Positions 1 to 44,156 of a DNA stretch of 44,156 bases are shown one piece after another. How positions within the stretch are numbered: position 1 is the stretch's first letter; each line of letters begins with the position of its first letter. The notes beneath the pieces were generated by a model. That model made no database searches. It was not told the origin of the DNA and saw only the letters and a program-made list of their open reading frames with translations. Origin of the DNA: Acidobacteriota bacterium (GTDB lineage Bacteria > Acidobacteriota > Thermoanaerobaculia > Multivoradales > Multivoraceae). The stretch covers positions 1 to 44,156 of the forward strand of contig JAGWAG010000035.1 of assembly GCA_021296535.1 (NCBI GenBank). The letters run 5' to 3'. The translations under genes and the position numbers were made by a program.

Positions 1-130
1 GCAACAGGCGGGAGAAGCCGAACAGGCTGGGCCGGGCGCGGCCGCAGTTCCAGCAGCGCTCGTCCTGAACGCCGACCAACCGGCCGCAGCCCGGACAAAC
101 GACGGAGCCTGTCTGCTGCCGCTCAAACAT
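1..130 (-). CDS. Rhomboid-family intramembrane protease, N-terminal zinc ribbon (partial)
   Basis: Only the first 43 codons are inside the window, and the gene runs off the left edge. Reading leftwards from the ATG at 130-128, the peptide begins MFERQQTGSVVCPGCGRL and continues with CWNCGRARPSLFGF. The two CxxC pairs (CPGC, CWNC) form a small zinc ribbon, followed by the R-P-x-L-x-G-F stretch that leads into the first membrane helix. This N-terminus is familiar from rhomboid-family serine proteases that carry a cytoplasmic zinc finger. The catalytic Ser/His helices lie outside the window, so protease activity is inferred. It sits 21 bases downstream of xseB on the same strand and probably belongs to that transcript. 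Confidence 0.6.
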   Translation of the reverse strand, partial: MFERQQTGSVVCPGCGRLVGVQDERCWNCGRARPSLFGFSRLL

Positions 131-151
131 CAGGAAGTTCGCCGGCCAACA

Positions 152-455
152 TCAGAAGGGAATGTCGTCGTCACCGTCGCCGGCCGACGCCTCGAAGCCG
201 GCAGCCTCCCGCGGCTCGGCCGCTGCCTCGCCTGAATCCGCCGCATCCTCCTCGATCGCCTCGACGATTTGCTGCACCTCGACCTCCGCGCGGCGAATCT
301 TCTTGCGGCACAGCTCGAGCAACGGCGCGCCCCAACTCCCTGCCCAGCAGGTCGATATCGACCTCGTCGCCCTCGAGGCGCCGGAGAACGCTCTCGAGCT
401 CCTCCATCGCCTGACTGAAACTCAGCTCGCCGGGAGCTTCACTGCTTGTGCTCAT
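152..455 (-). pseudogene. xseB: Exodeoxyribonuclease VII small subunit, frameshifted
   Basis: XseB is the small helical subunit that assembles in several copies on XseA to form exonuclease VII, which degrades single-stranded DNA into oligonucleotides. The ATG at 455-453 overlaps the xseA stop as ATGA. The first part reads FSQAMEELESVLRRLEGDEVDID, a normal XseB first helix. At about 325-335 the frame breaks near a run of four C (330-333). In the next frame the second helix continues as LLELCRKKIRRAEVEVQQIV and an acidic tail ending DDDIPF, with a stop at 154-152. The span is 304 bases, one base away from an intact frame of about 100 residues, although alignment to family spacing hints that a few bases could be missing instead. 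Sequence error is the likeliest cause. Confidence 0.75.
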
Positions 456-1894
456 GTCCGATCCTTCTCGTCCAACAGGTCTCTCTGACGCGGCTGTTCC
501 GTGAGCGCGTACACGCTACTGCCGATCGTCCCGCCATGCACGCTGGTCCGCAGTTCCGTTCCCACGTTGACATCCGCGATGCTGCGCACCAGCCGGCCGT
601 CCGCCTTGCGGGTCAGGCTGAAACCACGTGCCAGCGTCCGCTCCGGGGAGAGCTGGTCGCAGAGCCGGCGGTGGGCCTCCATCCGCTCCAGCGCGCGGCG
701 GAGCATCCGCTCAGCGGCGGGATGGACCCGAGCCTCCAACCGCCGGCACTCGCCCATCCGGACCGCCAGAGACCTTCTGCTCGGGCCGGGAAGGCGCTCC
801 ACGATCGAGCGGAGCCGATCCCCGGCCCGGACCACGGCGATCGTGGCCCCCACGTGGTCGACCGACGCGCCGGCGACGGTGAGGGCGCGCTCGGCAGCCC
901 GCACCAGACCCCGTTCGACTTCCCGGTACGCCGAAACGCGAGCCTGCAGAAGCATGCGGCCGGGCGACGCGAGCCGCCGGCGCGCTTCCTCCACCTGACT
1001 CGCCGCCCGTTCCACCCGAGCGACCAGAAACTCCGCCGCCTCCGTCGGTGTCTTGCACGAGGTATGCGCGACCACGTCGGCGATCGACTGGTCGATCTGG
1101 TGACCGACGCCGCAAACTACCGGCACCGGGGACCGCGCCACCGCGCGAGCGACGTGGCGGCTGTCGAACGTGGCCAGATCGGCCCGTGACCCGCCGCCAC
1201 GAATCAGCGCGACCGCGTCCAGCCTCTCCCCGCCGCGAACGAAGGCGCCCAGCAACTGGAAAGCGCGTCCGACCTCGGCTTCGGCGGCCATCCCCTGAAC
1301 CGCGGAATGGACCAGATAGACGCGGAAACCCAGCCCGGAGTTCACCAGCGTGTCGAGGAAATCGGCGTGGGCCGCGCTCCCCTCCGAGGTCACCAGTCCG
1401 ATGTTCAGAGGCACCGGACCAAGTGCAAGCCGCTTGTTGCGCTCGAGCAGGCCTTCGGCCTCCAGAGCCCGAAGCGTCTCGCGGCGCCTCTGCTCCAGGG
1501 CGCCCAGCGAGAACACCGGATCGACCTGGCCGACCGTGAACTGGAACCTGCCGCCGCCGGGCCAGAAGTCGGGCTTGCCGCAGCAACGCAGGACGACACC
1601 CTCCACAAGTTCCACGCCCGCCTCCCGAAACGCCGCTTCCACCGCCTGGCGCTCGTCCGCCCACAGCACGCAATCGAGCTTGGCCTTGACACTGTCGCCG
1701 CGTCCCTTCTCGACCAACTCGAAGTAGAGCTGGCCTCTGGCGGCCGATCGCAGCCTTTGCACCTCTCCCGCCACCCAGACGTCGGGATAGGCGTCGGCGA
1801 GGAGTCCCTTCACCTCCCACCCGAACTGGGAGACGGTGTACGTGCCGGCCGGGAGTTCGAAACCGAGCGAGCGGTTGGCGGTCCCGCGGCTCAG
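452..1894 (-). CDS. xseA: Exodeoxyribonuclease VII large subunit
   Basis: This is the catalytic subunit of exonuclease VII, a metal-independent single-strand DNA exonuclease used in repair. An N-terminal OB-fold begins near TYTVSQFGWEVKGLL and PDVWVAGEV. The catalytic region contains the family block RGGGSRADLATFDSR followed by VPVVCGVGHQIDQSIAD and a long helical C-terminal arm. The start is uncertain. No ATG is available at the expected place. A CTG at 1894-1892 overlaps the upstream stop as CTGA, has AAGGG six bases ahead, and puts TVS near residue 20 as in homologues (480 aa). The first in-frame conventional codon is a GTG at 1945, about 17 codons earlier, without a visible ribosome site. 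The stop overlaps xseB (ATGA). Confidence 0.9.
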   Translation of the reverse strand: MSRGTANRSLGFELPAGTYTVSQFGWEVKGLLADAYPDVWVAGEVQRLRSAARGQLYFELVEKGRGDSVKAKLDCVLWADERQAVEAAFREAGVELVEGVVLRCCGKPDFWPGGGRFQFTVGQVDPVFSLGALEQRRRETLRALEAEGLLERNKRLALGPVPLNIGLVTSEGSAAHADFLDTLVNSGLGFRVYLVHSAVQGMAAEAEVGRAFQLLGAFVRGGERLDAVALIRGGGSRADLATFDSRHVARAVARSPVPVVCGVGHQIDQSIADVVAHTSCKTPTEAAEFLVARVERAASQVEEARRRLASPGRMLLQARVSAYREVERGLVRAAERALTVAGASVDHVGATIAVVRAGDRLRSIVERLPGPSRRSLAVRMGECRRLEARVHPAAERMLRRALERMEAHRRLCDQLSPERTLARGFSLTRKADGRLVRSIADVNVGTELRTSVHGGTIGSSVYALTEQPRQRDLLDEKDRT

Positions 1895-2439
1895 TGGAAG
1901 CCCTTGAGCTCGAGGACCGACTCCATGGGAATCGCCTCGGCCCACTCGAGAGCGTTCTTGTCGCCGATCGTCAGCTTGTCCAGGAACTGCCGCGCCTCGT
2001 CGCGGTGCGTGAACAGCCGCCAGATAAAGGTGTGACCGGCGGGCGCGGTGAAGTACGTGTAGTTCCTCATCCCCTCGCTCAGGTCGAAACCGAGGTCCGA
2101 TTCGCCGTTGACGCCGACGCACGCCATCGCGATCGCCCGGTAGGCGAGCGCGAGCGCCTTGAGCGGTTCCTCGAAGTCGGACAACTCCTCGCGCGACAGC
2201 GGCGAGTGGTACAGGGCCACCCGTGAGCCGTCCTCCTCGGCGAGCAGGTTGTACGGCACGTCCGCCCGGTCGAGCGCGTCCCGCGTCTCGCTCGTCATGA
2301 CGAACACATCGTCCGTGTCCTCGACCTTGTACGCGATCGCGAAGGTCTCCGAATCGAGACCGGCGAACGACTCGGCGAGGATGCCCTCATCCTCGATCGT
2401 GAAGTAGTAGAGGCGCGAGATCATCCGACGGGTAGCCAT
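1891..2439 (-). CDS. Conserved-looking hypothetical protein coupled to xseA
   Basis: I do not recognise this 182-residue protein. It has no signal peptide or membrane segment and is acidic. It starts at the ATG 2439-2437 with AGGAG about ten bases upstream; a second Met five codons on (MISRLYYFTIEDEG) is an alternative. The middle has alternating hydrophobic strands (TFAIAYKV, VFVMTSETRDAL) and the C-terminal half has aromatic segments (MRNYTYFTAPAGHTFIWRLF, HRDEARQFLDKL). It is the first gene of the xseA-xseB transcript and its TGA overlaps the proposed CTG start of xseA, so the two are probably translationally coupled. A nucleic-acid or nuclease-regulating role would be a guess from position only. 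Confidence 0.7.
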   Translation of the reverse strand: MATRRMISRLYYFTIEDEGILAESFAGLDSETFAIAYKVEDTDDVFVMTSETRDALDRADVPYNLLAEEDGSRVALYHSPLSREELSDFEEPLKALALAYRAIAMACVGVNGESDLGFDLSEGMRNYTYFTAPAGHTFIWRLFTHRDEARQFLDKLTIGDKNALEWAEAIPMESVLELKGFH

Positions 2440-2564
2440 GCGTATTCAACTCCTGGGCGGCCGTGAGCGGCCGGAGGCAGCGGCGGCGGCCGGGCCGGCG
2501 AGAATCCTACCGGAACCGGGCCGTTTCGGGGTTCGCTAGCGGTGCGTTCTGGATTCCGGCGCCA

Positions 2565-3245
2565 TCACCGCTCCGAGCCCCCGGCCAGGAAGCGGTCGAA
2601 CGCCTTGCGTTCCTCTTCCGTCGTGTCCTCCAGGCCGATCAGGTACTCGCCGCCCGCCTCCGGAAGCGGCGCCCGGATCAGGGTCACGGCCCTCTCGATC
2701 GCGTCGCAGTCCAGGCTGACCAGGACCAGCGCCATCTGCCGGCAGACGGTGAAGAGCTGCGTGCCCAACTCGCTCTCGATCCTCACCTGAGCCGCGTCCG
2801 GCATGCGCTCCGTGGTGATCCAGTAACCCTCCTCCGTTCGCCGCACCGTGATGGCGCCCTCCAGGAAGAGGGTCTGTCGCGGAACGGTCAGTTCCTGGCT
2901 CAACCGGCTCTCCAAGCTGCCGATCACAACGTCCGCGTCGATGCGTCCCGACCCGGCGATCTCCAGTTCGAGGGCGACTTCGAAGACGCCGCCCTCAAGG
3001 GGACGCAGCGTCGCCGTGTGACGGGTCACGGTCAGGGAGTGCTCGGGCGAACGCAGCATGACCTCGGCGGGGCCGATGCTCACCGGCACCAGGTCCTCGA
3101 TCAGGCGCTCGTAGACCCGGTTGAGGCGCTCGAAGGACACCACGCTGGCACCCGGTTCGTCCTGAGCGGCCGCTGGCGCGGCCAGGAGCAGCAGAAGAAG
3201 CAGCACCAGCACCGCCGGCGGCGGCGCCGGCAGCCTAGCGATCAT
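2565..3245 (-). CDS. Secreted hypothetical protein coupled to the GWxTD/VWA gene
   Basis: This 226-residue protein starts at the ATG 3245-3243, which overlaps the stop of the gene before it (ATGA). Residues 1-28 form a clear signal peptide: a leucine-rich core followed by LAAPAAAQDE, giving an AxA cleavage site. The mature part contains extended beta-strand-like stretches (HSLTVTRHTATLRPLEGGVF, EVALELEIAGSGRIDADVVI) and a C-terminal helix rich in charged residues. Two cysteines (CRQM, LDCD) lie about 14 residues apart and could form a disulfide in the periplasm. I know no named family. The coupling suggests that it works with the large VWA protein, perhaps as a periplasmic partner; this is inference. 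Confidence 0.7.
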   Translation of the reverse strand: MIARLPAPPPAVLVLLLLLLLAAPAAAQDEPGASVVSFERLNRVYERLIEDLVPVSIGPAEVMLRSPEHSLTVTRHTATLRPLEGGVFEVALELEIAGSGRIDADVVIGSLESRLSQELTVPRQTLFLEGAITVRRTEEGYWITTERMPDAAQVRIESELGTQLFTVCRQMALVLVSLDCDAIERAVTLIRAPLPEAGGEYLIGLEDTTEEERKAFDRFLAGGSER

Positions 3246-5785
3246 GGGTAGTAGCCGCCGACGGTCCGCGCCTTGAACCGGCCCTTGACCTTCACCTCGA
3301 CCTGACGGTACTCGTCGCCGCTCTCGGTCCGGTTCGAGTTGTAGGCCAGCAGGTACTGCGACCGCAGCTCGCGCTCGATCTCGTCGTACACCGGCGCCAG
3401 ATCCTCGGCCTTGGAGATGAAGAACGACCGGCCGCCCGTGACCTTGGCCAGGTCGTTCAGCTTGTTGCGCAGGATCATCTGGGTGCGGCCGACGCCGAGC
3501 CCGATCGTGTAGATCGCGACGGACGATCGGCGCGCGTATTCCTCGACATCCTTGAACTCGACCGTGCTCGACGTGTCTTCGCCGTCGGAGAGCAGGACCA
3601 GGGCGCGCCGGCCCCGTACGCCGCGAAAGTAGTAGAGGCTCGTGATCAGCGCATCGTGGAGCGCGGTGTTGCCGACGGCCCGCAGCCTCTCGATCGAAGC
3701 CGCGACCGCGCTGACATCAGACGTCCGGCCGATCAGCAGCGCCGGACGGGAGGCGAAGGCGACCGCGAAGGAACGGTCCTTCGGCGTGATCAGGTTGGCC
3801 AGGAACTGCGACGCCGTCCGCCGCGCCTCGCCGAGGGACGTCTCCATCGACCCCGACGTGTCGATCACCACCCCCAGGGTGAGCGGCAGGTCCTCGACCA
3901 GTTCGAACTTCGCGAGCTCTTGCCGGCGCCCATCCTCCATGACGGTGAAATCGCTCTCGGCAAGGCTCGTCACCGGCCGATTCGCATTATCGACCACCGT
4001 CGTGTAGAGCTCGACCAGGTCGACATCGACCGAATCGGTGAACTCGGGCGCGTTGAGGAACCGCACGTCCTCCGCGCGGCTGCCGTCGTCCAGCGTGGCG
4101 GCGACGGTGAGGTAGACGAGCTCCTGAGCGCCGGCTTCCGGCACATCGATCTCGGCGCGCCACGGGGGCCTGCGCAGCACCGTCTGCACCTCTTCGCCGA
4201 CCCGGAACTCGACCTCCTGCACGATCCGCTCCTCGGGCACGACGACGTTGGCGGCAGCTTCCACCTTTCCCGCCACCCGAATGCCCCGCCGCGGTTCGCT
4301 GATCGCCACTCGCAACTCGCCGCGTTGCTGGTTCAGGACGATCTCGTCCGCACCGACGACCTCGCCGTTCTCGTCGAGCCCCTCGACCCGAACCACCTGT
4401 TCGGCCGGGTACTTCGCCAGCCGCACCTCGGCGCTGAACGGCGGCCGGCGGCGGGTGATCTGGAGCACTCCGTCGACGTAGAAACGCATCGCGACGATCT
4501 CGCGCCCGGACACCAGCGTCTCGGCCCGCCACAACCCGAGCACGACGTCGCTCTCGGGCGGCACCAGCACCAGGCTGCTTTCGGCAGCCAGCGCCGTCTC
4601 CGGCAGGTCGGCCGCCAACTGCTCCGCGGCCAGGATCAGGCGCCGGCGCTCTTCGGCACTCGCCGGCTCCGTCTGCGGCGCGTACGGCACATCGACCGGC
4701 ACCGCCCCGTACGCCACGGCGCCGCTGATCTCGTCCCGCACCAGGAACCGCACCAGGACGACCGAACCCGGGCGAAGCAGCTGCTCCACCGGCAGCGCCA
4801 GCGACCGGTCCGCCGGCGGCGTGGCGGAAAGGAAGCGGACCCGGAAGGCGTCAAAGACCCGGCCCGGCTGCTCGATGACGCCTTGCACGTTGATCCTGAC
4901 CTGCTCTCTGCCCGTGTCGTCCACGAAGGGTTTGAACGCCGCTCCCGGCGGCAGCGAAAGGAGGATCCTGGTGAGGATCCGCTGGCCGCTCCGCGCCGGG
5001 AAGGTGACGATCGGGTCCTCGAGTTCCAGGGTGGGCGGAGCCGGCACCTGGTCGGCCGCGGCCGCCACGGCCCAGGCGTCGAGATCCTGCGGCGGCGTCA
5101 ACCAGGCCCGTACGCTCGTCGTGGTGGGCCGCTGACGCCGGAAGTCGAACAGGCCGTGAATACCCGTGACCCGGTCGACGCGCCGCGCTTCCTCGCAGAC
5201 CTGCAGGTCGAAACGGCGGGCTCTGATGAGACCGCGAAGCTCCTCGTACTGCTCCAGCCAGTACTCCATCTCGGGCATGTAGAGGGCCCGTTTCGTGAGC
5301 TCGGGCAACCAGAGCTGGAACGCCTCGTTCGGCTTCGGCTGGAAGAGGACCAGGTTCTCGTGCTCGCCCTCCTCAGGCCCGTAGCGCCAGATCTCAAGCG
5401 GCCGGAAGGTCTGGTCGCAGTCGACGTGCTCGACGTCGTCCGGCTCTCCGTGCAGAAACAGCAACTGCGCCCGGACATCGAAGAACGGGGCACCCGCCTG
5501 CCGGATCCGCCTGCGGCGTTGCTCGATGCCCTCGGCGATCAGGTCGCGGCCCAGAAACGTCTCGATGTACTCGCGGCGGGCCGCCGGGTTGAGGCTCTGA
5601 ACCCGCGCCAGCTCGGCCGGCGCCAGCAGGTACTGGGGTCCGTCGAGAAAGAACTCCCGCTCCTCGTCGCTCCAGGTGGAGAGCCGCCAGGCCGGCTCCT
5701 GGGCGGCCGCCGTCGCCGGTACGACGCAGGCAGCTACCAGGAGCAGACCGCAGAGCCGCGATCCGATCCCTTCCCGTCTCACCAT
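3242..5785 (-). CDS. GWxTD-like / von Willebrand factor A domain secreted protein
   Basis: This 847-residue exported protein has a signal peptide (LLLVAACVVPATAAAQEP). Residues ~30-170 resemble the GWxTD region seen in Acidobacteriota: a tryptophan-rich start (WRLSTWSDEEREFF), an Arg/Gln-rich helix, then FLHGEPDDVEHVDC and IWRYG. The middle consists of repeated beta-sandwich-like segments. From about residue 595 there is a VWA domain of the acidobacterial VWFA-related type: VDLVELYTTVVDNANRPV leads to the metal-binding DTSGSMETS (DxSxS), with LLSDGEDTSS supplying the other MIDAS residues. The C-terminus ends in YYP. The start is the ATG at 5785, inside the end of the DUF420 gene (7-base overlap). 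Role unknown; such proteins are assumed to mediate metal-dependent protein contacts in the envelope. Confidence 0.85.
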   Translation of the reverse strand: MVRREGIGSRLCGLLLVAACVVPATAAAQEPAWRLSTWSDEEREFFLDGPQYLLAPAELARVQSLNPAARREYIETFLGRDLIAEGIEQRRRRIRQAGAPFFDVRAQLLFLHGEPDDVEHVDCDQTFRPLEIWRYGPEEGEHENLVLFQPKPNEAFQLWLPELTKRALYMPEMEYWLEQYEELRGLIRARRFDLQVCEEARRVDRVTGIHGLFDFRRQRPTTTSVRAWLTPPQDLDAWAVAAAADQVPAPPTLELEDPIVTFPARSGQRILTRILLSLPPGAAFKPFVDDTGREQVRINVQGVIEQPGRVFDAFRVRFLSATPPADRSLALPVEQLLRPGSVVLVRFLVRDEISGAVAYGAVPVDVPYAPQTEPASAEERRRLILAAEQLAADLPETALAAESSLVLVPPESDVVLGLWRAETLVSGREIVAMRFYVDGVLQITRRRPPFSAEVRLAKYPAEQVVRVEGLDENGEVVGADEIVLNQQRGELRVAISEPRRGIRVAGKVEAAANVVVPEERIVQEVEFRVGEEVQTVLRRPPWRAEIDVPEAGAQELVYLTVAATLDDGSRAEDVRFLNAPEFTDSVDVDLVELYTTVVDNANRPVTSLAESDFTVMEDGRRQELAKFELVEDLPLTLGVVIDTSGSMETSLGEARRTASQFLANLITPKDRSFAVAFASRPALLIGRTSDVSAVAASIERLRAVGNTALHDALITSLYYFRGVRGRRALVLLSDGEDTSSTVEFKDVEEYARRSSVAIYTIGLGVGRTQMILRNKLNDLAKVTGGRSFFISKAEDLAPVYDEIERELRSQYLLAYNSNRTESGDEYRQVEVKVKGRFKARTVGGYYP

Positions 5786-6189
5786 GACATCCGGTACAGC
5801 ATCCAGTAGACGACGACCCCGGTCACGGACACGTAGAGCCAGATCGGCAGCGTGAACCGGGCAATCTTCCTGTGCCGGTCATACCGGCCCCGAAGGCCCA
5901 GAACGACCGTGATGATCGCCAGCGGCGGCACCGCGGCCGCGAGCACCGTGTGCGTCAGGAGGATGCCCAGATAGACAGTCCGCACGGTCCCCTCGCCCTC
6001 GAAGTGAACCGAACCGACCTGGTAGTGGTAGTAGAGATAGGAGATCAGGAAAGCCGTCGAGCACCCCAGCGCCGACAGCATGACCTGCTTGTGGCGTTCC
6101 CGATTGCCGCGCCGGATCAGCACGTAGCCGATGACGAGCAGCGTCGCCGCGGTGGCGTTGAGGATCGCGTTCAGGGTGGGCAGGTGCAT
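5779..6189 (-). CDS. DUF420 family membrane protein
   Basis: This 136-residue integral membrane protein has four evident hydrophobic helices: LNATAATLLVIGYVLI, the stretch around LGCSTAFLISYLYYHY, TVLAAAVPPLAIITVVLGL, and a last helix ending in VVYWML. The pattern of short helices with conserved histidines (RERHKQ, YYHYQVG, LLTHTV, YDRHRKIARFTLPIWLYVS) matches DUF420, a family usually found beside heme A synthesis or cytochrome oxidase genes and linked to oxidase assembly. No oxidase genes are visible here, so the role is inferred from the family alone. The ATG at 6189 has AGGACC just upstream. Its 3' end overlaps the VWA gene by seven bases. The 112 bases upstream (6190-6301) hold no gene that I can see. 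Confidence 0.8.
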   Translation of the reverse strand: MHLPTLNAILNATAATLLVIGYVLIRRGNRERHKQVMLSALGCSTAFLISYLYYHYQVGSVHFEGEGTVRTVYLGILLTHTVLAAAVPPLAIITVVLGLRGRYDRHRKIARFTLPIWLYVSVTGVVVYWMLYRMSW

Positions 6190-6301
6190 GGAGGTCCTAG
6201 CGGCCGCAGAAATCGCCGGGCTCGTGGCCGTGGGACGAAGTCAAAGTCGGCATGAGCTTAGCCGGGTTCGATGCATGGGCTGTGCCAGCGGGGACCCTGC
6301 T

Positions 6302-7372
6302 TCACCGCTCCGCCGCCCGCCGCTCGCGCCAGTAGCGGACCTGCCACCGGGCGACGTTGCGATTGTGCTCGGCGAGTGTCTCGGCGAAGACGTGGGTGCC
6401 GTCGTTGCGGCTGACGAAGTACAGGTAGGCGACATCGGCGGGCTGCGCTGCGGCGCGCAGGCTGTGCTCGCCGGGTGAGCAGATCGGACCCGGCGGGAGG
6501 CCGGGGTGGACGTACGTGTTGTAGGGCGAATCGAGCTCCAGGTCGCGCCGGCGCAGGTTGCCGTCCCAGGTGCCGGCCATCTTCAGGGCGTAGATGATCG
6601 TCGGGTCGGCGTAGAGGCCGATTCCGCGGGTAAGCCGGTTGTGGAAGACGGCCGCCACGAGGGGGCGTTCCTCGATCGCGCCCGCCTCTTTCTCGACGAT
6701 GCTCGCCAGGGTGACGAGGGACCGCAGGTCGAGGCCCTGGCCGCTCGCGGCGTCCAGGTGCTCCTCGACGCGGCGGCGGAAGTTGCGGACCATGGCCTCC
6801 ACGATGTCGGCTTCGCCGGTGCCTCGCGGAAACGCGTAGGTGTCGGGGAAGAGGTAGCCCTCGAGGGATTCGGCGGCCGGGTCGAGGTCGGCGATCAGCG
6901 CCGGCGAAGCCATCGCGGCGAGAAACGCGTCGAGCTCGCCGAAGCCTTCGGACGCCAGCCGCTCGGCCGTCTCACGCAGGGTCAGGCCCTCCACCACCGT
7001 GACCGGATAGGTCACGACCTCGCCGCGGATCACGCGATCCAGGGCGTCGACCGTGCTCATCGGCTGCTCGAACCGGTACTCGCCGGCCTGCAGGGTCTCG
7101 CCGGGCCGCCGGTAGTCGAGGTGGAGTCGCGCCATCAGCGGATCGCCGATCACACCGGCCGCCGTCAACTGGTCGAGGATCGACGTCACGGGCGCGCCGC
7201 GCTCGATCGTGAGTTCGATTGTCTCCGTTCCCCGCGGCCGCTCGAGTTCCCGCTCCACCCGGGCGACCAGGACGGCCGCGGTCGCGCCCAGCACGATGAA
7301 CGCAGCGACTACCGCCGCAACCGACCACAGGAGCAGACGCCGCCGACGGCGCCTCGGGGGGGCCGACGTCAC
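6302..7372 (-). CDS. mltG: Endolytic murein transglycosylase MltG
   Basis: MltG cleaves nascent glycan strands at the outer face of the inner membrane and is thought to set glycan chain length. The 356-residue protein has an Arg-rich cytoplasmic start, one membrane anchor (LLLWSVAAVVAAFIVLGATA), a LysM-like region (~50-120), and the catalytic YceG fold. The catalytic glutamate lies in LASIVEKEAG (about residue 226), and the family block DSPYNTYVHPGLPPGPICSPG is intact. The start is GTG at 7372, overlapping the ruvX stop as GTGA, so the two are coupled. Pairing of mltG with ruvX is common in bacteria. Confidence 0.95.
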   Translation of the reverse strand: MTSAPPRRRRRRLLLWSVAAVVAAFIVLGATAAVLVARVERELERPRGTETIELTIERGAPVTSILDQLTAAGVIGDPLMARLHLDYRRPGETLQAGEYRFEQPMSTVDALDRVIRGEVVTYPVTVVEGLTLRETAERLASEGFGELDAFLAAMASPALIADLDPAAESLEGYLFPDTYAFPRGTGEADIVEAMVRNFRRRVEEHLDAASGQGLDLRSLVTLASIVEKEAGAIEERPLVAAVFHNRLTRGIGLYADPTIIYALKMAGTWDGNLRRRDLELDSPYNTYVHPGLPPGPICSPGEHSLRAAAQPADVAYLYFVSRNDGTHVFAETLAEHNRNVARWQVRYWRERRAAER

Positions 7373-7821
7373 CCGGCCTCCCGGTCCATTTCCTCCTGCA
7401 GGAGGATCTGCGCGGCCGTGGCATCGATCCGTTCCGGATGTTTGCGTGGATCGACACCCGCCGCCCGAAGCCGGCGCTCGGCCTCGACCGAGGTGAGCGC
7501 TTCGTTCACCGTCCGTACCGGCAGTGCGCAGGCCTTGCCCAGCTTGCGGGCAAACGCCCGCGCCCTCTCCGCCGCGGGGCCCACGGAGCCGTCCAGGCGT
7601 CGGGGCTCGCCGACCACCAGCACATCCGTGCCGGACTCGATGGCCAACGCCTTGATTTCCGCGATCAACTGCCGGTCGCTCGTGCGCCGCAGCGTCGAGT
7701 GCGGCACGGCGAAGCCCACCTGCGAATCCCCCTCCGCCACGCCCACACGCTTCTCACCGATGTCGATGCCGAGGAAGCGCACAGCAAGGTCACTCTGAAG
7801 CGGTGCCCCAACGCCTGTCAA
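7369..7821 (-). CDS. ruvX: Putative pre-16S rRNA nuclease / Holliday junction resolvase-like YqgF
   Basis: This is an RNase H-fold nuclease of the YqgF/RuvX family, implicated in 16S rRNA 5'-end maturation. The 150-residue protein shows motif I FLGIDIGEKRVGVA with the first catalytic Asp, the VVGEPRRLDGSVGPAA loop, and the last catalytic Asp in RIDATAAQILLQ. Motif II reads TVNEALTSVEAE: the usual D-E-R is N-E-A, although the key Glu is kept. The start is TTG at 7821, supported by a strong AGGAGG five bases upstream; a GTG at 7782 directly before FLGID is the alternative. It is divergent from lptD with 60 bases between starts, and overlaps mltG downstream. Confidence 0.9.
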   Translation of the reverse strand: MTGVGAPLQSDLAVRFLGIDIGEKRVGVAEGDSQVGFAVPHSTLRRTSDRQLIAEIKALAIESGTDVLVVGEPRRLDGSVGPAAERARAFARKLGKACALPVRTVNEALTSVEAERRLRAAGVDPRKHPERIDATAAQILLQEEMDREAG

Positions 7822-7881
7822 CTGCTCCTCCTACCGGCACGGCAATTGCTACCATGCCACTCATGGAGACGGTCCCGATCT

Positions 7882-10293
7882 GTGCTCGCATCGACCCTTT
7901 ATGACTTCGCACGTCTGACCGTCGCACTGGCGCTGGGGTTCTCCCTGGTCGCCCCGGCGTCGGCCCAGGAGCAGGTACCGCCCCCGGAGCAGGAGCAGGC
8001 GGCCGAAGCTCAGCCGGTCGAGGATCCGGCGGCTGAGACGGGCGGCGAGGAACGAGAGGAACCAATCGCCGAAGCGGCGGTCCCCGAAGAGCCACCCGAC
8101 CCCGGCCCACCGAAACCTCCCGGCGCCAACACGTTCTCCTTCCGCATCGAGGACGAGGCCGGGGGCGGCCGACTCGCGGGTTGGGCCCGCTCCATGCAGG
8201 GCCCGATCGACGATCCGGGCGAACACACTCTGTCGGGCGGATTCTCGGTTCGCTTTCGCGACTACCGGGCCTGGGGCGACGATCTGTTCTACGACCAGGA
8301 AACCGAACGGATCCGGGCCGAGGGGCCCATCGTCCTCATGCGCGGCAACGAAGTCCTCAGGGGGTCGGGGCTCGAACTCGATCTGGCGACGGAAACGGCC
8401 TCGATCTTCGATGTCGAGGGCAACCTAGGCACCGACTACTTCTTCACCGGCACCGTGGTGCACAAGCTCAGCGAGGAACGCTTCACGATCCTCGACGCAC
8501 AGTTCACCGCCTGCGAGGCCGAGGACGGCAAGGTCCCGGACTGGAGCTTCCGCGCCAAGAGAGTCGACGTGAACGCGAGCGGCTACGCGAAGACCCGCGG
8601 CGCGTCCTTCCGCGTCAAGAACGCGCCGGTCGTCTACCTGCCCTACATGCTGTGGCCGGTGAAGAGCTCCCGGGTCAGCGGCTTCCTGATGCCGAAGCCC
8701 GGCTTCTCCACCCGCCGGGGACCCTCTCTCGGGCTCGCCTACTTCTGGGCAATCAACCGGAGCTACGACGCCACCTTCAACGTGGACCTCTACGCGGGAG
8801 CTCCGGCCGGCGCTGAGAGCGCGTTCTCCGAGGAGTCCTTCTGGGGCCTCGGAACCGAGTTCCGCTACCACCCCACCGAGGGCACCGAGGGCACCTTCGA
8901 CGGCTACCTGATCGACGATGTGGAGCGGGGCGAGCAACGCTGGAGGGTGCGCTGGAACCACGTGTCGAACGACCTGCCGGGCGGCTTCCGCGGCGTGGTC
9001 CGGGTCGAGGACGTGTCCGACTTCGACTTCTTTCGCGACTTCGAGCGCCGGGTCGACCGCAACAGCCGGCGCCAGCTCTACTCGACCGCCTTCGTCAGCG
9101 GGAATTGGGGCAACCAGTCGCTCAACGTCCAGTTCGACCAGCGCAAGACGTTCATCACGGCTGACCGCGAAGTCCAACTGCGCCAGTTGCCCGAGATCGA
9201 GTACAAGCTGCGCTCGACGCGCCTGGGCGAATCCCCCCTCTACGTGAAGGTGAAGAGCTCGCTGCACTATCTCGACACCAACCGCTCGGCCCGACGCACG
9301 GGCCGCTATGCGCGCGCCAATCTGGAACCGGAGATCAGCGTTCCCATACCGCTGGCAACCTGGTTCTCCGTGTCTCTCACCGCCGGCGGCCACCTGACCT
9401 GGTACGGCGACAGCCTGATGACCGCCCAGGAACGAACGGCCGCGATGACGGCCACGGACTTCCGGGGCCAGGACCTGATGCGACTGGTCCCCACCGCTCA
9501 GGCCGAGATCGTCGGCCCCGGGTTCTCGCGCATCTTCGATCTCGGTGAGGGGGGGCGCTTCGGGCGACTGAAGCATGTGATCGAGCCCCGCATCGTCTAC
9601 GCCTACTTCGATGACTTCGACGATCGTCTCCGCATCCCGCTGTTCGACGAAATCGACAACCTGCGCGGGAGCAACGTCACGCGCTTCAGCCTGTTCAACC
9701 GTCTGCTCGCCAAGCCGGCCAATCCCGACGAGGGCGGCGCCTTCGAGATCCTCTCGGTGGAGTTCTTTCGGAACCTGTCGCTCGACAGCGAGAAGCCGCT
9801 GCTGCGCTCGCTGGACCGCTCTCTCACCAGCCAGAACGGTCCGGTCGGCACCCTGGTGCGGTTCAATCCCTCACGACGCACCGGCATCCGCTTCGACGCG
9901 CTCTACGACACTCTGTTCTCCCAATTCTCCTCGACCGGGATCTCGGCGACCCTCGGAGTCACCGCCACCAGTTCGCTCGGTCTTCGCTGGGCCGTGCGTC
10001 GCAACCCCGAACTGGACCGGACGCGCCGCCACCATGCACAGGTCACGGCCAGCCTCGACCTGATCCCGAGCAAGCTGAGCCTGAACACCATGGTGAGCTA
10101 CGACATCGAACAGCGTCTCCTGCAGATGCAGCGCCACGTGATCGCCTACCAAGCCTGCTGCTTCGGCCTCCGCCTGGAGGTCGCGAACTTCCGCACGACC
10201 CTGCGCGAGGACACCCAGTACCGGCTGCTGGTCACGCTCAAGAGCGTCGGCTCCTTCTTCGACATCACTGGCGGCCAGAGCGAAACGCTGTGA
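7882..10293 (+). CDS. lptD: LPS-assembly outer membrane protein LptD
   Basis: LptD is the outer-membrane beta-barrel that, with LptE, inserts lipopolysaccharide into the outer leaflet. From the GTG at 7882 the protein has 803 residues. A signal peptide (LTVALALGFSLVAPASAQ) is followed by a Pro/Glu-rich linker, an OstA-like periplasmic jellyroll (~105-200: YDQETERIRAEGPIVLMRG), the transition block VVYLPYMLWPVKSSRVSGFL, and a long barrel. Cysteines match the family: one near residue 210 (TACEAEDGKVPDWSF) and the C-terminal pair AYQACCFGLRLEV (~758), which can form the LptD disulfides. The frame stays open upstream of the GTG, antisense to ruvX, but no better start is visible. Its TGA overlaps the next gene (GTGA). 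Confidence 0.93.
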   Translation: MLASTLYDFARLTVALALGFSLVAPASAQEQVPPPEQEQAAEAQPVEDPAAETGGEEREEPIAEAAVPEEPPDPGPPKPPGANTFSFRIEDEAGGGRLAGWARSMQGPIDDPGEHTLSGGFSVRFRDYRAWGDDLFYDQETERIRAEGPIVLMRGNEVLRGSGLELDLATETASIFDVEGNLGTDYFFTGTVVHKLSEERFTILDAQFTACEAEDGKVPDWSFRAKRVDVNASGYAKTRGASFRVKNAPVVYLPYMLWPVKSSRVSGFLMPKPGFSTRRGPSLGLAYFWAINRSYDATFNVDLYAGAPAGAESAFSEESFWGLGTEFRYHPTEGTEGTFDGYLIDDVERGEQRWRVRWNHVSNDLPGGFRGVVRVEDVSDFDFFRDFERRVDRNSRRQLYSTAFVSGNWGNQSLNVQFDQRKTFITADREVQLRQLPEIEYKLRSTRLGESPLYVKVKSSLHYLDTNRSARRTGRYARANLEPEISVPIPLATWFSVSLTAGGHLTWYGDSLMTAQERTAAMTATDFRGQDLMRLVPTAQAEIVGPGFSRIFDLGEGGRFGRLKHVIEPRIVYAYFDDFDDRLRIPLFDEIDNLRGSNVTRFSLFNRLLAKPANPDEGGAFEILSVEFFRNLSLDSEKPLLRSLDRSLTSQNGPVGTLVRFNPSRRTGIRFDALYDTLFSQFSSTGISATLGVTATSSLGLRWAVRRNPELDRTRRHHAQVTASLDLIPSKLSLNTMVSYDIEQRLLQMQRHVIAYQACCFGLRLEVANFRTTLREDTQYRLLVTLKSVGSFFDITGGQSETL

Positions 10294-11168
10294 ACGCCGA
10301 CACCGGTGGCAAGGCTCCCAGGGCGCTCGTGCTGGGGGCAGCGGGTCAGCTCGGACGCGAGGTCGCCGACGAACTGCGGCGGCGGGACACGGAAGTCCTC
10401 GCCGCCGACCGCGCCCGCGCCGATCTCCGGGACACGGAGGCGACCGCCGAGCTTGCCGCCGAGTTCAAGGCCTGTGCCGTCTACAACTGCGCCGCCTACA
10501 CGGATGTCGACGGTTGCGAGAGCGACCTCGAACTCGCGATGGAAGTCAACGGCCACGCCCCCGGCCGGCTGGCCGCGGCTCTACCGTCCGACTGCCGCCT
10601 GATCCAGGTTTCCACCGACTACGTGTTCGACGGTCGTGGCCGGCGGCCCTACCGCGAAAGCGACGCCACCGCGCCGCAGACCGCCTACGGCCGCTCGAAG
10701 CTCGGCGCCGAGCGAGGTGTTCTGGAGGCCGGCGGTCTCGTCGTCCGCACGAGTTGGGTCTTCGGCCCCGAGGGTCGGAACTTCGTTTCCGCGATCGCTT
10801 CGCGCATCGGCCGGGGCGAGTCCCTGCGGGTCGTGTCGGATCAGGTGGGCTGTCCCACCTACGCCCCCTACCTGGCGCGGGCGCTGGTCGATCTGGACGC
10901 AGCCGGCGCCTCCGGCATCGTCCACTACTGCAACACGCCCGCGACATCCTGGCACGGTTTCGCCGTCGCCATATCCGAGGCCCTCGGACTGAACGTGCCC
11001 ATCGCTGCCATTTCGTCTTCCGACCTGACCCGCCCGGCCGTTCGGCCCGCGTACTCCGTCCTGGATACGGCGCGTTTCGAGGCTCTGGCACACCGCGAGG
11101 CCGAGAGCTGGCGACCCGGCCTCGATGCGTACCTCGACCGCCTGCGGCAAGGCAAGGCCGAGTCGTGA
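10290..11168 (+). CDS. rfbD: dTDP-4-dehydrorhamnose reductase-like SDR (RmlD family)
   Basis: This is an extended short-chain dehydrogenase of 292 residues that resembles RmlD/RfbD, the last enzyme in dTDP-L-rhamnose synthesis. The NAD(P) loop is LGAAGQLGRE near the N-terminus. Other family blocks are YNCAAYTDVDGCE, LIQVSTDYVFDG, the catalytic pair in AYGRSKLGAE (YxxxK), RTSWVFGPEGRNFV, and VSDQVGCPTYAPYLA. The start is GTG at 10290, overlapping the lptD stop, which ties expression of a surface-sugar enzyme to the LPS translocon. The other rml genes are not in this window, so the precise sugar is inferred. It overlaps the next gene by GTGA. Confidence 0.9.
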   Translation: MNADTGGKAPRALVLGAAGQLGREVADELRRRDTEVLAADRARADLRDTEATAELAAEFKACAVYNCAAYTDVDGCESDLELAMEVNGHAPGRLAAALPSDCRLIQVSTDYVFDGRGRRPYRESDATAPQTAYGRSKLGAERGVLEAGGLVVRTSWVFGPEGRNFVSAIASRIGRGESLRVVSDQVGCPTYAPYLARALVDLDAAGASGIVHYCNTPATSWHGFAVAISEALGLNVPIAAISSSDLTRPAVRPAYSVLDTARFEALAHREAESWRPGLDAYLDRLRQGKAES

Positions 11169-12112
11169 CCCGCGTGCTCGTCACCGGCGCCGAGGGTTTC
11201 GTCGGCGGACGTCTCGTGCCCCGGCTGCTCGAAAGCGGCGCCCGCGTCGTCGCCTGCCATGCCCCCGGGACCGCCCCGCCCGAGTTCCAGCTATCCGCCT
11301 CGCTTCGCGACGAGTGCGATCGGGTCGAACTCGACATCTGCGACCGCGGCGAGGTGGAGCGGGTCCTCGGGGCGCAGGCGCCGGATGCGGTCGTCCACCT
11401 TGCTGGACTCTCGGATGTCGGCGCCTCCTGGCAACGAATCGACGACTACTACCGGGTCAACGTGGAGGGTTCCGAGTTCGTCGCCGCCGGTGCGCGCGCG
11501 CTTTCCGACTCCTGCCGTCTGATCGTCGCCTCGAGTGCCGAGGTCTACGGCCGTGTGCCCGAGGACGAACTCCCGGCCGGAGAAGAACGCCCCCTCCGGC
11601 CCCGGTCTCCCTATGCGGTGACCAAGGCCGCCGCCGAGCGGCTGACCCTCGGCCAGGGCGCGATCGCCGCGCGCTCCTTCAACCTGATCGGCCCCGGCCA
11701 GAGCGTCCAGTTCGCGCTCCCCTCCTTCGCTGCCCAACTGGCCGAGATCGACGCCGGGCGCAAGGAGCCCCTGCTTCGCGTCGGCAACCTCACTTCGCGC
11801 CGCGACTTCGTCCACGTCGACGACGGGGCGGAGGCTTACGCCATCCTCGTCGAGCGCGGCGAACCGGGCCGCGCCTACAACGTCGCGCGCGGCGAGGCCG
11901 TCGAGCTGGCCTCGGCGCTAGGCCGACTGATCGAGATCAGCGGCGTTTCGACCGAGATTCGCGAGGATCCCGACCGCCTGCGGCCCGCGGACGTTCCCGT
12001 CCTCTGCGGCGACGCAAGTCGCCTCCAGGCTCTGGGCTGGCGCCCGCGGCGCAGTTTCGATCAGGCCCTCGAGGCGATCTGGGAGGACGCGAGGAACGCC
12101 CCGCCCCGCTAG
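11165..12112 (+). CDS. NAD-dependent epimerase/dehydratase, GDP-4-dehydro-6-deoxymannose reductase-like
   Basis: This 315-residue extended SDR starts at GTG 11165 (GTGA overlap with the rmlD-like gene). The cofactor loop is VLVTGAEGFVGGRL. It has VVHLAGLSDVGASW, the substrate segment VASSAEVYGRVPE, and the catalytic YxxxK in SPYAVTKAAAERL. It then carries RSFNLIGPGQ and RRDFVHVDDGAEAY. The combination HLAGLSDVGASW / SSAEVYG is typical of GDP-6-deoxy-4-keto-mannose reductases and close GDP-mannose dehydratase relatives, giving a GDP-rhamnose-type product, but dTDP- or UDP-sugar epimerases cannot be excluded. It ends at a TAG within the palindrome CTAG (12109-12112), which also holds the stop of the opposing ogt gene. 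Confidence 0.85.
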   Translation: MTRVLVTGAEGFVGGRLVPRLLESGARVVACHAPGTAPPEFQLSASLRDECDRVELDICDRGEVERVLGAQAPDAVVHLAGLSDVGASWQRIDDYYRVNVEGSEFVAAGARALSDSCRLIVASSAEVYGRVPEDELPAGEERPLRPRSPYAVTKAAAERLTLGQGAIAARSFNLIGPGQSVQFALPSFAAQLAEIDAGRKEPLLRVGNLTSRRDFVHVDDGAEAYAILVERGEPGRAYNVARGEAVELASALGRLIEISGVSTEIREDPDRLRPADVPVLCGDASRLQALGWRPRRSFDQALEAIWEDARNAPPR

Positions 12113-12678
12113 CCCGCCGCGTTGCCTCGCTCCAGTGCGAGTAGCTGGGCCTTGCGTTTGGCGCCGCCGATGTAGGAACCAGGGCCGCTACGGCGCGGCA
12201 CGACCCGGTGGCACGGCACGAGGATCGGCAAGGGGTTCGCCATCAGCTTCGACCGGATCAGTCGATAGGCCCCCGTACGGCCCGACGATGTCGCCACGTT
12301 GCGGTAGGTGCGGGTCAGACCATAGGGAATCCGCGCCGTCTCCTCGAAGATCCGGCGCGAAAGAGCGTCCAACCCGATCCGATCGAGGTCGTAGGGCAGG
12401 TCGAGGTTGCGCCGGGCACCCGCAAAGTACTCGGAAAGCCGGCCCAGCGCCTCGTCCATGAACTCCGTCGTCTCCACCGCGCCCAGGGTGGGGAACAGGA
12501 CTTTCTCGGTGTCCGCCGGATCAATGACCAGGCGCGTCACCGACCGGCCGAGGAACTCGAGTCCCAGAGAACCGAGCGGTGAAGGAATCAGGACCCGGTG
12601 TGGTTCAACCGTGCGCGCCGCGGGCCAAGCCGGCGCACCGGCCGGCGCCTGCGCAGGGCTCGCGATTTCTTGGGCCAC
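12109..12678 (-). CDS. ogt: Methylated-DNA--protein-cysteine S-methyltransferase
   Basis: This is a suicide repair protein that moves a methyl group from O6-methylguanine onto its own cysteine. It has 189 residues. The N-terminal half is a variable ribonuclease-like domain; the C-terminal DNA-binding half contains YGLTRTYRNVA, the arginine-finger region, and the active-site motif LVPCHRVV with its Cys near residue 156, followed by GPGSYIGGAKRKAQLLALE. The start is GTG at 12678 without a clear ribosome site. Gene order suggests that it is transcribed separately from the PEGA gene, because tandem hairpins lie between them. It converges on the epimerase gene and shares its CTAG stop. Confidence 0.93.
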   Translation of the reverse strand: MAQEIASPAQAPAGAPAWPAARTVEPHRVLIPSPLGSLGLEFLGRSVTRLVIDPADTEKVLFPTLGAVETTEFMDEALGRLSEYFAGARRNLDLPYDLDRIGLDALSRRIFEETARIPYGLTRTYRNVATSSGRTGAYRLIRSKLMANPLPILVPCHRVVPRRSGPGSYIGGAKRKAQLLALERGNAAG

Positions 12679-12727
12679 AACAAGTCATGTTAGCATGGCA
12701 ACTTCTCTATGTCCAAACGGATTGTAG

Positions 12728-12790
12728 CCGCGGGTCTTTTGACCCGCGGACGACGCGCCGCGGAGCGGCGGCGCTTTCCGTCCGTTCACG
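12728..12790. repeat. Tandem palindromes between ogt and the PEGA gene (terminator or REP-like element)
   Basis: Two stem-loops lie side by side. The first has a perfect 9-bp stem, CCGCGGGTC (12728-12736) and GACCCGCGG (12741-12749), around a TTTT loop. The second is a 7-bp GCGCCGC/GCGGCGC stem directly downstream, itself flanked by CGGAC...GTCCG. Neither is followed by a long T run on either strand, so this is not a textbook Rho-independent terminator. It could end the PEGA transcript, or be a dispersed extragenic palindrome. I see no second copy in this window. Confidence 0.5.
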
Positions 12791-12794
12791 AGCG

Positions 12795-13736
12795 TCACTC
12801 CTGCTGCCGGAGTTCGACGCGAAGCGACACGTCTTCGCCCTTGGTCGCATTGAAGGCGCGCACGGCCGCTTCGTAGCCTGGGCGTGTCACCTCCAGGCGG
12901 TGCGTGCCCGGGTCGATGATCAGGGGTGAATGGAGATTCGCCAGTTGGGCGCCACTGCCCAGTAGTCGCCCGTCCAGGTACACGACCGCGTCGGCCGGTT
13001 GGACTTCGACCATCAGGCGTGCCGGCGTGCTGCGTTGATCCTGATCGATCGGCTGGCCGCGGTTCTCGACTCTCCAGGACTCGCCGGCAGGCGCGGTCCG
13101 TGCGGCGGCGGGCGCCGGCGCGGGCGGTTGCGGCTGCACAGCCTGACCGGGGACGAGGTCCTCGTCGATCTTGATCACCACGCCGGGGCGAACGCTGATG
13201 TTCCGCTCCAGGGTGACATGGCCCTCCATGAAGATCGCCAACCGGTAGCTTCCCTCACGCAGCCACAGATACCGGGGGAAGCCGTCGAACGCGCCCACGC
13301 GTCCGATCAACTCGCCATCGAGGTAGACCGATGCCTTCTTCGGTTTCGTGTTGATATCCAACGCGCCCGCGTTGGGCACCGCGAAGCCGGCCCGCTCCGG
13401 TCCCCAGGCGTAGGGGCCGTAGTGACTGTACGGAGAGAAGTAGTAGGGCCAGAACGAACCGAAACCCCCGTACCAGTCGAATGAGCCGTAGTAGGGACGG
13501 TAGATCGCCCGCGACCGGGTTCTGCCTCTCTTGCGGGCGCCTTCCCGGCGTTCACCCCGGTCGCTGGCTTCGATAGCGACCGGCACCGAAACGGCCGCCG
13601 TCCTGGCGATCCCCGCCACGGCATCATGCGCTCCCGGGGTCGCCTCCGCTCCCCCGGCCAGCCCAAGGCCCAACAGGAAGGCAATCGCCGGCGCCGACGC
13701 GCGACGAACCAGCGTGGTGCATCCGTGTCCTCTCAT
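12795..13736 (-). CDS. Secreted protein with two PEGA domains and an aromatic-rich linker
   Basis: This 313-residue exported protein has its ATG at 13736-13734 sharing one base with the stop of the upstream glycosyltransferase (TGATG). A signal peptide (APAIAFLLGLGLAGGAEA) is followed by a basic stretch and a Tyr/Phe/Trp/Gly-rich segment (YYGSFDWYGGFGSFWPYYF). Then come two PEGA-type beta domains: KKASVYLDGELIGRV...LREGSYRLAIFMEGH and PADAVVYLDGRLLGSG...IDPGTHRLEVTRPGYEA, separated by a Pro/Ala-rich linker. PEGA domains are usually extracytoplasmic and are thought to bind surface polymers. The frame is open far upstream, but that part is antisense-like noise over the glycosyltransferase, so the ATG is preferred. 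Confidence 0.85.
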   Translation of the reverse strand: MRGHGCTTLVRRASAPAIAFLLGLGLAGGAEATPGAHDAVAGIARTAAVSVPVAIEASDRGERREGARKRGRTRSRAIYRPYYGSFDWYGGFGSFWPYYFSPYSHYGPYAWGPERAGFAVPNAGALDINTKPKKASVYLDGELIGRVGAFDGFPRYLWLREGSYRLAIFMEGHVTLERNISVRPGVVIKIDEDLVPGQAVQPQPPAPAPAAARTAPAGESWRVENRGQPIDQDQRSTPARLMVEVQPADAVVYLDGRLLGSGAQLANLHSPLIIDPGTHRLEVTRPGYEAAVRAFNATKGEDVSLRVELRQQE

Positions 13737-14689
13737 CACGTCCCTCCCTGGTCCAGACCGGCGCCGTCGGACCAACCGTTCCTCAGTCCTTCCAGATAGT
13801 AGTGTCGCATCGTCTTCTCCCAGAGCCGGGGCAATCTGAACGGCATTCCCTGCAACGCGCGCGCCAGCCGCTCCTGGGCCCACAGCAGGGCGCGCTCCAC
13901 GGCGCCTCCCGCCAGGGGGGGCTGGCCGTTCTGCATCCCCAGAAAGGGCCCGAGCTGTTCGTGGCGGCGGAAGAACACGACCGCGCAGTAGCCAGATCGG
14001 TACTGCCGCTGCGCGAACCGCGCCAGATCGGTTGGGTGGTCGTGCGCCACGCGGGCCGCGGGCCGGTAGAGCAGCCGCAGGCCATGCGCCGTGAGCCGGT
14101 AGCCGGCCTCGACATCCTCCCAGGCCGCGAAGGGAAACGCCGGATCGAATGGCTCCGCCGCCATCGCTTCCCGGTCGACCGAAAGGTTCGACGTGTAGAA
14201 GAAGTTGAACGGCACGTTGTCCTGATCCTCGATCAGGGCGAAGCCGAACTGAAGCCCGTGCTCGTTGATGTAGTCGAGAAAGGGCGTGCGACGCATCCGA
14301 GGATGCCAATCCGTCCTGCCGATCACTCCGACGCATCCTCCTGCGGATCGAATCTCCCGCGCGAGTTCTCCCTCCTGAGCCCGGGCATGGGCCGCCAACC
14401 ATCCCGCAGCGGGGACGGTGTCGTCACCGAGAAAGGCCACCCACCGGCCACGAGCCGCCGCAACACCCCTGTTACGGGCCACGGCGGGTCCCCGGTTCGG
14501 CTGGTGCAGGACCCGAAGCCCGGTCCCGCCGGCGTCGCTGACGGCGGCCTGTGCGTCCAGCCAGGCCGAGGTGCCGTCCGAACTGCCGTCGTTGACCACA
14601 ATCACCTCGAACCGCGGTCCCTCCTGCCGGTGGAGTGCGTCGATCACCTCACGGAGCGCCGGCAGGCGGTTGAAGGTCGGAATCACCAC
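13736..14689 (-). CDS. Glycosyltransferase family 2
   Basis: This GT-A enzyme of about 317 residues probably adds a sugar to a surface glycan. It begins almost directly with the first strand, VVIPTFNRLPALREVIDALH, then VIVVNDGSSDGTSAWL, the GPAVARNRGVAAARG helix, and FLGDDTVPAAGWL with the DDT (DxD-type) metal site. Later segments (FFYTSNLSVDREA, FAAWEDVEAGYRLTAHGLRL) supply the ED acceptor motif. The start is probably the GTG at 14689 or the next codon, because GGAGGGAG lies about six bases upstream; this places the start 41 bases inside the previous gene. No membrane helix is seen. Confidence 0.88.
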   Translation of the reverse strand: MVIPTFNRLPALREVIDALHRQEGPRFEVIVVNDGSSDGTSAWLDAQAAVSDAGGTGLRVLHQPNRGPAVARNRGVAAARGRWVAFLGDDTVPAAGWLAAHARAQEGELAREIRSAGGCVGVIGRTDWHPRMRRTPFLDYINEHGLQFGFALIEDQDNVPFNFFYTSNLSVDREAMAAEPFDPAFPFAAWEDVEAGYRLTAHGLRLLYRPAARVAHDHPTDLARFAQRQYRSGYCAVVFFRRHEQLGPFLGMQNGQPPLAGGAVERALLWAQERLARALQGMPFRLPRLWEKTMRHYYLEGLRNGWSDGAGLDQGGT

Positions 14690-16046
14690 GCTCCACTCCC
14701 TCCATGACCTCTTCCAGCGTGCGCCGAACCAGCGCGAGTCCCTCCGGCAACATGGCCTCGAAACCTGAGCTTCCGAACAGCTCTTCGTCGCCCGGATAGG
14801 TCGGCACGACATAGAGCGGGAAGCGCTCGAAGATCTCACCATCCGGACGCCGGCGTCTCGCCTGGATCCGACGCCGGCGTTCGGCAGCGTCGTCGAGCCC
14901 GCGAATGATCGAAGACACGGCTCGTACCTGAGCCAAGGTCTGATCATCGACGATCGCAGGCACGCCATCAGGAAGTCCGCTGTGCGGCCGCGCGAAACGC
15001 CTCAGCCTGGTGCGGAGCGCGACGATGTACCGGAGCCGCTCCCATGCATCGCGCGCCCTGGAGCTCACGGCGGGCCTCCCTCTCTCACCGCCATCTCCGC
15101 CGACTCCAGTAGTGCCCGCGGCGAGAACACCGCCATAGCCGTCCATCGGAGCGGCGTACGGGTCGACGGCCAGTTCCTGACCGTGGGGGTTGCGGTTCGC
15201 GAGCAGGTGCTGGATGCGGGCGAGCAGCGTCGTCTGCACGACCGGCATCACTTGCGGCCACAGTTCGGCATCGTAGTTCTTGAATGCGGTGAGATAGGCG
15301 TTGCGCTCGAACAGGAGTCCACGGTTGGCATTCCCCAGCAGCTTGCTCGTGGCCATCGAGCGATGGTGCACGACCGCCCCGGGCGCCGACAGCACACGCT
15401 CACCAGCCGACCACAGGCGCCAGCCGAGATCGACATCCTCCAGGTAGGCGAAGTACGACTCGTCGAAACCGCCCGCCGCGAGGTAGGAGTCACGACGGAC
15501 GATCATGTTCCCGCCGCATGGGAACAGCAGTTCACAGCCCTCCTCCGGCATCTCGATCGCGTCCAGCGGTCGGTGGTAGTCGAGTTGAAAGGCGTGGCCG
15601 TCGAAGGTCATCACGCCCCGGCCGAAGTCCAGTCGGTCGCCCTTCCAGTTGACGATGCCGCCCGAAACCGCGGCGACATCGGCCGGGGCGTCGGCCAACC
15701 CGGCAACCAGTTGGGCCAGCCAGTCCGGCCGGGGCCGGGTGTCGTTGTTGACCAGTACCAGCGCACTGGCGCTGCTTCTGTCCGCCAGTCGATTGTTCGC
15801 GGCACTGAAGCCGATGTTGGACGGGTTCGCGACCACGTCCACACGAGGATGGTTGGACCGGACCCAGGTCACCGTGCCGTCGGTCGAGCCATTGTCGAAT
15901 AGGCAGACTCCTACCCGGACGTCGGCAACCTGCTGAGCCTCAAGTGCCGGCAGGAGGGTCTCCAGGTGGTGGCGACCGTTCCAACTCACCACCAGGACGT
16001 CGACGCTGTCGATCCGTTTCCGGCCGGCGGAAGACCCCGTGGTCAT
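14649..16046 (-). CDS. Glycosyltransferase family 2 (rhamnosyltransferase-like)
   Basis: This 465-residue GT-A transferase begins MTTGSSAGRKRIDSVDVLVV. The donor-site segments are SWNGRHHLETLLPALEA, CLFDNGSTDGTVTWV, the helix NPSNIGFSAANNRLA, and ALVLVNNDTRPRPDWL. Then come CGGNMIVRRDSYLAAGGFDE and YFAYLEDVDLGWRLWSAGER with the catalytic-loop ED. This set is typical of GT2 enzymes that build rhamnose-containing polymers. The C-terminal 190 residues are an Arg-rich helical extension without recognisable fold. The ATG at 16046 overlaps the preceding gene's TGA (ATGA). The rmlD-like gene nearby would fit a rhamnosyl donor, which is inference. Confidence 0.88.
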   Translation of the reverse strand: MTTGSSAGRKRIDSVDVLVVSWNGRHHLETLLPALEAQQVADVRVGVCLFDNGSTDGTVTWVRSNHPRVDVVANPSNIGFSAANNRLADRSSASALVLVNNDTRPRPDWLAQLVAGLADAPADVAAVSGGIVNWKGDRLDFGRGVMTFDGHAFQLDYHRPLDAIEMPEEGCELLFPCGGNMIVRRDSYLAAGGFDESYFAYLEDVDLGWRLWSAGERVLSAPGAVVHHRSMATSKLLGNANRGLLFERNAYLTAFKNYDAELWPQVMPVVQTTLLARIQHLLANRNPHGQELAVDPYAAPMDGYGGVLAAGTTGVGGDGGERGRPAVSSRARDAWERLRYIVALRTRLRRFARPHSGLPDGVPAIVDDQTLAQVRAVSSIIRGLDDAAERRRRIQARRRRPDGEIFERFPLYVVPTYPGDEELFGSSGFEAMLPEGLALVRRTLEEVMEGVERGDSDLQPPAGAP

Positions 16047-17317
16047 CTGCCAGCCGCCATCGCGCTCGCAAGACGCGTCCGAAACCAGCGCCGGAGCCGG
16101 AACCCGAGTTCGTCGGCCGGAGCCGCCGTAGAGGGCCTGAAGGCGAACTCCTCCTTCGTGGGATCGACGCGCGGAGAATCGAGGAAGGCCACCAGGGGCG
16201 CCAGACTACGCTCCCAGGAGAAGGTCGCCAGCGCCCGCTCCCTGCCGCGAAAGGCTCTCGCCTCGACCTCCGGTCCGCCGGCGACCAACTCAGCGAGACC
16301 CGCTCTCAGCGCTTCGACATCGCCGCACGGTGCCACGAGGCCGGCATCCCAGTCCTTCAGCAGGCGGGGCACGGTGCCGCCATCAGTGGTCAGCACCGGA
16401 CAGCCGACCGCGAGGGCATCGACGAACCGGGTGCGCAGCGACAGATCGGTCTCCAGTCCCGGTCGATGGCAGGCCGTCAGCGCGTCAACGTCCCGCAACA
16501 GGTCGTAGCGCCGCTCGAATGGAACCCAATCGATAAAGCCGATCCGTTCCGGATCCTCACGCCTGCTTCGCGCCTCCACCTCTTCCAGCAGCCGTTGAGG
16601 TGCCTGCGCGCCCGGCGGCTGCCGAACAAACAGGAGACGAGCGTTCGCCGCGGGCAGCGCAGCGAAGGCCTGGAGGAGGGGCTCCGGGTCGTACCAGTCG
16701 TACAGGCCGCCGAACAACAGCCGCCGCTCGCCCGTGGCCCGCGGAGGCAGCAACGGTCGGTAGTCAGGCAGCGGATCCGGCACGCCGAACGGCGCCTCGA
16801 CGATGAGGCCGGAGAGACTCGGATCATCGCGGTAGCGGTGGGGGTTCACCCGGCCCAGGGCAGTCAGGAAGCCCAGGTAGTAGGCGCGCTGTTCGGACGA
16901 GGAGCAGAGGAAGAAATCGCCCCGAGCGAGCTGATGAACCCAGGTCTGATGATCGTTCCGGTACGGATCGAGTCCCAGCGTGTCGAAGTGGGTCAGGTTC
17001 TCCACAAGGAATGGATCATAAAGATCGACCGCGGTCGGCAAGTCGGGCAGCTCGTGGAGCACGTTGTTGGCCAACTGTCCCTGGGCCACGGCGACATCGC
17101 AGTCCTCCAGCAACACCGCCAGCGGCGCGGAGTCGAATTCGCGCACTTCCGCCGACCCACTGCCGACGTCCGGCGATTCCCCGGAACGCCAGGGAGACAC
17201 AAGGACGGTGCGGAACCCGAACTCGGGAAGGCGATGCGCCATCTCCAGGTAGCGGATTCCGATACCGGCCGCGCGTTCACCGAGCGCCTCGCTGCACACC
17301 AGGCCAACACGCGTCAC
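16043..17317 (-). CDS. Glycosyltransferase, GT-B fold (GT4-like)
   Basis: This 424-residue two-domain GT-B protein has an N-terminal acceptor domain that starts TRVGLVCSEALGERAAGIGI, and includes VAVAQGQLANN and TAVDLYDPFLVENL. The C-terminal donor domain has RRLLFGGLYDWYDPEPLLQA, IGFIDWVPFERRYDLL and DLSLRTRFVDALAVGCPVLTTDG, the last resembling the E-x7-E donor-binding region with SLRTR in place of the usual pattern. The start is GTG at 17317, with GAGGAG about nine bases upstream. It is the second gene of the glycosyltransferase run, 48 bases after the deacetylase fusion gene. Substrate unknown. Confidence 0.85.
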   Translation of the reverse strand: MTRVGLVCSEALGERAAGIGIRYLEMAHRLPEFGFRTVLVSPWRSGESPDVGSGSAEVREFDSAPLAVLLEDCDVAVAQGQLANNVLHELPDLPTAVDLYDPFLVENLTHFDTLGLDPYRNDHQTWVHQLARGDFFLCSSSEQRAYYLGFLTALGRVNPHRYRDDPSLSGLIVEAPFGVPDPLPDYRPLLPPRATGERRLLFGGLYDWYDPEPLLQAFAALPAANARLLFVRQPPGAQAPQRLLEEVEARSRREDPERIGFIDWVPFERRYDLLRDVDALTACHRPGLETDLSLRTRFVDALAVGCPVLTTDGGTVPRLLKDWDAGLVAPCGDVEALRAGLAELVAGGPEVEARAFRGRERALATFSWERSLAPLVAFLDSPRVDPTKEEFAFRPSTAAPADELGFRLRRWFRTRLASAMAAGR

Positions 17318-17365
17318 CGGCCGACTCCTCTAGCTCTCACTCCCACTCCGAAAACGGGCCAGCCG

Positions 17366-19478
17366 TCAGCCATCGGAGCCGCGCAGCGACTGCAGGCGTT
17401 CACGCAATCGCCAGGCTCTCGTTGCTTTCATTGCCTCGATCTCGGCTTGCAGGTCCCGTTCACGACCGTGAAGCCTGTGGATCTCGGCTTCATGCTTCTC
17501 CTCCAGAGTCTGTAGCCGCTTGATCTCCGCACCGCGTTCTGAATGCGACGACTCCAGCTCACGCTCACGAGCCTGCAAACGCTCGATCTCCGCGCCGAGG
17601 TCCGAATGCGACGACCCCAACTCACGCTCGCGAGCCTGCAAGCGCTCGATCTCCGCGCCGAGGTCCGAATGCGACGACTCCAACTCACGCTCGCGGGCCT
17701 GCAAACGCTCGATCTCCGCGCCGAGGTCCGAATGCGACGACTCCAACTCACGCTCGCGGGCCCGCAAACGCTCGATCTCCGCGCTGAGGTCCGAATGCGA
17801 CGACTCCAACTCACGCTCGCGGGCCCGCACTCGCTCCAGGTCCCGCTGACGTCCGCGAATCTGGGCGCGAGCCGCCTCGCCGGCCAGGACCGCCTGGCGG
17901 CGCATTCGAGTTACCGCTCGCGCCAGTGCATCCGGGCCGAGGTCCGTCGCGTGTTTACTCAGGACCTTCGCTTTCAGCGTCTCAAAGTCGGGGCGGGCAG
18001 AAGCCGCCCCACCAAGTGCATGACCTCCTGAGAGTTCGTCCGCCGCGCCGTCCAGGAAGTGCCGGTACTCGCACGTCGTGCGAGCGAGGTGGACGAAGCT
18101 CGATGAGCGCGACACGCGAATCAGCAGATCCCAATCCTCGAAGATCGGCAACTGAAGATCGAACGAGCCCGCCCGCTCCAGCGCTTCCCTCGTCATCAGA
18201 ACCGTATGGAACGGAATGTAGTTGTCGAGGAGGAGGATCGTCCGATCGAAGTCCCGGCTGTACGGGAGGCGCCGGCTGCTCTCCCTCCAACCGCTCGTAC
18301 TCGGTTCGTAGCAGACGACGGCCGCATCGCTGTAGGCGACATCCACACCGTCGCGGAGCATCGCAGTCAAGCTCTCCAGGTGTTCCGGCGCCAACAAGTC
18401 ATCGTCGTCCAGGAAACCGATGCAGTCGCCAGTCGCCGCCTCCACGCCGGCCTGCGCCGCGGCCGACCGACCTCGATTCTCCGCGAAGTCAACGCGACGC
18501 ACTTCGAACGGGAAGTCCTCCGCCACTTCGGGGCGCCGGCCGCCGTCGTTTACGAGAACGACCTCTACGTTCCGGTAGGTACTCAGCGCCAGACTGTTCA
18601 GTGCCTCCGCCAGCCGCCGGGGTCGGTTGTACGTCCGGACCACGATCGACACCCGGCGAGGCGACGTGACTGCGACCAGCGAAGGTGCACCGCCCAGGTA
18701 CGCGATCAGTTGAGCCGGACTTCGGGTGGTGAAGTCACTCGCAGTCAACTGGCAGTAGCCCTCGGCGTAGCGGCATGAATCCGGCAGCGTGAGCGACCGG
18801 TAACGCCGCAGACCTCGACAGGAGCCCATGTAGTCGTGGCGTTCCAACTGGCTTCGATAGTGGGCCATCGCATCGACGACTCGGTCCAGCTCAGCCGTCA
18901 CGTCGACGAGCAGATCGGGGTAGAAGGGGTGGTTTACCTCGTAGCAGAGAACCCGCAGCGCCAGGTCGCCGACGCTTGAGTCGTCGTCCTGGCTGGCAAG
19001 CTCTTCGCCCCCTTCCGTTCGTCCCCGCCTGCGGTTGATCAAGGCCTCGTGTAGCGCGCGAAACGTCGCCTGATGATCCGGCGTCACTTCGAGAGGTGAT
19101 GGCGCGAGCAGCAGGTCCGGTCTGTGTTCCTGTAGCAAGGCCTCGATGTGGCTGGTCAGCCGGTCAAGCGAGGAAACGAGCGTGCCATCTCTCAAACCGC
19201 CGTCCGAGCCCGGATGCTCCACGCTGTCGATGCCGAGTACCTTGGCGGCCGCATCCGCTTCCGCCCTCCGCCGGTCGGCGTACTGTTCTCTCTTCCGCAC
19301 CGCCCGAGCCGTCGCTCATGAAGGCACAGACGACCTTCGCGCCGGCCGCGGCGAGTTGCAGGATCAGGCCGCCGCACCCCAGCACCTCGTCATCGTAGTG
19401 GGGCGCCAGGACGAGTACCCGACGAGCCGTCAGGGATTCCGGCGCGGTCGGCGGCAGCGGCCGCTTGTGACCCGTCAC
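17366..19478 (-). pseudogene. PIG-L deacetylase - GT2 glycosyltransferase - coiled-coil fusion, frameshifted
   Basis: From GTG 19478 the first frame encodes the start of a LmbE/PIG-L deacetylase: RRVLVLAPHYDDEVLGCGG, with the zinc motif (usually PHPDDE, here PHYDDE), then CAFMSDGSGG. At about 19296-19305, next to a CCC run, the frame breaks and continues at REQYADRRRAEADAAAKVLG through TPDHQATFRALHEALI and VLCYEVNHPFYPDLLVDV, which completes the deacetylase. A GT2 domain follows: VSIVVRTYNRPRRLAEAL, VLVNDGGRR, ENRGRSAAAQAG, CIGFLDDDDLLAPEHL and LPIFEDWDLLIRV. The end is a long coiled coil with five 21-residue repeats and ATRAWRLRERLQ. The span is one base over a full frame of about 703 residues. 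Zinc-dependent sugar N-deacetylation plus glycosyl transfer is inferred. Confidence 0.82.
17510..17824 (-). repeat. Five tandem 63-bp repeats encoding a 21-residue heptad coiled coil
   Basis: Five head-to-tail units of exactly 63 bases lie inside the fusion gene. Each encodes A-R-E-R-E-L-E-S-S-H-S-D-L-G-A-E-I-E-R-L-Q with a few substitutions; the unit nearest the C-terminus has SERGAEIK. The 21 residues equal three heptads, so the coiled-coil register is kept across every unit. Units 2-4 are nearly identical in DNA, which points to recent unequal exchange or slippage. Confidence 0.93.
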
Positions 19479-19575
19479 GGCACCAGCCCGGTGCAGGGTT
19501 GCGCCGGGAGCAGGACCGGCCGGACGGGGCTATGGCGGTTCTCGTTCACGGCGCTTCCTGGATCATCGAACATGC

Positions 19576-19602
19576 TACCGGAGGCCGGGCTTTCCTCCGG
19601 TA
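19576..19602. promoter_or_regulatory. Perfect 9-bp inverted repeat just upstream of argS
   Basis: TACCGGAGG (19576-19584) is followed by a 9-base spacer and CCTCCGGTA (19594-19602), ending 16 bases before the argS ATG. TACACT at 19601-19606, overlapping the right arm, would serve as a -10 hexamer, but no good -35 is seen. The repeat could be an operator over the argS promoter or an RNA hairpin near the start codon. It lies in the 140-base divergent gap between the deacetylase fusion and argS. Confidence 0.45.
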
Positions 19603-19618
19603 CACTCCGCGAACTCCG

Positions 19619-21589
19619 ATGCTGCAGCGCAGGAAATCCCTGGTCGCCGACGCGCTGCGAAGTGCCCTTTCGCGCGCATTCGGAGTCGACCACGACCCGA
19701 CCGTGGAAGTGCCGCCCCAGCGGCGGCTGGGGGACTTGGCCAGTCCCTGCGCGCTTCACCTCGCACGCGAGCTTCGCCAGGCGCCGCGGACGATCGCCGA
19801 ACGCCTGATCGAGACTCTGGAACTGCCTTCCGGGTTCGATCGCGTCACCGTCGAAGGCCCGGGCTACGTCAACTTCCACCTCGACCGGACCGCGTTCGCG
19901 GCCGCGATGCTCGACGCGGTTCCCTTGCTGCCCTCGGCGACTGAGGGTCAACCCGCGAAGGTCATCGTCGAACACACGAACATCAATCCGAACAAGGCGG
20001 CGCACATAGGCCACCTGCGCAACGCGGTTCTCGGCGACGTCCTGGCGCGCGCGCTCCGCAGTCTCGGGCGCACGACCGAAGTCCAAAACTACATCGACGA
20101 CACCGGCGTCCAGGTCGCCGACGTCGTGGTCGGCTTCCTCGATCTCCGGGGCTGCTCGGTGGCCGACATCGAAGCCCTGCCGGAGCCGTTCGACTACACC
20201 TGCTGGGATGTCTACAGCGAGGTCGGCCGGTGGTACGGGAGCGACGCGGAACGGCTCGAGCTCCGGCGACGCACCCTTCACGCCCTGGAATCGGGCCGGG
20301 GCCGGCGGGCGGAGGCCGGGCGCCTGGTCGCCAGACGGATCGTCAGCCGCCACCTCGCCACGATGGGCCGCCTCGACATCGACTACGACCTCCTGACGCG
20401 CGAAAGCGAAATCCTGCGCCTGGACTTCTTCGTCGCCGCCTTCGAGCAACTCAAGCAGAGCGGCGCCGTGCGCTTCGAGGAAACCGGCAAGAACGCCGGC
20501 TGCTGGGTCATGCCTCTCTCGGAGAGCCAGGAATTCCAGGGACTGGAGGATCCGGACAAGGTGATCGTACGGTCCGACGGCACGGTGACCTACGTGGGCA
20601 AGGACATCGCCTACCAACTCTGGAAGTTCGGCCTGCTCGGCCGCGATTTCGAGTACGCGCCCTTCCAGGGTGGACCTCGCCGGGATGGACCCTGCGGCGA
20701 AGGACCCCTGTGGGAAACCGGACCTGCTAGCGCCGGCTGCGGCACGGAACAGGCGCCGGCGTTCGGCGCGGCTGCCCGGGTGATCAACGTGATCGACGCC
20801 CGCCAGGCCTACCTGCAGCGGATCGTCCGCGCGGGTCTGGAAGCCCTCGGCCACACCCGCCAGGCCGGCGAGAGCATCCACTTCGCCTATGAGATGGTCG
20901 CCCTGTCCGCCCGCACCGCCGAACAACTGGGCTTCAGCGGCGACGCGGTGCTGGAGATGTCAGGTCGCAAGGGCATCGGCGTCAAGGCGGACGACCTGCT
21001 CGACCAGCTCGAGTCGAAGAGCCGGACCGAGATCGCCGCCCGTCGCGGCGACGGCGACACCGAGGGCACGGCCGACCGGGACGACGAGCTCCTGGCCCGC
21101 CAGATCGCGACCGCGGCGCTGCGCTTCTTCATGGCCCGGGCGACCACCACGCGGGTGATCGCATTCGACATCGACGAAGCCACGGCCTTCGAGGGCGAGA
21201 CGGGACCGTACCTGCAGTACTCCATCGTGCGCGCGAGAAACATCCGCCGTCGCCTGGCGGAAGAGGGCCTGCCGCAGGAAGTCGGCGGACGCCGCGCAGC
21301 GCAACTCCCGTCCGAGGCCTGGCCCGACGACCTCTGGGACCTGGTGCTGCTCGCCTCGAGGTGCCAGGACACCGTCGAGCGCGCGGCAGCCACACTGGAG
21401 CTTTCCCTGATCGCCAGGCACACGGTCGACCTGGCACAGAAGTTCCACGCCATCTACCACCGGCATCCCATCCTGCACGAGAAGGACACCGATCTACGTG
21501 ACGCGCGGCTTGCCGCCACGCAGATCTTCGTGCGCTCCCTCGAAGCCCTGGCCGAGATTCTCGGCGTTCCCCTGCCCGAGCGGATGTAG
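19619..21589 (+). CDS. argS: Arginyl-tRNA synthetase
   Basis: This class I synthetase charges tRNA-Arg. It has 656 residues from the ATG at 19619. The N-terminal Add-1 domain is present (residues 1-110). The HIGH motif is intact in INPNKAAHIGHLRNAVLGD (~126). YIDDTGVQVADV and VTYVGKDIAYQLWKFG are family blocks. The KMSKS position reads EMSGRKGIGVKADDLL (~446). The DALR anticodon-binding domain ends LEALAEILGVPLPERM. Residues ~350-385 hold a Gly/Pro/Cys-rich insertion (FQGGPRRDGPCGEGP...) in the catalytic domain before VINVIDARQAYLQ. No clear ribosome site precedes the ATG. It converges on ftsZ with only 16 bases between the stops. Confidence 0.96.
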   Translation: MLQRRKSLVADALRSALSRAFGVDHDPTVEVPPQRRLGDLASPCALHLARELRQAPRTIAERLIETLELPSGFDRVTVEGPGYVNFHLDRTAFAAAMLDAVPLLPSATEGQPAKVIVEHTNINPNKAAHIGHLRNAVLGDVLARALRSLGRTTEVQNYIDDTGVQVADVVVGFLDLRGCSVADIEALPEPFDYTCWDVYSEVGRWYGSDAERLELRRRTLHALESGRGRRAEAGRLVARRIVSRHLATMGRLDIDYDLLTRESEILRLDFFVAAFEQLKQSGAVRFEETGKNAGCWVMPLSESQEFQGLEDPDKVIVRSDGTVTYVGKDIAYQLWKFGLLGRDFEYAPFQGGPRRDGPCGEGPLWETGPASAGCGTEQAPAFGAAARVINVIDARQAYLQRIVRAGLEALGHTRQAGESIHFAYEMVALSARTAEQLGFSGDAVLEMSGRKGIGVKADDLLDQLESKSRTEIAARRGDGDTEGTADRDDELLARQIATAALRFFMARATTTRVIAFDIDEATAFEGETGPYLQYSIVRARNIRRRLAEEGLPQEVGGRRAAQLPSEAWPDDLWDLVLLASRCQDTVERAAATLELSLIARHTVDLAQKFHAIYHRHPILHEKDTDLRDARLAATQIFVRSLEALAEILGVPLPERM

Positions 21590-21605
21590 CGACGGCCCTG
21601 AGCTG

Positions 21606-22886
21606 TCAGTCCATCTGCTTGCGCAGCACCGTCGGGATGTCGTAGTCGTCGACGTTCCTCCAATTGGGTCCGAAGCCGCCCGGATCGATCTTGTGGCGCT
21701 CGGCCAGCAGGCGATCGCGAAAGTCTGCGTCGCCCGAGTCCTGGTCCTCGGCCGCGACCCCCTCGGAAGCCGTGTCCTCCGCCTGGCCGGCGGCGGAGAG
21801 ACCATCCGGTGAATCCGCTGCCACGTCCGTCTCGACGCCCGCGGGCTGCGACTCCAGGCCGTCCATCCGAGGCTGCCGGTTCTCGGCGAAGCCGGTCGCG
21901 ATCACGGTGACCTTCATCTCGTCTTCCATCGTCTCGTCGACCACCAGGCCGGAGATGATGTTCGCGTTCGAATCCACAGCCTCGGTGACCATGCGGGCCG
22001 CCTCGGCGACCTCGTGGAGCGTCAGCGAGTTGCCGCCCGTGATGTTGATCAGGCAGCCCCCGGCGCCTTCGATCGAGGCGTCCTCGAGCAGGGGCGAAGA
22101 CACGGCGCGCTGAGCCGCCTCGAGGGCCCGGTTCTCGCCCGACGCCACGCCGGTACCCATCACCGCGATCCCCTGAGCGCACATGATGGCCCGCACGTCC
22201 GCGAAGTCGGCGTTCACCTCGCCCGGCATCGTGATCAGGTCGCTGATCCCCTGAACCGACTGGCGCAGAACATCGTCGGCGGTAAGGAAGGCCTCCGAGA
22301 GCACCGTACCCCGATCGACGAAGCTCAGCAGACGCTCGTTCGGGATGGCGATCACCGTGTCGACCGCCTTGTGCAGCTCTTCCAGGCCGCGCTCCGCGAT
22401 CCGCATCCGACGCCGGCCCTCGAAAACGAACGGCTTCGTGACCACCGCGACGGTCAGCGCTCCGGCCTCCGCCGCCAGCGAACCGATGATGGGCACGGCG
22501 CCAGTGCCGGTCCCGCCGCCGAGTCCCGCCGCCAGGAAGACCATGTCGGCGCCGCCCAACACATCGAGGATCTTGTCCGTGTCCTCCAGGGCCGAGTTGC
22601 GACCGATGTCCGGGTCGGCCCCAGCCCCCAGGCCACGCGTGATCTTGCGGCCGAGCTGCAGCTTCGTCTCCGCCTCACAGCGGCGGAGCGCCTGCAGGTC
22701 CGTGTTTGCCGCGATGAACTCGATGCCGCTCAGCTTGCTGGCGATCATCCGGTTCACGGCATTGCCGCCGCCGCCGCCGACACCGACGACCTTGATCTTG
22801 GCCGGGCCGAAGCTCTCCTCGGAGGAAGTCGCCTCTTCGATCATCGGCTCCATCGCGGCCGGCTGCTGTTCTTCCATCAGAATCAT
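21606..22886 (-). CDS. ftsZ: Cell division protein FtsZ
   Basis: FtsZ is the tubulin-like GTPase that forms the division ring. It has 426 residues. After a 30-residue acidic tail (residues 1-28), the GTP fold begins [19 protein letters not shown]. The tubulin signature is intact as [12 protein letters not shown] (~125). The T7 loop and [17 protein letters not shown] follow. After a disordered acidic linker, the conserved C-terminal peptide is [12 protein letters not shown], which binds FtsA. A strong ribosome site (AAAGGAAGAG) lies four bases upstream of the ATG at 22886, and a GAACC/GGTTC hairpin lies before it, so this last dcw gene has its own robust translation signal. It is 41 bases downstream of ftsA. 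Confidence 0.98.
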
Positions 22887-22927
22887 GGCACTCTTCCTTT
22901 CGAACCCTCCGGTTCAGTAACTCAAGA

Positions 22928-24178
22928 TCAGAGAAGATCGTTGAACATCTGGCGCAGGCTGCCCATCACCCCGCGCACTCCGCGGGTGGACGCCTGACGT
23001 GCAAGCGGTAAACGGGCCTGCTCTCCGGCGACGGCGTAGCGCACCAGACCGGCCGCGGTAGCCCACGTCGGATCAGTAAGGCCCTCGATTTCGCTGACCA
23101 AACCGATCGGCACCCCGTACCGCGCGTCGCACGAGAAGAACTGCTGGGCCAGTTCCGGCAGACCGGCCAGCTTCGAACCGCCGCCGGTGAGGACGACTCC
23201 GGCCCGAAGCTGATCGGCGCAGCCCGCTTTCTCCATCTCGACCTGGACGAGATGGAACATCTCCTCGGCGCGCGCCTGCAGGATCTCGGCGAGCCGCGCC
23301 CGCGCAATCGTCCGGCTCGCGCCTCCCCCCACGGTCGGCACCGCGACTCCCTCGCTGCCGTCAACCAGGCCGGAGAGGCAGCAGCCGTCGCGAAGCTTCA
23401 GCGTTTCGGCGCCGGCGAAGGAGGTTCGCAGCACGGATGCCAGGTCGGCCGTGAAGTGGCTCGCACCGAACGGGAGGACGCCGCTGTGTTGAACCTCCGC
23501 CTGGTGGAAGAAGGCGAATCCGCAGGTGCCGGACCCGATCTCCAGCATCAGAACGCCGAGTTCGCGTTCATCGGGGAGCAGGACCGCTTCCGCCGTCGCC
23601 AGCGGCTCGAACACGACCTCCGCCGCTTCCACGCCGGCCTGGTTCAGGCACCGGACCAGCGTCCTCGTTCGCGGCGCGTGCCCCATGACCAGGTGAACCT
23701 TGGCCTCGAGACGGCTGCCCAGCATCCCTTGAGGGTCGGCGATGCCGCCGTGGTCGTCGACGGCGAACTCCTGTGGGATTGCGTGCAGGATCTCGCGGTC
23801 GGGAGGAAGCGGCACGTCCCGGGCGGCGTTCAGGACCAGATCAATGTCGGCGCGGGCTATGCCTCGGTCGCTACCGTCGATGTAGGCCGTGCCGTGACTG
23901 TTCGCGGAGCGCAGATCGCTGCCGCCGACACCGACAAAGGCCCGGGAGATCTCGGTTCCCGCCATCGCTTCGGCCTCCTCGGTAGCCCGCCGCAGCGACT
24001 TGACCGTCGCCTCGACGTTCACGATGTGGCCCTTGAGCGTGCCGCGGTTGGGCGCCTTGCCAACCCCCACGACCTTCAGGCCGGGCGCCCCGTCGATCTC
24101 GGTGCGCTCGACGATCAGCACGGCGACCTTCGCCGAACCGACATCGATGGCTACCAAACGCGTGTCCGTTTTCGGCAT
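22928..24178 (-). CDS. ftsA: Cell division protein FtsA
   Basis: FtsA is the actin-like protein that anchors FtsZ to the membrane. It has 416 residues. Phosphate-1 is LVAIDVGSAKVAVLIVE. The 1C subdomain includes the SHQ-type region (INVEATVKSLRRATEEAEAMAG, RAFVGVGGSDLRSANSHG). Phosphate-2, usually DxGGGTTD, here reads MLEIGSGTCGFAFF: Asp is replaced by Glu and the final T-D by C-G. The adenosine motif VVLTGGGSKLAGLPELA is normal. The C-terminal amphipathic helix is GVMGSLRQMFNDLL, the membrane-targeting element. The ATG at 24178 follows ftsQ by 17 bases. Confidence 0.96.
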   Translation of the reverse strand: MPKTDTRLVAIDVGSAKVAVLIVERTEIDGAPGLKVVGVGKAPNRGTLKGHIVNVEATVKSLRRATEEAEAMAGTEISRAFVGVGGSDLRSANSHGTAYIDGSDRGIARADIDLVLNAARDVPLPPDREILHAIPQEFAVDDHGGIADPQGMLGSRLEAKVHLVMGHAPRTRTLVRCLNQAGVEAAEVVFEPLATAEAVLLPDERELGVLMLEIGSGTCGFAFFHQAEVQHSGVLPFGASHFTADLASVLRTSFAGAETLKLRDGCCLSGLVDGSEGVAVPTVGGGASRTIARARLAEILQARAEEMFHLVQVEMEKAGCADQLRAGVVLTGGGSKLAGLPELAQQFFSCDARYGVPIGLVSEIEGLTDPTWATAAGLVRYAVAGEQARLPLARQASTRGVRGVMGSLRQMFNDLL

Positions 24179-24195
24179 CGTCTCGTCCTCCCCTG

Positions 24196-25125
24196 CTAAG
24201 AGGGATCTCCACCCTTCACCCCGTCGGCGGAACCGCCGCTACCCGGCGCTTCCGTCGACAGCACTATCCGGTCCCTGAACCGCAGATCGACGACTTCGGG
24301 ATCGCTGTGTTCCCTGATCGCCACCTCGAGCAGCTCGAACACCGAGCCCTTCGCGGTCAGATCCCTTTCGCGGACCAGGACGGTCGCCGGCCGGCCGCTG
24401 CGCTCGAACAGATAGTCGTCGTCGTCGCTCAGTACTCCGACCGCGAACACCTCGCGGCCCCAGGCGAACGACTTCACCTCGCTGGACACGTCGATGGCCC
24501 GTTTCAACGTCCGCGCGAGCACTTCGCCCGAGACGTCCCTCGAAGCGAGTCCCGTGACACCGGGATTCCGCGCCGGACTCTCGCCGACACGCTCCCCGAG
24601 CAGCGCGCTCTGAATCGACACCCGAATCAGGGCGCTCCCGGCGCCGGGGGCTGGACCGCCGCCGCAGAGATCGGCGGCGCGCTCGCAAGCCACGATCGCC
24701 CTGCCGTCACGATCAATGATCCAGGACCGATCTCCCGACTCGAACACCGCCGCCGGCTCGTGTTCCACGATCCGTACATCGAGCTGGTCCGGCAGGTTCT
24801 TCACCAGCTTCGCTTCCCGCACCCACTCATGCTCGAGCCGCGCCGCGGCGTCCTCCAGGGAGAGCAATGGCAGGTTGCGTCCCACCAGGCCGGCAAGTCG
24901 GGCGCGTACCCACTCCTCGGACACCCGCGCCCCTGTCTCCACCGCGATATCGGGCTTCAGCTTGAACGCCGGCGCCGTCGCCAGCCAGACGCCAACCGCC
25001 ACGACCGGCGCCACGCCCAGAAGAACCTTGGAAACGCCCATCGCAAACCAGACGACGGGCCGCGGGCGACGACGGCGCACGAGCCGGCGCACGACGAAGG
25101 GTCCCCCGGTTCTGCCGCGGCTCAT
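24196..25125 (-). CDS. ftsQ: Cell division protein FtsQ
   Basis: FtsQ is the bitopic divisome protein that links FtsB and FtsL to the early ring. It has 309 residues from the ATG at 25125. An Arg-rich cytoplasmic tail (RRLVRRRRPRP) leads to one membrane helix (LLGVAPVVAVGVWLATAPAF). A POTRA-like segment follows (VSEEWVRARLAGLVGRNLPL; LEHEWVREAKLVKNLPDQLD; VRIVEHEPAAVFE), then the FtsQ beta domain with SWIIDRDGRAI. It overlaps the murC stop as ATGA. No ddl or murB separates it from murC. Confidence 0.93.
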   Translation of the reverse strand: MSRGRTGGPFVVRRLVRRRRPRPVVWFAMGVSKVLLGVAPVVAVGVWLATAPAFKLKPDIAVETGARVSEEWVRARLAGLVGRNLPLLSLEDAAARLEHEWVREAKLVKNLPDQLDVRIVEHEPAAVFESGDRSWIIDRDGRAIVACERAADLCGGGPAPGAGSALIRVSIQSALLGERVGESPARNPGVTGLASRDVSGEVLARTLKRAIDVSSEVKSFAWGREVFAVGVLSDDDDYLFERSGRPATVLVRERDLTAKGSVFELLEVAIREHSDPEVVDLRFRDRIVLSTEAPGSGGSADGVKGGDPS

Positions 25126-26543
25126 GTTCCTTCCTCCCCGTCGGCCACGAGCAGTCGGGCCAACCGGTAGATGTCCCCGGCGCCGAGAGTGAGAATCATG
25201 TCTCCCTCGCGGACCGCCGAGCCGAGGCGCTCGGGCGCCATGTTCCAGGGACCGCAACCACGGACGCTGGGGTGGCCACTGCCGGAGGCGGCCGCCACGA
25301 CCAGGCTCCCGTCCACCCCCGGGAGCGGCTTCTCACGGGACGGATAGATGTCGGTGACCAGAGCGTTGTCAGCCAGCAGCAGGGCGCGGCCGAAGTCGTC
25401 CGCCAGGTCCCGCGTCCGGCTGAACAGGTGCGGCTGAAAAACGGCGTGAAGCCGCCGCGGCCGGCCCCCTTCCGGCCCGAGATCCAACACCTCGCGAGCG
25501 GCCCGCAGCGTCGCCTCGACCTCGGTCGGGTGGTGGGCGTAGTCGTCCACGACGGTCGCTCCCCGCCAACAACCGACGAGCTCGAAGCGCCGGTGGACGC
25601 CCGAGAAGCCGGAAAGCGCTTGAGCGGCCGTGTCGAAGTCGAGCCCGACAGCGCGGGCCGCGGCCACCGCGGCGAGCGCGTTCAGGACGTTGTGTCGGCC
25701 AGGCATCGGCAGTGCGAGCGCACCGAGGCGACCCGCGCCCGAGTCGACGACCTCGAAGCGCACGCCGGAGACAGTGGGCTCGAAGTCGCGGGCCCGCAGG
25801 TCTGCCTCCGAGTCGAAGCCGTAGGTCACGATGCGCCGGTCCGCGAGGCGGGGCAGCATGTCCCTCAGGTTCGGATCGTCGACGCAGGCGATGATCTGAC
25901 CGAAGAAGGGAACCCGGCTGGCGAAGCGCACGAAGGCGTCCTTGATGTCGGCCAGGTCGCGGTAGGTGTCCAGATGATCGACGTCGATGTTCGTGATCAC
26001 GGCGATCACCGGCGCCAGATCGAGGAAGCTGCGGTCGAACTCGTCCGCCTCCGCGACCAGGTAGTCGCTCTTGCCGTGGCGCGCTCCCGTGCCGGTCACC
26101 CGAAGCCGGCCGCCGACGACGACGGTCGGGTCGAGGCCAGCGTCGGTCAGCACACTGCCCACGAGCGACGTCGTCGTCGTCTTGCCGTGCGTACCCGCCA
26201 CGGCGATGCCGTACTTGAGCCGCATCAACTCGGCCAGCATCTGGGCTCGGCGCACAATCGGAACGCCGCGCCGGCGCGCCTCAACGACCTCTTCGTTACC
26301 GGAGGGAACGGCAGAAGACACGACGACCAGGTCGGCGTGCTCCACGTTAGAGGCCGAGTGGCCGACGAAGACGAACGCGCCGAGCTCGACAAGCCGCTGC
26401 GTGGTCTCGCTCGCCTCCAGATCGGAGCCGCTGACGCCCAGGTCGTAGTTCAGCAGGACCTCGGCGATGCCGCTCATTCCGGCGCCGCCGATACCGACGA
26501 AGTGGATCCGTTCGAGGCCCGCGGTGCGCAGGAACAGCGGCAT
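25122..26543 (-). CDS. murC: UDP-N-acetylmuramate--L-alanine ligase
   Basis: MurC adds L-Ala to UDP-MurNAc, the first peptide step of peptidoglycan synthesis. It has 473 residues. The N-terminal nucleotide-sugar site is IHFVGIGGAGMSGIAEVLL. The ATP loop is IAVAGTHGKTTTTSLVG. DEFDRSFLDLAPVIAVITNI and NIDVDHLDTY are central-domain blocks. YAHHPTEVEATLRAAREVL and AVFQPHLFSRTRDL belong to the C-terminal domain. The ATG at 26543 shares one base with the murG stop (TGATG). The alternative longer reading of this frame overlaps murG and is unsupported. Confidence 0.97.
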   Translation of the reverse strand: MPLFLRTAGLERIHFVGIGGAGMSGIAEVLLNYDLGVSGSDLEASETTQRLVELGAFVFVGHSASNVEHADLVVVSSAVPSGNEEVVEARRRGVPIVRRAQMLAELMRLKYGIAVAGTHGKTTTTSLVGSVLTDAGLDPTVVVGGRLRVTGTGARHGKSDYLVAEADEFDRSFLDLAPVIAVITNIDVDHLDTYRDLADIKDAFVRFASRVPFFGQIIACVDDPNLRDMLPRLADRRIVTYGFDSEADLRARDFEPTVSGVRFEVVDSGAGRLGALALPMPGRHNVLNALAAVAAARAVGLDFDTAAQALSGFSGVHRRFELVGCWRGATVVDDYAHHPTEVEATLRAAREVLDLGPEGGRPRRLHAVFQPHLFSRTRDLADDFGRALLLADNALVTDIYPSREKPLPGVDGSLVVAAASGSGHPSVRGCGPWNMAPERLGSAVREGDMILTLGAGDIYRLARLLVADGEEGT

Positions 26544-27642
26544 CAGGGCCTCCTCCCGCCAGCGGAGGCGTCCGCGATCGCGCAGACGCGCTCCGCGACG
26601 ATCCGTGCCGCATCGCCCCGCCCGTGGGCGCGCGCCGCCCGAGCCATGGACGACAGCCGTCCTCGATCCGCGACCAGGCGCCCGCATCGCTCGGCGGCCG
26701 CCGAGCCCCGCAGATCGTCCTGCTCGACCATGATCGCCGCCCCCGCGTCGACCATCGCCTGCGCGTTGCCGCGCTGGTGCCCCGCCGCCAGCGGCAGCGG
26801 CACGTAGACCGCCGGCCGACCGGCCGCGGCCACCTCGGCCACCGTCACCGCACCCGCCCGCGAGACGATCAGGTCGTGAGCCGCCATCGCGCCGGCCGTG
26901 TCCTGACCGTTGCTCGAAGCGACGGCGCCTCCAGACTCAGGTAGCGGTCCCGGGTGTCGTCGACTCGGGAAGGTCCCGACTGGTGCGTCACCTCGATGGC
27001 TGCCCGTCGGGAGGCCCGGGCGAACAGGCCCGGCAGTCGGCGATTCAGAGCATCCGAGCCCTGGCTGCCGCCGAGTACCAGCACCCGCGTCCGGTCGCCC
27101 TCGAGCCGTGGCTCGCCGACCAGGCAAAAGGCCCTGCGCACCGGAACCCCGACCAGCCGGGCCTCGCACGCCAACTGCTGCGCGGCGGATTCGAAGGCAG
27201 TTCCCGCTTCCGTGGCAAACCGCGAGAGCAGCCGGTTCGCCGCGCCGCTCTGCGCGTTCGGTTCGAGCAGATAGAGGCCGGTTCCGTTCAGTCGAGCCCC
27301 CAGCGCGGCCGGGGCGCAGGCGTAGCCACCGGTGGCGAACACGACCGCCGCACCGAGCCGGCGCAGCAGCACGGCGGCACGCAGCGCGGAACCCGCCAGT
27401 ACACCCAGGGCGATCGCTCGCGCCAGGGCGCCGCGGTCCACGAATGCCCGCGCCGGCAGCGGTCTGAAGTCCAGTCCGGCCGCGGCAACCAACCGTTCTT
27501 CGAGACTCCGCCCGCGTCCGATCCACGCCGTGCGCCAACCGAGGCTCCGCAGTTCCTCGGCCACTGCCAGACCCGGGAACACATGGCCGCCGGTTCCACC
27601 ACCGGAGAAGACCACCGAGGGACGGCGAGTGGGAGTGCTCAT
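26543..27642 (-). pseudogene. murG: UDP-GlcNAc:lipid I GlcNAc transferase MurG, frameshifted
   Basis: MurG converts lipid I to lipid II on the inner face of the membrane. From the ATG at 27642 (ATGA overlap with ftsW), the N-terminal domain reads VVFSGGGTGGHVFPGLAVAE, FATGGYACAPAALGA, LLEPNAQSGAANRLLS and VLVLGGSQGSDALNR. After YLSLEAPSLRATV the frame is lost. It resumes one frame over as QDTAGAMAAHDLIVSRAGA and VTVAEVAAAGRPAVYVPLPLA, with GHQRGNAQAMVDAGAAI and the normal C-terminus. The break is near 26900-26930. The span is 1100 bases, one short of a 366-residue protein. MurG is essential and sits inside an intact cluster, so a lost base in the assembly is far more likely than a dead gene. 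Confidence 0.93.
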
Positions 27643-28715
27643 CCATGCTCCGAAACGCTCAGGAGGAGGCCGCACGCGACCAGAGTCATGACGAGGGAGG
27701 AGCCGCCGTGCGAAAGGAACGGCAGCGGCGTGCCGGTGACCGGGACCAGCCCGACGGTGACGCTGATGTTGACGAGCGCCTGGATCAGCACGGCCGAGGT
27801 CAGTCCCCAGGCGAGAAACCGGCCGAAGTTGTCCGGGGCCTTGTGTCCGGCCACGTAGCCCCGCCAGGCAAGAACGACAAAACCGGCCAGGACCGCGGCG
27901 GCTCCGATCAACCCCAACTCCTCGCTGACGATCGAGAAGATGAAGTCGGAACTCGCGAGCGGCAGGAAGTACAGCTTCTGGGCGCTCTCCCCCAGACCCT
28001 GCCCGGTCACGCCGCCGGAGCCGATCGCGATCAGCGACTGGAGCACCTGGAAGCCTTTGCCCGACGGGTCGGTCTCCGGTGAAAGGAAGCCCAGCACCCG
28101 CTCCACGCGGTAGGGCTCCGACCAGATGAAGAGCCCGAGGAGCGCCGGGAACACGAGCAACCCGGGCACGAGCCAGCGCCAGGACAGACCCGCGAGAAAC
28201 AGCATGATCGCCGAGATCCCGAGAATCAGCGCGGCGCTGCCGAAGTCCGGGGCCTGCAGCACGAGCAGGGTCACCAGCCCGACGGCGACTCCGCACGGCA
28301 CCAGGACCCGGGGCTGACTGACCCCCTCGGGACAGCGGTGAATCTGGTAGGCGAGAAAGAGGATGACGGCGACCTTGGCTAACTCCGACGGCTGGAACGT
28401 CACCGGTCCAAGGGACAGCCACCGGCTGCTGCCGTTGATCGGCGGCGAGGCCAGCACGATGCCGAGCAGCCCGAGCGAGACGCCGAGGCCGGCGTATATC
28501 AACCACGGCCTGGCCCAGCTCCGGTAGTCGATGTTCATCAGCACCAGCATCGCGCCCAGGCCGACGATCGCGGCCGCCAACTGGGTGACGAACTGCCGCT
28601 TGAAGCCGCCGTCGGGATCGGGGGGGTTGGCCGAATAGACCATGACCAGGCCCCCGACAACCAGCAGGACGACGACGGTGAAGAGCACCTTGTCCATGGC
28701 GAGCTTCCTAGCCAT
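27639..28715 (-). CDS. ftsW: Septal peptidoglycan glycosyltransferase FtsW
   Basis: FtsW is the SEDS-family polymerase that extends septal glycan together with FtsI. It has 358 residues and about ten membrane helices. Family marks include VYSANPPDPDGGFKRQ near the first loop, SRWLSLGPVTFQPSELAK, APDFGSAALILGISA, and SDFIFSIVSEELGLIGAA in the large loop. The catalytic-side Asp is in SSDF, and the end carries VPVTGTPLPFLSHGGSSL. The ATG at 28715 overlaps the murD stop by eight bases. RodA is the alternative, but the position inside dcw favours FtsW. Confidence 0.96.
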   Translation of the reverse strand: MARKLAMDKVLFTVVVLLVVGGLVMVYSANPPDPDGGFKRQFVTQLAAAIVGLGAMLVLMNIDYRSWARPWLIYAGLGVSLGLLGIVLASPPINGSSRWLSLGPVTFQPSELAKVAVILFLAYQIHRCPEGVSQPRVLVPCGVAVGLVTLLVLQAPDFGSAALILGISAIMLFLAGLSWRWLVPGLLVFPALLGLFIWSEPYRVERVLGFLSPETDPSGKGFQVLQSLIAIGSGGVTGQGLGESAQKLYFLPLASSDFIFSIVSEELGLIGAAAVLAGFVVLAWRGYVAGHKAPDNFGRFLAWGLTSAVLIQALVNISVTVGLVPVTGTPLPFLSHGGSSLVMTLVACGLLLSVSEHG

Positions 28716-30138
28716 CGCGGCCCCTTTTCCCGGCGGCCGCCAGGGCCTTGACCTGACGCTCGAACTGGCGGCCACGGTCGGCGAAGTCCTCGAACTGGTC
28801 GAAGCTGGCGCACGCCGGCGAGAGCAGCACGCTCTGTCCGCTGGCCGAGGCTGCGGTCGCCGCCTCGACCGCCCGTTCCAGCGAGCCGCAGCAGTGACAC
28901 GCGGCGCTCTTTGGCAACACGGAGGCGATCGCCTCGGCGGCCTCGCCGATCAGGTATACCGCGGCCGCCCTTGTCGCCGCCATCGCGGCGAGCTCGGCGA
29001 AGTCGGCACCCTCTCCCTTGGCCCGGCCACCCAGAATCAGGTGAACTGAGCCTTCGCCGAAACCGGCCAGCGCCTGCGTGGACGCGGCGGGATTCGTTGC
29101 CTTCGAGTCGTTGTAGTAGCGGACGCCTTCTACCACGTCGACCAGTCGCATCCGGTGGGGCAGAGCCCCGAAACCGCGAAGACCCGGCGCGAAACCGTGC
29201 GGGTCGGCGCCGACAGCGGACGCGAGCAGCGCGGCCGCCATCGCGTTCTCCACGTTGTGCAACCCATCCAGCGCCAGATCGTCGAGCCGGAACAGCTCGC
29301 GCCGAACGTCGGGCCCGACCTCGATCACGCGATCACGATCGAGGTAGCAGCCGTCCTCGACCTGACGAAGACGCGAGAAAAAGCGCCGCCTGACCCTGGC
29401 CGATGCCCCCTCGCTGTCGCTCCCGAGCCGTCGCGCTTCGGAGTCGTCGCCGTTCACCACGGCGATGTCTCCGCCCGCCTGATTGCCGAAGATGCGCGCC
29501 TTCGCAGCCGCGTACTCCGCCACGCCGTCGTAGCGGTCGAGATGGTCGGGGCTGATGTTCAGAAGCGCCGCCGCCCGGGGACGGAACCGGTCTATGGCCT
29601 CGAGCTGGAAGCTGGAGAGTTCGACGACGAACACGCGCCCGGGCGGTCCCTCGACGCGAGCGGAGAGCGGAGTGCCTATGTTGCCGCAGACCTCGACCGG
29701 GTAACCCGCCGCCTCGAGCAGGGCGCCGGTGAGCGCGGTCGTCGTGCTCTTGCCGTTGCTGCCGGTGATCGCCACCACCGTCGGCGCGGCCGACACCTCC
29801 AACAGGCGGTAGGCGAGTTCCACTTCGGCCAGAACCGGCGTCTTCGCCGACCGGGCGCTCCGCAGCAACGGCCGGTTCGGCGGCACGCCTGGGCTCAGGA
29901 CGACGGCGTCGAGATCGGACGGGAGCGCGGCCTGCTCGTTCAGCAACGTCTCGACCCGTCCGGTCCGCAGGAGTTCCCGCGCCTCGGACCCCAGATCGGC
30001 CGCCGAACGGCCATCTGCGGCGGCCACGCGGACACCACGATCGCTCAGTGCCCGCGCCGCCGCGACGCCGGAAAGGCCCAGCCCATAGACCAGCGCTCTC
30101 CGCCACGCGGAAACCGGCGGCGCCGGGGTCGGGGACAT
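28708..30138 (-). CDS. murD: UDP-N-acetylmuramoylalanine--D-glutamate ligase
   Basis: MurD adds D-Glu to UDP-MurNAc-L-Ala. It has 476 residues. The N-terminal Rossmann-like domain reads ALVYGLGLSGVAAARAL and VVLSPGVPPNRPLL. The ATP loop is VVAITGSNGKSTTTALTG. ELSSFQLEAIDRFRP and LLNISPDHLDRYDG are central-domain blocks. YNDSKATNPAASTQALAGF and LILGGRAKGEGADF belong to the C-terminal ligase domain. CxCC (ACHCCGS) near the end is unusual for this family and probably not functional. The ATG at 30138 is 26 bases after mraY. Confidence 0.97.
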   Translation of the reverse strand: MSPTPAPPVSAWRRALVYGLGLSGVAAARALSDRGVRVAAADGRSAADLGSEARELLRTGRVETLLNEQAALPSDLDAVVLSPGVPPNRPLLRSARSAKTPVLAEVELAYRLLEVSAAPTVVAITGSNGKSTTTALTGALLEAAGYPVEVCGNIGTPLSARVEGPPGRVFVVELSSFQLEAIDRFRPRAAALLNISPDHLDRYDGVAEYAAAKARIFGNQAGGDIAVVNGDDSEARRLGSDSEGASARVRRRFFSRLRQVEDGCYLDRDRVIEVGPDVRRELFRLDDLALDGLHNVENAMAAALLASAVGADPHGFAPGLRGFGALPHRMRLVDVVEGVRYYNDSKATNPAASTQALAGFGEGSVHLILGGRAKGEGADFAELAAMAATRAAAVYLIGEAAEAIASVLPKSAACHCCGSLERAVEAATAASASGQSVLLSPACASFDQFEDFADRGRQFERQVKALAAAGKRGRDG

Positions 30139-30164
30139 GCTGCTGCTCGACTCGACCAACGCGT

Positions 30165-31241
30165 CTACCTCAACTTGAGCGTCGACAGCCCGAGAAAAGC
30201 GAAGAGCACGGCGAGAATCCAGAACCGCACGATGACCTGGTTCTCGCTCCAGCCGCGGAGTTCGAAGTGATGGTGGAGCGGCGCCATGCGCAGGACGCGG
30301 CGCCCGGTCATCTTGTAGGACGCCACCTGGACGATCACGGACAGCGCTTCCAGAACGAACAGCCCGCCGACCAGTACCAGCAGCAGCTCCTGCTTGGAGA
30401 GCACAGCAACCGCGCCGATCGTGCCGCCGATCGCGAGTGAGCCGACATCGCCCATGAACACCTGCGCCGGATGGGCGTTGAACCACAGGAAGCCGAGGCT
30501 GGCCCCGACCAGGGCCGAGCAGATGATCGCGACCTCGCCCGCCCCCGGAACGTAGGACACCTGCAGGTAGCCCGCGGCGATCGAGTTGCCCGCGATGTAG
30601 GCGAAGATCGCGTAGGTCGCCGCCGCTACCAGGGTGGCGCCGATCGCCAGGCCGTCGAGCCCGTCGGTGAGGTTCACCGCATTCGAGGAACCGGCGATGA
30701 GGATGGCGACGAAGGGAATGTAGAACGGCCCGAGTTCGATCAGCAGGGTCTTGAAGAACGGGAAACTCAGGTTCAGGTCGAGATCCGTCAGACCGACCAG
30801 GCCGGCGCCGAGCGCCGCGCCCACGGCAAGCTGCAGGCCGAACTTCGCCTTCATGCCCAGGCCCTTGTTGTGGCGCCGCCGGACCTTGAGCAGGTCGTCG
30901 ACGAAGCCGACCGCGCCGAGTGCGATCGTCGTGCCGACCGCGAGCCAGACGTAGACGTTGGACAGGTCCGCCCACAGCAGCGTAGGCACGATCACCGCCG
31001 TGAGGATGAGCAGGCCGCCCATCGTCGGGGTGCCAGCCTTGCTCTTGTGCCGCTCCGGGCCCTCCTCGCGGATCGTCTGTCCGATCGAGAGGCGCCGCGC
31101 GGCGCGAATGAAACTGGGACCCAGTGCCAGGCTGAGCAGGACACCCGTTACCGCGGCGCAGGCGCAACGGAAGGTGATGTACTGGACGACGTTGAAGGGC
31201 GCCATCGTCTCGCCCAGCGGCAGCAGCAGGTCGAGCAGCAT
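30165..31241 (-). CDS. mraY: Phospho-N-acetylmuramoyl-pentapeptide-transferase
   Basis: MraY transfers phospho-MurNAc-pentapeptide to undecaprenyl phosphate and so makes lipid I. It has 358 residues and ten membrane helices. The catalytic and metal motifs are present: the double Asp in GAVGFVDDLLKVRRRHNKG, the NLTDGLDGLA block, and MAPLHHHFELRGWSE in the last cytoplasmic loop. KSKAGTPTMGG matches the usual first-loop block. The ATG at 31241 shares a base with the murF stop (TGATG). Confidence 0.98.
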   Translation of the reverse strand: MLLDLLLPLGETMAPFNVVQYITFRCACAAVTGVLLSLALGPSFIRAARRLSIGQTIREEGPERHKSKAGTPTMGGLLILTAVIVPTLLWADLSNVYVWLAVGTTIALGAVGFVDDLLKVRRRHNKGLGMKAKFGLQLAVGAALGAGLVGLTDLDLNLSFPFFKTLLIELGPFYIPFVAILIAGSSNAVNLTDGLDGLAIGATLVAAATYAIFAYIAGNSIAAGYLQVSYVPGAGEVAIICSALVGASLGFLWFNAHPAQVFMGDVGSLAIGGTIGAVAVLSKQELLLVLVGGLFVLEALSVIVQVASYKMTGRRVLRMAPLHHHFELRGWSENQVIVRFWILAVLFAFLGLSTLKLR

Positions 31242-32692
31242 CAGTTCGGCCTCTCCTGCCGCAGCGCCCCGACGACGTGCTCGAGGGCCGAACCGCGCGA
31301 ACCCTTGACGAGGACGACGTCGCCGTCCCCGATCAGGGCCGGCGTGCCGGCGCTCGCGGCCTGCGCGTCCTCGAACCAGACGGTCCGCGCGCCGCCCTCG
31401 GCCGCGGCCGCGACGAGATCGTTCGTCAACCTGCCGACGCCCACGACCAGGTCGAACCCCAGATCGGCGGCGGCCCTGCCGAGTTCCCGGTGGTAGCGAC
31501 GCTCGGCGCTCCCGAGTTCGAGCATCTCCCCCAGGATCGCCACGTGGCGCCGGCCGTCGAGCTGCCGCGCGGCCTGAAGCGCAAGCTGCGCGGCCTCCGG
31601 GTTCGAGTTGTACGAGTCGTCCACCAGGGTCGCGCCCGAGGACAGAGCGACCACCTCGCCCCGCCCGGCGGCGGACGTCGGCCGTCGAGCGGCCGCGGCA
31701 ACGTGCTCGATCGGCACGCCGAGGCGCAGGGCGCAGGCCGCGGCGGCCAGGAAGTTCTCCACGTTGACCCTGCCGTGCAGAGGCAGCTCGACGATCGCGG
31801 ACTCGGCGCCCCGTCGAAGCAGGAAGCGCGTTCCCGGCTCCGCGTCCAGCGGCTCGAGCTCGCGCGCCGACACCTCGGCAACGGGAGTCTTGCCGACCGC
31901 GGGCTCCACTTCGTACCAGACGACACGCTCGGCCGCCCCGGCTCCACCGCTCTCCGGAGATGCGGCCAGGTATCGCTCAACGAGGCCCACGACGTGCGGG
32001 TTGCCGGCGTTCGCGACGATGATGCCGTCGGGAGCAAGGCCCTCGAGCAGCTCCGCCTTGGCCCGCGCGATCGCCTCCACGCCCGCGGCTGCGCCACCCT
32101 CCCGCTCGAAGCCGGCGAGGTGCGCCGGACGGACGTTCGTGAACACCGCGACGTCCGGCCGGCCCAGCCGGCTGACCGCGGCCAGCTCGCCGGGTACCGA
32201 CATCCCCATCTCGGCGACCAGCCACTCGCAGTCCTCGTCCACGGCAAGCAAGGTGAGCGGAAAGCCGAGCAGGTTGTTCAGATTGCCCGGACTCTTGTGA
32301 ACCCGCCAGCGCTCGGCGAGCAGCAGAGCGAGCAGGTCCTTGGTCGTCGTCTTGCCGGCCGAGCCGGTCACCGACGCGACCCGGGTCTTCAGCCGTCTGC
32401 GATGGTCCCTGGTCAGATCGTGGAGCGCGGCGGTCACGTCGTCGACCCGGACCTGGCAGCCACCCGCGTCGTCGACCGGCGCGGCGACCACGGCCGCCGC
32501 TGCACCCGCGGCCAGGGCGTCGGCCACAAAGCGATGGCCGTCGGTCCGCTCACCCGGCAGCGCGAAGAACAGCTCGCCGCCCTCGACCCGGCGCGAGTCG
32601 ATCGCCGCGCCCCGGTAGCAGGCCCCCGGTTCAACCTCTCCGATCAGGCAGCCGTTCATCATCCTGACCGCATCAGCTAGGGGCCGTCTCAC
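31241..32692 (-). CDS. murF: UDP-MurNAc-tripeptide--D-Ala-D-Ala ligase
   Basis: MurF attaches D-Ala-D-Ala to the UDP-MurNAc tripeptide. It has 483 residues. The N-terminal domain shows AAIDSRRVEGGELFFAL. The ATP loop is VASVTGSAGKTTTKDLLALL. AEMGMSVPGELAAVSRLGRP and FTNVRPAHLAGF follow. The C-terminal domain has LVDDSYNSNPEAAQLAL and LGEMLELGSAERRYH. The start is GTG at 32692 with GGAG seven bases upstream, overlapping murE by 20 bases. ATG codons 11-12 codons later are alternatives. No ddl gene for its substrate lies in the window. Confidence 0.97.
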   Translation of the reverse strand: MRRPLADAVRMMNGCLIGEVEPGACYRGAAIDSRRVEGGELFFALPGERTDGHRFVADALAAGAAAAVVAAPVDDAGGCQVRVDDVTAALHDLTRDHRRRLKTRVASVTGSAGKTTTKDLLALLLAERWRVHKSPGNLNNLLGFPLTLLAVDEDCEWLVAEMGMSVPGELAAVSRLGRPDVAVFTNVRPAHLAGFEREGGAAAGVEAIARAKAELLEGLAPDGIIVANAGNPHVVGLVERYLAASPESGGAGAAERVVWYEVEPAVGKTPVAEVSARELEPLDAEPGTRFLLRRGAESAIVELPLHGRVNVENFLAAAACALRLGVPIEHVAAAARRPTSAAGRGEVVALSSGATLVDDSYNSNPEAAQLALQAARQLDGRRHVAILGEMLELGSAERRYHRELGRAAADLGFDLVVGVGRLTNDLVAAAAEGGARTVWFEDAQAASAGTPALIGDGDVVLVKGSRGSALEHVVGALRQERPN

Positions 32693-34220
32693 CCTCGAAC
32701 TCCCGGTTCAGTGCGTCCAGGGCCGCCTCCGCCTCATCCCGGTCGCGAAAGGGCACCTTGAGGTCGCCAATGGTCTGTGTCGCCTCGTGGCCCTTGCCGG
32801 CGATCAGGACCGTCCAGCCGGGTTCCCCGCCCGCGACCGCCACGGCGCGCCTGATCGCCGCGCGCCGGTCCCCGACGACTTCGTAGGCGCGACCCCGAAC
32901 GGCGTCGAGGCCGGCAACGATCGCCGCATGGATGAGTCCCGGTTCCTCGCTTCGCGGGTTGTCGTCGGTGACGATCGCGAGATCCGCGAGTTCTCCCGCC
33001 GCTCGCCCCATCAGTTCCCGCTTGCCGCGGTCGCGATCCCCGCCGCAGCCGAACACGACGGCGATGCGCCGATCGCTGAGTTCCCGCACCGCCGCGAGGG
33101 CGGCGCGCAGCCCTCCGTCCGTGTGGGCGTAGTCGACCAGCACCGGAAAGTCCTGAGCCCTGTTCACCGGCTCCAGCCGTCCCGCGAGTGGCGGCTGGGC
33201 GGCCACCGCGTCGCGAATGGCTTCGGTGGAGACGCCCAGAGCACAGGAGGCGGCAACCGCCGCGGTCAGATTCTCGAGGTTGAACCGGCCCAGAAGACGG
33301 CTGTGCAGCGCGATCGTCCCCGCGGGCGTCTCGACCTCGGCGCGAATCCCGGCGAGATCGAGCTCGGCGCAGACCACTCGCACCTCGGCGGCCGGGCTTC
33401 CGGAAGCGCTGAACCGCACAACTCGGTTGCCGTCCCCGAGTTCCGCCGCCAGGCGACGGCCGTGTTCGTCGTCGACATTGAGGATCGCCCTGCCGCCCGA
33501 CCGGAGGAGCGCGAACAGGCGGCACTTGGCCTCAAAGTAGGCCTCGAGCGACGGGTGGTAGTCGAGATGGTCCCTGGTCAGATTGGTGAACACGGCGGCA
33601 TCGAACTCCATGCCGTTCATCCGCCCCTGGTCGAGGGCATGGGACGAGACCTCGATCGCCGCCGACCGTGCGCCCAGGTCCACGGCCCGGCGCAACATCC
33701 GGAACAGATCGCTGCTCTCAGGCGTGGTGCGGTCCTCGGCCGCCCGGCTCAGGGACTCGAAGGCCGACGGCGCCGCACCTGGCCGGTGGACAGTGCGGCC
33801 GAGTGTTCCCACCACGGCCGCGGACCGACCTGAACGGGTCAGACAGGCGCCAATCAACTGGCAGGTCGTGCTCTTGCCGTTCGTCCCGGTGACGCCGACG
33901 GTCAAGAGCTCCCGTTCCGGATGGCCGTAGAGCCGCGCAGCCACCTGCCCCATGCGGGCGCGGGGATCGTCGACCTCCAGCCACGGTACGCTGGACGCCG
34001 CGGGAGGCGGGCCGAACGCCAGGACCGCAGCGGCGCCCCGCGCCACGGCGTCCGGAGCGAAGACGCGACCGTCGTGGAGTTCGCCTCGCCAGGCGACGAA
34101 CACGTCGCCGCCCACAACACGCCGGGAGTCGTGCTGGACGCCCGTGACTTGTGTGTCGGCGGCGGCGGCGCCCAGCGGTGACCGCAGCGGCAGGTCGGCG
34201 ATCGCGTCGCCGAGTCTCAT
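32673..34220 (-). CDS. murE: UDP-MurNAc-L-Ala-D-Glu--meso-diaminopimelate ligase
   Basis: MurE adds the third peptide residue. It has 515 residues from the ATG at 34220, which shares a base with the ftsI stop (TGATG). The ATP loop is TVGVTGTNGKSTTCQLIG. AIEVSSHALDQGRM, FTNLTRDHLDYHPS, the VDYAHTDGGLRAALAAV block, and FGCGGDRDRGKR are all normal. The specificity motif reads DDNPRSEEP, i.e. DNPR, the signature for meso-diaminopimelate rather than lysine, so the cell wall is expected to be DAP-type. LIAGKGHEATQTIG closes the ligase domain. Confidence 0.97.
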   Translation of the reverse strand: MRLGDAIADLPLRSPLGAAAADTQVTGVQHDSRRVVGGDVFVAWRGELHDGRVFAPDAVARGAAAVLAFGPPPAASSVPWLEVDDPRARMGQVAARLYGHPERELLTVGVTGTNGKSTTCQLIGACLTRSGRSAAVVGTLGRTVHRPGAAPSAFESLSRAAEDRTTPESSDLFRMLRRAVDLGARSAAIEVSSHALDQGRMNGMEFDAAVFTNLTRDHLDYHPSLEAYFEAKCRLFALLRSGGRAILNVDDEHGRRLAAELGDGNRVVRFSASGSPAAEVRVVCAELDLAGIRAEVETPAGTIALHSRLLGRFNLENLTAAVAASCALGVSTEAIRDAVAAQPPLAGRLEPVNRAQDFPVLVDYAHTDGGLRAALAAVRELSDRRIAVVFGCGGDRDRGKRELMGRAAGELADLAIVTDDNPRSEEPGLIHAAIVAGLDAVRGRAYEVVGDRRAAIRRAVAVAGGEPGWTVLIAGKGHEATQTIGDLKVPFRDRDEAEAALDALNREFEGETAPS

Positions 34221-36055
34221 CAACCCGAAGCCTTCGCCGTCCACAACTCGCCTTCCGTCTCCGTGTCCTCCCCCTTGTCGTCCTCTTCGCCGGCCGCCTT
34301 GGCGACCTTGACCTCCGCCGGCTCGGCCGGCCGCAACCACACCGGCTGGCTCCAGCCCATCGGCTGACGTGAAGGCGTCGCACCGAGGTAGAACAACGCC
34401 TCGCTGACGATGCGCTGGAAGGCCGGCGCCGCGACTTCGCCGCCACCGGTCGCGACGGTCGGCTCGTCGATCATCACCAGGCAGACCAGTCGGGGCGCCC
34501 GGGCCGGAGCGATACCCACGAAACCGGCGACGCGCCCGGTCTCCGAGTAGCCGCCCGAGTCCGACTTCTCCGCTGTCCCCGTCTTGCCCGCTACCCGGTA
34601 GCCGGCGATGGCGGCCTTGCGGCCGGTACCGCTGACGACGACTTCCTCGAGCAGACGGACCACCTGGTACGCGGTGGACTTGGAGATCACGCGCCGGCTA
34701 CGACCGGTGGGGCGCACGTCGACCGTCTCGCCGTCGCGCTCCAGCGCTTTGACGATGTAGGGCTGGTTCCACGTCCCCCCGTTGGCAATCGCCGCGTAGG
34801 CGTTCGCGAGCTGGAGGGGCGTCACGGCCAGGCCGTGACCGAACGAGGCATAGGCCGTCGTCTCGATATCCCACACCCTTAGCGGCACGATGCCCGGATG
34901 CTCCCCACCGATGTCGATGCCGGTCGCGGCACCGAACCCGAAGGTCGCGATGAGCTGCTGAAGCGTCTCGCCTCCGACCAGTTGGCCGGCCTTGATCGCG
35001 CAGACGTTGCTCGACTTGGCAATCGCCGTGCGGAAGGTGAGTTCCGGGAACGGCTTGTGGTCCCTGATTCGCGCCTTGCCGACGCGAATGAAACCGTTGC
35101 CGCAGTCCATGATCTGGTCGGCGTGAACCACCTGCCGCTCGAACGCTCCCGCCGCCGTGATCGTCTTGAACGTGGAGCCCGGCTCGTAGGAATCCTGGAT
35201 CACCCGGTTCCGGCGCTCGTCGGGCCCGAAATCGCCGAACTGGTTCGGGTCGAACGCCGGATAGGAGGCCATCGCCAGCACCGCCGAATCCTCTGGCGCC
35301 AGAATCACCACGTTGCCCGCCTTGGCCTTCCACGACTCGATCGTCTCGCGCAGGACCCGCTCCGCCAGGTGCTGGATCGTCGCGTCGATCGTCAGGTGAA
35401 GGTCCGCTCCCGCCTTCGGTTCGCCCAGCGAACCGGCGACGACGACCAGCCGCTGCTGGCCGTCCCGAAGCACGTGCCGGCTGACCGCCTCGCCCGCGAC
35501 CTCGTCGTCGTACCGGAGTTCGAGCCCCGCGAGGCTGCGGTCCGTACCGACGAAGCCGAGTACATGCGCCATCAGCGAGCCCATCGGGTACTCGCGCTTG
35601 CTCTCCGCCAGGAAGTAGAGGCCCGGAAAGGCGGTCAGATCGATCCCGTCGGCCACGTCGCGGTCGAGCTTCCGCGCCAGCGGCACATGCCCCGACTTCT
35701 GCAACAGCGCCTCGATCCTCTCCTCGGAGCGGCCCACCAGCGGTGCAATCGTCGCGGCCAGCGACGCCGGATCGTCCACCTTGGCCGTTTCGGCATAGAG
35801 CGTCCGGGTCTCGACCGACACCGCCATCGTCCTGCGCCGCGCGTCGTAGATCGTCCCGCGCTTGGGGTTCAGAACGACTTCGCTGCGCTGCTGCCGCGCC
35901 GCGCGCTCCCGGTACGTGTCGGCGTCCCGAATCTGCAGATCCAGGAGCCGCCAACCGATCGCGCCCATCCACACACCGGCAAACGCGACCAGGATGACCA
36001 ACCTTCCGAAGTAGCGCCGCCGGACGCCCCTGGCGCGAGGTCCGAGGGCGTTCAC
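34220..36055 (-). CDS. ftsI: Peptidoglycan D,D-transpeptidase FtsI (PBP3)
   Basis: FtsI is the septal class B penicillin-binding protein that cross-links peptides made by FtsW. It has 611 residues. A basic tail and one membrane helix (LVILVAFAGVWMGAIGW) are followed by the pedestal domain (NPKRGTIYDARRRTMAVSV). The catalytic SxxK is in DSYEPGSTFKTI (~294), SxN in IAKSSNVCAI, and KTG in YRVAGKTGTAEKS. No PASTA domain is seen; the last ~55 residues are an acidic low-complexity tail. The start is GTG at 36055, overlapping ftsL as GTGA. Confidence 0.97.
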   Translation of the reverse strand: MNALGPRARGVRRRYFGRLVILVAFAGVWMGAIGWRLLDLQIRDADTYRERAARQQRSEVVLNPKRGTIYDARRRTMAVSVETRTLYAETAKVDDPASLAATIAPLVGRSEERIEALLQKSGHVPLARKLDRDVADGIDLTAFPGLYFLAESKREYPMGSLMAHVLGFVGTDRSLAGLELRYDDEVAGEAVSRHVLRDGQQRLVVVAGSLGEPKAGADLHLTIDATIQHLAERVLRETIESWKAKAGNVVILAPEDSAVLAMASYPAFDPNQFGDFGPDERRNRVIQDSYEPGSTFKTITAAGAFERQVVHADQIMDCGNGFIRVGKARIRDHKPFPELTFRTAIAKSSNVCAIKAGQLVGGETLQQLIATFGFGAATGIDIGGEHPGIVPLRVWDIETTAYASFGHGLAVTPLQLANAYAAIANGGTWNQPYIVKALERDGETVDVRPTGRSRRVISKSTAYQVVRLLEEVVVSGTGRKAAIAGYRVAGKTGTAEKSDSGGYSETGRVAGFVGIAPARAPRLVCLVMIDEPTVATGGGEVAAPAFQRIVSEALFYLGATPSRQPMGWSQPVWLRPAEPAEVKVAKAAGEEDDKGEDTETEGELWTAKASG

Positions 36056-36438
36056 TGCGCGGCCTCCGACACCGTTCCGGCCCGGACCAGGGAGGCACTC
36101 TCCGAGTTCAGGAAGATCATCTGGTCCAGCGTCGGTGGCGCCATGCCGAGTTGCTCCAGGGCCAGCGCCGACAGCCGCTCAGGCCGCGTGAGCCGAGTGG
36201 CTTCCAACTCGAGCAGACGCTCTTCCTGGAGCAGATCCTCCAGGCGCTGTTCGAGCGCTTCGATCCGGTAGCCGGCCTCGAGGCCCTGTTCGTGCACCCA
36301 GGTGTAAGCGAACACCGCGGCGGCGAACGGCAGGACGATCGCGACCAGCCGCCACAAGCCGCGGAGCCGGCCCGGATCGCGCTGGCGCACGAGGAAGGGA
36401 TTCGCGATTTCCTTGCTGACGCTGTAACCGGTCTTCAC
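36052..36438 (-). CDS. ftsL: Cell division protein FtsL
   Basis: FtsL is a small bitopic protein that pairs with FtsB to activate FtsWI. It has 128 residues: a charged cytoplasmic tail (1-28), one membrane helix (LVAIVLPFAAAVFAYTWV), and a coiled coil (YRIEALEQRLEDLLQEERLL) ending in the LTRPERLSALALEQLGM element typical of FtsL. Assignment rests on this topology and on its place between rsmH and ftsI. The start is GTG at 36438. The ribosome site is not obvious. Confidence 0.9.
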   Translation of the reverse strand: MKTGYSVSKEIANPFLVRQRDPGRLRGLWRLVAIVLPFAAAVFAYTWVHEQGLEAGYRIEALEQRLEDLLQEERLLELEATRLTRPERLSALALEQLGMAPPTLDQMIFLNSESASLVRAGTVSEAAQ

Positions 36439-36462
36439 AATTCACGAATCCCGTCTGTACCG

Positions 36463-37467
36463 CTACAGCCTCCGGGCCGCGCGCAAGCGGGCGGACCGCG
36501 ACCGCGGGTTGTACTGCACCTCGCTCGGCTGCGGTCGGATCGGCTTCTTCGTCATCAGTTCGATCAGCCGCGTTTCGGCGAACGGACGCCCGGTGATCGG
36601 ATCGACCTCGCCACGGGCGTTCGCCCGAAGCCGGTGCTTGACGATCCGGTCTTCCAGGCTGTGGTACGAGATGACGACCAGCCGGCCGTCCTGCTCGAGC
36701 AGATTCACCGCCCGCTCGAGGGACGCCCCCAATCCGGACAGCTCCTCGTTGACCGCGATCCGAAGCGCCTGGAAGGTCCTCGTCGCGGCATCGATCGACC
36801 GGCCCCCGGGCACGCGGCGGCCCCGCCTCACCCTGGAGGCCCCGACCGTCTCGTGAACCAGATCCCGTAGCTCGTCCGTCGTCTCGATCGGACTGCGGCG
36901 ACGACGTTCCACGATCGCTCTGGCGATCCTGCGCGCCTGACGCTCCTCGCCGTAGTCGCGGAGCACGGTCTCCAACACGCTCTGGGATTCAAGGTTCACG
37001 ATGTCCCTCGCTGTCGTCGTTGCCGATCGAGTCGATTGATCCATCCGCATGTCGAGCGGACCCGAGTGCCGGAAACTGAAACCGCGACCCGGCTGGTCCA
37101 GTTGCAATGACGAAACGCCGAGGTCGGCGAGGATTCCCGCCGGCTTCCCGATGCCCGCCGCGGCCACGACCTCGTCGATCGAATGAAAGTTGCCGTGCAC
37201 GAGAAGGACTCGCGAACCGAACTCATGCAGCCTTCGCCGGGCGTGCTCCAGGGCTTCTTCATCGCGGTCGATGCCGAGCACACGCGCGTCGGGGAAGCGT
37301 CCGAGGAGCTCCGCGGAATGACCGCCAAGGCCGACCGTGCAGTCGACGAACCAGCCGCCGCGTTCGGGAGCGAGAAAGCCCAGGGTCTCGCCGACCAGAA
37401 CGGGCTGGTGCCGGAGTTTCTGGCCGTCGCCATCCACATCACTTGACATCCCTGTTGCGAGACGCAT
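36463..37467 (-). CDS. rsmH: 16S rRNA (cytosine-1402-N4)-methyltransferase
   Basis: RsmH (MraW) methylates the N4 of C1402 in the 16S rRNA decoding site. It has 334 residues. HQPVLVGETLGFLAPERGGWFVDCTVGLGGHS holds the SAM-binding start (D-x-T-x-G-x-G-G-H), followed by VLGIDRDEEALEHARRRL, ILADLGVSSLQLDQPGRGFSF, and the C-terminal VVISYHSLEDRIVKH with NPRSRSARLRAARR. The ATG at 37467 has GAGG about six bases upstream and overlaps mraZ by 29 bases. A second ATG six codons later (37449) is equally possible. Confidence 0.96.
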   Translation of the reverse strand: MRLATGMSSDVDGDGQKLRHQPVLVGETLGFLAPERGGWFVDCTVGLGGHSAELLGRFPDARVLGIDRDEEALEHARRRLHEFGSRVLLVHGNFHSIDEVVAAAGIGKPAGILADLGVSSLQLDQPGRGFSFRHSGPLDMRMDQSTRSATTTARDIVNLESQSVLETVLRDYGEERQARRIARAIVERRRRSPIETTDELRDLVHETVGASRVRRGRRVPGGRSIDAATRTFQALRIAVNEELSGLGASLERAVNLLEQDGRLVVISYHSLEDRIVKHRLRANARGEVDPITGRPFAETRLIELMTKKPIRPQPSEVQYNPRSRSARLRAARRL

Positions 37468-37912
37468 TCAGCGCCTCGAGATCGTCCGTCAGTTCGTCCA
37501 GGTCGTCGTCAGTGAACGGATCCGCGTTCAGGTCGCTTTCCATCCGCTCGAGGTTCCAGACCTCAAGCCGGTCCGGGCGACCGAAGATGACGACTTCGCC
37601 CTCGATCCCCGCCGTGGCGCGCAACTTCGCCGGAACCATCAGTCGCCCCTGGGAGTCGAGTCGGCTCTGCTGGCCGAAGTAGCTGACCCGGGCCTCCCAC
37701 TTGCGACGCAGCCTGTGAGTCGCGGGCAGGCCCGCCATTCGCTCTTCCTCCTGTTCCCAGAGCCGCAGGGGGTAGAGCCAGGCGCAGTCGCCCTTCAGCG
37801 AAGTCGCGAAGATGTCGGGGCCGAAACGCTCCTGCAACGGGCGCAGGAACACGCTTGGGACCTTCAGGCGGCCCTTGGCGTCGATCTTTGCTAGTGCATG
37901 CCCTCGGAACAT
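37439..37912 (-). CDS. mraZ: Transcriptional regulator MraZ
   Basis: MraZ is a ring-shaped AbrB-fold DNA-binding protein that controls its own dcw operon. From the ATG at 37912 it has 157 residues, with AGGA seven bases upstream. The first swapped-hairpin motif is MFRGHALAKIDAKGRLKVPS and the second is RLDSQGRLMVPAKLRATAG, the two DxKGR/DxQGR repeats of the family. An acidic tail (ADPFTDDDLDELTDDLEALN) extends past the usual end. A longer reading from 37963 adds 17 residues that do not resemble the family. Operator-like repeats lie 68-113 bases upstream of the start. Confidence 0.95.
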   Translation of the reverse strand: MFRGHALAKIDAKGRLKVPSVFLRPLQERFGPDIFATSLKGDCAWLYPLRLWEQEEERMAGLPATHRLRRKWEARVSYFGQQSRLDSQGRLMVPAKLRATAGIEGEVVIFGRPDRLEVWNLERMESDLNADPFTDDDLDELTDDLEALNASRNRDVK

Positions 37913-37974
37913 CGCAACGTCCTGAAGGGTCAGGTGGGCCCCAATACCCACAAAACCTGACACTCAGACGGGCG

Positions 37975-38025
37975 ACGTTACCACTTTTGGGCCATTTCTG
38001 TCTACTTCAGACCACTTTGCTCCAC
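37975..38025 (-). promoter_or_regulatory. Candidate mraZ promoter within MraZ-box-like direct repeats
   Basis: On the minus strand, GTGGA (38025-38021), GTGGT (38015-38011), GTAGA (38005-38001) and ATGGC (37995-37991) lie exactly 10 bases apart, and another GTGGT (37984-37980) follows after 11. Three of the units are preceded by A-rich triplets (AAAGTGGT, GAAGTAGA, AAAAGTGGT). Known MraZ operators are tandem decamers of this type (TGGGN-N5 in E. coli, AAAGTG-containing units in Mycoplasma). A -35 TAGACA (38004-37999) and a -10 TAACGT (37980-37975) with an 18-base spacer are interleaved, so binding would block the polymerase. The leader would be about 55 bases and contains a CCTGA/TCAGG hairpin over the ribosome site. 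Confidence 0.6.
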
Positions 38026-38101
38026 CCAACCGGGACCGAAGGCCGCGACGACCACGCGAAGACGCTGGACGACAACCGGACGCGAGCGACCGGCTGAAAC
38101 G

Positions 38102-39255
38102 TCAGGGTTGCCCGTCGGCCTCCTCGGCCGTTTCGGCGGAGGACTCCTCGGCCGCTTCGCCAGGAGATTCCTCGACCTCCGGCGCCTGGGCTCCGGGAGC
38201 GAACGGGGCGAGCAGTCCCAGCGCGTCCGCGTCGAGCGAAGGCGACTCGACGGGCCGGTATCCCTTCGCTTCTTCGGGAAGCCGCTCGACGATGTAGGCG
38301 GCATCGGCGAGTTCGGTCATGTAGAGGTCGTACTCCTCGGAGAACAGCCGGTTCCGTTCTTCCTGCTGGATCGCGTCGCGCACGTCCTCGAACGGCTGGA
38401 CAGTCGCCGGCGTACGCTCCAGCATCTTCAGAACATGCAGACCGCCGCGAGCCGCGGTCGCTTCGGCAACACCGTCGACTTCGAGCTCCCAGGCAACGGC
38501 ATCGAGGGCGGGCGCGAGATCGCCCGCCGTGACCCAACCGACATCGACGGCCGTGACCCCTTCGCCAAGCCCTTCCGCCACTTCGGCGGCCGTGCCGCCG
38601 GCCATCATCCGCGTACGCGCCAGCGCCGCCAACGGCGCCACACGGTCGGCCGGGACGACAGCCTCCAGGACGACGACGCTCCGGAATGCGGAAACGCTCC
38701 TGGTTCTCGCGGTAGAAGCGTCGCAGGTCTTCGTCTTCCACGACGACCCGAGGCGCCACCTCCCGGCCGCGGACCACGTTGCCTCGCAACTGCTTGTGGA
38801 TCTGCGACCGGAAGTCCTCCACCCGCATGCCCTGTTGCGCCAGTGCCTGACGGAACTGTTCGTCGTCGAACCCGACTCGCTCCTTGGTGGCGCGGAGTTG
38901 TTCCTCCACGTCGCTCTCGTCGATGACGACAGCCAACTGGTCCGCCCGCGACATGATGAGCAGTTCTTCGAACAGAGCCTTCATGACGAAGCGGCCCGCA
39001 TCGGCGACCCGCTCCTGCCGCTCCTGCTCCGTCAGTCCGGGTGTGTTCCGGACGCCGGCGATCTGCTCGTTGACGGCCCTCTCGTAGTCGTACAGGGTCG
39101 CGATGCGGTCGTTGACCCGCAGCACGACGCGATTCTCCGCGCCCGGCGAGGACTGGGAGAGCCGCCAACACCAGCCAGGTCGCCAGGGAGCCGGCGAGTG
39201 GGCATGCAATGCGAAGCGCGGCAAGTCGAGACCCGCCCGGGTTGCGTCGAATCAT
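38102..39255 (-). pseudogene. SurA-like periplasmic chaperone / parvulin isomerase, two frameshifts
   Basis: This is a predicted periplasmic folding factor for outer-membrane proteins. The signal peptide (LATWLVLAALPVLAG) from the ATG at 39255 runs into a frame break near the CCC at 39142-39144. The next frame gives NRVVLRVNDRIATLYDYERA, the SurA N-domain (FVMKALFEELLIMSRADQL), and VEDFRSQIHKQLRGNVV up to ERFRIPE. A second break near 38670-38685 leads to SVVVLEAVVPADRVAPLAAL and one parvulin domain (DVGWVTAGDLAPALDAVAWEL, GGLHVLKMLERT). A Glu/Ala-rich tail ends the protein. The span is two bases over 384 codons, fitting one extra base at each break. It is the gene directly upstream of the mraZ promoter region. 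Confidence 0.85.
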
Positions 39256-39266
39256 CCTTTTCTACC

Positions 39267-40121
39267 TCATTCTCCGGCGGCCGGATCCGCGAGCTCGCCG
39301 TTGTACTCGAAGGGCAGCCGCTCCACCGCGACGCGCAGATTGTACTCCTGCCGGGCTTCCGCCGCGGCTGCTCGAACAAGCTCTTCGCCCTGCGCCTCCT
39401 CCAACAGAGTCCTTATCCCCGGCGTCGCCTGAGCGAGCGTCAGGGTCTCTTCCGGCAGGTGGCGCTCGACCTGGAAGATACGGAAGCCGTAGTCGGCCTC
39501 GAGCAGCTCGCTCCATTCTCCCTCGTCAAGCTCGAAGACGACTTCGGCAAGTGCCGGCGGAAGATCCTCGCGTGACAGTTCGCCCTGAAGGCCGCCGAAC
39601 GGCGCGCTGGGGCCAATCGACCGCAGCCGCACCACCTCGCCGAAGTCCACACCGGCTTCGAGTTCCGCCAGGGCCAGCTCGGCGGCCGCGCGATCCTGGA
39701 CCAGGATCTGACGCAGGCGTACGCGCGGCGGCCGCGCGAAGTCACTCCGGTGTTCGGCGTAGTAGCTCTCGATCTCCGACAACGACACGACCGGCGGCGA
39801 CACCTCGAGCAACCGCATAGCGGCCTGATGGACCGTCGCTTCCCCATCCACGAGCCCGCGCTCCCGGGCCAGATGAACGAGCAGCCGGTCGTCGACGAAG
39901 CGCTCGAAAAGGCGGGAAAGCACCGCGCTGCCAGAGCGCGAAGCGTCATCGCCAAGGGACTCTTCCACGTAGCCGCGAAAGTCCTCATAGTGAAAATCCT
40001 GGTTGCCGATTCGCGCCACCACTCCCTCCGGCAGGTTGCCGCCGCCACAGCCCAAGGCCATCCCGAGCAGGAGACAGGTCCAGACCCGCCGCCTCACCCG
40101 CGAGTCCAGCCGCCCACTCAA
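39267..40121 (-). CDS. Lipoprotein parvulin-type peptidyl-prolyl isomerase
   Basis: This 284-residue protein is a periplasmic prolyl isomerase anchored by lipid. The N-terminus LLLGMALGCGGG is a lipobox with the modified Cys near residue 25. A SurA-like N-domain (VVARIGNQDFHYEDFRGYVE; RLFERFVDDRLLVHLARERG) precedes a canonical parvulin domain: PPRVRLRQILVQDRAAAE, GVDFGEVVRLRSIGPSAPFGG, LPPALAEVVFELDEGEWSE and YGFRIFQVERH. The start is TTG at 40121, overlapping the mfd stop as TTGA, with GGAG eight bases upstream. It pairs with the SurA-like gene 11 bases downstream. Confidence 0.9.
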   Translation of the reverse strand: MSGRLDSRVRRRVWTCLLLGMALGCGGGNLPEGVVARIGNQDFHYEDFRGYVEESLGDDASRSGSAVLSRLFERFVDDRLLVHLARERGLVDGEATVHQAAMRLLEVSPPVVSLSEIESYYAEHRSDFARPPRVRLRQILVQDRAAAELALAELEAGVDFGEVVRLRSIGPSAPFGGLQGELSREDLPPALAEVVFELDEGEWSELLEADYGFRIFQVERHLPEETLTLAQATPGIRTLLEEAQGEELVRAAAAEARQEYNLRVAVERLPFEYNGELADPAAGE

Positions 40122-43100
40122 TGGACGGTCTCCGAACCGGCGAGCCGCGGCAACGGTTCACCCGACAGCAACTGCAGGAGCTGGAGCGTTATTTCAAGAG
40201 CCTGTGGCCCCGGTATCCCGGAGAGCGTCAGGACCCCATCCGGGGTAAAGCTGGCGCCTTCCCGCTCGGAAACGAAGTGGATCAGGCGGTCCACATCGAC
40301 CTTCGCGTCGCGGCGAAGTCGAACCGTCAAAAGGTCGCCCCGGTGCGCGACCGACTGAACGCCCAGGGACTCGGCGATCCGCTTCAGTTCCGCGCCGCGA
40401 ATCAGAGCATGCACCGCCTCCGGCGGCGGCCCGAAACGGTCCCGCAGTTCGGCCAGCAGGATCTCCGGATCCTCGTCGGCGTCCGCCAGGCGCCGGTAGA
40501 TCTCGAGTCGCAGGGAAATCTCGCCGATGTAGTCCTCCGGAATCGACATCGTCGCCGGCAGGCTGATCGACGCCGACGGCCTGTCCGCCGGCGCCTCGCC
40601 CCGGAGTTCGGCGATCGTCTGCTCCAGCATCTTCATGTAGGTCTCGATTCCCACTTCCGCGATGTGGCCACTCTGTTCGGCTCCCAACAGGTTGCCGGCG
40701 CCCCGGATTTCCAGGTCACGAGCCGCGATCCGAAAGCCCGCGCCCAGCTCGGTGAACTCCCGGATGGCGACGAGTCGCTTGCGCGCCTCCTCCGAGAGCA
40801 CCGTGTCCGGGGGCGCCAGAAGGTAGCAGTAGCCCAGTTGATCGCTGCGTCCGACCCGGCCGCGTAGCTGGTAGAGCTGAGCCAGACCGAAGCGGTCCGC
40901 CCGGTGAACGAGCATCGTGTTCACGTTTGGGATGTCGATCCCGTTCTCGATGATCGTGGTCGCGAGCAACAGGTCGTACTCACCGGAAGTGAACGCCCGC
41001 ATGCGCTTGCCCAGCTCGGCTTCCTCCATCTGGCCGTGACCGACGGTGATCCGGAGCCCCGGCACGAGTTCACGCAGATAGCGGAGCATGCCCTCGATGT
41101 CCTCCACCCGGTTGTAGACGAAGAACACCTGGCCACCCCGCTCGACCTCGAACTCGATCGCCTCGCGGACGAGGTCGCCCGAGAACGGCAACACCCGTGT
41201 CTCGACCGCCATCCGGTCCCGTGGCGGCGATTCGATCAGCGACAGGTCCCTGACCCCCGCCAGCGACAACTGCAATGTCCGCGGCACGGGCGTCGCCGAC
41301 ATCGCCAGCACGTGAACGTTGCGCTTCAACTCGCGCAGGCGTTCCTTCTGGGCAACCCCAAAGCGCTGCTCCTCGTCGATGATCACCAGGCCCAGGCAGG
41401 GCATGTCGATGTCGCGGCTCAGGAGTCGATGGGTACCGATGAGAATGTGAATCTCGCCAGCCGCCAGACGCTCCCGGATCCTCCTGACCTGGGCCGCCGA
41501 ACGGAACCGGGACACCATCTCGATCTGGTAGTCGAAGCCCTGGAAGCGCCTCCGGAAGACCTGCAGGTGCTGATCGGCGAGAATCGTCGTCGGCGCCAGG
41601 ACCGCGACCTGCAGTCCGTTGTCCACCGCCTTGAACGCGGCCCGCATCGCCACCTCGGTCTTGCCGAAGCCGACGTCGCCGCACAGCAGCCGGTCCATCG
41701 GCTGTTCGCGGCGCAGATCCTCCTTGATCGTGTGCACCGCCTCCAGTTGATCCGGCGTCTCCTCGTAGCTGAAGGCGCTCTCGAACTGCAACTGGCGGTC
41801 GCTGTCCTCGTTCATCGGCACGGCCTGCGCAAGCCGTCGCTCCGCGTAGAGCTTCAACAGATCGGTGGCGATCGCCTTCAGGCTGCGACTGATCCGGCTC
41901 TTCTTCTTCGCCCAACTGCTGCCGCCCAACTGGTCGAGCCGGGGCGCGAGCCCATCGATGCCGCTGTAGCGCTCGATCTCGTTGAGGCGCGTCAACGGCA
42001 GCAGCAGCGTGCGGCCCGACGAGTAGAGAACTTCCATGACCTCCACCGCCCGCGATTTCCTGCGAGGCGCGTACTCCTCTACTTCGGGCCCGTCGCCGGG
42101 CGGACCTTCCAGCGTCCTGAGCCCCAGGAACTGGCCGATGCCGTGATCCTCGTGAACCACGAACTCGCCGACCCGAAGGTCCCCGAGGCCCGACACGAAG
42201 GGCCCCATCCGGCGGCGGCGGGGCGCCGGCGCCCGGCGCCTGAAGAGCTGCCCCTCGCCGAAGAGCACGAGACCGGCCGACGGCAGCCGGAAGCCCCGTC
42301 CCAGTTCGCCGTCAACCAGGCGCACTGCGCCTCCATCCCAGTCGATCTCGCGATTGCCGAGTATCTGGCGGAGCGATTCGTGACGCCCGGCCCGCGCGAC
42401 CAGCCACAGGTCGTCGCCGCGAGCCGCGGCAGTCTCCACTTCGCGCGGAAAACGGGGAAGCTGATCGATCAGGACATCCGTTGCGACACCGCCGAAGTCG
42501 ACCCGGGTGCGTCTGCCGGCCCGCTCGTCCAGCGCGCCGCCGATCCGGAGAGTCGCGTCCTCGACGAGGTCGAGCACCTCGGCGCTGGGCACCGTCAATC
42601 GTTCGGGCTCGGCGACGATGTCACCGTCGTCGGACCGTCTCGCGTACTCGTCCCAGAGCATCTCGGTGTGCTGCTCGATCTCCCGTCGCACCCGGTCGAG
42701 CTCGACCACGACCACCGTGGCATCCGTCATTACCTCACCGAGACTCGTACTCCGCTGCAACAGCGGCAGGTACTTCTCCCATCCCGGGAAGGGCTCCCCC
42801 TCCACCATTTCCTGCAAGCTGGTCCGGGCAGGTTCGGCCAGATCGTCACCCCGTTCCTCCAGCAGCACCAGGGCCAGTTCGGCGGCCTGCTCCGACGCGG
42901 CCGCGAAGGGCGTAAGGGGCCGCAGGCGCAACGACTCGACCTCCTCCTCGGAGCGCTGCGTCGAAGCGTCGAAGCGGTGGATGCTCTCGATCGTGTCGCC
43001 GAACAGGTCGAGTCGCGCCGGCCGCGGTTCGCCGGGGGCGAAGAGATCGAAGACGCCGCCCCGTTGCGCCACCGCACCCACCGCCGCGACCAGATCGGCG

Positions 43101-43591
43101 CGCCGGTAGCCGTGGGAAACCAGGTGGGTCAGAAGCTCCTCCAGGAGGACATCCTCCCCGACCCGGAGGTCGACGACGGACTCCAGGAAAGCCCGCGGTT
43201 CGGCGAGACGATGGAAGAGGGTCCGGGGCGTGCAGACCACGGTGGCCCGCGAAGCGCCCAGCAAGGCGTCGTAGGCGACGCTCTCGTGGGCCCGTACCTG
43301 CAACGAGGCCTCGGCCTGCTGGTATGGCGTCAGAGCCGGAGACGGAAAGGCGACGACCCGCGCCCCGTCCCGGCGCCCGAGCAGCCGGGTTCCCTCGGTC
43401 CACGCCAGCACCTCGCTCTCGCTCGGTACGACAACGAGCTGGGCCGCGCCGCGTTCCTCGGCCAGCAGCTCGAACACGACCGACGCCGCGCGCACCGGAA
43501 GCCCTGTGACCGACGCGCGCTCGGCCGCCGCGAGTTCCCGGTAGTCGCCGCCGCGCCGAACGCGGCGGCGGAGTTCACGCCACGCGGACAC
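40118..43591 (-). CDS. mfd: Transcription-repair coupling factor
   Basis: Mfd removes RNA polymerase stalled at DNA lesions and recruits UvrA. It has 1157 residues, close to the usual length. The N-terminal UvrB-like domains occupy ~30-330 (FPSPALTPYQQAEASLQVR; RGGVFDLFAPGEPRPARLDLFGD). The CarD-like polymerase-binding domain is at ~465-560 (GEFVVHEDHGIGQFLGL; RTLLLPLTRLNEIERY), with an extra charged loop (EVEEYAPRRKSRA). The translocase has Walker A LCGDVGFGKTEVAMRAAF (~642), the DEEQ box VIIDEEQRFGVAQKERL (~740), TATPVPRTL as MSATPVPRTLQLS, and RGRVGRSDQLGYCYLL. The TRCF C-domain ends in TVH. The start is GTG at 43591. Confidence 0.97.
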   Translation of the reverse strand: MSAWRELRRRVRRGGDYRELAAAERASVTGLPVRAASVVFELLAEERGAAQLVVVPSESEVLAWTEGTRLLGRRDGARVVAFPSPALTPYQQAEASLQVRAHESVAYDALLGASRATVVCTPRTLFHRLAEPRAFLESVVDLRVGEDVLLEELLTHLVSHGYRRADLVAAVGAVAQRGGVFDLFAPGEPRPARLDLFGDTIESIHRFDASTQRSEEEVESLRLRPLTPFAAASEQAAELALVLLEERGDDLAEPARTSLQEMVEGEPFPGWEKYLPLLQRSTSLGEVMTDATVVVVELDRVRREIEQHTEMLWDEYARRSDDGDIVAEPERLTVPSAEVLDLVEDATLRIGGALDERAGRRTRVDFGGVATDVLIDQLPRFPREVETAAARGDDLWLVARAGRHESLRQILGNREIDWDGGAVRLVDGELGRGFRLPSAGLVLFGEGQLFRRRAPAPRRRRMGPFVSGLGDLRVGEFVVHEDHGIGQFLGLRTLEGPPGDGPEVEEYAPRRKSRAVEVMEVLYSSGRTLLLPLTRLNEIERYSGIDGLAPRLDQLGGSSWAKKKSRISRSLKAIATDLLKLYAERRLAQAVPMNEDSDRQLQFESAFSYEETPDQLEAVHTIKEDLRREQPMDRLLCGDVGFGKTEVAMRAAFKAVDNGLQVAVLAPTTILADQHLQVFRRRFQGFDYQIEMVSRFRSAAQVRRIRERLAAGEIHILIGTHRLLSRDIDMPCLGLVIIDEEQRFGVAQKERLRELKRNVHVLAMSATPVPRTLQLSLAGVRDLSLIESPPRDRMAVETRVLPFSGDLVREAIEFEVERGGQVFFVYNRVEDIEGMLRYLRELVPGLRITVGHGQMEEAELGKRMRAFTSGEYDLLLATTIIENGIDIPNVNTMLVHRADRFGLAQLYQLRGRVGRSDQLGYCYLLAPPDTVLSEEARKRLVAIREFTELGAGFRIAARDLEIRGAGNLLGAEQSGHIAEVGIETYMKMLEQTIAELRGEAPADRPSASISLPATMSIPEDYIGEISLRLEIYRRLADADEDPEILLAELRDRFGPPPEAVHALIRGAELKRIAESLGVQSVAHRGDLLTVRLRRDAKVDVDRLIHFVSEREGASFTPDGVLTLSGIPGPQALEITLQLLQLLSGEPLPRLAGSETVH

Positions 43592-43606
43592 CGGGTCAGA
43601 GCCGGA

Positions 43607-43963
43607 TCAGTCGTCCGTCCGCGGCAGGACGACGACCGTGTCACCCGGTCGCACCAGGCCCAGCTCTTCGCGCGCCAGACGTTCCAGCACCACCGGATCG
43701 TCCTGAAGCAGCACGAGCGTGCGTCTCAGACTGCCGACCCGCAGCACCGCCTCCTCGAGCTCAAACTCGAGCTCCGCCTCCCGCTCCGCAAGCTCCGCAA
43801 GCTCCGCGTAGTTCTCGGTGCCTGCCTTGGCGAGCAACAGGAGAACCAGGATCAGCCCAAGACCGATCAGCGTCGACAGCGACCGCTGGGTCCATTCCCG
43901 CCAACGATCCATGCGCTCACGCAGCCGCCCAAGCCGGTCTGGAGGCGTCGCCGACACGGACAA
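43607..43963 (-). CDS. ftsB: FtsB/DivIC-type septum formation protein
   Basis: This 118-residue bitopic protein is of the FtsB/DivIC family, the FtsL partner in the divisome. A basic cytoplasmic start is followed by one membrane helix (LIGLGLILVLLLLAKAG). A coiled coil (YAELAELAEREAELEFELEE) and the family C-terminal block LLQDDPVVLERLAREELGLV then RPGDTVVVLPR follow. The start is TTG at 43963 or GTG two codons later; no clear ribosome site is seen. It is 15 bases upstream of mfd. Divergent from the initiator tRNA. Confidence 0.9.
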   Translation of the reverse strand: MSVSATPPDRLGRLRERMDRWREWTQRSLSTLIGLGLILVLLLLAKAGTENYAELAELAEREAELEFELEEAVLRVGSLRRTLVLLQDDPVVLERLAREELGLVRPGDTVVVLPRTDD

Positions 43964-44036
43964 AGCCTATACGAGGAGCGGCCTGGAAGCCTGATCGACC
44001 CGCAGGGGACGGGGCGCCATCCCACCCCGTCACGGG

Positions 44037-44065
44037 TTGACACGTCACCCGTGCTATGCCACGAT
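44037..44065 (+). promoter_or_regulatory. Candidate promoter for the initiator tRNA
   Basis: A perfect -35 TTGACA lies at 44037-44042. After a 17-base spacer comes CACGAT (44060-44065), a weak -10 that keeps the A at position 2 and A-T at positions 5-6. Transcription would start about six bases before the tRNA. The spacing to the RNA gene supports the call; the weak -10 limits it. Confidence 0.5.
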
Positions 44066-44077
44066 TTTCCGTCCTGA

Positions 44078-44154
<77 letters not shown>

Positions 44155-44156
44155 AG

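Follow-up and report, generated by a model that had tools for sequence, protein, structure and literature searches.

A PIG-L deacetylase, GT2 glycosyltransferase and coiled-coil fusion in Acidobacteriota, a possible stalked enzyme of ABC-exported glycans

In the GPI-anchor, mycothiol and bacillithiol pathways, which involve enzymes of the PIG-L family, an amino sugar is transferred and then de-N-acetylated. Among the coiled-coil proteins of glycan assembly, WbdD comprises an N-terminal terminator, a coiled-coil ruler and a C-terminal part in contact with the membrane or the polymerase (PMC11231755, PMC5082667). The window, i.e. the whole stretch of 44,156 nucleotides of acidobacterial DNA that was analysed, contains a gene on the minus strand (17366..19478) in which a PIG-L domain, a GT2 domain and a long coiled coil are joined. 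A search of an open-access library, with matches judged by title and abstract, yielded no paper that describes this fusion.

Domain organization and distribution of the fusion gene

The gene is interrupted in its own assembly, and its extent was defined using Pfam and the intact orthologs. The read-through protein, with the frame break bridged by X, matched the PIG-L profile (PF02585) at residues 22-146 with an E-value of 1.1e-25 and a score of 91 bits, compared to a gathering score of 28.2, and the Glycos_transf_2 profile (PF00535) at residues 278-436 with an E-value of 1.8e-26 and 93.5 bits, compared to 23.3. The profile check suggested by the sequence-only reading thus gave scores well above both cut-offs. 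The genome also contains other matches to the PIG-L profile (C75 and C56). According to its translation, the N-terminal part of the PIG-L domain (first 59 codons; 19302..19478, minus strand, as are all features below) includes the first zinc motif, PHYDDE (19386-19403). Conservation and motif coordinates place the remainder of the domain at 19043..19291, with the His of the DH motif, the third zinc ligand, at 19061-19078. The GT2 catalytic domain, delimited by Pfam and conservation (18173..18649), carries the motifs VNDGG (18539-18553) and LDDDD (18398-18412), and FEDWD lies just downstream of it (18128-18142).

A whole-genome search of 60 genomes, the own genome included, found the fusion as a single unbroken frame in 40 relatives, 19 from the same genus and 21 from the same family or order. 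The frames, the domain order and the break near 19300 were therefore as first read, and a misreading of two separate genes as one is ruled out by these open frames. Split genes, which would be expected in close relatives if the fusion were spurious, were seen only in two more distant Acidobacteria, where PIG-L and GT2 are encoded by separate and divergent genes. H27, D29, D30 and H142, the counterparts of the zinc ligands and the catalytic Asp, and the acidic motifs of the GT2 domain do not vary among the 24 orthologs aligned, all 40 have the DH motif, and LDDDD and FEDW are conserved. Both catalytic motif sets proposed from the sequence are thus borne out, and the deacetylase half keeps its zinc ligands. 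The Tyr in place of the usual Pro in the first zinc motif, to which attention had also been drawn, is real but not diagnostic, as it is found in 30 of the 40 orthologs and is replaced in the remainder by Pro, Phe, His, Ala or Gln.

The named relatives are metagenome genomes of Thermoanaerobaculia/'Holophagales' and other Acidobacteria, with a few records labelled otherwise, e.g. Deltaproteobacteria. The longest frames among them (1145-1460 aa) were considered as larger fusions, but the match begins hundreds of residues into the frame, so that they look like upstream stop-to-stop extensions. Two genomes of the same order (G031 and G058; loci L155:6881-8350 and L156:8625-9788) encode a PIG-L domain joined directly to a C-terminal TRAWRLH motif. 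Here PIG-L and the C-terminal motif persist in the absence of GT2 and of most of the coil, which makes the GT2-coil part dispensable in these two genomes.

Predicted structure and length of the stalk

The intact ortholog L075 was modelled with AlphaFold from a 15-sequence alignment, which gave a mean pLDDT of 83.7 and a pTM of 0.74. The PIG-L part of the model was matched by VIA-align to BshB (6p2t; Z 25.2, rmsd 2.1, 203 aligned residues) and to a chitobiose deacetylase (3wl3_B; Z 24.8, rmsd 3.7, 228 aligned), and its GT2 part to AvpGT (9jn3_B; Z 23.6, rmsd 3.0, 243 aligned) and the K4 chondroitin polymerase (2z87_A; Z 23.5, rmsd 2.8, 228 aligned), fold matches which are silent on donor and acceptor. 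The structure prediction proposed with the original reading is therefore consistent with a deacetylase and a GT2 enzyme. The model continues in an uninterrupted helix (517-600), followed by a distinct one at the C-terminus (603-616).

In the window, the stalk corresponding to the long helix has 181 residues from KAKV to the C-terminal motif (17432..17974), and much of it consists of a 63-bp tandem repeat in 5.1 copies (17517..17836), each unit encoding 21 amino acids, i.e. three heptads. Runs of N occur within the coiled-coil repeats of two other sequences (L038 and L039); a tandem array of this kind may not be resolved by assemblers. The stalk is followed by a conserved basic C-terminal helix, MKATRAWRLRERLQSLRGSDG (17369..17431), which corresponds to the model helix 603-616 and whose Met and Trp are invariant in the 24-sequence alignment. 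Membrane binding by this helix is not supported by its hydrophobic moment, which exceeded that of shuffled sequences in only one of the seven sequences tested and was not significant in the other six.

In 38 proteins the stalk, taken as the segment between the KARV-type motif and the M..TRAW motif at the C-terminus, is 76 to 191 residues long, and 76 to 181 within one genus. At ~1 nm per heptad (PMC5082667), the full range corresponds to roughly 11-27 nm. When the 23 distinct lengths were taken modulo 7, 12 fell in class 6, 10 in class 2 and one in class 5, so that 22/23 belong to two classes that differ by half a heptad. An outcome this extreme did not arise in 200,000 random draws, a result whose probability serves only as a guide, as the draws treat the lengths as independent although the proteins are related. 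Moduli other than 7 gave no signal in the stalk lengths, and three control spacings between motifs outside the stalk showed no modulo pattern. These results support a continuous coiled coil that stays in register as it becomes longer or shorter. However, heptad-stepped lengths are expected for any continuous coiled coil, whether it acts as a ruler or otherwise, which counts against length as proof of a ruler.

Operon context and possible function

The fusion gene (FUS) is the first gene of an operon, FUS-GT4-GT2-GT2, found repeatedly in members of the order. According to Pfam and neighbourhood comparison, it is followed by a GT4-type glycosyltransferase gene (16043..17317) and two GT2-type glycosyltransferase genes (14649..16046 and 13736..14968, the latter with its true start probably within the ORF), all on the minus strand; neighbour gene calls are approximate, genes having been chosen by codon composition. 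A genome of the same family (G021) has the arrangement wzm-wzt-GT2-FUS-GT4-GT2-GT2 on one strand, and Wzt-type ATPases are encoded near the fusion gene in several more genera of the order. Further neighbours in the order include a GNAT protein, a sulfatase, more glycosyltransferases and a YfhO-like membrane protein. In the window's own genus, argS adjoins the operon, and neighbourhood comparison detected no wzm/wzt beside the fusion gene. A single Wzm/Wzt_C pair was found in the own genome, on another contig, with a Wzt that shares only about 36% identity with the cluster-linked protein. At three loci (L172, L173 and L176), large putative secreted proteins are encoded between wzm and wzt; they might be glycosylated surface proteins.

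From the operon, the wzm/wzt linkage and the stalk, we propose that the protein is a stalked glycan modifier in an ABC-transporter-dependent pathway, a bifunctional enzyme that would add a HexNAc and de-N-acetylate it, with the coil as spacer or ruler. We put the probability of this reading at about 0.42. In the cytoplasm, the GT2 domain would most likely extend a lipid-linked glycan by an N-acetylated amino sugar, and the PIG-L zinc domain would then strip the acetyl group from this sugar. The coiled coil would keep the catalytic head at a set distance from the basic C-terminal helix, which is supposed to contact either the membrane or the GT4/GT2 enzymes that the operon provides for polymerisation. 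The resulting glycan would leave the cell via a Wzm/Wzt ABC transporter, and with the stalk as spacer or ruler only chains that are long enough would be modified, as in WbdD. The fusion, the conserved motifs, the predicted fold, the operon, the wzm/wzt linkage in related genera and the heptad-stepped stalk are directly supported; we infer the identity of the sugar, the order of the reactions, the capping of chains and the role as a ruler. The converse order suggested at the outset, deacetylation followed by transfer, is less supported, because the GPI-anchor, mycothiol and bacillithiol pathways transfer first. The suggestion of a coiled-coil machine for glycan length fared better, gaining support from the wzm/wzt linkage in relatives and from the heptad-stepped stalks, with the ruler itself as a putative role.

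Several observations weigh against the stalked, length-sensing modifier: the distance of wzm/wzt from the fusion gene in the own genus and the low identity of the own Wzt, the fit of heptad-stepped lengths to any continuous coiled coil together with a random test that ignores kinship, the two genomes of the order that keep PIG-L and the C-terminal motif alone, and the weak hydrophobic moment of the C-terminal helix. It is quite possible, at somewhat less than even odds, that the protein is instead an ordinary chain-building GT2/de-N-acetylase, which places a glucosamine-type residue in the repeat or core of a surface glycan and whose coil oligomerises or docks with no measuring of length. The domains, the operon and the coil are accounted for equally well by such an enzyme, its basic C-terminal helix could serve for docking, and an oligomerisation stalk would tolerate the spread of lengths seen within one genus. 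However, it does not by itself predict the linkage to wzm/wzt or the lengthening of the stalk by three-heptad tandem repeats.

A narrower form of the proposal, somewhat less probable, is that these proteins represent a new class of coiled-coil chain terminators for ABC-exported glycans, in which one polypeptide would add and de-N-acetylate an amino-sugar cap and the stalk would be tuned by heptad-unit repeats. An N-acyl exchange, in which GT2 adds a HexNAc, PIG-L frees the amine and a GNAT enzyme re-acylates it, could be combined with either the stalked-modifier or the chain-building reading but appears rather unlikely: a GNAT-domain neighbour occurs at 12 loci of the order, and in one genome (G033, L158:7878-11174) a single 1099-aa frame encodes PIG-L, GT2 and the coiled coil, followed by a GNAT domain, but the Pfam score of that domain barely exceeds the cut-off (26.7 vs 25 bits) and no GNAT cluster was seen next to the fusion gene in the window's genus.

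The frame break coincides with a deletion of 20 nt relative to same-genus genomes (junction at 19291..19292, minus strand, by DNA alignment). The missing segment is kept by every aligned same-genus sequence that spans the site (n=13), the extracted piece of two further ones ending at or before it. On the same contig, murG, an essential gene, carries an out-of-frame deletion of 13 nt at 26903 of the window, compared to 14 aligned same-genus genomes. As an out-of-frame deletion in murG is unlikely to be biological, an assembly error is favoured for both: the break in the fusion gene is probably one, judging from sequence comparison rather than reads, and the murG deletion is likewise best read as an error of this assembly. 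The fusion gene could be a pseudogene in its own organism, the 20-nt out-of-frame deletion of the assembly being real and the deacetylase lost, but this is unlikely given the murG deletion and the dN/dS of 0.08-0.29 in all three pieces of the gene tested, which indicates purifying selection both before and after the break. In relatives of the genus, murG and murC share one continuous frame (window 25125-27658; 848 aa in L037:16680-19226) and may thus encode a fused MurG-MurC protein.

Comparison with described systems

PIG-L-GT2 fusions as a category are already present in other phyla, and the Acidobacteriota fusion is a variant of them. Those of Desulfobacterota, Bacteroidota, Kuenenia, Beta- and Gammaproteobacteria share about 26-35% identity with it, most have the same domain order and several have coiled-coil tails, but the profile of the C-terminal motif of the Acidobacteriota family was undetected in them. 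The predicted PIG-L fold (Z about 25) and the zinc and base residues are shared with BshB and diacetylchitobiose deacetylase, which are stand-alone enzymes, whereas in the fusion this domain is joined to GT2 and the Pro of HxDD is usually Tyr. The GT2 domain resembles AvpGT, the K4 chondroitin polymerase and WrtF (Z 23-24), a likeness of fold that does not specify donor or acceptor.

If the proposal is true, an amino-sugar cap would add a terminator chemistry to the few known coiled-coil rulers, in bacteria with poorly studied surface glycans. The tandem-repeat stalks would then provide natural length variants for testing coil length against glycan length. K. pneumoniae likewise has proteins of ABC-dependent O-antigen assembly in which a coiled coil bears a glycosyltransferase or modifying module, namely WbbB of serotype O12 and the coiled-coil terminators of O4 and O7 (PMC11231755), but they are without a PIG-L deacetylase and differ from the fusion in catalytic modules and domain order. 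WbdD of E. coli O9a and K. pneumoniae O3 shares with the fusion an N-terminal catalytic head and a long coiled coil, and would also share with it a C-terminal contact region and the setting of an ABC-transporter glycan (PMC11231755, PMC5082667). Its head is a kinase/methyltransferase, whereas that of the fusion is a GT2 enzyme with a PIG-L deacetylase, for which a role as a ruler is suggested by this likeness.
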